Shown: piece by piece, positions 1 to 64,000 of the stretch
Numbering within the stretch: the stretch's first letter is position 1
Layout of the letters: every line of letters starts with the position of its first letter
DNA from: Terfezia claveryi
Taxonomy: Eukaryota > Ascomycota > Pezizomycetes > Pezizales > Pezizaceae
Assembly: GCA_015179025.1 (NCBI GenBank)
Contig: WHUX01000254.1
Coordinates: 1-64,000, forward strand
DNA length: 64,000 nucleotides
Direction of reading: 5' to 3'
Made by a program: the position numbers and the translations under genes
Notes under the pieces: generated by a model
What the model saw: the letters and a program-made list of their open reading frames with translations, nothing else
Told to the model about the DNA's origin: nothing
Database searches by the model: none

Positions 1-20
1 GTTGTCAAGCGAACCTTCCC

Positions 21-240
21 TCATATTTGTAGGAAGGTCCTCCGGGTTCTGTTCCAAGCATTGATGTCCTCTACCACCGCTTCATCAAAACGGGACGTTG
101 TGGGGGCGTCGAACATCTCGTAGCTGCCTAGTGTCTTGTAGGCTGTCCCTTCTATTATTACCGCTAATTGCCGGCTCGTCCTCCACCCCGGTCGGACCGG
201 GAAGAAGAGTTTAGGCCTAGGACTTGACGCTATGACGTTG
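21..240 (-). pseudogene. Unidentified partial reading frame
   Basis: Read on the minus strand, an open frame runs from about 240 down to a TGA at 21-23 and has protein-like composition (for example EGTAYKTLGSYEMFDAP and FDEAVVEDINAWNR). I see no start codon and do not recognise the family. It could be the tail of a retroelement or host gene whose 5' part has been lost. The sequence from 240 to about 830 holds GC-rich, weakly repetitive TTGACGTTG-type DNA in which I see no gene. Confidence 0.25.
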
Positions 241-892
241 ACGTTATAGTGGTAGTGAATGACCGTTGACGTTGCGGCGATGGGGTGCGGCGCCTGTGAC
301 GAGTGGCGGGTGGTGAGTGACCGTTGGCGTTGACCGGGTGGTGTGCTGCTGTTCGTTCCTATTGGCCCGTGGGCGGTGTGGGAGTTATCTTTTTGCTGAT
401 TGGCTCCTGATGGTGTGATCGATAAATTTTGCTGTCGACATGTCTACGTGGCAAACACGCGATAAGTACAGTGTGGGCCAGAAGAATTGCAGGATATCTC
501 GACTTTTGAGAACTTCAAGGCCGGGGGAAGAGGTGAAGATGAGGGGTTGGGGATGTAGGATTTGAGTATGATGTGCCCGCTCTTGAGCTCTTTCTTGTGA
601 ACTTGTCTTGGTGCCCGGGGGCATTATGTGTCGTGCGTAACGACCTTTCGAAGAAAATTTGAGGGGTGTCGTCGGTGATTATATTGATGACCAACGAATG
701 GCAGAAGAGGAGTCGGAGAGGATTGCCACCATTGAGAAGTCTTTGTGTGCCTTGAGGGCAAGGACGATGGCTTGTCGTTCGTCGTCCGCAACCGTTGACT
801 CCCCCCCTAGGTAGGAGTGGCCTGAGGAAGCAGTGTTTGAATCGGGCCGGCCAGTCCAGCCGTCAAGAAGGCCCAGACCGGTCTGGACCGGG

Positions 893-906
893 TTGAGCTC
901 AGGCGA
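893..906. repeat. Target-site duplication of LINE copy 1, left
   Basis: TTGAGCTCAGGCGA directly borders the poly-T tail and is repeated at 2680-2693. Confidence 0.9.
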
Positions 907-2679
907 TTTTTTTTTTTATTTTTTTAAAAACTCAGTACTCCTATGCAGCCCCGTCAGGGGGGCTATGAGGAGCCACGCGGAAACCCGGTGGATTCAAGGG
1001 GGAGGCAAGTTAATCTGCCAACCCCACGCAAACTAGATACACGAACTTGGAGGAGGCCCTATGCTGTCATTAACGGGCATACCCGATGACCTGGAGGCCT
1101 GACTGGCCCTCGACCACGAATTGATGAACTTGAAGGACTAGCAACTATAATTTTTTTTTTTTTTTTTTAAAAAGGACTAGCACCTAAAATGAACTGGAAA
1201 TAACAGTATGAACTGACGGACCTGAGATAACTAGAACTGAGATAGTGACTGAGACTGGAACAAGGAAACTCGTGAAATTCGTAAATCTCTCTCTCTCTCT
1301 CCCGACAGCTCATTACGTAAGCTCATGGTATAGAAAACTGAAGAAGGCCTCCGTAGCTTCGTATGTCTCTTCTCCTTCTCCTTCTTTCCTCCAATCCAGT
1401 TTGTCGAGCTCCTCCCAGCTCCCCCTCCCCCCCAATAAGCTGCTGCGTATCCGATCGAAACGTGGACATTCGAAGACGATGTGCTCTCCAGTCTCAGTGG
1501 GGTGACCGCATGTGCACGCTGCTGATTCCGCCTTGCCGATATGATAAAGCCAGCTCCGTTGCGGGCCTCTGTTGGTACGTAGCCAAGTGTAAGCTGACAA
1601 GGCTTGTCGATTCCACTCCACTCTCCTTACCCCGAAACCCGCCTTTGTTCTTGCTTCCTTACGTCTGGCTTTAGAGGCTGCGCGTAGCCCTCCTTCTGTT
1701 GTTGTTTGTTCCTGGCACTTGAATTCCCCCAGGTGGGACTGTAAGCTTGCAAGCCGGTCTGCCTTTTCATTGCCTGGGATGCCTAAATGGCCTCTAACCC
1801 ACGAAATCTGGACGTCCCTATGTGGGTTTGTGGTGAAGAGGGACTTGATGCCTATTTCGATACCGGATCTGGGTGGGGAACCTGAGCTCATATTGATGAC
1901 TGCTTGGATCGCGGCCTGGGAATCTGATAGGATTGCTATCATGGGTGAGTCTTCGTTGAGTAGTGATAGTTGCATCGCGAATAGTTCACCGTCGGTTACC
2001 GTGGCACGGTCACCCAGATAGCCCCCATAGTCCTTGGGGATGCCTCCTGTCTGATCTTCACTATGGATTCCGCTGGCTACCACCCCTTTTCGTCCCGTAC
2101 CATCGGTGTAGCAGACTCTCCATCCTTCTTCTCGTATCGAGCCTATGCCTGCTGCCCAAGGGCCTAACTGCTTAGAGCGCTCCGACTTGGGGTTCATAAT
2201 TACCTTATGAATTAGAGGGAAAGGTGTTGTGTCCTCTCTGTCACCCCATGAAAGCCCTTCTGCGTCGGCTCCATTTAGAAAGAAAGCTTCCGAGATTGGG
2301 GTCCTTGTCCGGTGTAAATCGTTGCTGATTTGCCATGATGTGTCCCCTTGAATGTAGTCCCTAACCTGTTGATCGCCTGTCCTGACTGCTTTTGCTGCCC
2401 AGCAGCGCTTCATGTCTGCTATCTTGTCCTGTAGTGGTTCGACATTGGAGATCCAGCCTAGAGTTTGGTGGCTTGAGCCGTGGTATCCTCCTGTGATTTT
2501 CCGTAAGGCTTTGTACTCTAGGTGTTGCATGGGTGATAGGAGCTGCTGGTGTTGTGGTTTCCATAGCTCCGCTCCCCATGTGAAAATACTTCGTATGCAT
2601 CCGGTGTATAAGGATCTTAATGCCAGTGGGCTCATACCTCCGTTCTGGTTACCTAGGCTCGTTAGGACTTTTAGTACGC
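907..2679 (-). mobile_element. 5'-truncated LINE retrotransposon, copy 1
   Basis: A non-LTR element lies on the minus strand. Its 3' end is the poly-T run (poly-A on minus) starting at 907, and its body encodes the end of a reverse transcriptase followed by RNase H. It is flanked by a 14-bp direct repeat, TTGAGCTCAGGCGA, at 893-906 and 2680-2693, which marks the target-site duplication and fixes both ends. The element is cut off at 2679 inside the reverse transcriptase, a typical 5' truncation. The 3' UTR (about 930-1020) matches that of the copy at 24329-25718. Confidence 0.9.
1313..2679 (-). pseudogene. LINE ORF2 C-terminal part: end of RT, RNase H, zinc knuckle
   Basis: This is an uninterrupted frame of about 455 residues; its N-terminus is lost to 5' truncation, so no true start exists. 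From residue 1 (counting from the methionine at 2635) come the RT thumb region (SIFTWGAELW, YKALRKITGG) and then an RNase H domain. The catalytic acids are visible in YTDGTGRKG (D178), DGELFAM (E217), ILSDSQAA (D238) and RGHLGIPGNEKAD (H283, D293). A cysteine/histidine cluster (CTCG...ETGEH...C, about 385-405) follows, as in fungal I/Tad-like LINEs. The frame has no stops, so this copy is fairly young, but without the RT palm and endonuclease it cannot move by itself. Confidence 0.88.
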
Positions 2680-2693
2680 TTGAGCTCAGGCGA
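2680..2693. repeat. Target-site duplication of LINE copy 1, right
   Basis: This is a perfect 14-bp match to 893-906, at the truncated 5' end of the LINE. Confidence 0.9.
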
Positions 2694-2754
2694 GGGGACT
2701 GGCCTGAATCATCAGGCCGGCATCCATTCCCACAAGAGTAGGTTGTAGACGGCC

Positions 2755-2843
2755 TGGTCCGACTGGTCCGCCTCGTCCGACTGGTCCGCCTGGTCTGCCT
2801 GGTCCGCCTAGTCCGACTGGTCCGACTGGACAGACGTCCTGGA
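2755..2843. repeat. 9-bp minisatellite (TGGTCCGCC type)
   Basis: About nine tandem units of the type GGTCCGCCT or GGTCCGACT. Because the unit is a multiple of three, the minus strand reads as a collagen-like Gly/Pro string. That reading has no start or gene context and is treated as chance. Confidence 0.8.
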
Positions 2844-3027
2844 CGGACTGGATGGCCGGTATGAGTACACTGTGGTTCATTTGGTCAGGTCTCAAGAGTG
2901 AGACTAAAAGAGGTTTCGCATCAACAATTGTATGGGAAACCTCCAAAGGTCTACTCGGAAACTTTTGGTGGTTTCAGATAAACCTTTTGAGGTTTCGAAC
3001 AAAACTTTGTTTAGGTTTCGCGTATTA

Positions 3028-5271
3028 CCGTATTAATTCGCAAGTAAGACAGTACTACTCGGCAGGACAGTATTCGCATATAAGACAGGGGTAAAATAGC
3101 CTAATTTTGGCCGAGATATCCGAATCGTGTTTAAGACCGCAAATTTTTCTTATAAGACAGTAGTATAGTAATATCAACGTTGACTCGCAACCAGTTTCTT
3201 TCACTCATCACCATCACTTGTTACGATGCCAATTCCACAGGCACCTCGTCCTGGACCCAGTGCGCAAAACACTGGCCAAAAACCTCGCGCAACCTCAGTA
3301 TTGCAACTGCAGAACTCTAGGAGGCGGACAGCGATTCCAGCACTATCAAAGGTAGATTCCAAAGGACCTGATGTGGCACAAGACATTGTACACTTCAATG
3401 CCTTACGTGAGGCTGGAAAGGAAGCCCCCACTTTGAATACTCCAGTCCGAAGACATCAATACACCCAGGAATTCAAACTGGCAGCTATCACATATGCTAA
3501 AGAACATACCTCCCCCTCTATCGATCCGATTATAGAGGCAGTTATACCTTGGTGATTTTCTAAATACCGTGTTGCACAGATTCTAGGTATTTCAGAAAAA
3601 ATGCTTAAATCCTGGATGGAAAATGAGTGCAGTATTATGCAGATGCGAGTAGGACAATGGAAAAATACAGCAGGACATAGTGCTTTACATCCTGAACTAG
3701 AATATGAGCTTCATGCAAAGTTTCTTAGCCTTAGAAACAAAGGTCGCAAGGTAACATGATCTTGGTTCATGGCAGAAGCAAGAAGGTTGTATAAACAACA
3801 TTATCCAGAGTATGTGGTCTTTGATTATATCATTAAAGCTAAAGTGTAAGTAAGTAATTTATTCTATTATACTTTTGGAAATTAATGAATTTTAGATATC
3901 ATTTTAAGTTCTCCTTGACCTGGTTTCGGCAATTCCGAAAACGCAACCGCATCAGTTACCAAGCTCCAACAAATAAGGCTCAACAGAAGCTAATCGATTC
4001 TCTACCTTTGATCCAAGTATTTTATCAATTTATTTGTCGAATCTCTACTCCAAAACTACACTATAATGAGGTTCAACATAATATTGGCATATATATACTT
4101 GGGAATATTGCCAATATAGATCAGATACCATTGCCATTTAAATTTATGGATGGTTGTACATATGCAACAACTGGTGAAAAGACCATTTGGGTTAAGAGTA
4201 CTGGTAGTGGTTTAGACAAGCACCAGGCAATAGTTCAACTTACAATTTTTGGGGATGGTGTTCCTTGAATCAAGCTATTGATTGTTTTTAAAGATAAAGG
4301 TATGAAGATTACGAAATTGAAAAAATAAAGTTGGGATAAAGAGGTGGTAGTTGACTTTCAAGTCAATACATGGGTAGATAAAGCTGTAACTTTAACATGG
4401 CTTAAATGCCAGTGGAAAGCAGCTGGTGCAGATGGGATTTTCAGTACATTACCTCGGATGCTAGTTTTGGATGTACACAAACCTCAAAAGACTTCAACTG
4501 TCAAAAAAACGATAAAGGATATACATACAGTTCCTATTATGGTTCCTCCTGGATGTACAAGTCTAGTTCAACCACTAGATGTATCAGTTCATACACTATT
4601 CAAGAAACAACTTGATGAGATATTACAATCGCACTATGCCACCAATCTTGACAATTGGATGGAGAATAAATATACTGCTTCCTAACAGTGAATTCTTATG
4701 ACCAAATAGGTAGCTAAGGTATGGAAGTTAGTATCTGCCAACTATGATATGATTGTAAGCTCAATTTATAAATCCTCCCATATGTATACTTAGCTAACAC
4801 TCCTAGACTCGCTCATTTCATAAATGTGGAATCACTGTCCCAATTGATGGTACAGCAGACTCTGAGATTCATATTGAAGGAATCCCGAACTATATAGTCC
4901 CTGAGTGGCAATTATCTCCTGAGTTGGAAGACCAACCTGACCTACCAACAGACACAGAGGATGAAAGTTCAGATCTAGAGATTGTGGATGATGAAGAGGA
5001 AGCGGCTGGAAGTGACAATGAGCAAGGAGATTATATTACAGAAGAAGAGGCTGTTCAATATGCTACTATTACGCTTGGGGAGGAGATCGTGTAAATAAAT
5101 ATCAATTATTCTACTATGTCATTTCGGAATTTTTTTTTTTTTCCCCGGAAATTCTTTTATAAGAAAGTATCTTATATTTAAGCTAGTATCGCATATAAGA
5201 TACTAAATTTAAGGCCCCTCCGACTGCCTGTTCATGAATAAGACAGCATTCTTACTTGCAAATTAATATGG
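3028..5271 (+). mobile_element. Decayed pogo-type DNA transposon (pogo 1)
   Basis: This is a 2.24-kb element. Its ends are inverted copies of CCRTATTAATTYGCAAGTAA (3028 onward; 5271 backward), each bordered by TA (3026-3027 and 5272-5273), the usual Tc1/mariner-pogo duplication. It encodes one transposase pseudogene on the plus strand. Length and TIR start (TA then CC) match the younger element at 26060-28274. It sits inside a repetitive region whose TTTCGAGGTTTC-like repeats occur on both flanks. Confidence 0.85.
3226..5094 (+). pseudogene. pogo/DDE_1 transposase, broken
   Basis: The ATG at 3226 opens a frame that can be followed to TAA at 5092-5094 through two plausible introns (3846-3895, GTAAGT...TTTAG; 4755-4806, GTAAGC...GCTAAC...CTAG). 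Visible parts are a psq-like helix-turn-helix (YRVAQILGISEKMLKSWM), the catalytic core with NIDQIPLPFKFMDG (first D), MLVLDVHKPQ (second D) and CTSLVQPLDVSVHTLFKK (third D), and an acidic C-terminal tail after HKCGITVPIDG. In-frame stops interrupt it, for example TGA at 3553-3555, TGA near 3758 and TGA near 4266. Several are at positions where related proteins have Arg, as CGA-to-TGA mutation would give. It is not functional. Confidence 0.8.
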
Positions 5272-5289
5272 TATGGTCTGCATCCTATG

Positions 5290-5690
5290 GAAACTTTACA
5301 TAGGTCTCACTAGTGAAGTCATTGCTAGAGCTCATGATAGAAGCCAATACAAAATCTCATGTAAATTCACTGCACGGAAACCTAACAAAGGACTCAAATA
5401 AAAGCCAATATAATATTTCATGTAAATTTACTCCACGAAAACCTAGAAAAGGACTCGAATAGAAGCCATATAAATGTCTCGTGTGAATTTAAATTTAACT
5501 CTATGGAAACCTAGCAAAAGACTCTAATAGAAGCAAAAAATAAGTCTCAAAGCAAATTCAAATTTAACCCTATAGAAACCTAGCAAAAGACTCCAATAGA
5601 AGCAAAACAAAAGTCTCATGTAAATATAAAATCAAACCTACAGAAACTTAGTAAAAGACTTGAATAGAAGCAAAATATATATAAATTTGA
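5290..5690. repeat. Tandem repeat, about 65-bp unit
   Basis: Five to six diverged units contain GGAAACCTAACAAAGGACTC, then (T)AGAAGC, then TCTCATGTAAATT. Similar GGAAACC...GGTCTC words occur upstream of pogo 1 (2935-3015), so the transposon landed in an older repeat region. From 5700 to 6440 there is AT-rich sequence with no gene that I can see. Confidence 0.7.
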
Positions 5691-5997
5691 AGTACTTAGG
5701 AAAGTAAATAATAGAACCAAATACTATACGCTTAATATAAAGACCTTGGATACAGGGTAAAGAGAGTGCGAGAGATCGAGGTATATATACAGAAGGCCTC
5801 GGAGAGCCAAGGCCAATAGCAAAATAAACTTCCTGATGAAAATATTAGCTAATGACATAGATAACAATGATAGATAATAATGGAGTCAGAGAGGCTAAAA
5901 TATATTGAAGACTAGCTTCTCTTAAAACGAATAAACAACCTCTTACAATGAGAGCTAGTAGAGGCAGTAGGAGACCTCACCTTGATCTCTACAAAAA

Positions 5998-6078
5998 ATA
6001 AAACCTTAATAGGGTCTCTGCAGAGAAAGAAACCTTAACAGGGTCTCTGTAGAGAAGGAAACCTTAATAGGGTCTTAC
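5998..6078. repeat. Tandem repeat, about 31-bp unit, 3 copies
   Basis: Three units of AAACCTTAATAGGGTCTCTG followed by (C/T)AGAGAAGG. No coding potential. The interval 6080-7030 shows no recognisable gene. Confidence 0.75.
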
Positions 6079-7029
6079 GAAGTAGCTAAGGCCTCCCCAA
6101 AGTCTCAAACTATTCTCCATAGCCTTTTTAAAGGTCTCAACTTACTTGAAAAGTCTCACTTCGGTTCAAAGGTTTCACGGCTAAGCCTCAGCAGGTCTAA
6201 CTTGGCCGAAAACTCGCAACTTAGACCTAAACTTGGACTAAAGTTGAAACTTTTAATTAAGTTTACTATGGGCACCCATATTAACTAATAAACTACAGTA
6301 AGTAGTCAGGCAGCCCAGTCCACAAGATTGCCCGCTGGGGCCGGTCCAGGCTCTTTCAGGCCAGCACGGACCTAGGCCCTCAGTCCAGACTGACGGCGGC
6401 CTAAATTAAAAGGTGGCCTGGCCGGTTGCAAACACTGGTGGAGTGGAGATATAAAGTCAGAGGGCTAAAATTATTCACAATCTGTGTATTCTCTTGCTTC
6501 CGATTGGCCGAATAATATATCCCTGCACATTGTCTTATCAAGAATTCTTACGTAACGCTCTGGACACTGTTCTCTTGTTAACAATTAAGACAGTCTTCAC
6601 ATCGCATCGTTCACTACCTAGTGCACCACTCTGCTCTGTTCTGTCCACTCTGCGTATTATCATCCGCTGTAGTAGACATATTGCTACAGATCCGTTCTGC
6701 ACTCCCTAATACCACTTACCGCTGCCTAACAGATATTACCGCATCCTTTGTTAGCTAAGAATTTCAATTCTCTCATTTCATAACGTTTTGGGTTCACTTT
6801 AATTTAATTTACTTACAGCAGGGTACATGAGTTTGTTCTGCTTTTGGAGTGGGATTATCTGGCGAAATGCCGGAATGACAGCGTGGAAGCTCCGATGCGT
6901 TTGAGTTTTTGCGATGGTTTGGATTTCTGGTTTACAACTTTGTCTGGCCAATGGGCCCTTGAGTTTATCATTTCCTGCCAATTGGCACTCGCGTTCATTC
7001 ACGTTGCGGTACATAAGGCCGAATTTGGC

Positions 7030-7125
7030 AGATTGACTTGCCTTATCCTGAATCCACTTGGTTTCCGGGTGGCTCATTTGTCCCCTTACTCGGACCGCAT
7101 AAAGCAAAAAAAATATATTTACAAA
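7030..7125 (+). mobile_element. LINE 3' UTR and tail fragment
   Basis: The string GCAGATTGACTTGCC, then GAATCCACTTGGTTTCCGGG, then GGACCGCATAAAGC and an A-rich run, matches the 3' UTR order of the LINE copies at 907-2679 and 24329-25718. It is a severely truncated insertion of the same or a sister family. Confidence 0.6.
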
Positions 7126-7254
7126 AGAAGTCGCAATCTCAAGCTAAATTGAGCAATACACCTCCTTGCTCCTCCTGTATCTCCCATATCCTAACAGCCG
7201 AGGAGCACGGGTTTGTCCTAAGGAGGTTTCCCCGTGTTTAGTTAGTGAAGTTCA

Positions 7255-7435
7255 TACTGAGACTAGTCCGAATACTAGTCCGAATGGGCCTCGGTAGTGG
7301 AGGATAGGGGTGCGCTCTGAATCCACCCGGGTTTCCGGATGGCTCATCATGGTCCCCTCATTGGGACCGAATATGAGTAAATGAGTATTAAAAAAAATAA
7401 AAAAAATAAAAATTGTATCAAGCGACGCACTAAGC
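7255..7435 (+). mobile_element. LINE 3' UTR and tail fragment, second
   Basis: GAATCCACCCGGGTTTCCGG, GGCTCATCATGGTCCCCTCA and GAGTATTAAAAAAAATAAAA repeat the same 3' UTR plan, ending in an interrupted A-tract at about 7388-7418. It is a second truncated insertion beside the first. Confidence 0.6.
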
Positions 7436-7699
7436 CACAAAGAGAGGCTTATCGATAAGAAATAACCCCACCTGCAACGTTGGCATACAATAACATAGAA
7501 GAATTGTTACAACATAACGAAGCTCAATACACAATCGCTACTTTGCAAATTATGGCTCTCCTCCTCTTGAGATTCTGGCCTCTGTACTTCTGTATATCTC
7601 TTTATTTGCCTCCTGTATACTTCTGTCATATTGATAATGCTATTCCGCAACTTTCCGAATTTATGCTATACTTACTCATTTTCTCGTGATATAAGAATA

Positions 7700-7975
7700 T
7701 ATTGGTTATAAGCATATTCCTCGCCGTCCGGATGATATGCTTGTATCGAGCGTCATCTGTATGAAGGTTAATAGGAGATAGAACTTGGAAAGCCTCAGGT
7801 TCTGTATCAGATTCTGTACTGTCAGTATCATCAGAGTCGGCGCTTTCTGAGTTGGCGCTTTCTGAACCTGTTTAAGTGGTTTAACCGCACTAACCAGATA
7901 TCCATCAAGCCCATGAATATTGATGTCCGTAACTTCACTTCCATCCAGAGCTGATGTTACGCCACATTTCCTCAA
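7700..7975 (-). pseudogene. C-terminal relic of a pogo transposase
   Basis: The minus strand reads RKCGVTSALDGSEVTDINI, matching the conserved tail of pogo transposases (compare HKCGITVPIDG at the end of the element at 3028-5271). After one frameshift near 7870 it continues as an acidic Ser/Asp/Glu tail (SESANSESADSDDTDSTESD). Nothing of the catalytic core remains; the homology stops at about 7975, where LINE sequence begins on the other strand. Confidence 0.6.
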
Positions 7976-8460
7976 GCGTTTACAGAGGTATAGGTGATGT
8001 TGTGTACAAACTTGGGGAGTTGGGGTATAGTCCTAGAAATAAAGAATGGGAGGGTTTGTTGGGAGCGGAGGCTGTCATGCTCGGCTGGGTGAAGGCACAT
8101 GTAAATATCCAAGGGAATGGGCGGGCAGATACTGTGGCAAAAACGAGGGCGGTAGCCTTATATCCCAGCCATCCCCTAATCACAGGGGGGCTAAAGCAGG
8201 AATGGAAGAGGGGGGTAAAGAGAAAGGAGGGTGACAGGAGTGCATAGGGTGAGGTAGAGTGGTCAGGTGGGAAAGAACGGCAAGGATGGATTATGTTCAT
8301 TGCAGAACTGGGAAGGGGAATCCCCAAACCTGGCGAGCAATACTGGACGACACAGTTGACCCTACCTGTCGGAGGTGTGGTAAACATGTGGAGTGGCAGG
8401 AACGTAGCCCTCACCTGGAGAGGAAATCGGATGGAGTTGGAGCAGTTGGGAGGAGATAGA
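7976..8460 (+). pseudogene. Degenerate LINE RNase H and zinc-knuckle relic
   Basis: Two plus-strand fragments read VMLGWVKAHVNIQGNGRADT (end of an RNase H: W-V-K-x-H...G-N-x-x-A-D) and, after a frameshift, HCRTGKGNPQTWRAILDD followed by CRRCGK (the C-x2-C knuckle of the same LINE class). It is a different subfamily from the copies at 907 and 24329. From 8460 to 9560 I see no gene. Confidence 0.55.
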
Positions 8461-9563
8461 TGAACGGGAGAAATGGTTGAGAAAGGTGAAGGATAACAAA
8501 AGATATGTGGGGATATCTTGTTAGGCAGCGGCGGCAACGGCAGCGAGCACGGGTGCAACACAGATCTCTAGTAATAAGCCTACTGGAGCGGATGGAAAAA
8601 TGCGAAGTGGGTAATAGAACTAAGAGAATAATGATGCGAGTGAGAACGAGGCGAATTAAAGACTTTGATAATTATCGATAAAATACAGTTCCGGAGCGAT
8701 GTCTATATACACGGAAGTTCAGGGTAATAGAACGCATGGATTGTAAGAAAATACTAGAAATGCGAGCGACGATCTGATCAGCAACGATCAACCCATACAT
8801 ACGTATAAGCGATAATAATGACGACAATATTAGTGCGATAATAATGACAATGGATGATGTTGTGAGTAGATGGCATTGCCGGATATCCTGAATTCAGGGT
8901 AACAGGTGATCCGCAGGTGGGTGTGCCGGATGTGTGTTCCAACAAAGGATGGAGAAGAATTTACTGTGGACATGGTTGAGACGTTTTTCTCTAACCCGGG
9001 GATGAGGAAGGGTGGGTTTTTCCTTTTAGGGGAGGGCCGGTATGGGGCGTGGCGGCGGTGGCTTCTCTACCTTATGCCGGGTGGGCCTGTCAGGGGGGTT
9101 TACTGTTTAGCATTTCTTTGGCTTGAGAGGCAGGACGTTTATATAGTCCGTTGTTCCGTGGGTGTACCGAATATTTTTTAAAAATCTGGGAACGGGGCTA
9201 TCTCATAGCCTTAGGCATCTCAAACTTTCAAAAAGAAAGATCAGCAACTACGGCTTTCATGGCTAGAGAACATTCTATCGTCAACAACACCTTGCATTCC
9301 ATACCCATAGCAAAACCGTCCCGACCTTGCGCAGTATCTTATTGGAGAGTACTTTTATTTCCGCGAGATTTTACGGTACTGGAGGAGTGATGAGGTGAGA
9401 CTAAAATCATAATAGTCTGCGACTTAGCCTATATCACTATTACATCACTAACATTGCAATACACCCTATTTGTAATCGCCAAACGTAGATAAGCAATTCT
9501 GCCGACTCCCGTCTTTCTTATGTTGCAATATATGAGGATATCGCGTGATGGCAAAGCATCTGC

Positions 9564-10158
9564 ACTCAAACCTTGCTATACCTGATCTGCTGCAATCAGT
9601 CCGGTATAGCTAGCATCCGGTATAGCAAATAGCGTGAGGGCCATTCTAGAAAGATAGAATTTGAGTGCTTCCAAAGATTGTTTACCTATACCTACTCTAC
9701 TGTTGACTTATACGGAATTCTATCAATATATATCGGATTTCTCAATGCTACCAAACAAGAGGAAGGAATCTAGAGCGGCATAGGATTTGTGTGAAAAGAC
9801 ACGATCCGCAGTATGCAGACTTAACTTATGAAGAGTTTGGGGCTCTGTTTCCACGACTAGATGGTGGTAGGCCTATGGCGAAGGGCCGATGGCTAGCTGT
9901 AAATACTGGTAGTGGACGGTTTGGAAACTATTTTGTACTCTCTTCTATTGCTATACTACTGTTACCATTCCATTATAGCAATTATATTTACCTGTGATAA
10001 TCCCTGTAACACTCCCTGTAACCCCATCCAGTACGCGGGTATCCGGTATACCAAGTAGATGCCTCACCTAGATTGCTAGAACTGGCAAGTTTTGGCTTGA
10101 GCCGTCCAGTATACCAAGGATCCGCTATAGCGAGGTCCGGTATAGCAAGGTTGAGAGT
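9564..10158. mobile_element. MITE-like element with CCTTGCTATACC inverted ends
   Basis: The left end (CTCAAACCTTGCTATACC at about 9564) and right end (GGTATAGCAAGG at 10138-10150) are inverted copies. The subterminal word CCGGTATAGC or CCGGTATACC recurs on both sides (9600-9630; 10030-10145), as in transposase-binding arrays. The 0.6-kb interior has no recognisable protein. The target duplication is unclear. It resembles a non-autonomous pogo/Tigger derivative. From 10160 to about 11680 no gene is recognised. Confidence 0.6.
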
Positions 10159-11687
10159 AATTCCAAGTTTGTTAATACTGCAGAAAATGAGAACTTGGAA
10201 AATACCTTATTCCCCATACAGTTTAGCGCCATATTTACACGTTTAGCGAATGGATTCTACTGTATCTCACATGGCAGGAAACCAACGATTGGAGTGGATT
10301 ACGGACTTTTGTTCAGGGTCTGTACGGAGTAATATCTGTAATAATCGGCGACTATGGCATCATCAGGAATTAGACCAGGGGAGCTCTGTAGGCATTTTGA
10401 GGCTGTCTGTCGTGCATGACGAAAGACAGCGTTCTTATCTGTGCTATACATATGCAGTCATGATACCAAACCATTTCCAGAATAAATCAAAAATCAGGAC
10501 ATGCAGCTAATTATTTTGAATGACAATTCGGCAACGCGGTCGAAACGCATACACATACCGCAAAAACTCGGAAATAAGGAACTTGTGTCGGTTGCTATGT
10601 ACAGTATGTACTGTACATAAGGATTTAATATGTATTCAATTCTACCTAGACCCACGTCCGTTGCACATTACATTAGTTCGACAGGGGGGCATTATCTCTG
10701 AGTTTTTGCGGTATATAATTTGGTCCACAAGGCCATACCGTATTTTCTGCTTCTTTAATGACTCGGCGCTACTGCAGTTACAAGGGTTGGAACAAGGTCG
10801 TCATATCACGTTTTCCAAATCCTGTGAAGTATTTAACAGAGAAACACTGGAGGGGACACTGAAGCAGAAGTTAGGCAATACTGGCGGAACGAACTTGTTC
10901 TCACCAACCTGTGAATACGCACCCGTAGGGTTGAGAAGACAGTGCGCATATACTTACATATCAACATGAGTTCACCTCATCATGTTCCAGCCCTTGTAGC
11001 TGCAGTAGGCCGGGTGAGAAAATACGGTAGTGCAAACCAGTCGACCCGGATAGAAACAAATCCGGTTGGTGCAAACACCTTTCCCAATAGAGATTCTACT
11101 TACCAATAGGGTTTTGGTAACCAATTGTATATACTCTGCAGCTGCATTATTGTCAGAAATATTAGAGATTGTCCTGTACTGCATAATCACTGATAAAATA
11201 TATGTATATTGTAACCAGTCCTGTATTGCGAGCTGTTCTCGAACACAAATGCTGAATCGTTTCATTGAAGGTCGAAAAAATCACTGGACGCTGCCAACCA
11301 TTATTTGAGCTTTCCTACCTGCATGCACCTAGAAGCTCACATCTTGCACGACATACACAAAAAAGAAGAAAAAACAAAACGTCATGCCACTTCTTTTAGC
11401 CGATTTTTTTCGCAATCAGCAATGTTGATCATAGGCGGTCCTCACTAACGGGGAGTAAATGATCGATGCACTCTGCTTGTCGAAAAATAAAACAAGTTCC
11501 CAACTAACAGTATAACCCACAACTGTGTGAAAATCACCTCATTGTCAGCTGCATGACTAGTTGAGGCTGCTGTGAAACAATTCTGGTAACATCGGAAAGG
11601 TTGTTCGCAGTCTGATTGCGATGTACTGGTACTTATCCAGTGCGTATGCACATACACATCCACATCCTTGGCGGTTTTGACCTCGAA

Positions 11688-11695
11688 TATTTAAA
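11688..11695 (+). promoter_or_regulatory. Possible TATA box of the CVNH gene
   Basis: TATTTAAA lies 143 bp upstream of the proposed ATG at 11838. AT-rich words are common here, so this is suggestive only. Confidence 0.3.
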
Positions 11696-11837
11696 CCATA
11701 AACCATTCAATCCCCTAATACTACCTTCAATAAACCTTCCGCTACAGTATCGCCTGGCAGATAAAGTTCCTATATCCATATCACGTATCAGATCTCCATT
11801 GATAACTTTCAAGGCTTTCTATTCCTACATATTTACA

Positions 11838-12324
11838 ATGTCGCAGAACTCGTGGCTACACACCGCAAGAAACGTTCACCTTCAAGGCGACAGTATTTTG
11901 GCAGCTCAACTCCAAAAGAGAGATGGGTCCTGGCAAGATGCTACAATCGACTTGAATGATTATCTTGGCAATTCAGATGGTATGATCCTACAGCTAGTAA
12001 ATAGTTATATCTCTACTAATTCCGGCTATGGTGTATTAAGGAAAGTTCCTTTGGAACGGGTCTAATTTCGCTGCGACGGCCCGAGACACTAAAATTCAGG
12101 ACCGGCGTCCAGACAGCTTTGAAGCTTGGATCCTGGCGACACTTCAAAAAGCAGATGGCTATTGGCCTTCAGGAGCTGACTCTGCTGGACTTAACATCAC
12201 TGATGCTTTGAAGAATGAGGATGGAGAGTTTGAGTGGTATGTTAATTTCTCTGGGCTTTCGTAAACCAACCTATACGTGATTGTTTTGGCTGAGTGCTAA
12301 TCTTGATAATGTAGGGTTGCATAA
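11838..12324 (+). CDS. CVNH (cyanovirin-N homology) lectin, two introns
   Basis: Proposed gene: exon 1 11838-11979, intron 11980-12040 (61 bp), exon 2 12041-12236, intron 12237-12314 (78 bp, GTATGT...GCTAAT...GTAG), exon 3 12315-12324, giving 115 residues. CVNH proteins are small two-repeat lectins that bind high-mannose glycans. Repeat 1 shows RNVHLQGDSILAAQLQKRDG and a NSDG turn; repeat 2 shows FAATARDTKIQD, LQKADGYW and NEDGEFEW. The intron removes a stretch that breaks repeat 1 and joins NSDG to KFLWNGSNF exactly where other CVNH proteins continue. There is no signal peptide and no cysteine, so a cytosolic, disulfide-free form is likely. If intron 2 is not used, the frame ends at 12262-12264. 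This is the only convincing host gene in the window. Confidence 0.82.
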
Positions 12325-13699
12325 ACGGCCTGGAAGCGTACCTGGAAGTGTTATGGCTTACTTGGAAATTGAGGAGGAATATGAATTTTCTGTCACAGAG
12401 GACTATAGGAACTGGGAATGTTTAGTGACCTGTGTTTTGTGTTCAGGATATATACATCGGGGTGCTTTTTGTTATATCCTGAAGTCACGTCTAAGTTGCT
12501 CCAACTTCATATTTCAACGTGATTAGTGCGATGCGGATGTCAATCTTTTTGTAAATCTAATAACCAGCAATCGGCGAAAGGCCATGACTGGACGAGCCGG
12601 AGATTATGATTAAAGAAAATACGAGACTTTTATCTGATGAGTTCTAGCTCTACGTCTCCTGATATGGCGTTAGCGTGAAGCAACTTTTGAACTAGTGCGA
12701 AACGCATTTTATGATGGGATTTATAGAAACTCAAATGAGTTGGGTGCCCAATAGCTTTTTGTGTCAGTTTCGTCTATTAATATAAATATAATTGTATGTT
12801 GGTAGACATAGCATGAAACGGGAAGGTTTAGGTTGACAGCTGAACAAGCCAGACAGCTGAAAAAGGAACTGGGTACCCTATCTGGAAAGGTCTGTTATTA
12901 GATTGTCCGCTGGTCCCACTGCTTAGCGATGCCCTATGTACAAGGCAGGAAATCAGCAACCTGCTTGTGACGCTGTGTTCTGTGTAACAACATGAGACTT
13001 TCGTACTTATTAAAAAAATGCCGCGGACCCGTAGATGCGGACTCGGAATCTCAACCGTATTCTATTTCATTATACAATTTTCACCTGCCTCACATAGTTC
13101 AGCTCACTCTATTCACCTTGTTCAATCTAACCTGCAGTGCACACCTGAGAGATCTGTATTTAGCACACTTAATCCTAATATACTCTAGTCGCTCGACATC
13201 CATCGAATAATTGCTGTATCTACCTGTAGCTAGAGTTCCGGAACCGCGCTTCACAATATGTCGTTTGCTGCTCGAATCGGAGGTCAACACTGCAGGAATG
13301 TCTGCCGTGGAATAAGGCCCATTATGTGCCAAGAAGTAGATTGGCGCATACGATTACGCAAGGTGGAAGATTTCGGGTGGATTTTCAAGATGGCTGGAAG
13401 TGAATCACAACACGGCCATGATAGTGAGAAAGTAACAGAGTCAGGAGGAGGGTCGTGCAACCAGACTACAGAGGGGTGAGAGTACAGGAACTGACTTCGG
13501 CTAGTTCTCATTCTAGCCACCAATTTGTTAAGCCTAGTCTGGTTGGCACTATCGACGTAGGGATCCCAGTATTCCCCCCCCTCCCTGGGCCCCGTCATGT
13601 TCTTCATGCTATTTTGGCCCATTATGCGTCCATCCTTACCTATACATATATTGAACCCCGCATTGCACTCTTCGGAGAACCAGTCATTTCATAGATATC

Positions 13700-13754
13700 T
13701 GGTTGATGGGGGAATAGGAGTAATGAGTATATTAAAAAAAAAAAAAAAAAAAAA
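13700..13754 (+). mobile_element. LINE tail fragment with poly-A
   Basis: GGAATAGGAGTAATGAGTAT followed by 21 A residues (13734-13754) resembles the end of the LINE 3' UTR (TAGGAGTACCAAGTATTTAA at 25681-25700). It is a very short insertion. From 12325 to 13690 I recognise no gene. Confidence 0.5.
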
Positions 13755-13841
13755 GTTGGGGGCCCAGGCAGTGCGTCCTCGAAAGAAACCGGGGATACTG
13801 CGCCCCTGACACCTAGTCGGTCGCAACTGAAGAGAGGAATA

Positions 13842-14551
13842 CCCGTATTATATCGAGAAATTCGTTAGCGCGAACACAAGTCGCTAAAGCATGCCGGGTG
13901 GAGGGTTATACTTAAGAAGGCAAAGGACCGCATACCGACATATTGAGCAAACAACAATAATCAACCTCATCGAAAGCAGATGATGTAGATAGCAAACTCA
14001 AATACCACAATGAAGTTCATCCATTTAGTTTTATGCTCAAGCCTATTTGTATATTATGTTTGGGGAGCACCACCAAGACACAGACGAGTTTTGCAGCCTA
14101 TATCAGTTTCTGACACCAATATCCTACGGCACCTACCTGGTACTCGAAAGTCAATCCCTGCTATGCCACGACCAAAAGCAAAATAGCGACCTGGACCTAA
14201 GCCCAAGAGTGTGAAAAATCGGGTATATAAGGTTCGGCGTCCGATTCAAAGAGTAAAAAAACGCAGCTACTCAAGAGAGAAAAAGATGGAAGTCTTAATG
14301 TTTCTTATACATCGTCGATTTCTAAAGGATGATGATGAGGATGGTAAGGATGATGCATTTGAATACACCTGGGTCATTAAAAATTATGTACATACAATTA
14401 CCTCCCTCCCTAGATAGATATCATGCTCTTAGATTATTTTGATACTACAGTATAGGTTCGTTGCATAATGTAGAAGCAGAATGTTTATTGCTGTACTTCG
14501 GTTATTCTGACACCTCTGTTTGTGCTAACGAATTTCTCGAGATAATATGGG
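13842..14551 (+). mobile_element. 710-bp pogo deletion derivative
   Basis: Inverted ends CCCRTATTATMTCGAGAAAT continue into TCGTTAGC (13842 onward; 14551 backward) and are bordered by TA at 13840-13841 and 14552-14553. The TA-then-CC start is shared with the two full pogo elements in the window. Only an N-terminal piece of coding sequence remains inside, so the element is an internally deleted, non-autonomous copy. Confidence 0.8.
14010..14417 (+). pseudogene. N-terminal transposase fragment in pogo derivative
   Basis: From ATG 14010 one frame runs to 14417 with a single in-frame TAG near 14185. The distal part (KNRVYKVRRPIQRVKKRSYS then REKKMEVLMFL) resembles the basic region and first helix that precede the HTH in fungal pogo transposases. 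The proximal part begins with a hydrophobic stretch (MKFIHLVLCSSLFVYYVWG) that looks like a signal peptide, but this is probably chance translation of untranslated DNA. The catalytic core is absent. Confidence 0.5.
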
Positions 14552-15818
14552 TAGGATGTCAAACGTGGTGCCAAAAACCAACTGACATCCCAGCTACCAC
14601 TGGTTACCTACTGGCCCATTTGTGCAAGTGCTAGCTGGGACGAAAGGTCACCTCTCGTGCGTAAGTCACCTCAGGGTGAGGCAGGAAATTGTCGATCTAG
14701 CATTGGTTGGTCGGATGTGAACCGGTACCTCTATGTCTCTGACTACATAACAAAAATGTATTGTTGGTGGCATTGGGTCATCTGGCGAGACCTCTCTAGG
14801 GCCTTGATATCACACAGTTTCCTCCGTCAGCCCTGGAAAGGCAACGAGAGTGAGCGGGGACACGGTAGCTCCTAGGCGGCTCAGCCAATGAGGTACAGGG
14901 ATTGGCTGGGCTCGACAGGACGGTTCTAAAGCCGGGCTCGGTCTCAGCGAAAACTCATATTCAAGTTTCCGAAGTGGCATCTCGTGGAGTTATTTTCTTC
15001 TGGTACGGAGTAGTCTTAAATGTTATGCTTACAGCATACGACGGGGTAGTGCAATATGACGGGGACATGCAACAAAATAGCTGTAAAGTTGGTAGAACTC
15101 AATGGGTTTTCGGTAGAATTGGTTGGCAGGGAGCACACGAGTTCGGGGATTAATCTTTTAAATACGTAAGAGCCCTGGATTATGAAGTCCAGGTGGTATC
15201 CTAATATATATAGCTAATACATGAATTGCGTGATGTGGATATGTGACTAGGTATTAAATTGAAATAATGTGTTTGAGGAGAGTCTGGGTACATTTCATGT
15301 CCCTCTCACATAGTGCAAATCTATGAAGTCAAGTCCACACACACATCATAGTATGACATGAGCATGCAACCAAAGTAGGGGTCTGGAGTGGAAGTGCAAT
15401 ATAGTGGGAGAAGGCTCAAACTCGAGCAGTTTTATCCAGATTTTGGTAGAGGGCTCACAATAGACATGCGGATCCAACTTGTCCTCTCCTCTGTACCTAG
15501 CTATTTGTAATACTATCTTCTGTCCACTCCTTTACTTTAGTACTTATAGCTCAGACAGGTATACCTCGCCTTCTTGACCTTGATACTTTGCTCGACTCTG
15601 GTTGTGAAGAGATGTATCTATTCTGGCCTCTCTCTAATCTCGGGAGGACGAACTATATAGCTATCTAGTTCTCACATGCGGACTCACCAAGGCCGATCCG
15701 CCAAGGCCGACTCGTTTCAGCTCTCATCACATTCCTCCCCTCCCTTCAGCGGACGTCCCGGCTCGCATCTCGTGCACTTATCTCAACAACGATAACACCC
15801 GATTCGTATGTCATGCCC

Positions 15819-16285
15819 TTAACGTGACCGATGGGGTTTCCCCTCACGACAGGGTTTCCGCATACTAACCGTTTTTAGCAATCCCATCGTCTCAGGCGAG
15901 CACAGCGTTCAGTAGTCATTCTGCCTGAATTGACATTATGGAAACAAACTACGCTCTACAACATGGCAACACTAACGTCCCGCCAAAACCAACCTAATAT
16001 CATTACCTCCTTCTACTAATATGACCGCTCCGATGCTTCCTATCCCCTCCCCCTAACTCCCCACATAAGCTCAATATCGAGCAGGTAAGGCTGTATGAAC
16101 TAGGAGGCCTTTATCAAGCACCTATATTCATGTGAAAATAGCTTTGGCTTATGCCGCCAAAGCTAGAATACCTTAAACTACCAGCACTAAGTTGTTAAAA
16201 AATTAGGAATTCTAAAAGCGGTCAGTATATGAATTGAACCTGCTTTATTTATGCTATTTTGAACACCCCCCTCATGTCCTTGCGA
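15819..16285 (+). repeat. Left long TIR
   Basis: Inverted counterpart of 17158-17631. It ends at CATGTCCTTGC, after which the two arms lose all similarity. Confidence 0.8.
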
Positions 16286-17051
16286 AGGCTGCCTCTAGTG
16301 CATCCTTACTCACTATGGTTTGGTTTCCACTATCGATAAAACTTCGATGTACCCTATATTTCTGTCTTAAAAATGATGTTGAGCTCTCCCGAGATACTGC
16401 AGCTTTCTCATAAGCACCATGTATCCAGAATGAACGTTAGGTTCAACCATATACCCAACCTAGCTGACTTTGATGGTATAAATTCGAATCCAGTTTCTAA
16501 TTCAATATTTTACATGCTATCTGATCTAGGGTTTGGTCTTAGATCTAATACAGCATTCAATGATCCAGCATCCACCTTAGCCTCTAATCTACTATCGATC
16601 TAACAATAATCCAGTGCTCACCTTATCTTCCACAATTTTGTCTATCTAAAGTAGTATCCAACGTTGCATTGAACTAGTCTGGATGACATTAACCTAGTGT
16701 CTTAAATATTATCAAATTCAATTTCTCAGGGACTGCCCTAGCCTTAACTATACTAACAGACATTAAAACACCTTGCGAAGCACTAGTATACAAGAGCTAT
16801 TTTGTTATTTCATTTGTGTTGTGAAAGTAGTAGAGCAAAGGCATGTTGAGGAGTGTTTAACTGAGAGCTGGAGGTAGATTTGGTCGAATTTTTGGAATTG
16901 TTGATTTTGTGAGGGTAGCGATCTAAATTGAGACATTTCAATCTTAGCATATGTATATCTGTTCTTAACTCTGGATTGTAGATCCAGTTTGCAGCTCTCC
17001 TAGTAGCTGTTGGCTGCACTTATCTAATATTCGGCATAAATAAGCGCGAGT

Positions 17052-17073
17052 GGGAGGGGAGGGGGGCGGGGGG
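17052..17073 (+). other. G-quadruplex-capable run
   Basis: Four G-runs of 3, 4, 6 and 6 separated by single A, A and C bases fit the G3+ N1-7 pattern closely. It lies in the spacer between the two long TIRs. Confidence 0.7.
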
Positions 17074-17157
17074 TTACCGCTTGTGGGTGCAATTTAAGGT
17101 GACCAGGACTATTAGAGATCTCTTTATAACTATATAGGATGCTTTGGTATAGACTGG

Positions 17158-17631
17158 TGCAAGGACATGAGGGGAGTGTTCAGAATAGCATAAATTAAGC
17201 GGGTTCCATTCATATACTGACCGCTTTCAGAATTTCTAATTTTCTGCAACTTAGTGCTGGTAGTTTAAGACATTCTAGCTTTGGCGGCGTAAGCCAAAGC
17301 TGTTTTTACATGAATATAGGTACTTGATAAAAGCCTCCTAGTACTTATAGCCTCACCCGCTCGATATTGAGCCTATGTGGGGAGTTAGGGGGAGAGGGTA
17401 GGATGCATTGGAGCGGTCATATTAGTAGAAGAAGGTAATGATATTAGGTTGGTTTTGGCTGGACATTAGGGTCGCCATGTTGTAGAGCGTAGTTGCTTCC
17501 ATAGATGTCAATTCAGGCAGAATGACTACTGAACGCTAGCTCGCCTGAGACGATGGGATTGCTAAAAACGGTTAGTATGTCTCAGGTGAGCAGAAACCCT
17601 GTCGTGAGCGGAAACCCCGTCGGTCAAGTTA
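17158..17631 (-). repeat. Right long TIR
   Basis: Inverted counterpart of 15819-16285. A short extra segment (about 17570-17595, containing CTCAGGTGAGCAG) is missing from the left arm. Confidence 0.8.
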
Positions 17632-18201
17632 TATCGCCCTAATGTAGCACCAATAACAAATGAATAACAATAGAAACGGCAATAGCGTTGTCAAAAGAAA
17701 ACGTCTAAGGGCTTAATGCTCAGGAAATACATAAGGACATAATAAGAAACCTCTCTACCAAAGGGCCAGAAATCATGCAAAATAACAGAGCGAGAAGCAG
17801 AAATATCACCTTCATCGGTGCCTGAAGCGTCCTTCGAATTCTCAGCCGTGAACATAAGAGATGTGTGTATAACGGGGGCCTAAAAAAAATATTGAGGGAA
17901 GTACAGTGTGCTATATATATATATGTATAGTCTATGTCAAAGCAGTAGGACGATGGAGAAGTGTGTGAGATTGTGTGCTAGAGCAGCTTCCTGCCATGGT
18001 AGGTGTTCAAATCGGCCCAACTGGCGGACCAGCCACACTTAGATAGTCATTATTTCTTTGAAAGTCTGCTCAGTGCATCCGCGTTTGTATGTAAGGTTCC
18101 TGCACGATGGACGAGCGTCATTTGTCCTAAATATGGCGAGAGTAGCATGCACCATTTGTCGACTCGTGATGAATAGGTTGTTTGTGTAGAAGAGGACATG
18201 A

Positions 18202-18860
18202 TTAATAATAGAGACTAGTGATCCGTGACCACTGTGAATATCGCACCGTCTCCCAACTCTTGCTATATACTATCTCACTAGGCAATTTGTCTATTTCTCC
18301 AGCCAACACTTTTGCAAATGTATTACATTGGCAATCTTTAGATGCCATATCAGATAATAGCAGGTCTTGCATATTTGTTCTTTTCTCTTTTTCTACCAGC
18401 AACTCTTCCTCCTCCTGCTCCGCCACCCCCCCCCCCCTACCTGCTCCACAATAGTTTCTAATATTTCCTCCACTTCCTCATCATCAGTTTCTGTAATTCT
18501 TTGTTCCAACTCCATATCATCACCATGAATACTGCCTTCAGAATCCGGGAATCTGTCACCTAATCTCCTGAAATTTCTGCTATGCCATTGCCGTTCCATG
18601 TCCAGAATGTTTGACATCTATTGATCATTCTCATCATGCAGTACCCTAGTAGGAGCTCTAGTAGCTGATACTTGAATCTGAATAAAAGGATCTGATCTAG
18701 GATCAGAGGGGGTAGGCGGAGAGTGGTTAGATTCGCTGATAGGGAAATCCAATAATCCACTTATACTGGGAACTTGTAGACACTGTTGAAGAGGAGTGGA
18801 ATTTTGATTTTGCAGAGGAGAAGAAGGCCCAGAAGAAGGTAGAGAACTAGCTGATCCTAT
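18202..18860 (-). pseudogene. Unidentified degenerate reading frame
   Basis: On the minus strand a Ser/Pro-rich frame starts near 18860, passes one in-frame TAG near 18617 and continues through MSNILDMERQWHSRNFRRLG and an acidic stretch (ETDDEEVEEILETIVEQ). It then shifts frame in the C-tract at 18426-18438 and ends with LLLSDMASKDCQCNTFAKVL near 18230. It may be the 3' end of the retroelement that carries the chromodomain upstream, or another gene. I do not recognise a family. From 17632 to 18200 nothing is recognised. Confidence 0.4.
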
Positions 18861-18936
18861 ATATACAACTGTAATATTAGTACTAATAGATAAGATTAGG
18901 TAGGACTAAAAAGAAAAATTGATACATCTGGCAGAG

Positions 18937-19115
18937 GCAATATTGGCTGGCGGGGGGATATTGGCTGGTGGGGGTGATATTGGTTTGCGGGGGCAATATT
19001 GGCTGGCGGGGGTGATATTGGCTGGCGGGGGTGATATTGGCTGGCGGAGGCAATATTGGCTGGCGGGGGTGATATTGGCTGGCAGAGGCAATATTGGCTG
19101 GCAGAGTCGATATGC
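18937..19115. repeat. 19-bp minisatellite
   Basis: About nine units of GATATTGGCTGGCGGGGGT with CAATATT variants. Because 19 is not a multiple of 3, all minus frames show a 19-residue periodic Pro/Ala/Asn string. The array directly follows the chromodomain coding sequence. Confidence 0.9.
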
Positions 19116-19129
19116 ATTGAAGTATAGAG

Positions 19130-20110
19130 GGCAATCCTTGAATCTGTTTGGCTTGGGGATAGATATCGCAGTGTTGATGCTAGCCTTCATCTTTGTGCGG
19201 TAACTCTCAACTAGCTCGTCCAGTACAGCATCACCCAGATCCTGTCTCAGATTTGCCACCTTCTCCCAAGTGAATTCTATGTCAGGGTATCCCGACCATT
19301 TGACTTGGAATTCTGTAGCTCTTCCATATTTTCTTTCTCCAAATATCCTTTCTACCTCCTAGGTGTCTTCACTATCTATTTGTACCATTGCAGGAGGTTT
19401 CATAGTGTGACTGTACACATCTTCACTGAACAGTTGTAGGTGTGCTATCGATATTGCGGGGTGGACTCTAGATCGTGGTGGTAGTTCTAGCTAGGCTGCT
19501 TGTTTCCCTACCATCTCGATTACTTTGAATGGACCCCATTTATTGTCCTGAAGCTTGTTCATCCCTTGTACCAGGGATCAGATTAGGTGATTTTTTGTAG
19601 TATAAATACACAATCACTACTTCTCAAGGCTTCCTATGTATAACGTTCATCATAGTAATATTTCTGAATGGTCGTAGCTTTTTCTAGTGAGTTAAAAGCC
19701 TGTTCTATTCTAGCTTTAGTGAGTGCCAGCCTCTTGTAAAGTTCAGTATCTAGTGTGTTTAGTATTGAGGATAGTAGTAGAATAGGGCTTGGTAGGTCAA
19801 TATATAATAGTTTATTCGAGGTGAAGCCTATTGATTTGGATAGTGTATTATTGAATTCTAATTTAATAAATAGTAAGTACTTTATCTAGTTGTTATCTAT
19901 TGTATATAGTTATTGTAAGATTTGTATTATCTAAATGGCTATTTCAGCTAGATCAGCCTGCTAATAATCAGTACTAATAAGCTTGTATTCTATCTTAAGT
20001 AATAGCATTATTTGTCGCTATATATCTAATATGGATTTAGAGTTATGATCTATTATTAGTTTAAATAGTAAGAATCTCTTGCATACCAAGTGTTATAAAC
20101 CTGTGAAGCA
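19130..20110 (-). pseudogene. Ty3/gypsy integrase C-terminus and chromodomain relic
   Basis: Read from 20110 down, fragments in shifting frames give an integrase tail (TLDTELYKRLALTKARIEQA, ATTIQKYYYDERYT), the GPF/tether region (NKLQDNKWGPFKVIEMVGKQ, LELPPRSRVHPAISIAHLQL) and a chromodomain (ERIFGERKYGRATEFQVKWS, then GYPDIEFTWEK). This order is typical of chromoviruses, where the chromodomain tethers integration to methylated-histone chromatin. Several TAG and TGA codons and strong AT bias in the upstream part show long decay. No LTR was found. It is a different lineage from the intact chromovirus at 42996-48845. Confidence 0.72.
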
Positions 20111-20178
20111 TCCTGCAGAATCTAGTTTCCCAGCCATGCCCAACTTTGACCTTTAATTGCAACGTCCCCCCTCGAGAG

Positions 20179-20455
20179 TTATAATTGATGCTGAATAAGC
20201 TGCTCCATTATCTGAGTGAATCCGAGTATTGTAATCTGCACACTTGCAGTATTAACCCAAAAAACCAAGGTGTAGTCATGATGATGCTGATAGACATACT
20301 CTAATGCAAGTTGTGTCTTTCCCATACCTCCGGTACCATAAAGTACAATGATATTCATCATACCTTTGTCTCCTTCTATCGCTAGAATCAAGCTCTTGAG
20401 AAGGTATTTCAAGGTCGTTCTTGATATCGGTGCAGATTTGCCAAAGTCACTTGGA
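20179..20455 (-). pseudogene. NB-ARC/NACHT-type P-loop fragment
   Basis: The minus strand reads RTTLKYLLKSLILAIEGD, then IIVLYGTGGMGKTQLALEYV, then DYTLVFWVNTASVQ, ending at a TGA or TAA near 20179. This is the start of a STAND nucleotide-binding domain: the Walker A GTGGMGKTQ and the FWVNA-like strand are standard in fungal NLR-like proteins. Only about 90 residues are present; Walker B, the sensor region and any repeat domain are absent. It is a gene fragment, perhaps captured or left by repeat insertion. Confidence 0.65.
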
Positions 20456-22300
20456 TCCTAGTTCGTCACCCCTATAGATGAGATCCGACAAAGAGGAAGA
20501 GAAAAGAAAAGTGGACCAATAGGCAATAAAGACAATGAGAATACAGGAACAACAGTTTCTCAGTAGAAGGCCAATCAACGGGCACAATAGAGTATGGAAG
20601 ACGAAAGTTGAGAAGACAAGACGATAATGAACAGATGAAAGAAGAGTATCTCGGCTAAAACAAAGCAGAGAATACAAATGAAAACTCAAAAAGAACAATT
20701 GAAGATCAGAAAAGAGAAGACGAATAAAGACTATCTCGGCTGAAACGATGCCAGGGTTCTGCCTCGACAGATTCCCAAGATCTCACTGCAGTGAAGACCT
20801 GGCTTTTCGTTCCCCGTAGCTTCTCAAGATCTCCGAGATCTCACCGCAGTGAAGATCCAGCTAACCGAGAGGAATAGAGTAACCGGTCTTTCCAGTACCG
20901 CCACTGAAGAGAACAAAGAAGCAGAGAATGGAAGAGGACCACTCTTTTATTCGAAGGACACCGAGATAAGAGGATCACTCTAGACCAAGCAATCACACAT
21001 AGAATAGAACTCCACCCACTTAGTTGTGAGGAATCTGTGTAGTATGAAATCGACGATGATGAAGCAACTAGGATGAGCTGCGTGATGATAAAGGACAAGA
21101 ACCTCCTATAGGAAAACTACCGATTTGCCAAGCCCGCCTGTACTTCCATTTAAAGCAATTGCATCTTTAAGGTGCGTCAGTACGCATCTGCCCTCCGGTC
21201 GTCTCTTATTTGATGTGCCAGGTGGAAAGGCTCACAAAATTTGGATTCCTATTAGGTTGAGTCTACAGAGCAACTCCGCTATAAAAATATCATCTAGGTT
21301 GAAGCACACATGCGAATAACCAGCAAATCTGTAATCAAGGGAAAATAAGTAATTTTAGAAAACGGGCAACACAAGACTGAGAAAGCTTGTGGAATAGCAT
21401 TACTACACTTTTCGGAAGATAACTAGATAACTAGACTAAGGGACAATATATAAAGTACAAATCAGGGGGGGGAGGTAATCAAGTTGTTCTAGAAGGGGCA
21501 ATCCTGCACTTTGTGTGTTTATTGAGGCTCTACAATACCTATCTTTTTGCAACTCGTTCCATAAACTAGAGTCCGCCAAGTAAAGGGTCTGCAAAAGAGA
21601 AAGAGTGAAAAAAAAACAGAGGAAATAGCAAATCAGGAACGAAGCAAAAAATGGCTTTGCCCCGTTACCGCTGTCCTCCGCCTTCCCCTCCTCCTGCCCC
21701 GCTCTCTGTACAGGCCTGCTAGCTTCTATACTGCCACAATTCTGTTGTGGCTTGATCTTTGAAACAAGCAAACGGGACGTTCATACCACGCCTACGTCAC
21801 TCAGCTCCTTACCCCCTAGTTAAACACCGCCTACACCATGTGCCCCTAACTCGCGCCTGTCTCCTATCTCCACCCCTCCCCCCTCCTGCTTCCTCGTCCT
21901 CCCCAGCCACCTCCTGTAGAAACAGGTACTTATATTGATAGGACTGTTTCTTCAAAGGTCTTTATTCGATGATCGATGATGCTTGACATGATCTTATAAA
22001 GAACCGAGATCGCCAAGACAAAAGCTAAAGACTCTCGATCGAGGTATACCGAGAGGAAAGACAGGAACGAAGAAAGAAAATTAATATGGAAGCAATAAGA
22101 AAGAACAACGATAAACAATATTTGAGCAATAAGAAATAATAGCAATAGACAATAATAAGAAAATAAACCCGTTCATCCTCCTCTAGAATTTTTTATTTTT
22201 TTTTTCTTTTGCGTATATTAGATCGGCTATGGGTGGGTTAGTGTTAAGGGTTTGTTTTATTTGATTCGTACCATCATATCATCGTCAATTGAGGGCATCA
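20456..22300. other. Gene-free, purine-rich stretch with short repeats
   Basis: I see no supported gene here. The sequence is A/G-rich on the plus strand. It contains duplicated words such as AGATCTCAC(T/C)GCAGTGAAGA (about 20778 and 20835) and ATCTCGGCT(A/G)AAACRA (about 20648 and 20732). Several open frames exist but none shows a protein family. Confidence 0.5.
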
Positions 22301-22311
22301 GTTGTAATTCA

Positions 22312-23958
22312 TTAGCCTTTATGCGGTAATATGTCTGATAGGTATAAGTAATTTATAAAAAAATAAATAAAGGAAATAGGGTATCTTATACGAATTGTAC
22401 CTGAATTGTCATAAAATCCGCCATCCTCAATTCCCGTCGTCCCAGTTTGCCCAGAGATCCTCAGAACTAACCACAGTGTCTCTCTTCCATCCGTCAAATC
22501 CCACTCCTTGGGAGTGTTGAAGTAACTCCAGACCCAAACCTTGATAGGCACATTCACCCAGACCGTCTCCCTTCGATTTTGAGGAATATGCTCAGGTGAG
22601 GTTAAGTCGTCGAGGTAGAGTGTAAAGTATCAATTTTGTTGACCTGTTGAAACCGTGGAGCGGGGGATTCGAGGGTGCTCTCGTAGTATGTCAAAGGTGC
22701 CATCAGTGCCTTGACGGACCTCAGAGAGATAATCCCAAATCCAGGTATTAAAAATCTGTTTAGTAGTGATGTTATGTTTGGAGATACATGCTGGGATGGT
22801 GCATGTTGGGTGATTACGAACGGTGGGTTCACGTTTCAATGCACCTGTTGTAGTATCTGTCTCATTGCGCTAAATTTCTACCGTTACTGCGATGGAATCT
22901 AGTGCTGCCTCGGATAGGTATGAAGCAGGATCAGGTGCAGAATCCTGGCTGATATTAAAGTCTTGCCTCTTGAATAAATCTCGAAATGCAGGGAGCCAAT
23001 GTTTTGTCAGATTCTCATTGATTTTAAACACAATCACACACTGGACTGCATGATCTTCAAGGGCCTCTATTTCATTCCGAACCAGCCTCCAAAGCCATGA
23101 CTTTGCGACAATATGAACTTTTCCCGGAGTCTGACTATATCCTGTCTCGAGGACCAGAGTTGGAATCCCTCTATCTCTGCGACCAAGGGAAGCATCAGGG
23201 CATTTGATTCGGAGATCGCCGGGTGAGAGGGGGGGAAGATTGACATCGATTTGTCCCTTCTGCCAGCTAATATAACTCTTTACCGCTGGTGGGATTGGCA
23301 TTTTATTTTGAAGTAAGCTGCCAACGGAGTTCCAGCCTGCGACACCGGATTCATGGGTATGTGAAGGACGCCGCATGATCAGTGTGGTATCATAGAAGTC
23401 GATTTTAATTCTGAAATCATCGAGTTGTGGAGCGAGGAGGTTGTAGAGCTCAAGGTACTCAAATGGGGGTAGGTTATTGATGCAGAGGACAGTAACGGGG
23501 TTTTGGTCTGCATAGGTATGGAACAGGCTATGTCTTTCCAGGTATTTGCTGAGGCATTGAAGCGTAGCGAATTCACCCCTGCTGATGGTGACCATCGTGG
23601 CTGGACTGGGGTCAGATTGAAGCACTAGTATTTCAATGGCGGTGCCAGCTGACAAGCAGGGTTCTGCTTGTGGGTGCCATCCTAGTGGTGTGGTGAGAGA
23701 TCTCGGGAGTGGGAGAACTGAGTGAGTTGCCTTAAGGTCTTGTTCCTTTAGTAAGGTACGTTCATGAGGTGGCGGATCAATGGGTGAGGTCAATAGCGCT
23801 GTTGGGATGTATTTTGGTCGTGCTACAGTAGCTGGCGCGGTCTCCATCTCTCCTGTGTTGGCCAATGTGTCAGGTGCGGTGACTGCACGACGCACGTTTG
23901 GTCGAATACCCCGATAGCATATATCATAGCACCCCACCTGCGCAGAGGTGCCCATGTT
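22312..23958 (-). CDS. Uncharacterised protein, PD-(D/E)XK-like region, probably broken
   Basis: The main frame opens with ATG at 23956-23958 (the frame itself extends to 24177 without an earlier ATG) and ends at TAG 22870, giving about 362 residues. A hydrophilic N-terminal third is followed by a region with CPDASLG, TLVLETGYSQTPGK and AVQCVIVFKINE. The order PD...(I/V)(L)E-x-G...hydrophobic strand resembles the PD-(D/E)XK nuclease fold found in many anonymous fungal proteins. The same frame continues past TAG 22870 and a TGA near 22630 as protein-like sequence (NVPIKVWVWSYFNTPKEWDL, DGRETLWLVLRISG) down to about 22390. So either two nonsense mutations have shortened a longer protein or introns remove them. 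It abuts foldback copy A at 24284. The family is unknown to me; the nuclease idea is tentative. Confidence 0.5.
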
Positions 23959-24315
23959 GCTGTAGGCAGACGTCCTCACTCGTAGACGATAGTTGTAGGT
24001 AGTACTTCGGAGGTATGCACTGTTCAGCGGTGGCACGAGTTGACAGCTTGGGTGATCCTGGGGTTTGCTGAAGAGCCTCGGGGTGAGGTATCTGTAGGAT
24101 GATATGAATGTAACTCTAATGGCCGAGGAGAGGACCTTATATATGGTTCTCCCAAGTCCTGCCAAGATTCCTGCCAAGCCCGCCTATATGCCTATCTGTG
24201 GTACTATATGAAGTTCCTGAACAATGTTAGGAAGAATCTCAACCAGACTAGAAGAATCTATGAGTTTCTATTCTGGTTCAAATCACCAAAAAAAAATCTG
24301 CGTCAGGGCGTACCA

Positions 24316-24328
24316 CCAAGCGTCCGGA
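24316..24328. repeat. Target-site duplication of LINE copy 2, left
   Basis: CCAAGCGTCCGGA, repeated exactly at 25719-25731 after the poly-A tail. Confidence 0.88.
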
Positions 24329-25368
24329 GATACATCGAAGAGGATACATCATGGCAGCAAAGCAATGACCTGCACCACACGAGAACCCCAATATCCGAGG
24401 CATTTTACCTTAATGGAGGAGACCCGGACGAGCTCTCATGGGGGGATAGAGAGGACACCACACCCTTCGCCATCATCCACAGAGCAATCATAGATCCTAA
24501 GTCTGAGTCCTCCAAACAGCTAGGTTCATGGGCAGCAGGGATAAGTTCAATATTAGAGGAAGGATGGAGGACGTGCTACACAGATGGCACTGGAAGGAAA
24601 GGGATAGTGGCGAGTGGAGTCCACAGTGAAGACCGAAGAGGGGGCATGACAGAGGATTATGGGGGCTATCTGGGAGACCAAGCAACGGTAGCAGACGGCG
24701 AACTCTTTGCGATGCAAATAGCCCTACAGAAGGAGAGTGCAGACATGCTGGCAATTTTATCCGACTACCAGGCAGCAATACGGGCAATCCACAACATGGG
24801 CTCAGGGTCCCCACCCAGATCCGGCATCGAAAAGAGCATCAAATCCCTCATCACCTTCAATCAACACAGGGACCTCCAGATATCGTGGGTTAGAGGCCAT
24901 CTAGGCATCCCGGGTAACGAGAAGGCGGATCGATCAGCAAGCCTACAGTCACATCTAGGGGAGTTCGTAGGTGGGCAACGCACAATAACGGAAGGAGGAC
25001 TTCGGGCAACCTCCAAAGTCAGGCGGAAAGAAGCAAGGACGAAAGCAGGCTTTGGGTTGAGGAGAGCGGAATGGAACTGGCACGCTCTATCGGCCTACAC
25101 CTGGCTACGCACAAATAGAGGTCCACAACGGAGCTGGCTACACCATATCGGCAAATCGGAATCAGCAGAGTGCCCATGCGGCCACCACACCGAAACTGGA
25201 GAGCACATAGTCTTCAAGTGCCCACGCTTCAACCGAATTCGCGGAGGCCTGTTAGGGGGCAAGGGGAGCTGGGAGGAGCTAGACAAGCCAGATTGGAGAG
25301 AGGAGGGTGAGGATAGATACGAGGCCACCGAGGCCTTCTTTGGACTATTATATGGAGAGTTAATCTAA
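24329..25368 (+). pseudogene. LINE RNase H and zinc-knuckle remainder
   Basis: The open frame covers RYIEEDTSWQQSNDLHHTRT, then RNase H with YTDGTGRKG, DGELFAM, ILSDYQAA (usual Ser after the Asp replaced by Tyr) and RGHLGIPGNEKAD, then CPCGHHTETGEHIVFKCPRF, ending at TAA 25366-25368. No start codon belongs to this fragment because the RT is missing. By eye it is about 80% identical in protein to copy 1. The 3' UTR runs from 25369 to the tail. Confidence 0.85.
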
Positions 25369-25718
25369 GTTCAGCTCCTTATCAACGAGTCCCCTTTGTT
25401 CTAAGTTCTTTAAGTCCAGCTTTATTCCCGTCATATGGATACCTTTATTCACGAGTTCCCTTTGTTTTAAGTCCACAAGTTTAGTTCTTTTAGTTCTGCG
25501 GCATATGGGGGTTGAGGCTCAGTCAGGCTTTCGAGTTATTGGTCAGTCCATTAATGACAGCAGGGGGCATCTCCTCGTCATATGTATTTATTTTTGCGTG
25601 GGAGTGGCAGATTAACTTGCCTCTCCCTTGAATCCACCGGGCTTCCGCGTGGCTCCTCATAGCTCCTCGTCGGGGCTGCATAGGAGTACCAAGTATTTAA
25701 AAAAAAAAAAAAAAAAAA
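24329..25718 (+). mobile_element. 5'-truncated LINE retrotransposon, copy 2
   Basis: Same family as copy 1. It starts within the linker just before the RNase H domain and ends in a poly-A tract (25699-25718). A 13-bp duplication on both sides fixes the limits. It is inserted into foldback copy A: joining 24328 to 25732 restores the arm seen at 50739-50680. Confidence 0.9.
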
Positions 25719-25731
25719 CCAAGCGTCCGGA
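25719..25731. repeat. Target-site duplication of LINE copy 2, right
   Basis: Exact repeat of 24316-24328. Confidence 0.88.
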
Positions 25732-26059
25732 CGCGAGTTTGCGTCCTGTGCGTCCTGTGCGTCTGGACGCCCGGCTGAGTTGCAATCCGGACGCCATTTG
25801 GGCAACAAAAGCCGTCCGGACGCTGGTTGACATAAGCTGAATGTCTGGATGTTAGAGTTTGTGCCCTTCGCATCATCAACTCAATTGACGTTGTTAATGC
25901 TATAGGTTCTACACCTGGCGTTGCTTAACCATGGTACAAAAACGTTTTCCTACTATTCATAGCCGCTGATAGCTTGCACCTGCTACGTTCTAAAACCAGC
26001 CAGCTATGTACCCGTATGAATCTGGCAGCGGAAATATTCATTGTATTCGCCAATTATTA

Positions 26060-26099
26060 CCATCCATCACCGGGATTAGGCTCACCACCGGGATGTGGC
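26060..26099 (+). repeat. pogo 2 left TIR
   Basis: 40-bp terminal inverted repeat beginning CCATCCATCACCGGGATTAG; one mismatch to the right TIR. Confidence 0.93.
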
Positions 26100-26110
26100 T
26101 CAATTTATTA

Positions 26111-28003
26111 CTAGATACATTTTGAGCTAGATCTAGTTACACGAGAGTGCGGAGTAGATGGAATTGAAGGAATATGAATGGTAGACCTCCGAGAACGCAT
26201 TTTGAGAGGGGAACGGGGGGTGCGAGGGGTCATACCCCTTCGTAATAAAGGTAATGGGGTAGAAACGGTAATAACAGACAAGGTAGAATCAGAAGAGGAA
26301 GATGAACTTGAATCCAAATTCCACCTATCCATTTCATCATCAGGAACTTCAATAACCACTGGTAATTGAATTGAGACCCGCTTGCCTTTGGTAGAGCGAC
26401 CTACAGCCAATTGAGCAGCTGCTTGTTTGGCTTGTCTTTTCTCCGCAGCCTGAGCTCGCTTTAAATCTGCTGCATCTCGCTCTTTATATAATCTAGCGAG
26501 TGTTTTGCCATCAATTACCTCACCATAACCCTTCCCAATATGCCTCTTGTCCTTAGGAGCTGCCAACTGTGCTGCTTCCTACCATTTGGTAAATGTAACT
26601 CGCTCTAGGTCCCGATCCTTATCCACTGCAATCCCAAAGCGCTCCAAATGTTCTATCACATCCAAAAGCTCTTCCTTATCAACAGGAGCATCTCCTTTCA
26701 ATATAAGCTTAGCTCTTCTAGTGTGGCAGAGGAGATCGCTTGAATTCTTTGAAGTTGCAATGGTTGTAGAGGGAGGAGGCGATGATGATTCTAAGACATG
26801 TCCGTGCGGAAGTTTGCCAAGAATATATCGAGCATTAAATGGAATCAAACCAGCTCCACACCATCCTGCAGCAATATTTTCCTTCGTATATGTTGCTTGT
26901 CGAGCCTCAACAAGCAAAGGAAGAAAATTTCCCTTCCAAATTGTAAAAAATGAGAATCGAGTTGTCTGATCCACTGCTTTGCCATATGCTTTTTGGAGTG
27001 GAGAAAACAAACCGACATCCAATAGCTGAAGTAGATGAGTACTATGTGGTGGTAAACAATAGGGCTTGATATTGGCTTCATCACAATACTTAACAAACTC
27101 GAGAGTAATATGTGAATCGTGTCCATCGATAATGAGAAGACGGTAAGGGGATATTGCTGTAACCCGTGGCTTCATTATCTGATCGAAATGCTTGAGCCAT
27201 TCCATCCCAAGCTTGTGGTTCGTCCATCCTTTAGGTGAGGTTGCAAATAAGTAATCTACCGCTTCCGAATCTTCCTCCAAATGCTGAAACCAACCCATAT
27301 ATCGCTTCGCTCCCTTATAAATAACTAAAGGGGGTAATACTGTGCCATCTCCGCAAATAGTCTCAATAACTGTTATTAGCTCCCTATTGCCATCTTGCAT
27401 AAGCTTTCCTGTCATTCCTCTTCCTCGTCGTCCACAAATAACCTTGCATCGATCAGACTTGCCCATCATAAACCCTTTCTCATCCATATTGAACCACATA
27501 TCTTCCGGAATCTCAAATTTTCGGATAAGCGAACCTAACCTCCGAAAGTGATCAAGTAGAACCTTTGGATCACTAGCCTTAATTCTCTTTTTGTCAAATG
27601 CGGATGAGAACTTTGCTACAAGGTTTGGATGCCGATTGAGAAACCTAGTAATCCAATTTTTCCCTATAACTTGATCTAGGTTCTCAGGTGCATCCCGCAA
27701 AATCATAACGGCTTCTCGAACATGCTCAATCCATGGTGGAAAGCCTGCAAGCTCCAATCGATATATCCAGCGCACAATAGCTCGTTCCTCTGCTGCTGTC
27801 ACCAGCTGCTGAGACTCATGTCCAGCCACCCTGCCTTGTCCTCCATGAAAACGTCTTCGTAAGGTGGTCAATGCAATACCATTAATATCGGCAGCCTTGT
27901 GGATCGATGGGTAGAGCCCAGATTGTAGTCCTTTCAGTGCAAGAGCAATAGATGACTCCTTTTGGTACTGTGCCTTGAGCTTTCTCGGCTTCACCCGACC
28001 CAT
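26111..28003 (-). pseudogene. pogo/Fot-like DDE transposase with one in-frame TAG
   Basis: The ATG at 28001-28003 (MGRVKPRKLKAQYQKE) opens a frame of about 630 codons to 26111, broken only by TAG at 26579-26581; the reading frame is the same on both sides. Order: psq-type HTH (residues 10-55, IHKAADINGIALTTLRRRF), CENP-B-like DNA-binding HTH (75-130, KNWITRFLNRHPNL), DDE_1 core with FNMDEKGF (D174), LLIIDGHDSH (D293) and STHLLQLLDVGLFSPL (D329), then a basic coiled tail (DLKRAQAAEKRQAKQAAAQL) and an Arg/Ser/Pro-rich end. All three catalytic Asp residues are present. The stop lies between core and tail, so a 474-residue core could still be made; the transposase cuts and pastes the element at TA sites in the nucleus. 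Confidence 0.88.
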
Positions 28004-28234
28004 TTCGCAAGCTTGGGGCACCTAGAGGCTTTGAAAATAGTTAGCTAATAATCACCCTTCAGTGGCAGATTATACCTACCAGTGTCCAATTCTCCGTTAA
28101 ATTCCGGTCTTTAGGTAGTCTATCCTGAGGGCGAGGTGGTATTCAACTGTGGGCTTCGGCATTGCCCCGCTTGCCCCGCATTTGTACGTCGCAGACCCTT
28201 GTCACTACCCTTGTCGCTGGCGCGTGGGGGCTGC

Positions 28235-28274
28235 GCCACATCCCGGTGGTGAGCCTAATCCCGGTGATGTATGG
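28235..28274 (-). repeat. pogo 2 right TIR
   Basis: Inverted copy of 26060-26099, beginning CCATACATCACCGGGATTAG when read on the minus strand. Confidence 0.93.
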
Positions 28275-28327
28275 TATATACACAGAGAAGTATTGAGAAA
28301 TAGATATATACACGGAACATGCGCGTG

Positions 28328-28432
28328 CTAACACTTGCTCTAATACTCGCTGTAATCCTCGCCCTAACACTAGCTCTAACCCTCTCGCTCTAATGCTCGC
28401 TCTAATACTCGCTCCAATACTCGCTGTAATAT
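28328..28432. repeat. 12-bp TAATACTCGCTC array in foldback copy A
   Basis: About eight diverged units. The same array is found in both arms of the foldback element at 42361-50739 and is thus part of the element. Confidence 0.8.
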
Positions 28433-28610
28433 GCTGGGAATAACGAGCAAAGGGAAAAAGCGCAGGGAAGGAAGTGTATATACAGGAAACCCATAGTTGC
28501 CAAGGCCGTAGTCATATTGGGAAATCGTAGTCGTGGTACTGCGATATGTACGGAGTTCACGCTTTGTGATATGTTTCGTAGGAATTCATGCATTCGCGGG
28601 CTTATATACC

Positions 28611-29695
28611 ATACTGCACGGGCTACCGGATCTTCACGGGCAACCGGATCAAATAGCGATTTGGTGGTTTGTGTGCAATCTCCAACCAAATAGGCTCAAA
28701 CTTTGGGATTATTTTGTATATATATAGTAGTTTTTTGAACAAATCACCCAAGGGCGCATGCATATTACTGCTCAAAATATATGGGAAAAATACATGATTG
28801 CATAGAATAGGGTTGGCCGTAGGATCTGTGAATAGAAAGGGGATACGGGGTATTTGAATGGCAGGAATTATTTCTACTTTACAGTTGAGGCCTACATAAG
28901 CTAGGGATGACCAATCTCTACGAAACTTTTCTCATCCCCCGGATCAGTTGAGGAAGGGACGCCGGTGAGCAATTTCTTGGAGTATCTTAACCAAATCAGT
29001 CCGAAGTCAAGCGCCCGATAGGTCCAAACGATATATATAGGTAGGAAGGCCATTTAGATACTCCAGTCATGGTATCTGACCAAATCTGAGTCAGGCCGTT
29101 CGGTGGGGGCCCACTCTGGCGATCGAGACTAGCAATTGCCTACCCCAGAAGTTCCAGGATAAGTTAGAAATCCAGTACGTGTGATGTATTGGTTAGTCAC
29201 TGGGGGATCTTTGGTATAGTGTTCACTGCGAATCGTTCACAATGAGCAGTGGTATTCACAGTAATGTACCTGTAGAGACCAGTGGCGAGACACCGCCGGC
29301 GGATGGTGAGAGTTTGTATGTCCCACCTTCTGCATCTATCCAAAGGTCTCGAGACTTACGAGACTGTCTCGAGACGTCTCGTGCCCAGGCCTAGCGCCGA
29401 TGGTGAAGTTGGGGCGCGGTATTCCTCCTGTGACCTAAGTTACCTGGGCAGGCCATGGCTCCTGTGACCCAATAATTACCGCGGCAGGCCCCGCTCCATG
29501 GGGCAGTGAAGCGCTTGCTGAGCCCTTGTCATCCGCTGCTAATACCTCCGAGGGGACCACGAAAGTGGTGAGGGCAAATCGTGCCCTAGGTCGCAAATCG
29601 ATGTTGACCACCTGCAGCAATGCAGGTCGGACTTAACATACCAGCAGGCGTTCCTCCTATGACCCAAGTTACCTGGACAGGCGGACATGCCCTGC
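28611..29695. other. Gene-free stretch with short repeated motif
   Basis: No gene recognised. A CTC-CTGTGACC...AAGTTACCTGGGCAGG motif appears about three times (29427-29455, 29457-29490, 29650-29680), and GTCTCGAGAC words cluster at 29345-29390. This is probably old repeat DNA. Confidence 0.45.
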
Positions 29696-30532
29696 TGGAA
29701 GACCCCCCCCCCGTTTGTGAGCACAGATGAAGGAATCCCACAAGGCAGCCCTCTCTCCCCCGTTATCTGGCTAATCTATATCGCCGGAACCCTGACAAAG
29801 GCTACACACACCATCCAACAAAGACTCGAGCAGCCCAGAAGACGAAGCAAACGGATGAACAGTTTCATTGAGAAAACCCCACTAACGGTCCACATTTTCA
29901 GCTACGTCGACGACATCAAGCCGCTTATAAATAATCTCGGACCTGCCGACTAGAGAACACAACAAGGTCGTCGAGCTTGTCAACTCAACACTAAACGAGG
30001 TGGCAACAGCAGAAGAACTTACATGGGACACAGACAAGGAGAGCCGGGTCGATTTCCATGGGAAACGGATTTCATCATGCACCACACTAGGGATCCGAGT
30101 CAAGAGCAAGCTACCCTGGGACGAACACATCAAGATCCACACAAAGGAAGCAGCCAATCTGCTCACGGTCCTCGTCCGGTTAGGCAACTCCAATGACGGA
30201 ATCACCCCTCTCGCCCTAAGAGACATCTATACCGGCGCCATAAGGCCACTCTTCACTTGGGGGGCAGAAATCTTCAACAGACCAAACGCAGTTAGGTTGC
30301 TAGAACCGATGAGGAGGCTGGAGTATCAAGCCTTAAGGAAGATCACCGGGGAGCAGCCATGAGAAGCTGAGCTGGATTGCGAACATAGAACCATTACAGG
30401 ACAAGCTGGACGACATCTCAAGATCATGGGCAGCCAGAGCCCTCCGCACAGGCGACAATGAAATCAGAAATTTCCTGGCAGCAGAGCCAGCCCCCAGCCA
30501 CGCAACATGGCACAATGGTTCCATGTTGCGTG
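29696..30532 (+). pseudogene. LINE reverse transcriptase fragment, copy 3
   Basis: Plus-strand reading gives the RT palm: DEGIPQGSPLSPVIWLIYIA and TVHIFSYVDDIKPL, the catalytic YVDD. After a frameshift near 29945 come TLGIRVKSKLPWDEHI and PLALRDIYTGAIRPLFTWGA, and after another near 30355 NIEPLQDKLDDISRSWAARA. The last parts match copy 1, so this is the same LINE class carrying the piece that copies 1 and 2 lack. It is cut on the left at a C-run (29700-29709) and on the right by the Penelope-like element. Confidence 0.8.
30498..30532. repeat. 12-bp perfect hairpin at the PLE junction
   Basis: CACGCAACATGG, a 10-base loop, then CCATGTTGCGTG, directly abutting the G-run that ends the PLE repeat. 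The left half is LINE sequence; the right half looks like an inverted copy of it. Confidence 0.8.
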
Positions 30533-30979
30533 GGGGGGGAGGAAGAAAATTGTTAGAATTCCTGAAGAGTATCACGAAGCAGACAACTTGACTTGTGGGT
30601 CACTGTTGGTTTCGTCTGGATTGACTCTTCAGTGCTTGATACTTATACCTTTTCCTACCTCTAGTGTGACTCACGGTAATTGTGATTATTTCCGTGGTGT
30701 GGGTGGGCTGACCACCCTCTTCTAAAAATCTAAATTAAAAGTGTGACTCGTTCATGCATAATGGTGTGACTCATTAAACATAATTGCGTCATGCAGTCAG
30801 CAATACTAATTTGGGGGCGGTGTGCTAATCTTACCTGCATGCATGACGCATGTGCGACGGATGTGACTCCGACGTGCATGTGCATGCATGATGACTGCAT
30901 TGCGCTAATGCAGGGTAAGCGCTAGTAATATACCCTTGCTAGCGGCTATGTTTCAGTTTGGCACACTAAAAACATAACC
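30533..30979 (-). repeat. PLE terminal repeat, inverted copy
   Basis: Reverse complement of about 31070-31517, essentially without mismatch by eye. With that copy it forms a near-palindrome around a 90-bp spacer. Confidence 0.9.
30569..30642 (-). ncRNA. Hammerhead ribozyme motif (inverted PLE repeat)
   Basis: Exact reverse complement of the motif at 31409-31482. It would act in RNA transcribed leftward from the inverted repeat copy. Confidence 0.8.
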
Positions 30980-30980
30980 T

Positions 30981-31517
30981 GCTTCACCCTCCATTCCCCT
31001 CCACTTCCGCTACTCGCTTCGCTCGCCCCTCCGGGTAACCGCTCTCGTTGCGGCTCACTCTGGGTGAATTCGGTTATGTTTTTAGTGTGCCAAACTGAAA
31101 CATAGCCGCTAGCAAGGGTATATTACTAGCGCTTACCCTGCATTAGCGCAATGCAGTCATCATGCATGCACATGCACGTCGGAGTCACATCCGTCGCACA
31201 TGCGTCATGCATGCAGGTAAGATTAGCACACCGCCCCCAAATTAGTATTGCTGACTGCATGACGCAATTATGTTTAATGAGTCACACCATTATGCATGAA
31301 CGAGTCACACTTTTAATTTAGATTTTTAGAAGAGGGTGGTCAGCCCACCCACACCACGGAAATAATCACAATTACCGTGAGTCACACTAGAGGTAGGAAA
31401 AGGTATAAGTATCAAGCACTGAAGAGTCAATCCAGACGAAACCAACAGTGACCCACAAGTCAAGTTGTCTGCTTCGTGATACTCTTCAGGAATTCTAACA
31501 ATTTTCTTCCTCCCCCC
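30981..31517 (+). repeat. PLE terminal repeat, upstream direct copy
   Basis: 537 bp, from GCTTCACCCTCC to the C-run at 31512-31517; matches 34703-35239 with scattered substitutions. Confidence 0.9.
31409..31482 (+). ncRNA. Hammerhead ribozyme motif (upstream PLE repeat)
   Basis: All core bases are present: CUGAAGA (31419-31425, the CUGANGA box), stem II GUC/GAC (31426-31428 with 31435-31437, six-base loop), GAAA (31438-31441), and cleavage triplet GUC (31467-31469). Stem I pairs GUAUCA+AGCA (31409-31418) with UGCU+UGAUAC (31470-31482, UCG bulge). Stem III pairs CAAC/GUUG (31443-31446 with 31464-31467) plus UGAC/GUCA, with one bulged C at 31442. Predicted cut is between 31469 and 31470. Hammerheads in PLE terminal repeats are established; activity here is inferred. 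Confidence 0.85.
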
Positions 31518-31577
31518 GACTTTCAAAGACGAATTCTTTTTCGCACAAACAATCCATACCCACCCACGAAAACAACA

Positions 31578-32678
31578 ATGTCCTCCCTTCGTGCCATCCG
31601 CTCCCCATCTCCGTCCGCCTTCGCCGTCACCTCTTCCTCCTACGTTCAGATGAACCAATCTGTCCAACGAGCGAACCACTCTGCGCTCGCGACGTCGCTG
31701 AATGAGGTCATTGACCTTATTCCGACGAGCTATCGTGAAAGTCTCCATTCCTTTTTGGTCCAACACTACAAATTAGCTCAGACCTATTACAGGTCTAGAG
31801 CTACTTTGAGAAAGTTGGAGGAGCACAAATCACGAGGGACCTGGCCCTCTGAAATCCAGGGCATCCATGTGCCAAAAATCCAATTTTCTAAGGAATACTT
31901 GGAGGATTCCCGTGAGGGAATGGACTTGGATGACGGGAATGATCTACTCGATCAAACCTCTACTGCGAAGGTATTCCTAGCAGGTGTCGAATCGAAGGTG
32001 TTGGCCTTCCGTATGGAAATGCTCTCCCAAGCTATTACAGCAAGGGAACAGGAAGTGACATTCCTCCATACTAGACTACGTCGCCCCGCGATCCAAAAAA
32101 CCGTGGTCAATATCATTGATCAACGTTATGAAGAACTGGTAGCCCTTCATAACGCTACGGATACAACTACCTCCACTGGCAAGAATACGTCGTTTCTTAC
32201 CAACGAAAAAGGCCTGCTTTCTCAGGACATTTTCACTTATGCTACTCGAGTAGTAGATATTGCCGGAAGCAAGGCAATAGCAGAGCTGGAAACAGCTCTG
32301 AATAAGATGAAATTGAAGGACGCTGCGAAAGACCCCCAACAGGGTCCAGCTATCACCCAAGATAGTCTGGCTGACACGGTTCGCAAAGCCGTCCAAGACG
32401 CTCTTCGAAAAGAGAAAGGTACGATCCCTCAGCGATCATTATCTAACTCAAATTGTGTCGATTATAGATTCGAAGAGAAAAGGCAACGGAAAGGGCAAAA
32501 CGCCAGCAAAGCTGGCGAAAAACACTCCTCAAAAACTTCAAACGGGAAGAAGAGGAAGCGAGCCGAATCCAACGCCGCCACTTCAGCGACGAAAGTGAAG
32601 AAGACAAAGAGTCAGAAAAAGACTCAGAAGGTATGTGGACCTGGTCCAACCCATCGTCTTATCCAGACCGTTTACTAA
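31578..32678 (+). CDS. PLE ORF1 protein
   Basis: The ATG at 31578 has a good context (ACAACAATGTCC) and lies just past the upstream terminal repeat; the frame is open for 366 residues. It is rich in charged residues with long helical, coiled-coil-prone segments (about 45-130 and 160-275) and ends in a lysine-rich tail (GKKRKRAES, KVKKTKSQKK) that could be a nuclear localisation or RNA-binding signal. No named domain is recognised. A canonical-looking 49-bp intron (GTACGA...CTAAC...TTATAG, about 32418-32467) sits in the frame; using it would change frame and end the protein near 32600. The acidic N-terminus of the RT frame overlaps its 3' end. Confidence 0.6.
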   Translation: MSSLRAIRSPSPSAFAVTSSSYVQMNQSVQRANHSALATSLNEVIDLIPTSYRESLHSFLVQHYKLAQTYYRSRATLRKLEEHKSRGTWPSEIQGIHVPKIQFSKEYLEDSREGMDLDDGNDLLDQTSTAKVFLAGVESKVLAFRMEMLSQAITAREQEVTFLHTRLRRPAIQKTVVNIIDQRYEELVALHNATDTTTSTGKNTSFLTNEKGLLSQDIFTYATRVVDIAGSKAIAELETALNKMKLKDAAKDPQQGPAITQDSLADTVRKAVQDALRKEKGTIPQRSLSNSNCVDYRFEEKRQRKGQNASKAGEKHSSKTSNGKKRKRAESNAATSATKVKKTKSQKKTQKVCGPGPTHRLIQTVY

Positions 32679-34586
32679 ACATCCCTTTCAACCAAGCAGT
32701 GATGGAAATTCGTCAGCGTATGCCACTGGCATTGTTGGACTCACTTAGATTTCGGTGAGGAGTACATCTGTTGGAAGGAGTGGAATTGCCACATGACGTG
32801 GCGAATTCCATTAGCAAGGGTTTCCGCTTTATGTTTAGTACTGAAATAAACTCTTCTATTGTCTTACGTGATTATGAACATTTTTGCAATACCATTAGAT
32901 GGAAATGTCATTTTAATGGTAAAGACAATAAAGCATATGACCACCGCTACTCTTTAGGTTCCGATACACCAGTATCAGCTCCTAAAGCGTCAGTACCTGT
33001 CGAAGCAGGGTTGGCCGAGGGACGTTCTCGATTATGTCGAATGATCGAAGAAGCACCTAAAACAACTGGCATCAATAACTAAGGGATGAAAGATGCAGCA
33101 AAACTGCTGGAGTACTTGAAAAAACACGACTTTTTCGTAACAAGTACAGACAAGAATCTTGGTACTGCTGTAGTATCCCGAACATGGTATATTATGCAAT
33201 GCAATGATTACTTAGCCAATGATAGATCGATAACCAAGATCAACGTTGATAAGTGTCATGAAGTTATGAAAAACTTGCAAACACACTTGGACCAGATTGT
33301 TCAGTCGGATACCTATTCCCTGACTGAACAAGAGGAAAATTTCCTACTGGCTAATGCTTGGAACGAAGATATTCGGAAGCTGCCACGCTTTAGTGGACTC
33401 CCGAAAATCCATAAAAAACTGACCAAGTTTAGACCAATCATTCCTTGCCACAGTTTCACGGGTGAAACTGCTGCGTCCATGTTGTGTAACCTCTTGGAAG
33501 ATGAAGTTAAAACATCACCTACGATTCTACTTAACAGTAGAACGCTAGCCCAAGAACTGTTAAAGGTTAAAGTTCTTTTGGTATGAAAGCTTTTATGCTT
33601 TCAGCGGATGTAGAAGCATTCTACCCGAATGTCCCGCTTATTGCTATTCACGATGTGGTCGAAGCTGCGGCTTCTAAACATCATGGAGAGATCAAAGGCA
33701 AACTTGCCCGAGAACTCTGTTCAATTGCGAACAACTACCTTGTTTTTCGGTATGGTAGTAATTTGTTCTTGCAAACGGATGGATTAGCAATGGGAGTTGC
33801 AAGCTCTCCACATATTGCTAATCTATACGGGGCTAAATATGAATAACATATGATCAAAGATCCTCGAGTACTTCTGTACAAAAGGTATATCGATGACATA
33901 TTTACTATAATCCTCACGCCAAATGAAAGTTTAGTGCTGGAATATGCCAAAGAGGGCCTGAATTTCCCAGGTCTTAAGCTCAAATGGGAAGTGGATAAAT
34001 ACCGTATGGTATTTTTGGATCTAGAAGTTATGCACACCCCGTCTATAGGGAGGTTCGACTTCAGACCATACAGGAAACCACTAAACCATTTCGAACGAAT
34101 CTCATTCTCTTCAAGGCATCCAAAGTGGATGAAAAAAGGAACTTTCCTTGGAGAGATGAGTCGGCTCACTGCCTTGTCGTCTAATGCAGACATATACAAG
34201 CAATCGGTTGAGGAACTTGCCTCTATTTACCTCAGCCGAGAGTACCCACTCGTTTTGGTTAAAGAATGGATTACCCGTAACTACAATACAAGATGGGAAA
34301 ACCGGTACCGTATGGTCAAACCAGCGGAGTGGATAACATCATGGTAGTTAAATCCGTTCTTAATCCAATATGGGATTTTATAGATGTACGAAATGTACAA
34401 CAAGGAATTCAAGAAGTCTGGCAGGGAAGCCAAATCCCTCCTAAACTTCTCGAAGCAACATTGATTATTAGTCGTAAAAAAACTATTAACTTCGGCGACT
34501 TGTGTCAAAGATTCAATGCTAAATTCCTTGAAACATTTCCAGATGATACCACCCTCGAAGACTTATTCGAAAGTCTACATCTGTAA
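32538..34586 (+). pseudogene. PLE reverse transcriptase, broken
   Basis: The frame overlaps the end of ORF1 (acidic FSDESEEDKESEKDSEG), then shows PLE landmarks: N-terminal PFNQAVMEIRQRMPLALLDS; TSTDKNLGTAVV (about 33146); SGLPKIHKKLTKFRPIIP (about 33392, the GLPKxHK box); LSADVEAFYPNVP (D at 33607); LAMGVASSPHIANLYGAKYE (about 33787); and YKRYIDDIF (catalytic DD at about 33892-33897). Breaks are a TGA near 32757, TAA at 33080-33082, a one-base loss in a T-run near 33575, TAA at 33844-33846 and a shift near 34330. The C-terminal part (IPPKLLEATLIISRKK and onward to 34586) has no GIY-YIG motifs. Confidence 0.85.
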
Positions 34587-34702
34587 AAATAATATGGTGG
34601 CGTATTCTAAAAACATAACCTGTAAGTTCCCACTTCAGGATAAGTGAGTCAGAATACTAGTTTGGGCTATACGCTAATACCCAGGAAACGGGAAAATGAA
34701 GG

Positions 34703-35239
34703 CTTCACCCTCCGTTCCCCTCCACTTCCGCTACTCACTTCGCTCGCCCCTCTGGGTAACCGCTCTCGTTGCGGCTCACTCTGAGTGAATTCGGTTATGT
34801 TTTTAGTGTACCACACTGAAACATAGCCGCTAGCAAGGGTATATTACTAGCACTTACCCTGCATTAGCGCAATGCAGTCATCATGCATGCACATGCACGT
34901 CTGAGTCACACCCGTCGCACATGCGTCATGCATGCAGGTAAGATTAGCACACCGCCCCCAAATTAGTATTGCTGACTGCATGACGCAATCATGTTTAATG
35001 AGTCACACCATTATGCATGAACGAGTCACACTTTTAATTTAGATTTTTAGAAGAGGGTGGTCAGCCCACCCATACTACGGAAATAATCAAAATTACCGTG
35101 AGTCACATCAGAGGTAGGAAAAGGTATAAGTATCAAGCACTGAAGAGTCAATTCAGACGAAACCAACAGTGACCCACAAGTCAAGTTGTCTGCTTCGTGA
35201 TACTCTTCAGGAATTCTAACAATTTTCTTCCTCCCCCCC
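34703..35239 (+). repeat. PLE terminal repeat, downstream direct copy
   Basis: 537 bp, same limits as 30981-31517. It forms the 3' end of the element and joins the gypsy fragment after the C-run. Confidence 0.9.
35130..35203 (+). ncRNA. Hammerhead ribozyme motif (downstream PLE repeat)
   Basis: Same fold as at 31409-31482. The one visible difference is in loop II (AATTCA instead of AATCCA), which leaves every core base and stem pair intact. Predicted cut is between 35190 and 35191. Self-cleavage at this copy and the upstream one would release a unit-length RNA of 3,721 nt. Confidence 0.85.
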
Positions 35240-35772
35240 TGCATTCTAAGCCATGGGATTCCGAGGACAATTGGGTACTTGAGCTTTGTAACGAACATAG
35301 GGAGGCTTTCGGAGTGGTCCCCAATCTAGGCAGGAGTACATGCGATATCGGTGATGGCTCCAGAAGAGATAGGTCGGCCATCAATGACATCGAGGAGGCG
35401 GGGGGTTTTGAGCTTAGAGGTGGGTATGGCATGCTTACTGACAAAGGTCTGGTCGATGAAGGCAATTCCTGAGGCTCCACAGTCTATGAGAGCTGATGTG
35501 ACGAGTGTTTTACCATTGAAGGATATCGTGATAGGTACAACAAAATGCTCACCAAATAGGTGAGACTCGTCAACAGACATAGAAGGAACAGAAAAAGACG
35601 ACAAAGACAGGTGACCTAATGCAGGTCCCTTGCTAGTGTCAGTAACTAGGCAAGAGACTCCACTTTTCCCGACTCCTCTGGGGTCTCGGACACCGCATGT
35701 ATGGCTAGGGAGCGATTCTTTCGAAGGGGGCAAGCCGCAATGAAGTGGTCGGCCTTCCCACAGGCTATGCAT
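35240..35772 (-). pseudogene. gypsy 2 aspartic protease, truncated
   Basis: Frame -1 relative to gag. It contains SALIDCGASGIAFIDQTF (the D-x-G-A active-site loop, here DCGA as in gypsy 1), VIDGRPISSGAITDI and, after one in-frame TAG near 35326, KLKYPIVLGIPWLRMQ, which stops at the PLE. It would process the polyprotein if whole. Confidence 0.75.
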
Positions 35773-36779
35773 AGCCCATTATTCCGGTGGCGTTCCCTCT
35801 CTTCTTGGGTCAGGCAAGGCCTGCTTGCCGATAGATCCATAAGCGCTGGTCCACCGGCTACGAGGGAAGGGTAGGCTGGTTTGTTGGTAATAGGGGTCTG
35901 TGGCTGAGTACGAGCAGGTGAGAAAGTCGAGCGGGGGGCTGTGGTGGGGGAGGCCTTCAGGCTATTTCTAAACCTGGCCATCTTTTGCTCCAATCGGCTA
36001 GCCTGATTAATGAACTCTTCGAGGGTGTGGACATCTGGGAAATTGATGAGTGCCTGCCTTAGCTCCACGCTTAGGCCTTCCTGGAATTGATTCAATTTTA
36101 TTTTGTCACTCCAGTCGACTTCAGCAGCCAACCTAGAGAATTCAGCCACATAGGTGGCGAGGTCAGTGTTCTTTTGTCGAAGGGCTCGAAGGGCTCTTGT
36201 GGCCGTTCCTTCTGGATCCGGATCCCCAAGCGCTCGGTCAAGGATAATGAATAAGGCGGAAATGTCAGCTAGATTGATCCCTGTTCCCAAAACATAGGGC
36301 TGGACTTGGTCCAAAGCCTTCCCCTCCAGCAGGCCGTAAACGTAGGTGAGTTTGTGCTGAGTGGTTGGAAATTTAGCAGCATCTCCATTGAGCTTAATAT
36401 TGATCAAGTTTTTCCAGGCCTTGAGGCGGGCCCATTCAGCATTAAATTTGGGTGGGGTGGAGAGGTCTTGGGTTTTGGCGGGCATGGCAGTCGCCGGTGC
36501 CTGTGCGGTTGCGGCGGCAAGGGCACGGTTGAGATTGCGAATGGTTACTCGGTCGTCTGCAAGGTCCTCTTGGAGTAGAAGGATTTCATCTTCGGCTTCT
36601 TTCAGCCTTCGTTCGGTGTTCTGGAGCTCCGCTCCTTGTTTTTCGCCAATCTTATAGGTGGCAGTGAAGATATTGATGGCCATTCGGCGGTATTCCAACA
36701 GCTGGGCAGGGTCTGAGGGTATTGGGGTTTCCCTCCATGCTTGGAACCTGTCGGTGGGTAACGGGGTTGGTTCGGACAT
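35646..36779 (-). CDS. gypsy 2 Gag capsid/nucleocapsid
   Basis: The ATG at 36777-36779 (MSEPTPLPTDRFQAWRE) is chosen because it lies just downstream of the LTR; upstream codons of the open frame fall in the LTR. It has 377 residues: an N-terminal coiled coil (about 40-95), a Retrotrans_gag core (about 110-240, ALDQVQPYV, TYVAEFSRLA), and a CCHC zinc knuckle CIACGKADHFIAACP near the end (C-x2-C-x4-H-x4-C). Gag forms the virus-like particle and binds the RNA. The frame is intact although the downstream pol is lost. Confidence 0.85.
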   Translation of the reverse strand: MSEPTPLPTDRFQAWRETPIPSDPAQLLEYRRMAINIFTATYKIGEKQGAELQNTERRLKEAEDEILLLQEDLADDRVTIRNLNRALAAATAQAPATAMPAKTQDLSTPPKFNAEWARLKAWKNLINIKLNGDAAKFPTTQHKLTYVYGLLEGKALDQVQPYVLGTGINLADISALFIILDRALGDPDPEGTATRALRALRQKNTDLATYVAEFSRLAAEVDWSDKIKLNQFQEGLSVELRQALINFPDVHTLEEFINQASRLEQKMARFRNSLKASPTTAPRSTFSPARTQPQTPITNKPAYPSLVAGGPALMDLSASRPCLTQEERERHRNNGLCIACGKADHFIAACPLRKNRSLAIHAVSETPEESGKVESLA

Positions 36780-36815
36780 GACAGCGTACCAGTTGGTCGA
36801 GAAGATCCAACGTAG

Positions 36816-37449
36816 TGTAACGAGGGCTCTGGGGGACAAGGCGACCAAGGGGTATGCCGGGGAAGTGGCAAGGGGCAATCGCACACGTAGGAGCGCTACG
36901 TGTGTGATCTGGGGAAAGGCTAGGGTAAGATACACATAGGAATGCTACGTGTGTGACTAGGAGTAGGCTGAGATGGGGGGGCAAGGGCAAGAGGCAAGAG
37001 AGGCAGAGGGCAAGGGACACAAGACACACGGAAGCAGTTGCTGCATGTGTCAAGGGAGGCAGCTAGGCTGCAGAGACAAGGCGAGGAGGTGCACAAGGGA
37101 GATGCACCAATGTGGAGAGAAGCAAGGCCCTGTATTGGATATACAAGATGTTGGATGGGGATTCAATGAGAGGGCGGAGGGACGAAGATATATATATATG
37201 ATTCCAGGCCAATGCCGTGGAAGGAATAAGCTTTCCGAGATTCCTATCTCGGAAGCTAAGATAACAATCACCTATCGATGACACTCGAACAAGCCTGTTC
37301 GAGTGTCAAAACAACACGACACCCGAACAAGCCTGTTCGAGTGTCAAATCAAGACTAAGAACACGGTTGTGACATCAATCAACAATTACAAGAGTCGGAC
37401 GGAATCCCGTCTGACTCTCAAACCCGGCTAGGAAAGGACGGTTGTGACA
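36816..37449 (-). repeat. gypsy 2 5' LTR
   Basis: It begins TGTAACG on the plus strand and ends at a GTTGTGACA; two such ends exist, 37374 and 37449, so the length is 559 or 634 bp. It holds the hairpin repeats at 37276-37352 and a TATATATATA run at 37187-37198. No second LTR is present to prove the limits. Confidence 0.6.
37276..37425. repeat. LTR hairpin repeats (GACACTCGAACAAG type)
   Basis: Two imperfect palindromes of the type GACACTCGAACAAGCCTG then TTCGAGTGTC (about 37279-37307 and 37319-37346), followed by a third hairpin with a different sequence but the same shape (GAGTCGGACGG...CCGTCTGACTC, about 37393-37418). Compare the three hairpins in each gypsy 1 LTR. Confidence 0.8.
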
Positions 37450-37679
37450 TCCATAGGCACGGATGTTTGTGTATTTCGGTTCTGCTTAGGCAAGACCTCA
37501 GAGGGGTAGAGAGATTACTATGTGGGATGTTCCCGAAGGGAACAGTAATTAACTGGTGTAATCTATCTTATATGATTTGTGCTATCTAAGCTATATGATC
37601 TTGATCTGATCGGAATATAGGCTTGCTTGCTCTGTGTACTTGCTTCTTACTTCTTTGTTTCTGCGAATTCCAGAGGGAA

Positions 37680-37700
37680 TCCAGCGGCCTATTTATACTC
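37680..37700 (-). promoter_or_regulatory. TATA box of a probable LTR-like repeat
   Basis: The minus strand reads AGGAGTATAAATAGGCC. It sits about 80 bp downstream (minus sense) of the 41-bp tandem repeat and may mark the promoter of an old LTR covering roughly 37450-38060. Confidence 0.4.
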
Positions 37701-37775
37701 CTCTGAGATTTGATGACTAAGGAAATAAATACAATAAAAGGTGGCACACCAGAAGGTGGTGCGCTATACAAAAGG

Positions 37776-37880
37776 GGTCATGTGGCCATAGTAATGAGTC
37801 ACACGTCTTAAACAATGGTCATGTGGCCATAGTAATGAGTCACACACCTTAAACAGAGGTCACGTGGCCTTAATGAGGGT
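37776..37880. repeat. 41-bp tandem repeat
   Basis: Two full units and a partial one of GGTCATGTGGCCATAGTAAT plus GAGTCACAC...CTTAAACA. The spacing is like enhancer repeats in LTRs, but the element has not been identified. Confidence 0.8.
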
Positions 37881-38059
37881 GTCTTCATATGGCAAGTGCC
37901 ATGGAACTTCCCATAGCAAATTCCGCATGCTGTGGACACTTATAAAGCAATAGAAGGTGATTGAAGGCTAGTCCTTCAACCGAGAGGCTTAGTTACATAA
38001 GATAGTAGTAATATAGGAAATACAAAATTATATAATCAATTATATAAGCAATGAAACAA

Positions 38060-40860
38060 ACATTCTCCATTACAATAACTCTCCGTTAGTGGTACAAAAT
38101 TTCCCTCTAGTATATACTAAGAAGACATATTTGTGCAACCAAATCTCTCTTCTGGTATATAACAAGAAGAAATTAATATGTCGTAGAAAGAAGAGTAAGG
38201 GAAAAGAGAAGGCTGTGCCTAATCTCAAATATCCTGCTTCAATATATAACCTGCGACAGGAAACAACCACAGTGGATGGAGATAGTATGGGTCCAGTTGC
38301 ATCCTTACAGTTCATTACAGTGATTAAGTTGTCTTCCGGAGTAGCCGCAGTCAATTTCTGTTCTAGGGAAATCCCCAACATAACAGGGTCTGTTAGAGAA
38401 ACCAAGCTACTAGCAAAGGGACCAGCAATAACACCAGTGACCCCATGAAAATGAGCAGGAAACTCACTAATGAGGATATGTATGAAACCTTATGAATATA
38501 GCAACCCTATGAAAAACAATCTCTAATAGTCTGCAATAGAATCCCAAGAATATCGCACTACACCAGGAACACCTCAAATACTTCACACACTAACTGTATT
38601 TACTTATCCTTTGGGAGTAATTGGAAACATTACTGATTGGTATTAGGGCCCTCACAGGGCTTGATCTGGAGACATACTAAATGAATCCCCCCTTAGGAGT
38701 TTGTTTTCAAATTGGAATGGTGTTTCATTACCGATGGGACCTCTGGAATCTCCAATGTCTATGAGGCCTCTGATAGGCCAGGTTGATAGTACCTCTTCTA
38801 GAACTAGTAGAGTAGAAGTTGCGAAAACCTAAAAGCGAACCTGGTAAATCACACAGTTCCTAGGAGTTCTACGAAATATGATAGAATCAGCAGGCAACAG
38901 GATAGAGTACATTATACTGTTTGAGGAGCCATTTTCGGATCTTCAGTATGCAGAAGACATCCTCGCTGAGGTGTGGCAAGAAGCGGAAAGATACCATCAG
39001 TACGATCATAGTTGTAACAACAAGATTGATGCATATGTAAGCAACAATATTATATTTATGCTAATATTTATACTAACAGTATGCACAAAGCTCAGAAGTA
39101 TTCAATTACAGATACAATCACACCTAATATCAGAGGTAAGGAAGAACATTGCATTCTTGTATCAATTTGATTGAAATATATCTAAGGAATACATCCAGAA
39201 CCATGTCAGATGGTTGTTAAAATGAGATTGGTTTATGTGTGCAGAGAGTCTTTGGAAGGTATATATTGTGATCTACTAGGGCACATTAAAAGGCTGATGT
39301 AGTGTAATCATCTAGAGTTGTAGGTATCAGTTTCGCACCCAGGAAGAGGTTAACCTAATCTATCTTCAGTATTTTAATGGAAACAAGAAACTCGGCAATA
39401 TCGACTCAACATTCATTAAGTGCATTAGTGGTCCTTTCATCTACTTTATCTTCACCGCCTTATACTATGCACTCAGTAGATGGGAGAGTAGGGAGTATCA
39501 ACTTGTGGCTGAGTTTAGCTATCTTAATTACAGTAGTATGTGATGGTGCAGTGGATATCAGACTGATCAAGATTGCTGATGGGTAGCAGATGTCTATAAA
39601 AGGCTGCTTAAATAATGACGGCTATACCCGACAAGTATACAAGACATGATTTATGAAGGTCACACAGTCTGAGATAGTGAGGAAGTGAGTATACAGTGGG
39701 AAGAAGGTGAGGTGGCAGCAGGATAAGCCGTATAAGGTGGACACAAAGGAGGTTCTAGAGTTCCCAAGAAAACTTACAGCAAATTTAAGGAAGGCGGGTA
39801 TTGGCTTGTTCCAAAGAGGAAGAAAAGAGGATGACACTGAAAGTATGACTAAGGAGGACATTTGGGAGGGCAACAACCCAATACGTATTGAGGAGGAAGA
39901 GGAAGATAGTGTTGAAGGGAACAATAATACGAGGAATGATCATAGGGCAGAGAAGGAGGAGGATGCAGAGGATGCAGAGGAAGGGGAAGGTATGCCAAGT
40001 GGGCAGAAGGAATATAGGAATACAGGAGGAATATGGGCCTAGGAAGAAGAAGATTAGGGGTAAATATATATATAGTAGTGGGTAACAGTGAGTAATAGGG
40101 GGATGAATAGGACAGGGAACAGGGTCGTAGATATTTATTTTATTTTACTGTTTTGTTGTTAGCTTGGGGAGGGTTATATACAGATTATAAGGGACTGCAG
40201 GGGTGGGAATATTTGTCAGTAGAGTAGTTTCAGAAGGAATTTTTCAGGGCAGGGTAGGATTTATTTTTTTCAGAGTATGTATTCCTTGGGCATTGTATAT
40301 TAGAATAGTATGATTTATATATGGAATAGTATGAGGTTTATGGTGGATTATGGAGGTATGGAAATGGATACATTCTTTACAAAAAAGGGGAACAGAATAT
40401 AGATTACAAAGTGAGTGCAGCATAGGACATAAAAAGGTGCAGTCTGTGAGGATAGAATGCAAAGCAGAAATAAGAGTAGAAGAAAGGAAGAACAGCCAAA
40501 GGGCAATAGAGGGACATCTGAATGCCTTGCGCCTTGAGGCAGAGAAGGTAGATACTTGGTATCCAGTAGAGGGAAAATGAATGTCCTGTAACCAGGGATA
40601 GAGAGGGTGGATGTAGCATGCCTAGGAAGGGCAAATTAGACACATAGTGTTCAGAAAGAATAGTGGCAGATACCAGGCATCCAGATAGATGGATATTAGA
40701 TACCTGGCATCTTGAAGTAGGGAAGCAGAATACCTGGCATCCAGTGTAGAGAAGGCGTCAGGATAAAAGGACTCAGGAAGTATAGTATCAGGAGAATAGA
40801 GGTCGCGAAGGCAGGCTACCAGATTGTTAGTTTGCCTATTGGGCATCTATGGTGCCTGAG
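38060..40860. other. Stretch without a recognised gene
   Basis: AT-rich, broken sequence. Short open frames at 38089-38448, 38878-39174 and 39707-40042 have mixed composition (the last is very acidic) and no recognisable domain. The interval could contain the decayed N-terminal half of the Plavaka-like transposase that becomes readable after 40860. Confidence 0.4.
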
Positions 40861-42358
40861 ACATGAAAGGCAAACTAAATTTATTCCTGATGAATATTTG
40901 TACAGAAATTCAAAATTGGCTAATAGCCTAAGCATAGATCCTGATGGGCCTTTTTCCAATTGGCTTCGAGATTAACAAGCTCACAGGTTTCCTGACAATT
41001 GACTAGGAATATGATACACTAAAGGTATAATACTAGATTGTCTTATGTATCCTATTATCTTTACCAAAAATATTCAAAGTAGGTAAATAATCCTGGATGG
41101 GGTTATAAGGGTCCATATTAATAACTTTCATAGGCAGATAAGACTAATATCCTCTGTAGAGATAGCAAAGTTAGAAAGTACATGCTAATTCTCTCTACCT
41201 AACTTGCCAACTATATGGAAAATATTAATATCTATAGGATTAAAATCAATCACTGCCTCATATATATTACAAGTCCATAGGAACTTGGAATTCTCCCAAA
41301 GAAGGCACTCACCATATATAATTACATAAACTATGAGAATCTATATTGAGCAAGAGATCTAAAAAGGTATATAGCTAATAAACATAGATATGATTAAACA
41401 TGGCTAATATATAGGTAGTTTAGATGATATTGGAATAAAGCCCTTTAAAAACATGCTCTAGATACAGATATAAGTTTTAGGTATTGAGCTATCATATATA
41501 GTTTATAGTGATATACTTTACAATATTCTTCTTGAAATTCTCAAGCATCTAATAAGCTAGATAGAGTAGTTTCTGAGCAAATACAAATGCTTAGAAGTAT
41601 GCGATAGAATTTGGGAACAGACTCTACTATATCTAGAGTATCGACCACTACAGAAGAGATATCAGTAAATTATGATATAGAGTGTGACTGAAATGTAGGG
41701 ATTTAATCATGTGATTTTAGCTTGCTTCACAGCAGTGCTATATAATCCAATAACAGCCACCCCAAGTCTCTCAGTAGGTGTAAAAGCAGATAGTAAAATC
41801 ACAATTCATTGTCTATCATATATCATAAATTTCTGCCAGATGGTACAATACTAGAGTTACATACTCTAGACAATATGTTATATGAATCAATACCTCCGGA
41901 AACTCTATGATAACTTATATGTCTTCACTGAGTTTCAGACTACAAAAAAGGATTACGAGAATATAAAAGAGACTTCGAGGGAGCTTGTAGTCAATCAACT
42001 TAAGTTATGTCAAGCAAAACTGGAGGAATATTTTAAGCTTAGCACTACAAAACAGAAGAAAATAGCAATCAAAGAATGATAAGATAGACAGCAGGTGATT
42101 CAGGATGTCCTGAGCAATGCCGGTTTCAATTTTCCGAAGATGCATATGCTATCCCACCATAGTACACAGATCACAGATTTCGGGAGCCTCCCTCAGTATT
42201 CCACCGAGATTATGGAAGCTCTATACAAGCCACTGAAAGATGCCTATCGAAGATCTAACCATGTAAATGCAGCTGAGCAAATAAATACTTGATGTCATTA
42301 CAGTTGAACAGGCATTACGAATGAGGGAATTGAATATGGAGGTATAGAGTCCAGAGTA
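40860..42358 (+). pseudogene. Plavaka/KDZ-like transposase relic, part 1
   Basis: Fragments in shifting frames include RQTKFIPDEYLYRNSKLANS, ILLEILKHLIS, CDRIWEQTLLYLEYRPLQKR and, best preserved (42095-42292), GFNFPKMHMLSHHSTQITDF, then GSLPQYSTEIMEALYKPLKD and AYRRSNHVNAAEQI. This last block is characteristic of the C-terminal half of Plavaka-group (CACTA/KDZ) fungal transposases. Many stops (mainly TAG and TAA) and frameshifts show it is dead. The frame runs into the foldback insertion at 42361 and resumes at 50742. Confidence 0.62.
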
Positions 42359-42454
42359 TACATCAGCAAAAAAAATATTCCCGTCTTGTGTCTTCCTGTG
42401 CGTCCGACGCACAGGACGCATGGGACAGGAACTTACAATCAGGACGCCAAACGC

Positions 42455-42605
42455 TTGGTGCACCAGCGTCGGGACGCAACACTCGTGCGCACCAGCGTCG
42501 GGATGCAACACTCGTGCGCACCAGCGCCCAGGACGCAACACAAGTGTGCTCCCACGCCTGGGACGCAACAGAAGTATGCTACTGTTTCTTGGACGCAATA
42601 TGGGA
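42455..42605. repeat. 29-31-bp tandem repeat inside the foldback left arm
   Basis: Four to five units of the type CAGCGTCGGGACGCAACACT then CGTGCGCAC. The right arm lacks this expansion, so the arms have diverged by repeat growth. Confidence 0.8.
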
Positions 42606-42851
42606 TGGGCTGCTCGTCCCCAACGCTATAGGTTCCACGTCTGGCGTTACTGAACCAGGGCCCCAAATCGCTCTCTTCTACAATGCACACCCGCTACCAG
42701 CTTGCATCTATGACGCTCTAAACACCAGCCAGCTACGTAGCTGCTATTGCAGCCATTGAATATGCACGCAGTGGAAATATCCATTGTATTCGCTAATAAT
42801 TATATACACAAAAGTATTGAGCAATAGATATATATATAGAACATGCAATCG

Positions 42852-42995
42852 GTGTAATACTCGCTTTAATACTCGCTCCAATACTCGCTTTTATACTCGC
42901 TCCAATACTCGCTCCAATACTCGCTCTAATACTTGCCCTAATACTCGCTCTAATACTCGCCCTAATACTCGCTCTATTACTCGCTCTAATGCTCG
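42852..42995. repeat. 12-bp TAATACTCGCTC array, left arm
   Basis: About twelve units. The array is the insertion site of the chromovirus: its target duplication GCTCG (42991-42995 and 48846-48850) is part of a unit. Confidence 0.88.
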
Positions 42996-43454
42996 TGTAA
43001 CGGCGTAAGTCGATGGCTGTGGCTATAACTAAAGACGTGACTCCAAGGAGCGCACGAAGACGAAACTATAACCGTAGATTGAAGTATCAGGACAAAAGGC
43101 AGAGTCTGTATTACCAAGGTTATAATACAAGACGTTGCGTAAGGAACAAGAACAAGAAACGACAACTACTGCTTCCTATATACACGATTGCCGTGGCCAA
43201 AGGAGTGGCGCCCGGCTAACTTGACGTCACCTGCGATCGCAGGTGATACTCCGCGATCCACCTCTCTAATCCCTTCTAGTATTAAGACACTCGCCTGGCA
43301 GCGCCAACTCAGCTGACACTCGAACAAGTCTGTTCGGGTGTCAAATACCACGCTGACACTCGAACAAGCCTGTTCGGGTGTCAAATACCACGCTGACACT
43401 CGAACAAGCCTGTTCGGGTGTCAAATACTTCGCAAGTAAATCAACGCCGTGACA
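42996..43454 (-). repeat. gypsy 1 3' LTR
   Basis: 459 bp, offset by exactly 5,391 bp from the 5' LTR; carries the same hairpin units at 43312-43431. Confidence 0.95.
43312..43431. repeat. Hairpin array in gypsy 1 3' LTR
   Basis: Three 40-bp units, each containing TGACACTCGAACAAG then a short loop and CTGTTCGGGTGTCA, a near-perfect palindrome. Confidence 0.9.
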
Positions 43455-43488
43455 ATATCCCCTCCTTATGGCCGAAGTCCCTTGAGGC

Positions 43489-46374
43489 TTAGTCTTCGTC
43501 TTCCGGCAATGGTCCTGGTTTGCTCGGATATCGTCTGTGGAAGTCATCAATAGCCTTAAGTTTGTTGATGTTGGTTGCTGGTTCCCAGTCTGGTCTTTCA
43601 AACCCTACCCATTTCACTAAGTACTCTAATTTCCTCCTCCGAAGACGAGAATCCAAGATTTCTTCCACATGCCACTCCTCCTCATTATCAACTATCACTG
43701 GTGGAGGTGGTGGGTTGTATTGCCCAGGTAGGGGATTATTATTTGCCGGGTCGAGGAGTGAAACATGCTGGACTCGGTGGTAATGCACACTGGCGGGGAA
43801 GTCGAGTTCGTATGCATAGGGGGATATGACCTTTGTGATCTTGTAGGGGCCAATCCGTTTATGGTCGAGCTTTCTACTTGGTCGTTGTGTTGTAATGTGC
43901 TGGCTATTAAACCAAACCAGATCTCCCTCCTTGAATACTGGGGCATTATCCCGTCCTTTGTCTGCTTGCTCCTGTTGCCGTGCCTGCGCCCTAGCCATCT
44001 CGTTTTGTAAGTGTTCCGTTATTTCCTTGATCTTCCTGGCCACCTCTATAGTACTCCGCTCATCAGGTCGTATGGGCTTTTCCTCGAAACCAAATTGCCA
44101 CAGCGGGTCATAACCATAATTCGCAAAGAAGGGAGATGACCCAGTTGTTTCAGAAGCTTGATTATTAGCTGCAAACTCGGCGAGATGCAACCAGTTCTCC
44201 CAGTCATCCTGCAAATAATTAACATAAACCCGTAAATATTGTTCTAGAGTGGCATTGACTCGCTCGGTCTGACCGTCAGTTTGAGGGTGAAATGGTGTGG
44301 ACAGGAGAGATTGAATCTTAAGCACTTGACAGAGAACTTTCCAAAAATGAGAGATGAATTGAGACCCACGGTCTGATACAATTGTTCTAGGAAGACCATG
44401 GAGGCGGAAGATATGCCGAGCATATAGATCTGCTAACTGCTCTGCAGTAGTGGTATCACGACAGGGAATGAAGTGCCGCATTTTAGTTAGTCGACATACT
44501 ACTACCAAAATTGCGTTGTATCCATTTGACCAGGGTAGCCCAATAATGAAATCCATGGAGATGTCTTGCCAAGCACCTTGGGGAATTGCGAGTGGTCGAA
44601 GAATGCCGTATGGGGCATGTCGTGTCGTTCGAGCACGTTGACAGGGGTGACAGTTGCGTACATACTGATCGACATCCCTATGCATTTTTGGCCAATAATA
44701 TTGTCGCGAGATAAGCTCAAGCGTCTTGGATCGCCCTGGATGCCCAGCTGCTGGGATATCGTGATGGTCCTGGATTAGACGGAGCTTTAGGGGCATATAA
44801 TTTGGTACATATATCCGCCTACGATATCTTAGCTTTCCATTATCCTCTTCGCATTCGGCTAACGAGATGTCCTTAGATCGCTTCTCTCCTTGTTGTAGCT
44901 TAACTAATATCTTCCTTGGCAGTGGATCAACTTCAAAGCCCCTATTAAACAAGTCCTCTAGTCTTAGCTCTTCTACTGTCGCATTGATTGTTAAATTGTG
45001 AGGTTTGAGAACGACTTGATTTTGAAACCTTATACGTTCATCTCCTTCCTTTGGAAGGTCTCCTGACCTTCTTGTTAATGCATCTGGTTTCCCCCCTGCT
45101 TTACCTGGGCGGTAAACTATCTTGAAGTTGAAGCGGGAGAGAAATTCTGACCATCGAGCTTGACGGCGGTTGAGGAGTTTTGTTGACATAAAGTATTCTA
45201 GATTCTTATGATCTGAGAGTACTTTAATTGGGTGGGGGGTGGATTCTAATTCAGCTCGCCATTCTTCGAAGCATCGGATAATAGCCATTAATTCCTTATC
45301 ATAAATCTCATAGTTGCATTCAGTTGGTGAGTGCTTCTTAGAGAAGTAAGCAACAGGGTGAAGTATGCCATTATCGTCATATTGCGAAAGAATTCCAGCA
45401 GAAACGTAGTCTGATGCATCTGTTTCTACTATAATTTCACGGTCAGGATCAAAATGCTGGAGAACGGGAGCGGAAGTAAACGCTGTTTTAAGGTTTTGGA
45501 ACGCCTTCTGGCATTCTTCGCTCCAATGCCAGGTTGTATTTTTTTTTGTTAGTTTCACGATAGGAGCTACAATCTTGGAGAAGTCTTTGATAAACCGGCG
45601 ATAAAAATTGGCGAATCCTAGAAAAGCACGAGCATCATGAAGGTTAATTGGGGATTCCCAGTCCATTACGGCCTTAACTTTAGCTGGATCCATTTGTATC
45701 CCTTCTGCGGAGATAATCATGCCTAGGTAGTGGACCGTGGTCTTATGAAATTCACACTTCTCGGGTTTTAGGTAGAGGCCGGCTTTTTGGAGAGCTTGCA
45801 ATACCTTGGTAACATGTGTTCGGTGTTCTTCGAGGGTATCGCTATATATTAAAATGTCATCAAGATAAGCCGTACAGAAATTGTCAAGGAAGGGATGGAG
45901 AACATCATTAATAAAATGTTGGAAGCTGGCAGGAGCATTTGTGAGGCCGAAAGGCATAACTAAGGTCTCATATAAGCCATAACGAGTTCGGAATGCTGTT
46001 TTCCATTCCTCTCCTTCCGCCATCCGGATGAGGTTGTAGGCGCTTCTAATGTCAAGAGCCGTATAGTATCGTGCCTTAGAAAGTCTAGTCAAAGTCTCTC
46101 GTATAAGGGGTAGTGGGTATCGGTTCTTGATGGTACCATCATTAAGACCACGATAATCCACACAAAGACGCAAGGACCCATCCTTCTTCTTAACAAATAA
46201 GATAGGTGCACCTGCGGGAGATGAGGAGGCACGAATAAATCCTTTGGACAGGTTTTCTTCTAACCATACTTTAAGAGCCTCTAACTCTGGTTTTGATAGG
46301 GAGTATAGAGGTCCAAAAGGGGGAGTAAATCCTTCTTTAAGAGGAATTTTATGGTCGTAAGGTCGGTGGGGGGG
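43489..46374 (-). CDS. gypsy 1 Pol: RT, RNase H, integrase, chromodomain
   Basis: Open for about 960 codons. [39 protein letters not shown] (catalytic YLDD). RNase [18 protein letters not shown] and [13 protein letters not shown]. Integrase: HHCC finger ([11 protein letters not shown]...CHPCQRAR), DDE core ([49 protein letters not shown]). The last 60 residues are a chromodomain ([20 protein letters not shown] then [13 protein letters not shown]). It copies the RNA, integrates the DNA and steers it to marked chromatin. No stop interrupts it; with Gag intact, only the 46368-46374 shift is in question. Confidence 0.93.
46368..46374 (-). other. Homopolymer frameshift between protease and RT
   Basis: Seven C residues on the minus strand. 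Protease and RT frames are related by -1 at this point, and eight C residues would fuse them. It may be a recent deletion, a slippery site or a sequencing error in a homopolymer. Confidence 0.75.
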
Positions 46375-47165
46375 AGGATTTCCGCAATAGCCTTCTTAAA
46401 TAATGGAAGGAATTCGTGGTATTCAGAAGGCACTAGTTCCTTGATCTTATCCTCCTCCGTCTTAGGTTGTTGTTCAGGATCTTTTAAAGCCATGTTAAGT
46501 TCGTAGATAGTTGTTCGGAAGGCTGTTTCCACCTGCTTTGCTTTTTTAACTAGGCGACTAAAGGTTGATCCTGCAATAAGGGCAATTCCGGGGTTTTCTG
46601 GAACTGGAATTGAGATACCCTTTATGGTCGAGGGTTTTTCACAACAATGGTGGAGACAAAAATCGGAGTCGAAAGTAACAGTGTTCTTAGCGAAACGGAT
46701 ATTCACATCATGACGTCGTAGCCATGGAAGTCCTAATACTATGGGGTAGTGGCCTAGTTTGGTAATAAACAGTGGAAGTTCCTCTTGGTGCTGATCAATT
46801 ATTAGCTTTAGCTTGCTAATGTGTGTGATTGTCCCTGACTCGATTGGTCGCCCATCAATGACTTCTAGTGTTCGAGGATTATTGAGTTTATAAAGGGGGA
46901 GTTGGTGATGGCTTGCAAATTCCTGGTCTATAAATGCATAACCCGTTGCTCCGCAGTCTATCAGGGCATGAGTATGGATTCTGGAACCATTATCGTTTAA
47001 TTCACAACTAACTATAAGGTGATTCCCATCCAAAAACTCTTCCTCTGAAGACTGTAAAGACGAACTGGAAATGCTTAAAGAGTCCAGAAATTTATCCTGC
47101 CTCAACTCAGTGCCATCCTTCTGAGGTGAGGCTACTCTTTTGCCTGTTCCCCAACTTCTAGTCCC
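46368..47165 (-). CDS. gypsy 1 Pol, protease part
   Basis: Frame -1 to gag. It contains the aspartic protease active site [18 protein letters not shown] (DCGA in place of the common DSGA) and [11 protein letters not shown], the ALGDPW-like end of the fold. It reaches EILPP at the C7 run (46368-46374 as G7 on plus), after which this frame soon stops (46281). The RT frame is -1 from here, so either one C has been lost or a second slip occurs. Confidence 0.85.
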
Positions 47166-48337
47166 TTATTCGTATTCTCCATAACCGTTTCGGCAACTTG
47201 TAGGGTACGTTTTTGTACGTGTGGGCAAGTTCTAACCCCATGTCCCATTCCTCCACAATAATAGCACCTCCCTTCAGCCATTCTCTTTGCTTTTTCCTCC
47301 GGAGATATCTTCTTCCTTCCTGCAGACAAATCCATGGGCCCAGGGTGAGTACCCGTGGCTGTAGAGGTAGAGGGAGTTTGGACTATTTGGGGGTTAACTG
47401 GAGCGGGAGCGGTAGGGCGTGATATCATTCGGGGCGTTGGTCCAACACGATTACGCATTTGGGTTTGTAGCGCGCGGCGACGAGTATCTAGCCTTTGGCA
47501 GACCTCCACATACTCGTTAAACTCCGTGGGCTCAGGATGTATGGCGAGGAGATCTTGTTGTAATTGGTAGGAAAGTCCGCGCTTTAGAGTTGCCAACTTA
47601 GCCGTATTACCCCAACTCGTTTCAGCTGCATATCGTTGAAATTCGGCAAAATAGGCAGCGAACTCCCTGGCCCCCTGAATCATCGTTTGTAGTTTGTACT
47701 CTGCGTTGGCTACTCGATTTGGATCGCCGAATGCATTTTCGAGAATGGTAATAAGTGCTGCTAGGTTGGTTAAGTTCACCGTATCGTTTTCAACGTAAGG
47801 GGTAACCTGATCTAGGGCATCTTCAGCTAAGGAATTTACTGCTAGTCGAAGTTTTGCTTGTTCGTCACTATAAGTAGCAGCCTTTAGTCGTAGTTGGGTA
47901 AGGAAAGGGCGCAGCTTATTTCGGTCTTTTCCAGAGAATTTTTCTGGGTTGGGTATCTTTTCTGAACGACTCCCTCCTTCTCCTGGTTGCAACCGAGCCA
48001 AAGTCGCATTGATAGCCCTCATATCTTCCAACTGCGTTCGAAGCTCATTAATCACTGTCTCTTGAGTAGTTACTTCATTTCGTAACTCTTGAGTGGCTGT
48101 GCGTAAGGTTGTATCTTCTTGTTGCCGCGCCGTGAGTTGATTCGTTAAGTTCGTTACTTGGGTTCGTAATCTTACGACATCTTGTCGTCGGTCTGGTAGC
48201 CCTAGTAGCTGATCTAGTAGGGTAATGGTTTCATTGAGTATTCCGGTGTAGTCCTGGTTTGCTGAGTTCAACGCAGTTCGCAAACGAGGAACTAGGTCAA
48301 CAATAGCGGCCGGCAATTCAACAACGGGCTGAGTCAT
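47132..48337 (-). CDS. gypsy 1 Gag
   Basis: Starts at ATG 48335-48337, 50 bp inside the 5' LTR, and encodes 401 residues. The N-terminal half has a long coiled coil (about 40-120), then a Retrotrans_gag region (about 135-290, FSGKDRNKLRPFLTQLRLKA, FAAYFAEFQRYAAETSW), and near the end a CCHC knuckle CYYCGGMGHGVRTCP. It forms the particle shell and packages the RNA. The protease frame lies at -1 and is open across the gag stop ([20 protein letters not shown]), so Gag-Pol is probably made by -1 frameshifting. Confidence 0.92.
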   Translation of the reverse strand: MTQPVVELPAAIVDLVPRLRTALNSANQDYTGILNETITLLDQLLGLPDRRQDVVRLRTQVTNLTNQLTARQQEDTTLRTATQELRNEVTTQETVINELRTQLEDMRAINATLARLQPGEGGSRSEKIPNPEKFSGKDRNKLRPFLTQLRLKAATYSDEQAKLRLAVNSLAEDALDQVTPYVENDTVNLTNLAALITILENAFGDPNRVANAEYKLQTMIQGAREFAAYFAEFQRYAAETSWGNTAKLATLKRGLSYQLQQDLLAIHPEPTEFNEYVEVCQRLDTRRRALQTQMRNRVGPTPRMISRPTAPAPVNPQIVQTPSTSTATGTHPGPMDLSAGRKKISPEEKAKRMAEGRCYYCGGMGHGVRTCPHVQKRTLQVAETVMENTNKGLEVGEQAKE

Positions 48338-48386
48338 TGTTCGTAGCTAGGGGTTGCGCTCAGTAGAGTGTATCGACGCAACGTAG

Positions 48387-48845
48387 TGTAACGGCGTAAG
48401 TCGATGGCTGTGGCTATAACTAAAGACGTGACTCCAAGGAGCGCACGAAGACGAAACTATAACCGTAGATTGAAGTATCAGGACAAAAGGCAGAGTCTGT
48501 ATTACCAAGGTTATAATACAAGACGTTGCGTAAGGAACAAGAACAAGAAACGACAACTACTGCTTCCTATATACACGATTGCCGTGGCCAAAGGAGTGGC
48601 GCCCGGCTAACTTGACGTCACCTGCGATCGCAGGTGATACTCCGCGATCCACCTCTCTAATCCCTTCTAGTATTAAGACACTCGCCTGGCAGCGCCAACT
48701 CAGCTGACACTCGAACAAGTCTGTTCGGGTGTCAAATACCACGCTGACACTCGAACAAGCCTGTTCGGGTGTCAAATACCACGCTGACACTCGAACAAGC
48801 CTGTTCGGGTGTCAAATACTTCGCAAGTAAATCAACGCCGTGACA
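48387..48845 (-). repeat. gypsy 1 5' LTR
   Basis: 459 bp; carries three 40-bp hairpin units at 48703-48822, near the start of U3 in the minus sense. Every encoded frame is identical to that in the other LTR. Confidence 0.95.
48703..48822. repeat. Hairpin array in gypsy 1 5' LTR
   Basis: Same three units as 43312-43431. Confidence 0.9.
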
Positions 48846-49159
48846 GCTCGCCGTAATGTGCTGGGATATAGAGCGAAGGGAAAATGCGCGGGGAAGGGAG
48901 GTATATATACAGGAAAACCATAGTTGCCAAGGCCGACTGCTAAGGCCAACAATTTAGACTTTCCGAAGACAATGAGATAAGGGATAACAAGAGAAGTGGC
49001 ATAATAGTAATCAATGGCGCTCAGCCCCCTTTCGCCCGCGGGTGCCGTACTATTCAATGCCTGGCCTGGTAATAGTCATATTGGGAAATCATAGTCGTGG
49101 TATTGGGATATGTGCGGAGTTCACACTTTGTGATATGTTTCGTAGGAATCCATTAATTC

Positions 49160-49880
49160 GCGGGCTTATATATATATATATGCGAGAAATCCATGCATTC
49201 GCGGGCATAAATATATATATGTGTGAGAAATCCATGCATTCGCGGGCATATATATATATATGTGCGAGAAACTCATGCTTTTGGAGACAGATATATATAT
49301 GTGCAAGAAATCCATGCATTCGCGGGCTTATATATATATATATATATGCGAGAAACTCATGCTTTTGGAGACTTATATATATTGTGGCCGTCTCAACCAG
49401 ACAGTGAAAGCATGAGTTTCTCGCATACATATATATATATCCCAAAAGGACGAGTTTCTCGCACATATATATATAAGTCTCCAAAAGCACGAGTTTCTCC
49501 CACATATATATATAAGTCTCCAAAAGCACAAGTTTCTCGCACATATATTCATAAGTCTCCAAAAGCACGAGTTTCTCACACATATATATATATATGCCTG
49601 CGAATGCATGTATTTCTCTATATGTCTCCAAAAGGACGAGTTTCTCGCAGATGTATATATATATATGCCCGCGAATGCATGCATTTCGCTATATATCTCC
49701 AAAAGCACGAGTTTCTCGCATATATATATATATGTCTCCGAAAGCACGAGTTTCTCGCACATATATATATATATGCCCGCGAATGCATGTATTTCTCTAT
49801 AAGTCTTCAAAAGCACGAGTTTCTTGCATATATATATATATATATATATGCCCGCGAATGCATGAATTCCTACGAAACAT
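49160..49880. repeat. Foldback centre: 35-50-bp AT/CGAGAAA units in two orientations
   Basis: The left half repeats (TA)n-GTGCGAGAAA(T/C)(C/T)CATGC then TTTTGGAGAC or ATTCGCGGGC. From about 49410 the same words appear inverted (GTCTCCAAAAGCACGAGTTT, CTCGCACATATA). About 16 units in all; the turn lies at about 49385-49405. The many open frames of Ile-Tyr repeats here come from this array and are not genes. Confidence 0.9.
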
Positions 49881-50182
49881 ATCACAAAGCGTGAACTATG
49901 CACATATCTCGATACGACGACTACGTTTTCCCAATATGACTATTACCAGGCCAGGCATTGAATAGGCACGAGACTAATTGAATAGTATGGCACCCGCGGG
50001 CGAAAGGGCGCTGAGCGCTATTGATCACTGTCATGCCACTCTTGTTATCCCTTATCTCATTGTCTTCGGAAAGTCTAAATTGTCGGCCTTAGCAGTCGGC
50101 CTTGGCAACTATGGTTTTCCTGTTTATATACCTCCCTCCCCCGCGCATTTTCCCTTCGCTCTATATCTCAGCACATTATGGC

Positions 50183-50258
50183 GAGCATTAGAGCGAGTAA
50201 TAGAGCGAGTATTAGGGCGAGTATTAGAGCGAGTATTGAAGCGAGTATTACAGCGATT
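50183..50258. repeat. 12-bp array, right arm (GAGCGAGTATTA)
   Basis: Inverted, shorter counterpart of 42852-42995, about six units. Confidence 0.85.
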
Positions 50259-50741
50259 GCATGTTCTATATATATATCTATTGCTCAATACTTCTGTGTA
50301 TATAATTATTAGCGAATACAATGGATATTTCCGCTGCGTGCATATTCAATGGCTGCAATAGTGGCTACGTAGCTGGCTGGTGATAGAGCGTCATAGATGC
50401 AAGCTGGTAGCGGGTGTGCATTGTAGAAGAGAGCGATTTGGGGCCCTGGTTCAGTAATGCCAGACGTGGAACCTATAGCGTTAACAACCTCAATTGAGTT
50501 GATGATGCGATGGCAATGAACTCTGACATCCAGACGTTGAGCTTATGTCAACCACCGTCCGGACGGCTTACGGGGCCCCAATGGCGTCAGGAAGGTATTA
50601 CTACGCAGTGCGGGGCCCTAGTTGCGTCCGGATTGTAATGCAATACCCTAGGGCGTTCGGACGCACAGGATGCACAGGACGTAAAATCACGTCCGGATGC
50701 TTGGTGGTGCGTTCTGATGCATATTTCTTTTTGCTGATGTA

Positions 50742-51463
50742 AGTTCAATAGTGAAATTCTTAATGTAATCAGGAGAGGGTCTACCAAAGACGTTGGGAAG
50801 ACGGCGAAAGAGGCAGAGAAAGCCGGGGGCCCTATATTAGGAGGTAAACAAGCTTCGGATAGTCCAGAAGGAACTTCTATGCCGATGCTTGCACCAAGGC
50901 TAGGTATTACGCAGCTTCCAGAGTGCTTTTATGAATATCTGAGGCTGAATATTGGTAGCTTGTACTGTGTGAATCTGGAAGAGATTGCACATTACGCTAT
51001 GCACTATTATGCATAGCTAACAGTTGATGTACCACAATTCCAAGGCAAAGGTAGGCAGATGCACAATGTCTAGTGGACAGCAGGACAACTGTTTTACAAA
51101 CGAGGTCAACCAAGGGCGGATTGGGTATAGGTGCGGTGGAGCGGGTGCTTAGGGGATGTAAGGGGTAACCTTGATAAGAAAGTTGTTGGCAAACTGGAAG
51201 GGCTCTTCAGCATGCAGGATAATATCAATAGGATCCATGAAGTGGTACTTGTATCATTACTTCGAGTAGAAGGTTCAAGTAGGCTAGGGGGGGATGAAGG
51301 AATGGTTCATATAGAGGAGTGGGATAATGGAAAGGGATGAAATATATTATGCATTGTAAATATTGAAGGAATGGCATATCTGATAAGGTTAAAGGAAGGA
51401 AATTTATGGCTAGTAAATAATAGGATTGATTTTAATATATGGAATAACCTGTATGGAGAATAA
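50742..51463 (+). pseudogene. Plavaka/KDZ-like transposase relic, part 2
   Basis: A single frame from 50744 to about 51463 with only in-frame stops (TAG near 51015, 51073 and 51127; TGA near 51338) reads FNSEILNVIRRGSTKDVGKT, LGITQLPECFYEYLRLNIGS, AGQLFYKRGQPRADWV, GKLEGLFSMQDN and finally WLVNNRIDFNIWNNLYGE. The closing VN-x-RID...WN-x-(I/L)Y is the end signature of this transposase family. It is the continuation of part 1, separated by the 8.4-kb nested insertion. Confidence 0.65.
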
Positions 51464-52270
51464 AATTGATAAGCCCTATATCTAGCTAGGTAAAGAAGAA
51501 TTGAAGAGTAACAATGCAATGTTGAAGTAAAGACTATAGAGGTTAAGTATAGAAAGCATGCAGTATTGTATATACGGGGTCATAAGAAGTCACGAAGGGA
51601 CACTTAGGGGCTGCAACAAGATATAAGGGGGAAACGCATTAGCATTAGGGAAAAGAGAGAGAAGATTGGTAGAAAATGTATTCAGAGGGTATTATGAGAA
51701 ATAAGAGGTCGAAAAGAGACACCCTGAGTATCCTGAAAGGCAGAAGGTAGGAAAGTTACATATAAGATGCCCTAGGCACCTTGAAAGACAAGACATTACA
51801 AAAGAGTGCCCTAGGCCCCTTGGAGCAAATGAAAGAGGTATAGTACATCTAAGGTATCTCAAATTCTCTAGGACACAAGAGGTCTGAAAGGGAAGTTATA
51901 GGGTACTCTAGGTGCCATGACTGGTAGGGGAAAAGAAGTATTGTCAAGACACCTTTGTAGGGCATTAGGATGCCAATTTTTTCTTGCTAATATAATAAAA
52001 GATAATTTGTCACAAGCTTACTTATGGTATATTTTTTATACTCCCCTCAAAAAATACATATATATATTATAAACTTCATTTATATATATATATATATTTT
52101 TGAGAGGGGGTGCAGGAAAAAACTGGTAGCATAGCTCACCTTTCCCCTTGCAAATATTATTTAAAGATTAATTAAAATAAACGTAATTAGATTTTGATAA
52201 CATTCAAATATATATTGGAATGGGGAAAGGTGGGTACTATTTATTTTGTTTAGATATAAAATATATATGA
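51464..52270. other. Gene-free flank of the MULE
   Basis: Low-complexity, purine-biased DNA with recurring CCCTAGGCACCTTGAAAG words (51730-51920), then AT-rich sequence containing the CTCCCCTCAAAAA palindrome at 52041-52110. No gene is supported. Confidence 0.5.
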
Positions 52271-52280
52271 AATAAGAGAG
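52271..52280. repeat. MULE target-site duplication, left
   Basis: AATAAGAGAG, repeated exactly at 59902-59911. Confidence 0.9.
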
Positions 52281-52285
52281 GGGAA

Positions 52286-52334
52286 AACCTTTGAAATAGT
52301 CATTGCTTAGCAACTTAACCTTTGAAATAGTCAT
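52286..52334. promoter_or_regulatory. Duplicated subterminal motif, left end
   Basis: AACCTTTGAAATAGTCAT occurs at 52286-52303 and 52317-52334, same orientation, 31 bp apart, and in mirror image at 59848-59865 and 59879-59896. Likely transposase-binding sites. Confidence 0.6.
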
Positions 52335-52689
52335 GCTGCAGTTAGTTGTTACAGCCAACATACAGAAACAGCACTAATGCAACACTAAACCTTTCTTACC
52401 AACACTACTAAATACGCGTGGTATTAGCATAAAACGCATCATAACTACCTATGCAGCATACCTAGCATACCCAGCATACCTAGCATACCTGGTACTTAGC
52501 ATACTATGTACTATATAGCCTATGCAGCCCTGCTTACCCACCATACCTAGCAAGCATACCCAGCATAGGTATGTAGCATACATAGCACACCTAGCATACA
52601 CCCAGCACCCAGTACCCAGCATCGTCTTCCCACATATACAGCCTAGTATAATGAGCATACAAATGCAGTATACGGCATCGTTCATTACT

Positions 52690-53545
52690 CCGGCATGTGG
52701 CACCTTCACTAACCCGGCACCCTTCACTGCTTTACTGCACCCGGCACTCTTCACTGCTTTACAGCACTCGGCACCCTTCATTGCTTTATAGTACCCGGCA
52801 CCCTTCACTGCTTTACAGCACATGGCACTCTCCACTGCTTTATACTGTAAGCACCCAGCACTGTTCACTGCTTCACAGTACCCAGCACTCTTCATTGCTT
52901 TACAGCACCCAGCACCCTTCATTGCTTTACAGCACCCGGCACCCTTCACTACTTCACAGCACCCGGCACTCTCCACTGCTTTACACTGTAAGCACCCGGC
53001 ACTCTTCACTGCTTCACAGCACCTGGCACTCTTCACTGCTTTACAGTACCCAGCACCCTTTATTGCTTTACAGCACCCGGCACCCTTCACTGCTTTACAG
53101 CACCTGGCACTCTACACTGCTTTACAGCACCTGGCACTTTCCACTGCTTCATAGCACCCGGCATCGTTCATTACCTCTGGCATGCGGCACCTTCACTGCT
53201 TCACAGCACCCGGCACTCTTCACTGCTTTACAGCACCCGGCACCCTTCATTGCTTCATAGCACCCGGCACTCTCCACTGCTTCATAGCACCTGGCATCGT
53301 TCATTACCTCCGGCATGCAGCACCTTCACTGCTTCACAGCACCCGGCACTCTTCACTGCTTTACAGCACCCGGCACCCTTCATTGCTTCATAGCACCTGG
53401 CACTCTCCACTGCTTTATAGCACCTGGCATTGTTCATTACTCCCGGGATACGGCACCTTTACTGCTTCACAGCACCTAGCACTCTTCACTGCTTCATAGC
53501 ACCCGGCACCGTTTACTATTTCACTGCTTCACAGTACTCGGCATC
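52690..53545. repeat. 27-bp satellite in the MULE left TIR
   Basis: About 30 units of TTCACTGCTTTACAGCACCC plus GGCACCC, with higher-order variation (TTCATAGCACC, CATTACTCCGGCATG blocks). The inverse lies at 58725-59500. Confidence 0.92.
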
Positions 53546-53684
53546 CAAGCTCTGCCGGCTCCGCTTACTGCTCTACTATACAGGTATCTCCATAGCTGTC
53601 CACGATCCCCTCAATTACATTTTGCTAATCCATGCTTCCACCCCTGGCTCCCTTTCTCTATGCATTCCCAGCTCTGGCTTTCCT

Positions 53685-54120
53685 ACCTACATACTTCCAT
53701 TCTTCACGCGCTCTCATTCTCTACGCGCTCTCATTCTCTATGCGTTCCCAGCTCTAGCTTTTCCTACCTAACACTTCTATTCTTCATGCGCTCCCATTCT
53801 CTACGCGCTCCCATTCTCTATGCGCTCCCATTCTCTATACCTCTATACACTTTAATTCTCTACGTGTTCCCAGCTTTGGCTTTCCTACCTATACACTTCC
53901 ATTCTTTACACGCTCTCATTCTCTACGCGCTCTCATTCTCTACGCGCTCTTATTCTCTATACACTTTCATTCTCTACGCGTTCCCAGTTTTGGCTTTCCT
54001 ACCTACACACTTCCCTTCTTCACGCGCTCCCATTCTTTACGCACTCTCTTTTTCTACGCACTCTCATTCTCTATATGCTTTCATTCTCTATGTGCTCCCA
54101 GCTTTGGCTCCATACTGTAT
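53685..54120. repeat. 17-bp satellite in the MULE left TIR
   Basis: Units of CCATTCTCTACGCGCTC, with spacers containing TTGGCTTTCCTACCTA. The inverse lies at 58150-58620. Confidence 0.9.
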
Positions 54121-54630
54121 GCACTCCCAGCTTCCACATTCTACCCTCCATACCCCACACACTCCTGGCTGTGGCTCTATACTCCAGCTCCCGCATTCCT
54201 ACCCTACACACTCCCAGCTCCTATATTCCTACCCTCCATACCCCACGCATTCCTAGCTCTAGCTCCATACCCCACGCACTCCCAGCTTCCACATTCCTAT
54301 GCACCATACCCTACGCACTCCTGGCTCTGGCTCCATATATGCCCCTCGCATTCCCAGCTCCGGCTTCCTACTCCATGCACCCCCCAGCTCCAGCTCCTTA
54401 CCCTACGCTCTCCCAGCTCCCGTATTCCTACCCTCCATACCCTATGCACTCCCGGCTCTGGCTCCATACCCCTTGCATTCTCAACTCCGGCTTCCTACCC
54501 TATGCACTCCTAGCTCCAGCTCTATACCCCACGCATTCCTAGCTCCAGCTCCATACCCCATACACTCTCAGCTCCCGCATTCCTACCCTCCATACCCTAC
54601 ACACTTCCAGCTCCAGCTTCCTTATTTTCC
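54120..54630. repeat. CCCAGCTCC-type satellite in the MULE left TIR
   Basis: Roughly 28-32-bp units of CATACCCCACGCACTCCCAG plus CTCC. The inverse lies at 57425-58140. Confidence 0.88.
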
Positions 54631-55164
54631 TGCTGCTTAGTTTTATTAAGGTTGCCAAAAAAAAACCCTTTCTGACACTACCCCTGCCCTTCGCATCCTC
54701 CTCACATTCTTACTCAAGGCTATCTAGCTCTGGCTTCCCTATTCTACGTACTCCAGCTCGGGCCTTCCCACTTTATTTCCTCCTAGCCTACCTGTAACAG
54801 TACTGCATATGGTATATGTCTCCAAGCTGGTACTCCTTTACTATGCTAAGACTGATTCATTATTCTCTAGCTGGCTTTACTATATTAGGTTTGGTTCTTT
54901 GTTCCAGACATTCCTATTTCTAACTTTACTCTCTTACTCTATACTTCTTTAAGTTGCTATCCCGACATTTAGGTTAGTGTCATATCAGTCTCACGACCTA
55001 ACTGCCAGGTCAGTATCATGACCTAACTGCTACTGGATCTACTTGCTGTTTTGGCTCTTATATAGGTTATCACTGGGCTTTTTACTATAGCATTATATTT
55101 GTATTTAAAGTTGTTCAAAGTTCCTTTTTTACTTGATATTTTTTCTAGTTCATCAGTATACTAC

Positions 55165-55312
55165 TGCCTCTATTGCCTCCAGCTCCTTACTTATTCACCG
55201 CTGCCTCTATTACCTCCAGCTCTTTACTTATTCATCGCTGCCTCTATTGCCTCCAGCTCTTTACTTATTCACCGCTGCCTCTATTGCCTCCAGCTCCTTA
55301 CTTATTTGCTCT
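55165..55312. repeat. 38-bp tandem repeat upstream of the MULE gene
   Basis: Four units of CTGCCTCTATTGCCTCCAGC plus TCCTTACTTATTCACCG, ending 65 bp before the transposase ATG, so it lies in the presumed promoter. From 54740 to 55160 I see nothing else. Confidence 0.9.
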
Positions 55313-55376
55313 ATTTTTTGCTTGTTCTTTTCTTACTTTATAGCTAGTCCACTTTATCCACTCTATAACTTCAATT

Positions 55377-57332
55377 ATGTCTCTTGCCATTGGTCAGTGT
55401 TTCTTCTCATAGGAAAAATTTCAGGCCGCTCTTGAAGACTAGTGCCTTCTTAAGTGAGTGGAAGTTAAAGTTATTATGAAGAATAAGAAAAGAGGTGAAT
55501 ATTGCTGTTGGCATAAGGATAAGGATTGTAAGTGGCGATTGTATGCTTGTTATAACAGCAATCATGAAATTGAGATTAAAACAATTCATGGATTAAATAC
55601 ATGTTTAGCTTTGGGTTTTGCAGGCAGTGTTGCAAATACACAATCATAGCTACGTCGAGTAGTACCAAATCACCTAATTGTTACTAAAGTGACAACTGTG
55701 AAGGAAATTCAGAATTGTATTCAGATAACCTACAATCTCTCAACCAAATCAGAAGCAGCACACTTAGTAAAGGTATACCTTACTAAAGACTACCAAGATC
55801 ACCAGTTACAACAGTTTCAACAATTACTAGCATATTTAACCAAACTCAAATTACAACACCCGGCCTTATCTAGTGAACTAAAAGTCACTGCTCAGAATAT
55901 ATTTCAGTGCATATTTATTTGTCCTTCTGAGTCTCGCCAATCCTTTCGACATATGCCGAAATTTATAGCAGTTGATGGAACTTTTCTGAAAGGCCATTAT
56001 ATTCAAGTCTTACTTTTTGCAGTTGGTATTGATGCTAATGCAAAAAATTTAATTTTGGCATGGGGAATAGTTGAGAGTGAAAATACTGATTCCTGGAGTT
56101 GGTTTTTATCACATCTCAAAGCAGCTATTCCTGAGTCTGTTGGAATGACTTTAATCAGCGATCGTGATAAGGGACTTATGAATGCCGAGGAACAAGTATA
56201 TGGTAATACAATTACCTCTTTAGCTTGTTGTTATCACTTGAAAGGTATGAAGTTCAAGTACTATATTCTAATAATATATTATACTAATTGAATATAAATA
56301 GGTAATCTTTGCAAGAGGTACAATAATGCTTTAGCTCCTTACTTTTGGGCAATTGCTAATTCAGTATCAGCAGCTAGCTATGAAAGCGAAATGAATAATT
56401 TGCAGCAATTGAATCCCAGTGCAGCTCAATACTTAAGAAGTATTGATACTAAGTTATGGGTAACAGCCTTTTATACCGGTCCATATTATGGGCATAAAAC
56501 ATCAAATATTGTTGAATCAACAAATAAGGTGTTTTGTAAGGATTGGGAATTACCAATTCTAGATTTATTGAGCAAGATCTGGCACTACACAATGTCACAA
56601 CGTTGTGATCGATTAACATAAGCTAGTAAATCACTAGCTAGTGGCACATCATACACAGACTATTGCTATCAACAGCTACAGACTAGTCAAATTTGGGCAC
56701 TTGGTAACATGGTTCAGCGCTCCTCCAATGTATTAGCAGTTGTGACACAAAGCAACCAAAAGGCCTATACCATTGATCTCTAGTATAAGACATGCACATG
56801 TGGCCATTTCCAGGAAAATTCCATTCTATGTGGGCACGCATTTGCCTTTCTTGAAGATCTACAAGCTGATCATATCCCAACAACGCCTCGACCTGCTTAC
56901 TTTGTTCCAAAATATTTTCGAACTGAGATATGGCATTTTACATATCAGACAAATATCCTCCCAATTTTAACTTCAGAGTTAGCTGTATCAAACGAGATAC
57001 AAGCACCTACGCAATAGCAAAATAACAGAGGGCATCCAAGGATCAAACGGTTTCAATCAAAATCTTTGCAGAAAATAGCTCGAGCTTAGGTCTGGCTGAA
57101 TGGTGTAGGAGCTCCTACCGAGTATGGACAAAGTAGTCAAGCATGTAGGAGATGTCGCAAATATGGACATAACCGTCATACTTGTAAAGCTGAAGAACAA
57201 CTATAAATGTTCCAACTTGTAGGAGCAGGAAGTGAGGAAGATGAAGAAAATGAATTTGAAAATGAGGAAAGGGAGCTTGAGGAAGATGAGGAAAGGGAGC
57301 TTGAGGAAGATAAGGAAAGCAGCCTTGAGTAA
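55377..57332 (+). pseudogene. MULE transposase with nine nonsense codons
   Basis: ATG 55377 (MSLAIGQCFFS) to TAA 57330-57332, with one intron at 56245-56301 (GTATGA...TACTAAT...AATAG). Order: MuDR/FAR1-type zinc-binding N-terminus (KKRGEYCCWHKDKDCKWRLY...HGLNTC), MULE DDE core (KFIAVDGTFLKGHY first D; MTLISDRDKGLM second D; YESEMNNL candidate E), SWIM finger (CTCGHF...CGHAF), CCHC knuckle (CRRCRKYGHNRHTC) and an acidic tail. Premature stops are at 55410, 55440, 55455, 55647, 56619, 56781, 57015, 57087 and 57204, all in one frame with no indel. It is inactive as read. Confidence 0.88.
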
Positions 57333-59901
57333 GAATGTGAGGAGGATGCGAAGGGCAGGGGTAGTGTCGGAAAGGGTTTTTTTGGCAACCTTAATAAAAC
57401 TAAGCAGCAGGAAAATAAGGAAGCTGGAGCTGAGAGTGCATAGGGTATGGAGGGTAGGAATGCGGGAGCTGGGAGTGCGTGGGGTATGGAGCTGGAACTG
57501 GAAGTGCGTGGGGTAGGAAGCCGGAGCTGGGAATGCGAGGGTTATGGAGCCAGAGCTGGGAGTACATAGGGTATGGAGGGTAGGAATGTGGAAGCTGGGA
57601 GTGCGTAGGGTAGGAAGCCAGAGCTGAGAGTGCGTGGGGCATATATGGAGCCAGAGCCAGGAGTGCATAGGGTATGGTGCGTAGGAATGTGGAAGCTGGG
57701 AGTGCGTGGGGTATAGAGCTGGAGCTAGGAATGGGTGGGGTATGGAGCTGGAGCTAGGAGTGCATGAGGTAGGAAGCCAGAGTTGAGAATGCAAGGGGTA
57801 TGGAGCCAGAGCTGGGAGTGCGTAGGGTATAGAGGGTAGGAATACAGGAGCTGGGAGTGCGTGGGGTAAGGAGCTAGAGCTGGGGGGTGCGTAGGGTAGG
57901 AAGCCGGAGCTGGGAATGCGAGGGGCAAATATGGAGCCAGAGCCAGGAGTGCGTAGGGTATGGTGCGTAGGAATGTGGAAGCTGGAAGTGCGTGGGGTAT
58001 GGAGCTGGGGCTAGGAATGCATGGGGTATGGAGGGTAGGAATATAGGAGCTGGGAGTGTGTAGGTTTGGAATGTGGGAGCTGGGGTATGGAGCCACAGCC
58101 AGAAGTGCATGGGGTATGGAGGGTAGAATGTGGAAGCTGGGAGTGCGTACAGTATGGAGCCAGAGCTGGAAGCGCATAGAGAATGAAAGCGTATAGAGAA
58201 TGAGAGCGCGTAGAGAAAGAGAGTGCGTAGAGAATAGGAGTGCGTAAAGAATGGAAGTGTGTAGGTAGGAAAGCCAGAACTAGGAATGCGTAGAGAATGA
58301 AAGTGTATAGACAATAAGAGCGCGTAGAGAATGAGAGCGTTCACAGAATGAGAGCGTGTGAAGAATGGAAGTTTATAGGTAGGAAAGCCAGAGCTGGGAA
58401 TACGTAGAGAATGAAAGTGTATAGAGGCATAGAGAATGGGAGCGCGTAGAAAATGGGAGCGCGTAGAGAATGGGAGCGCGTAGAGAATGGGAGCGCTTGA
58501 AGAATAGAAGTGTTAGGTAAGAAAAGCTAGAGCTGGGAATGCATAGAGAATGAGAGCGCATAGAGAATGAGAGCGTGTGAAGAATGGAAGTATGTAGGTA
58601 GGAAAGCCAGAGCTGGAAATGCGTAGAGAAAGAGAGCCAGGGCTAGAAGCGTGGATTAGCAAAATGTAATTGAGGGGATCGTGGACAGCTATGGAGATAC
58701 CTGTATAGTAGAGCAGTAAGCGGAGCCGGCAGAGCTTGGATGCCGAGTACTGTGAAGCAGTGAAGTAGTAAAGGGTGCCGGGTGCTGTAAAGCAGTGAAG
58801 AGTACCGGGTGCTGTGAAGCAGTGAAGGTGCCGCATGCTGGGAGTAATGAACGATGCCGGGTGCTATGAAGCAGTGGAGAGTGCTGGGTGCTATGAAGCA
58901 ATGAAGGGTGCCAGGTGCTGTAAAGCAGTGAAGAGTGTCGGGTGCTGTGAAGCAGTGAAGGTGCCGCATGCCGGGGGTAATGAACGATGCCGGATGCTGT
59001 GAAGCAGTGAAGGTGCCACATGCCGGGAGTAATGAATGATGCCGGGTGCTATGAAGTAGTGGAGAGTGCCGGGTGCTATGAAGCAATGAAGGATGCCGGG
59101 TGCTGTAAAGCAGTGAAGAGTGCCGGGTACTGTGAAGCAGTGAAAGTGCAGCATGCCGGGGTAATGAACGATGCCGGGTGCTATAAAGCAGTGGAGAGTG
59201 TCGGGTGCTGTAAAGCAGTGAAGAGTGCTGGGTGCTGTAAAGCAGTGAAGGGTGCCGGGTGCTGTAAAGCAGTGAAGAGTGCTGGGTGCTGTAAAGCAGT
59301 GAAGGTGCTGGGTGCTGTGAAGCAGTGAAGAGTGCCGGATGCTTACAGTGTAAAGCAGTGGAGAGTGCCGGGTACTGTGAAGCAGTGAAGGGTGCCGGGT
59401 GCTGTAAAGCAATGAAGGGTGCTGGGTGCTGTTAAGCCGTGAAGAGTGCCAGGTGCAGTGAAGCAGTGAAGGGTGCCGGGTCAGTGAAGGTACCGCATGC
59501 TGGAGTAATGAACGATGCCATATACTGCATTTGTATGCTTATTATACTAGACTGTATATGTGGGAAGACGATGCTGGGTGCTGGGCGCTGGGCGTATACT
59601 AGGTGTGCTATGTATGCTACGTACCTATGCTGGGTGTGCTAGGTAGGTATGCTGGGTGAGCAGGGCTGCGTAGGCTATGTAGTACATAGTATGCTACGTA
59701 CCAAGTATGCTGGGTATGCTGGGTGTGATAGGCATGCTACATAGGTAGTTATACTGCGTTGCATACTAATACCACGCGTATTTAGTAGTGTTGGTAAGAA
59801 AGGTTTAGTGTTGCATTAGTGCTGTTTCTATGACAACTAACTGCAGCATGACTATTTCAAAGGTTAAGTTGCTAAGCGATGACTATTTCAAAGGTTTTCC
59901 C
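57320..59901 (-). repeat. MULE right TIR (about 2.58 kb)
   Basis: Inverse of the left TIR. It contains the last codons and stop of the transposase gene (57327-57332). Confidence 0.9.
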
Positions 59902-59911
59902 AATAAGAGAG
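59902..59911. repeat. MULE target-site duplication, right
   Basis: AATAAGAGAG, matching 52271-52280. Confidence 0.9.
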
Positions 59912-61460
59912 AGGGAGGAGATATATATAAATTTTAGTATATCTAATGTATGGCCCTTCTCCCTACTCTAAACCCCCTCCTCTTACCTCCAGTATCATCT
60001 TCCCTTCCCCTCTACTTATATACCAGTGCTAATATGTAAAGAAAGTTATATAAAGCTAGTAAAGTAAGAGAAATTCACTTTTCCTATATAATGCAATAGG
60101 GAAAAATAATACCCCCTATGCATATCCCCCCTCTTCATAAATATTATGTAGATTTACAATATCTAGTGTTCTGCCTTCTTTACTCTCTCTCTCTCTTATT
60201 ATATTTCCTCTATACTTATATACTAAATGTATATAATTAGGAGAAACTAGAGTAGAGAGAGAGAGGAAGACTTTTAAAAATTATATTGTAACTATTTAAT
60301 TATCCAAGATAATTAAATGGTTGATTATATATATATATATATAATAAAAATTTATATATCTTGCCTCCTATCTCTCATTCATACATATTTTACATCTAAA
60401 TAAAATAAATAGTTTTTCTACACCCCCCTCAAAAATATATATATATATATAAATGAAGTTTATAATATATATATGTATTTTTTGAGGGGAGGTATGAAAA
60501 ATGTGCTTTGAGTAAGCTTGTATTGAATTATATTTTATTAGATATAAATATATTTTTTTTAATGTAAGAGAGAGAGTGGGATATTTATGAAAATAGGGGT
60601 ACTTCATCTATACCATTCCATATATATTGAATCTTATTAAAATCTAATTATATTGATTTTAATTAAAATTCAAATATATTTTGATATCATCTTCCCTCCC
60701 TCTAGACTTATATGTTAAATACATATAACTAGGGGAGGGAAGTATAAGGGGTGGGGCACTAAAGTAAGGGAAGGGAAAACTGACTTCCTATCACTTTTCC
60801 CACCTTTTCAACTTTATTTAAAAGTTCCACTCTCCTTACTACCTCATGCCTTACTATTCTAGTATGTTTTATATTTAAAAATTAAATATATATATAAAAA
60901 TTTCCTATATATATATATATATATAATTTTGAGGGGGGTAGTATGAAAAACTAGTGGAGCTGAAGAGTAGTAAGCTCCTCATTAACTATATAGCCATTAG
61001 CTATATAGTTAATTAAGGTAGATTAGCCATATATTTTATATCTAAATAAAATCAATATAATTTGATTTTATAAATCTAAATATATGTGTATTAACTAGTT
61101 TGTAAGAGAGATAGCCTATACTCGCTCTTTTCTTCAAGCACAGCTAGTACCAATATGATAAGTACGCTATTAGTAGTAAGAAAGCTAATAAGTAGGGTAG
61201 CAAACTAGAGGACTTTTCATAAGGAACAAGCTGTTCTATACAACTCCTCTTCACTCTACCATTCTAATATATATTGAATATTCTCAAAATCTAATTACAT
61301 TGATTTTGATTAAAATTTAAATATATTTTTGGAATAAATATATGTATATAAATATACAAAAAAGTTATGAAAAGAGGAGAAGATCCCTAGCACTTACCTT
61401 TTTGTCTTTTCTCTTATCCCTATACTTTCAAGCAACCCTAGCCTATTTTTTTTTCATCAA

Positions 61461-61512
61461 CTAATATAGTCATAACTAATAGTTATTGAGTATATAATTA
61501 ATTAAATGGGGG
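61461..61512 (+). repeat. Direct repeat, first copy
   Basis: CTAATATAGTCATAACTAAT followed by AG(T)TATTGAGTATAT and ATTAAATGGGGG; a second copy is at 63937-63988. The G-run continues to 61525. Confidence 0.75.
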
Positions 61513-63936
61513 TGGGGGTGGGGGGACCCTCCCTCCTATAAAGTAACTTTCTAAGGGGGGAAGGTCTTTTCAATAATATGTTGAAAATATAGGAAAAGTT
61601 TATATAGTCAATTTCCTTTAGGCTACTCTTAAAGTTGGATAGGGAAAGTAGTTTTCTAACAAAAAATTATATATATATATATATAATCAATTTTTATTTT
61701 AGTATTATCATATAAATATGATGATAAACTAAAAAAACAGGGAAAAGAGAGGAAAAAAGTGACTTCCTATTACTTTTTATTACTGTCCTTTTCAACTAAC
61801 ATAGTTAGTTGAAAAGCCCCCTCTCTCCTTACATTATTAAAATCAATTATATTATTTTGATTAACATGGTATGTCTTTTATCCTACATAGTAGAATTAAG
61901 AGAGAGAAGTCGATATCTTTTTTTTTAATAAAATCAATGTAATTTAATTTTGATAAAGAAATAAGATATTAGAATAAAAGAGAGAGTTACTTATATATCT
62001 ATATATAATCAGAGTCCCCCCTACTCTCCCTACAAATATATTTCTACTTTATCAAAATCAAATTACATTGATTTTAATTAAAGTAAAATATATAGAGCAA
62101 GAAGAGGGGGCCCCAAGACTTTTAATTATCTAAAATAATTAAAACTTCGGTTCAGTACTACTAAGAATACTTATAGTATGGGTATTCTTAGAAGCACTAA
62201 ACTAAGCTTACATAGTATATATTATATTAAGTGGGGGTAGGAGAGATATGCTTCCCAATTGCATGCCGATTCTACAATTAGATTCTTAAGTCTCATAGTC
62301 TCATTTTAATAGTAGAATGATTACTACATATACTAAAAAGAGTTGTACTAATTTTATATTAATGCCAAATTACTCAAGTGAAAGAATATGATGTTATTAG
62401 GATTAATTTAAAAGATAGATTATGTATTTAATTCTCTGTACCTTTTCAAGTAAGGTTTGACTATATCTTAAGCTTATACTAATCTACTTCTAGTCAATAA
62501 ATTACACTCCTATCCCCTCTTTTTCTTTTTTTTTTTAGTTTATTATCATATTTACATAATATATAATATAAAAAATTTAATTATATATATATATATTAAA
62601 ACTTACTAATTCATATGAATTATATACTATGAATTAAGTAAGTGCCAATATATCTATAATTAGATTTTAAGAATATTAAATATATATTGGAATAGTCTAA
62701 GGTAGAGTATACTTTTTTTCTTTCAAAAAAAAAGATAGGGGTATTAAAAGGTTACTATGAGTGCAGGTATCATGGTAGTAATTACAGAGGTAGTAGCGGT
62801 GAACAGTAGTGCTATAAAGTAGAGAGTACGAGCGAATAGAAGTGTAAAAGAGCAGATAGTAAAACTATGTCGAGAGTAGATAGTCTATTAAGTCTAATCG
62901 AGAAGTGTATAGAACTAGATACAGGAATAGGAAACTCATATATAATGGTACGAGTTGAGGGTAAAAATCTAGTAAGAAAGTCTAAATTACATAACCTAAG
63001 AATAGTATATCATGCATATGTGAATGAAGAAATACATAGAGGTATGCGACTGAGACAGTAATATGAGTCAATGAATATAACAGAAAGTCATAGAAAAGGT
63101 GATCATTGAGTCATGACAACTGAGACAAGTAAGCAGTAACCTTAAGTAGTAAAGCAGCATCATGTAATGATAATAGATACTAAGTTAGGAAAGTAAGCAA
63201 AGATAATAGAAACATGTGAATGACATGTGAACACATATGAAAGAAATAATACAGAAGTCCTTAATCAGGTAATAAGTGTCCATATTGGGTATCAGTATGA
63301 TGTGGAAGTAATCATAAGAGAGAACGATGTATTGTATAGAAATACTTAACTATATCGAAAGGAAATAATTATTTTCAATAAGGGGGAGGAGGAGAGTTTT
63401 CAACTAGATTGAAAATAGTAGGAAAGTGACATAAAGTCACTTTAATCTTGGGGCCCCCTTTTACACTCTACTTTTACTTATACTTTGCCCTTCTCTCTTA
63501 TCTTATACATATTTTATATCTAAATACTATAAATAGCACCCACTTTCCCCATTCTAATATACTTTTAATATTATCAAAATCTAATTATATTTATTTTGAT
63601 TAATATTAAAAGAATATTTTAAGAGGGAAGGTAGGCTAAACTACTGGTTTTTCCCTACACCCCCCTTAAAAAAATATATATATATATAAAGAAGTTTATA
63701 CTAAATATATTTATTTTTTTGGAAAGAAGTATGCAAAATACTATGAGTAAGCTTGCAGTGAATTATATTTTATTAGATATAAATATATTTGTGAATGCGA
63801 GAGAGGGGAAATGTAAGGAAAATGAGTTTTCTGACAAAAATTTTATAAAAAAAATTATATATATATATATATTTTTTTTTGTTAAAAACCTAGTTCATTT
63901 TAGGTAAAGGGAGGCTGCTTTATAAATTTGTATCTA

Positions 63937-63988
63937 CTAATATAGTCATAACTAATAGTCATTGAGTATATTGTGGATTAAATGGGGG
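63937..63988 (+). repeat. Direct repeat, second copy
   Basis: Near-match to 61461-61512, 2,476 bp downstream, close to the window end. Confidence 0.75.
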
Positions 63989-64000
63989 GAGTTATACCTT

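What the first reader, a model, noticed from the sequence alone, without database searches (positions are those of the whole stretch)
31409..31482. Complete hammerhead ribozyme core in the PLE terminal repeats, in all three copies
Every invariant base (CUGANGA, GAAA, paired 15.1/16.1, GUC cleavage triplet) is present and three stems form around it. The other direct copy (35130-35203) differs only in loop II, and the inverted copy (30569-30642) is identical. Hammerheads in Penelope-like elements are established from animals and others; a fungal endonuclease-lacking PLE with spaced direct copies would give defined 3,721-nt RNA units. Oddities: one bulged C in stem III and a longer, two-part stem III.
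Basis: partly seen in the sequence, partly recalled or inferred. Interest (0 to 1): 0.88.

Follow-up and report, generated by a model that had tools for sequence, protein, structure and literature searches.

The report
Hammerhead ribozyme in a fungal retrotransposon
A fungal jumping gene carries a small self-cutting RNA motif in its end repeats, as relatives in other organisms do; the next few bases look able to switch it off, and the copies left in the genome look as if they were made from uncut RNA.

Summary
All three copies carry a full hammerhead core (CUGANGA, GAAA, A15.1-U16.1, GUC) inside three stems. A descriptor of this fold matches only these three places in the window; chance gives 0.011 per 64 kb. 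The only Rfam match of each 90-nt segment at E<=10 is RAGATH-1-hammerhead, in register but weak (13.3-13.9 bits, gathering 56.3). The host is a Penelope-like element (PLE) with a reverse transcriptase and no recognisable GIY-YIG nuclease. PLE hammerheads are known in print, fungal ones by recall of a paper not held: a new member of a known kind. Not supported: self-cut 3,721-nt units as the transposition intermediate. 47 of 49 repeat places reach the same C-run, 48 nt past the cut; none ends at the cut. A 9-nt stretch just downstream (ACUCUUCAG) complements the core CUGAAGAGU exactly; with it the active fold is about 7 kcal/mol worse than the locked one. The inverted repeat would also bury the 5' ribozyme in read-through RNA. 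Best reading: a hammerhead that can cut only briefly, and copies made from uncut RNA primed at the C-run on both ends of a DNA break. Cleavage is untested; covariation is inconclusive.

The parts
31409..31482 (+). hammerhead motif in the 5' direct repeat; predicted cut between 31469 and 31470
35130..35203 (+). hammerhead motif in the 3' direct repeat; predicted cut between 35190 and 35191; one letter differs (loop II)
30569..30642 (-). hammerhead motif in the inverted repeat, identical to 31409-31482
31481..31489 (+). anti-core ACTCTTCAG, exact complement of the ribozyme core CTGAAGAGT at 31419-31427
35202..35210 (+). anti-core of the 3' copy
31490..31517 (+). tail ending in CTTCCTCCCCCC; common 3' end of the repeats, inferred start of reverse transcription
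30534..30989 (-). inverted pLTR (456 nt, 99% complementary to 31062-31517)
30990..31061 (.). 72-nt loop between inverted arms; found in either orientation in other copies; inferred RNA 5' end
31062..31517 (+). 5' direct pLTR
31578..34583 (+). PLE coding region, from the first ATG of the open frame 31476-32678 to the last codons; broken in this copy (several frames, stops); reverse transcriptase part about 33086-34344
34702..35239 (+). 3' direct pLTR with its copy of the loop (3,721 nt from the 5' copy)
30498..30533 (+). left junction: LINE-like sequence, then a 10-nt snap-back copy of itself (30524-30533), then the inverted pLTR

Best explanation
The segment is a type I hammerhead ribozyme near the 3' end of the pseudo-LTR of a fungal PLE without a recognisable endonuclease. 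Shown: the core, the possible stems, the predicted cut 48 nt before the repeat's C-run end, the anti-core complement, and the repeat architecture. Inferred: (1) it can cut only in the short interval after the 3' strand of stem I leaves the polymerase and before the anti-core does; afterwards the anti-core locks CUGAAGAGU and the RNA stays whole; (2) whole RNAs, starting near the 72-nt loop, are the transposition templates; (3) reverse transcription starts at the C-run of either repeat, primed by the 3' ends of a staggered or resected break; (4) the two cDNAs meet head to head at the loop, leaving a long arm (pLTR-ORF-pLTR) and a short or long inverted arm. The ribozyme would then separate tandem transcripts, or serve as a 3'-end fold next to the priming tail, and not make the template.
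For: Core and stems beyond chance in the repeats of a PLE, the setting where hammerheads are established (passages read). RAGATH-1-hammerhead is the only Rfam match of each segment at E<=10. Of 40 near-full repeats (one diverged row of 41 dropped, 8 partial places not counted), 1 of 12 core sites varies against 121 of 382 sites outside the motif; the free core position N7 varies, A to G, in 2 copies. Locked fold favoured by 6.9 and 6.4 kcal/mol in RNA to the repeat end; 34 of 41 near-full repeats keep both strands of the 9-bp helix. 47 of 49 places reach the C-run, 0 end at the cut; of the 47, 17 run into the element's own 5' coding side and 30 into something else, mostly flanking DNA. 12 of 18 regions show head-to-head arms, two of them full-size inverted dimers. 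One insertion (C97) has a 150-bp direct duplication at its two junctions, 98.7% identical. Internal initiation of reverse transcription, with ribozyme cleavage not needed for insertion in vitro, is reported for an animal PLE (PMC11167929, passages).
Against: No covariation beyond shuffles. Rfam scores far below gathering. The bare 74-mer already prefers other folds, by 3.3 and 4.1 kcal/mol for the full hammerhead fold, or 0.9 and 1.7 if only the core must be free, so folding energies may misjudge this RNA, and they ignore tertiary contacts. Low core variation is weak evidence: 12 sites, few C and G, while most changes are C>T and G>A. Diverged copies do not keep the anti-core helix. No transcript data. 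Only 1 of 9 loci with both flanks shows a target duplication; the window's two flanks are not shown to be one target.
Confidence: 0.55

Rival explanations
1. One reading: both repeats cut efficiently, giving 3,721-nt units (possibly circles) that are the transposition template.
For: Complete core in both direct copies at a spacing of 3,721 nt; circular RNAs are reported for retrozymes (abstracts listed).
Against: No repeat place ends within 8 nt of the cut. The one piece starting near it (C26, repeat position 414) is the far side of an internal deletion. Complete copies keep the whole 5' pLTR and the tail. The anti-core and the inverted arm oppose folding. A circle read more than once round and stopped at the loop is not excluded.
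Confidence: 0.15
2. The working structure is the 9-bp core/anti-core hairpin, a 3' signal bound by the reverse transcriptase; the hammerhead is a relic or no longer cuts.
For: It is the predicted minimum-energy fold of the repeat 3' end in both direct copies; 34 of 41 near-full repeats keep both strands of the helix exactly.
Against: It does not explain why GAAA, GUC and three stems occur at hammerhead spacing or why the motif aligns in register with a hammerhead model. Of the 7 repeats without the exact helix, several keep it as G-U pairs, so the counts do not separate the two folds; the diverged C34 copy loses both the helix and the hammerhead core.
Confidence: 0.22
3. Chance resemblance.
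For: Rfam scores are weak; loose core patterns are common: 66 places in the genome against 48 for the reversed control pattern.
Against: 0.011 expected per 64 kb for the full descriptor and about 8e-5 in the repeat, and it lies where PLE hammerheads are known to lie.
Confidence: 0.05

Closest known systems
Hammerhead motifs of Penelope-like elements (Cervera and De la Pena 2014, not held; cited in passages read)
   Same: Type I hammerhead core in the repeats of a PLE. By recall, that paper already describes fungal PLE ribozymes that fold as monomers.
   Different: Long two-part stem III and bulged C, while PLE motifs are described as usually minimal, lacking helix III (PMC6155905 and PMC7761336, passages); a perfect anti-core just downstream.
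Poseidon PAc element of Anolis (PMC11167929, passages)
   Same: Hammerhead at the pLTR-ORF junction; reverse transcription starts inside the RNA; [quoted passage not shown]
   Different: PAc carries a GIY-YIG endonuclease; here none is found, and the inferred start is a C-run.
Penelope copies of Adineta vaga (PMC3846280, passages)
   Same: Two direct pLTRs plus an adjacent inverted pLTR, palindromes at the inverted junction, optional tail.
   Different: Those elements carry an endonuclease and, in several copies, target duplications of 8-10 bp; here one 150-bp duplication in 9 loci tested.
Terminons, endonuclease-deficient PLEs (PMC6431247, passages)
   Same: 3'-terminal hammerhead followed by a C-rich tail; no endonuclease joined to the RT.
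   Different: Their tail is reverse-complement telomeric repeat and they sit at telomeres; here the tail ends in a plain C-run and no doubled telomeric repeat lies in the 18 regions read.
RAGATH-1-hammerhead (Rfam RF03152)
   Same: Core aligns in register in all three copies.
   Different: 13.3-13.9 bits against a gathering score of 56.3; not filed as a member.

Membership tests
hammerhead ribozyme (general) | CUGANGA, GAAA, A15.1-U16.1 and NUH cut triplet | tested here: met
   which letters define the core is recalled
hammerhead ribozyme (general) | three stems around the core | tested here: met
   22 of 22 pairs possible, though not the minimum-energy fold
hammerhead ribozyme (general) | compensatory changes in the stems | tested here: inconclusive
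   2 of 22 pairs with a change on both sides; 61 of 500 shuffles reach that; 19 variants of one genome only
hammerhead ribozyme (general) | Mg-dependent self-cleavage at C17 | not testable with these tools
   needs RNA
Rfam RF03152 RAGATH-1-hammerhead | gathering score 56.3 bits | tested here: not met
   13.3, 13.9 and 13.3 bits
Penelope-like element | telomerase-like reverse transcriptase | tested here: inconclusive
   RVT_1 in L046, L042 and P0004; telomerase RTs among the best folds but beside Prp8 and group II intron RTs, all with low TM-scores; no call labels the RT as PLE, the RT motifs are recognised by recall
Penelope-like element | direct pLTRs with an inverted pLTR | tested here: met
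   feature as described in PMC3846280
Penelope-like element, canonical | GIY-YIG endonuclease | tested here: not met
   no Pfam GIY-YIG match in the window pieces, L046, L042 or P0004
telomeric endonuclease-deficient PLE (Athena, Coprina, Terminons) | attachment to telomeric repeats | tested here: not met
   no doubled TTAGGG or CCCTAA in 18 regions; the exact TTAGGGx4 search hit only C483, which has no repeat place; the assembly may lack most chromosome ends
Coprina clade | RT phylogeny | not tested
   no reference RTs labelled by clade were at hand

The most novel reading that the evidence does not exclude
A ribozyme with a built-in timer: a complement to its own catalytic core begins 12 nt past the cut site, so that each transcript is either cut while nascent or locked whole, and only locked RNAs become templates, copied from the C-run onto both ends of a DNA break by a PLE that needs no endonuclease of its own.
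Probability: 0.2. Interest if true: 0.65.

Novelty: new member of a known kind. Interest (0 to 1): 0.42.

Why it matters
What hammerheads do for PLEs is called unknown in a review read here in passages (PMC7761336). This family offers some 40 near-full repeats in about a dozen loci with both the ribozyme and the insertion record kept, so cutting, locking and template choice can be tested in one element. It also suggests a route for a PLE without its own nuclease to enter internal sites.

Tried and rejected
Rfam at gathering on the window and at E<=5 on 30401-35500: no hammerhead. Other PLE families in the genome as independent witnesses: the window RT piece and the Rosellinia protein P0004 found this family, an 80% relative on C34 and a decayed piece on C4 (such counts are lower bounds by the tool's own note); the diverged copies carry many C>T and G>A changes and are no use for covariation. 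Loci from other species: viral contigs and genome contigs gave none. Telomere link: not seen. Empty site of the window insertion: the left flank matches LINE-like sequence on C341; the right flank found no partner among the loci held and was not searched in the whole genome. The sigma-70 promoter scan means nothing for a eukaryote. A Ty3 gag search meant to name the host gave only unnamed proteins. Paper searches: I saw listings, and passages of six papers; none of those passages describes a fungal PLE hammerhead. The 2014 paper that by recall does is not held.

Full report
What was checked. The window is part of contig C173 of a 72.6-Mb assembly. Each holds the hammerhead core letters in order, three possible stems and a GUC cut triplet. 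The cut sites in the direct repeats are 3,721 nt apart.

Is it more than chance? A descriptor of core plus minimal stems finds these three places and nothing else in the window; 1,076 Mb of simulated first-order Markov sequence gives 179 hits on both strands, or 0.011 per 64 kb and about 8e-5 for one 456-nt repeat. The looser core pattern alone is not informative: 66 places in the genome against 48 for the reversed control. Rfam gives no gathering hit and no hammerhead at E<=5 in a 5.1-kb stretch. Given 90 nt alone, the only match at E<=10 among 4,227 families is RAGATH-1-hammerhead, core aligned in register, in all three copies, at 13.3-13.9 bits against a gathering score of 56.3.

Variation among copies. 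The 456-nt repeat has 49 BLAST places in the genome, a lower bound by the tool's own note. Of these, 41 are near full length; one diverged row was set aside, leaving 40, and 8 partial places were not counted. One of 12 core sites varies, in one copy (G5 to A), against 121 of 382 sites outside the motif. Among the places left out, one has A6 changed to G, the C34 relatives have several core changes, and one C26 repeat lacks most of the motif. This fits constraint but is weak: the core is short and poor in C and G, while 89 of 137 minor alleles are C>T or G>A. In 19 distinct motif variants 97.8% of cells pair, but covariation does not exceed shuffles. No DNA of relatives from other species could be reached.

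The element. L046 and L042, other copies, have open frames of 741 and 939 aa with an RVT_1 match and no GIY-YIG match. The window copy is split over several frames with stops. Named relatives include proteins from Rosellinia, Agaricus, Armillaria and Tulasnella (best 120 of 220 listed), which supports a fungal host; the species is not known. A model of L046 (pLDDT 74.8) has telomerase RTs among its best PDB matches, beside Prp8 and group II intron RTs, with low TM-scores. [quoted passage not shown] It is filed as a PLE on that architecture and on RT motifs known by recall; no call names the RT as PLE. It is not filed with the telomeric endonuclease-deficient PLEs, because no telomeric repeats were found beside it.

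Insertion record. 47 of 49 repeat places reach the C-run, whose end lies 48 nt past the predicted cut; the other two are a copy with an internal deletion and a decayed piece; none ends within 8 nt of the cut. Of the 47, 17 continue into the element's own 5' coding side and 30 into something else: mostly flanking DNA, three times an inner part of the coding region, once another copy. In 12 of 18 regions two repeats face each other across a loop, which in 10 of the 12 is 71-74 nt and occurs in both orientations; the other six regions are contig edges, fragments or a tandem. C229 and C144 hold full-size head-to-head dimers; C173, C398, C26, C8, C97, C78, C167 and C724 have one arm made of the repeat alone, joined to its flank at the C-run; on C341 both arms join the coding part at the same internal base. 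A simple account is that reverse transcription starts at the C-run of either repeat and runs to an RNA 5' end in the loop, once from each side of a break. C97 shows a 150-bp target duplication, 98.7% identical; the other 8 loci with both flanks show none in the 500-1000 nt tested on the left and 449-600 nt on the right. The C144 compound locus was not among the nine; its outer flanks share a 280-nt direct match (97.5%) that does not touch the junctions. At the window's left junction the LINE-like target is followed by a 10-nt snap-back copy of itself before the repeat begins, which suggests repair at a broken end. Self-priming on an antisense template, proposed in PMC3846280 for head-to-head repeats (passage), is an alternative that these data do not exclude.

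Why cutting may be rare. The bare 74-mer already prefers another fold, by 3.3 and 4.1 kcal/mol over the full hammerhead fold, or by 0.9 and 1.7 if only the core must be free. Directly downstream lies ACUCUUCAG, the exact complement of CUGAAGAGU in the core; in RNA reaching the repeat end the hammerhead fold is 6.9 and 6.4 kcal/mol worse than the locked one. 34 of 41 near-full repeats keep both strands exactly. By my own arithmetic a 9-nt complement to that very stretch within some 40 nt has a probability of about 1.5e-4, but it was noticed after the fact. In read-through RNA the 5' motif pairs over all 74 nt with the inverted arm. The genomic copies fit this: their templates seem to have kept both ribozymes. 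That cutting happens only in nascent RNA is inference.

Novelty. PLE hammerheads are established in papers whose passages were read, and fungal ones by recall of the abstract of Cervera and De la Pena 2014, which is not held. The motif is therefore a new member of a known kind. The anti-core and the two-ended insertion record are what a specialist might find worth following; whether the anti-core is in print was not searched for by itself.

Noticed in passing
L041 (C26:76603-77013): The 5' repeat of this copy lacks 46 nt inside the hammerhead (repeat positions 368-413); the deletion does not start or end at the cut site and may be a jump across a structured template.
   Followed up: partly
L037 (C97:50700-56300): 150-bp direct duplication flanking the element, far longer than the 8-10 bp reported for endonuclease-bearing Penelope copies in PMC3846280.
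   Followed up: yes
L045 (C341:5419-6402): Both inverted arms join the coding region at the same internal base, directly after the C-run.
   Followed up: partly
L031 (C34:131500-137600), L032 and L033 (C4): Diverged copies; those on C34 show many C>T and G>A changes, like repeat-induced point mutation.
   Followed up: partly
window 35646-36935 (-): Gag-like ORF of a Ty3-type retrotransposon (Retrotrans_gag), near the element's right junction.
   Followed up: partly
window 28316-28441: Degenerate 12-nt-period repeats; related stretches lie near 42.7-43.0 kb and 50.2 kb.
   Followed up: no
L043 and L044 (C167, C78): Two copies share an identical right flank over 562 nt but have different left flanks.
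   Followed up: no
L038 and L039 (C144): The outer flanks of a compound locus share a 280-nt direct match that also occurs twice in the window (near 43.0 and 48.4 kb), perhaps a dispersed or tandem repeat as target.
   Followed up: no
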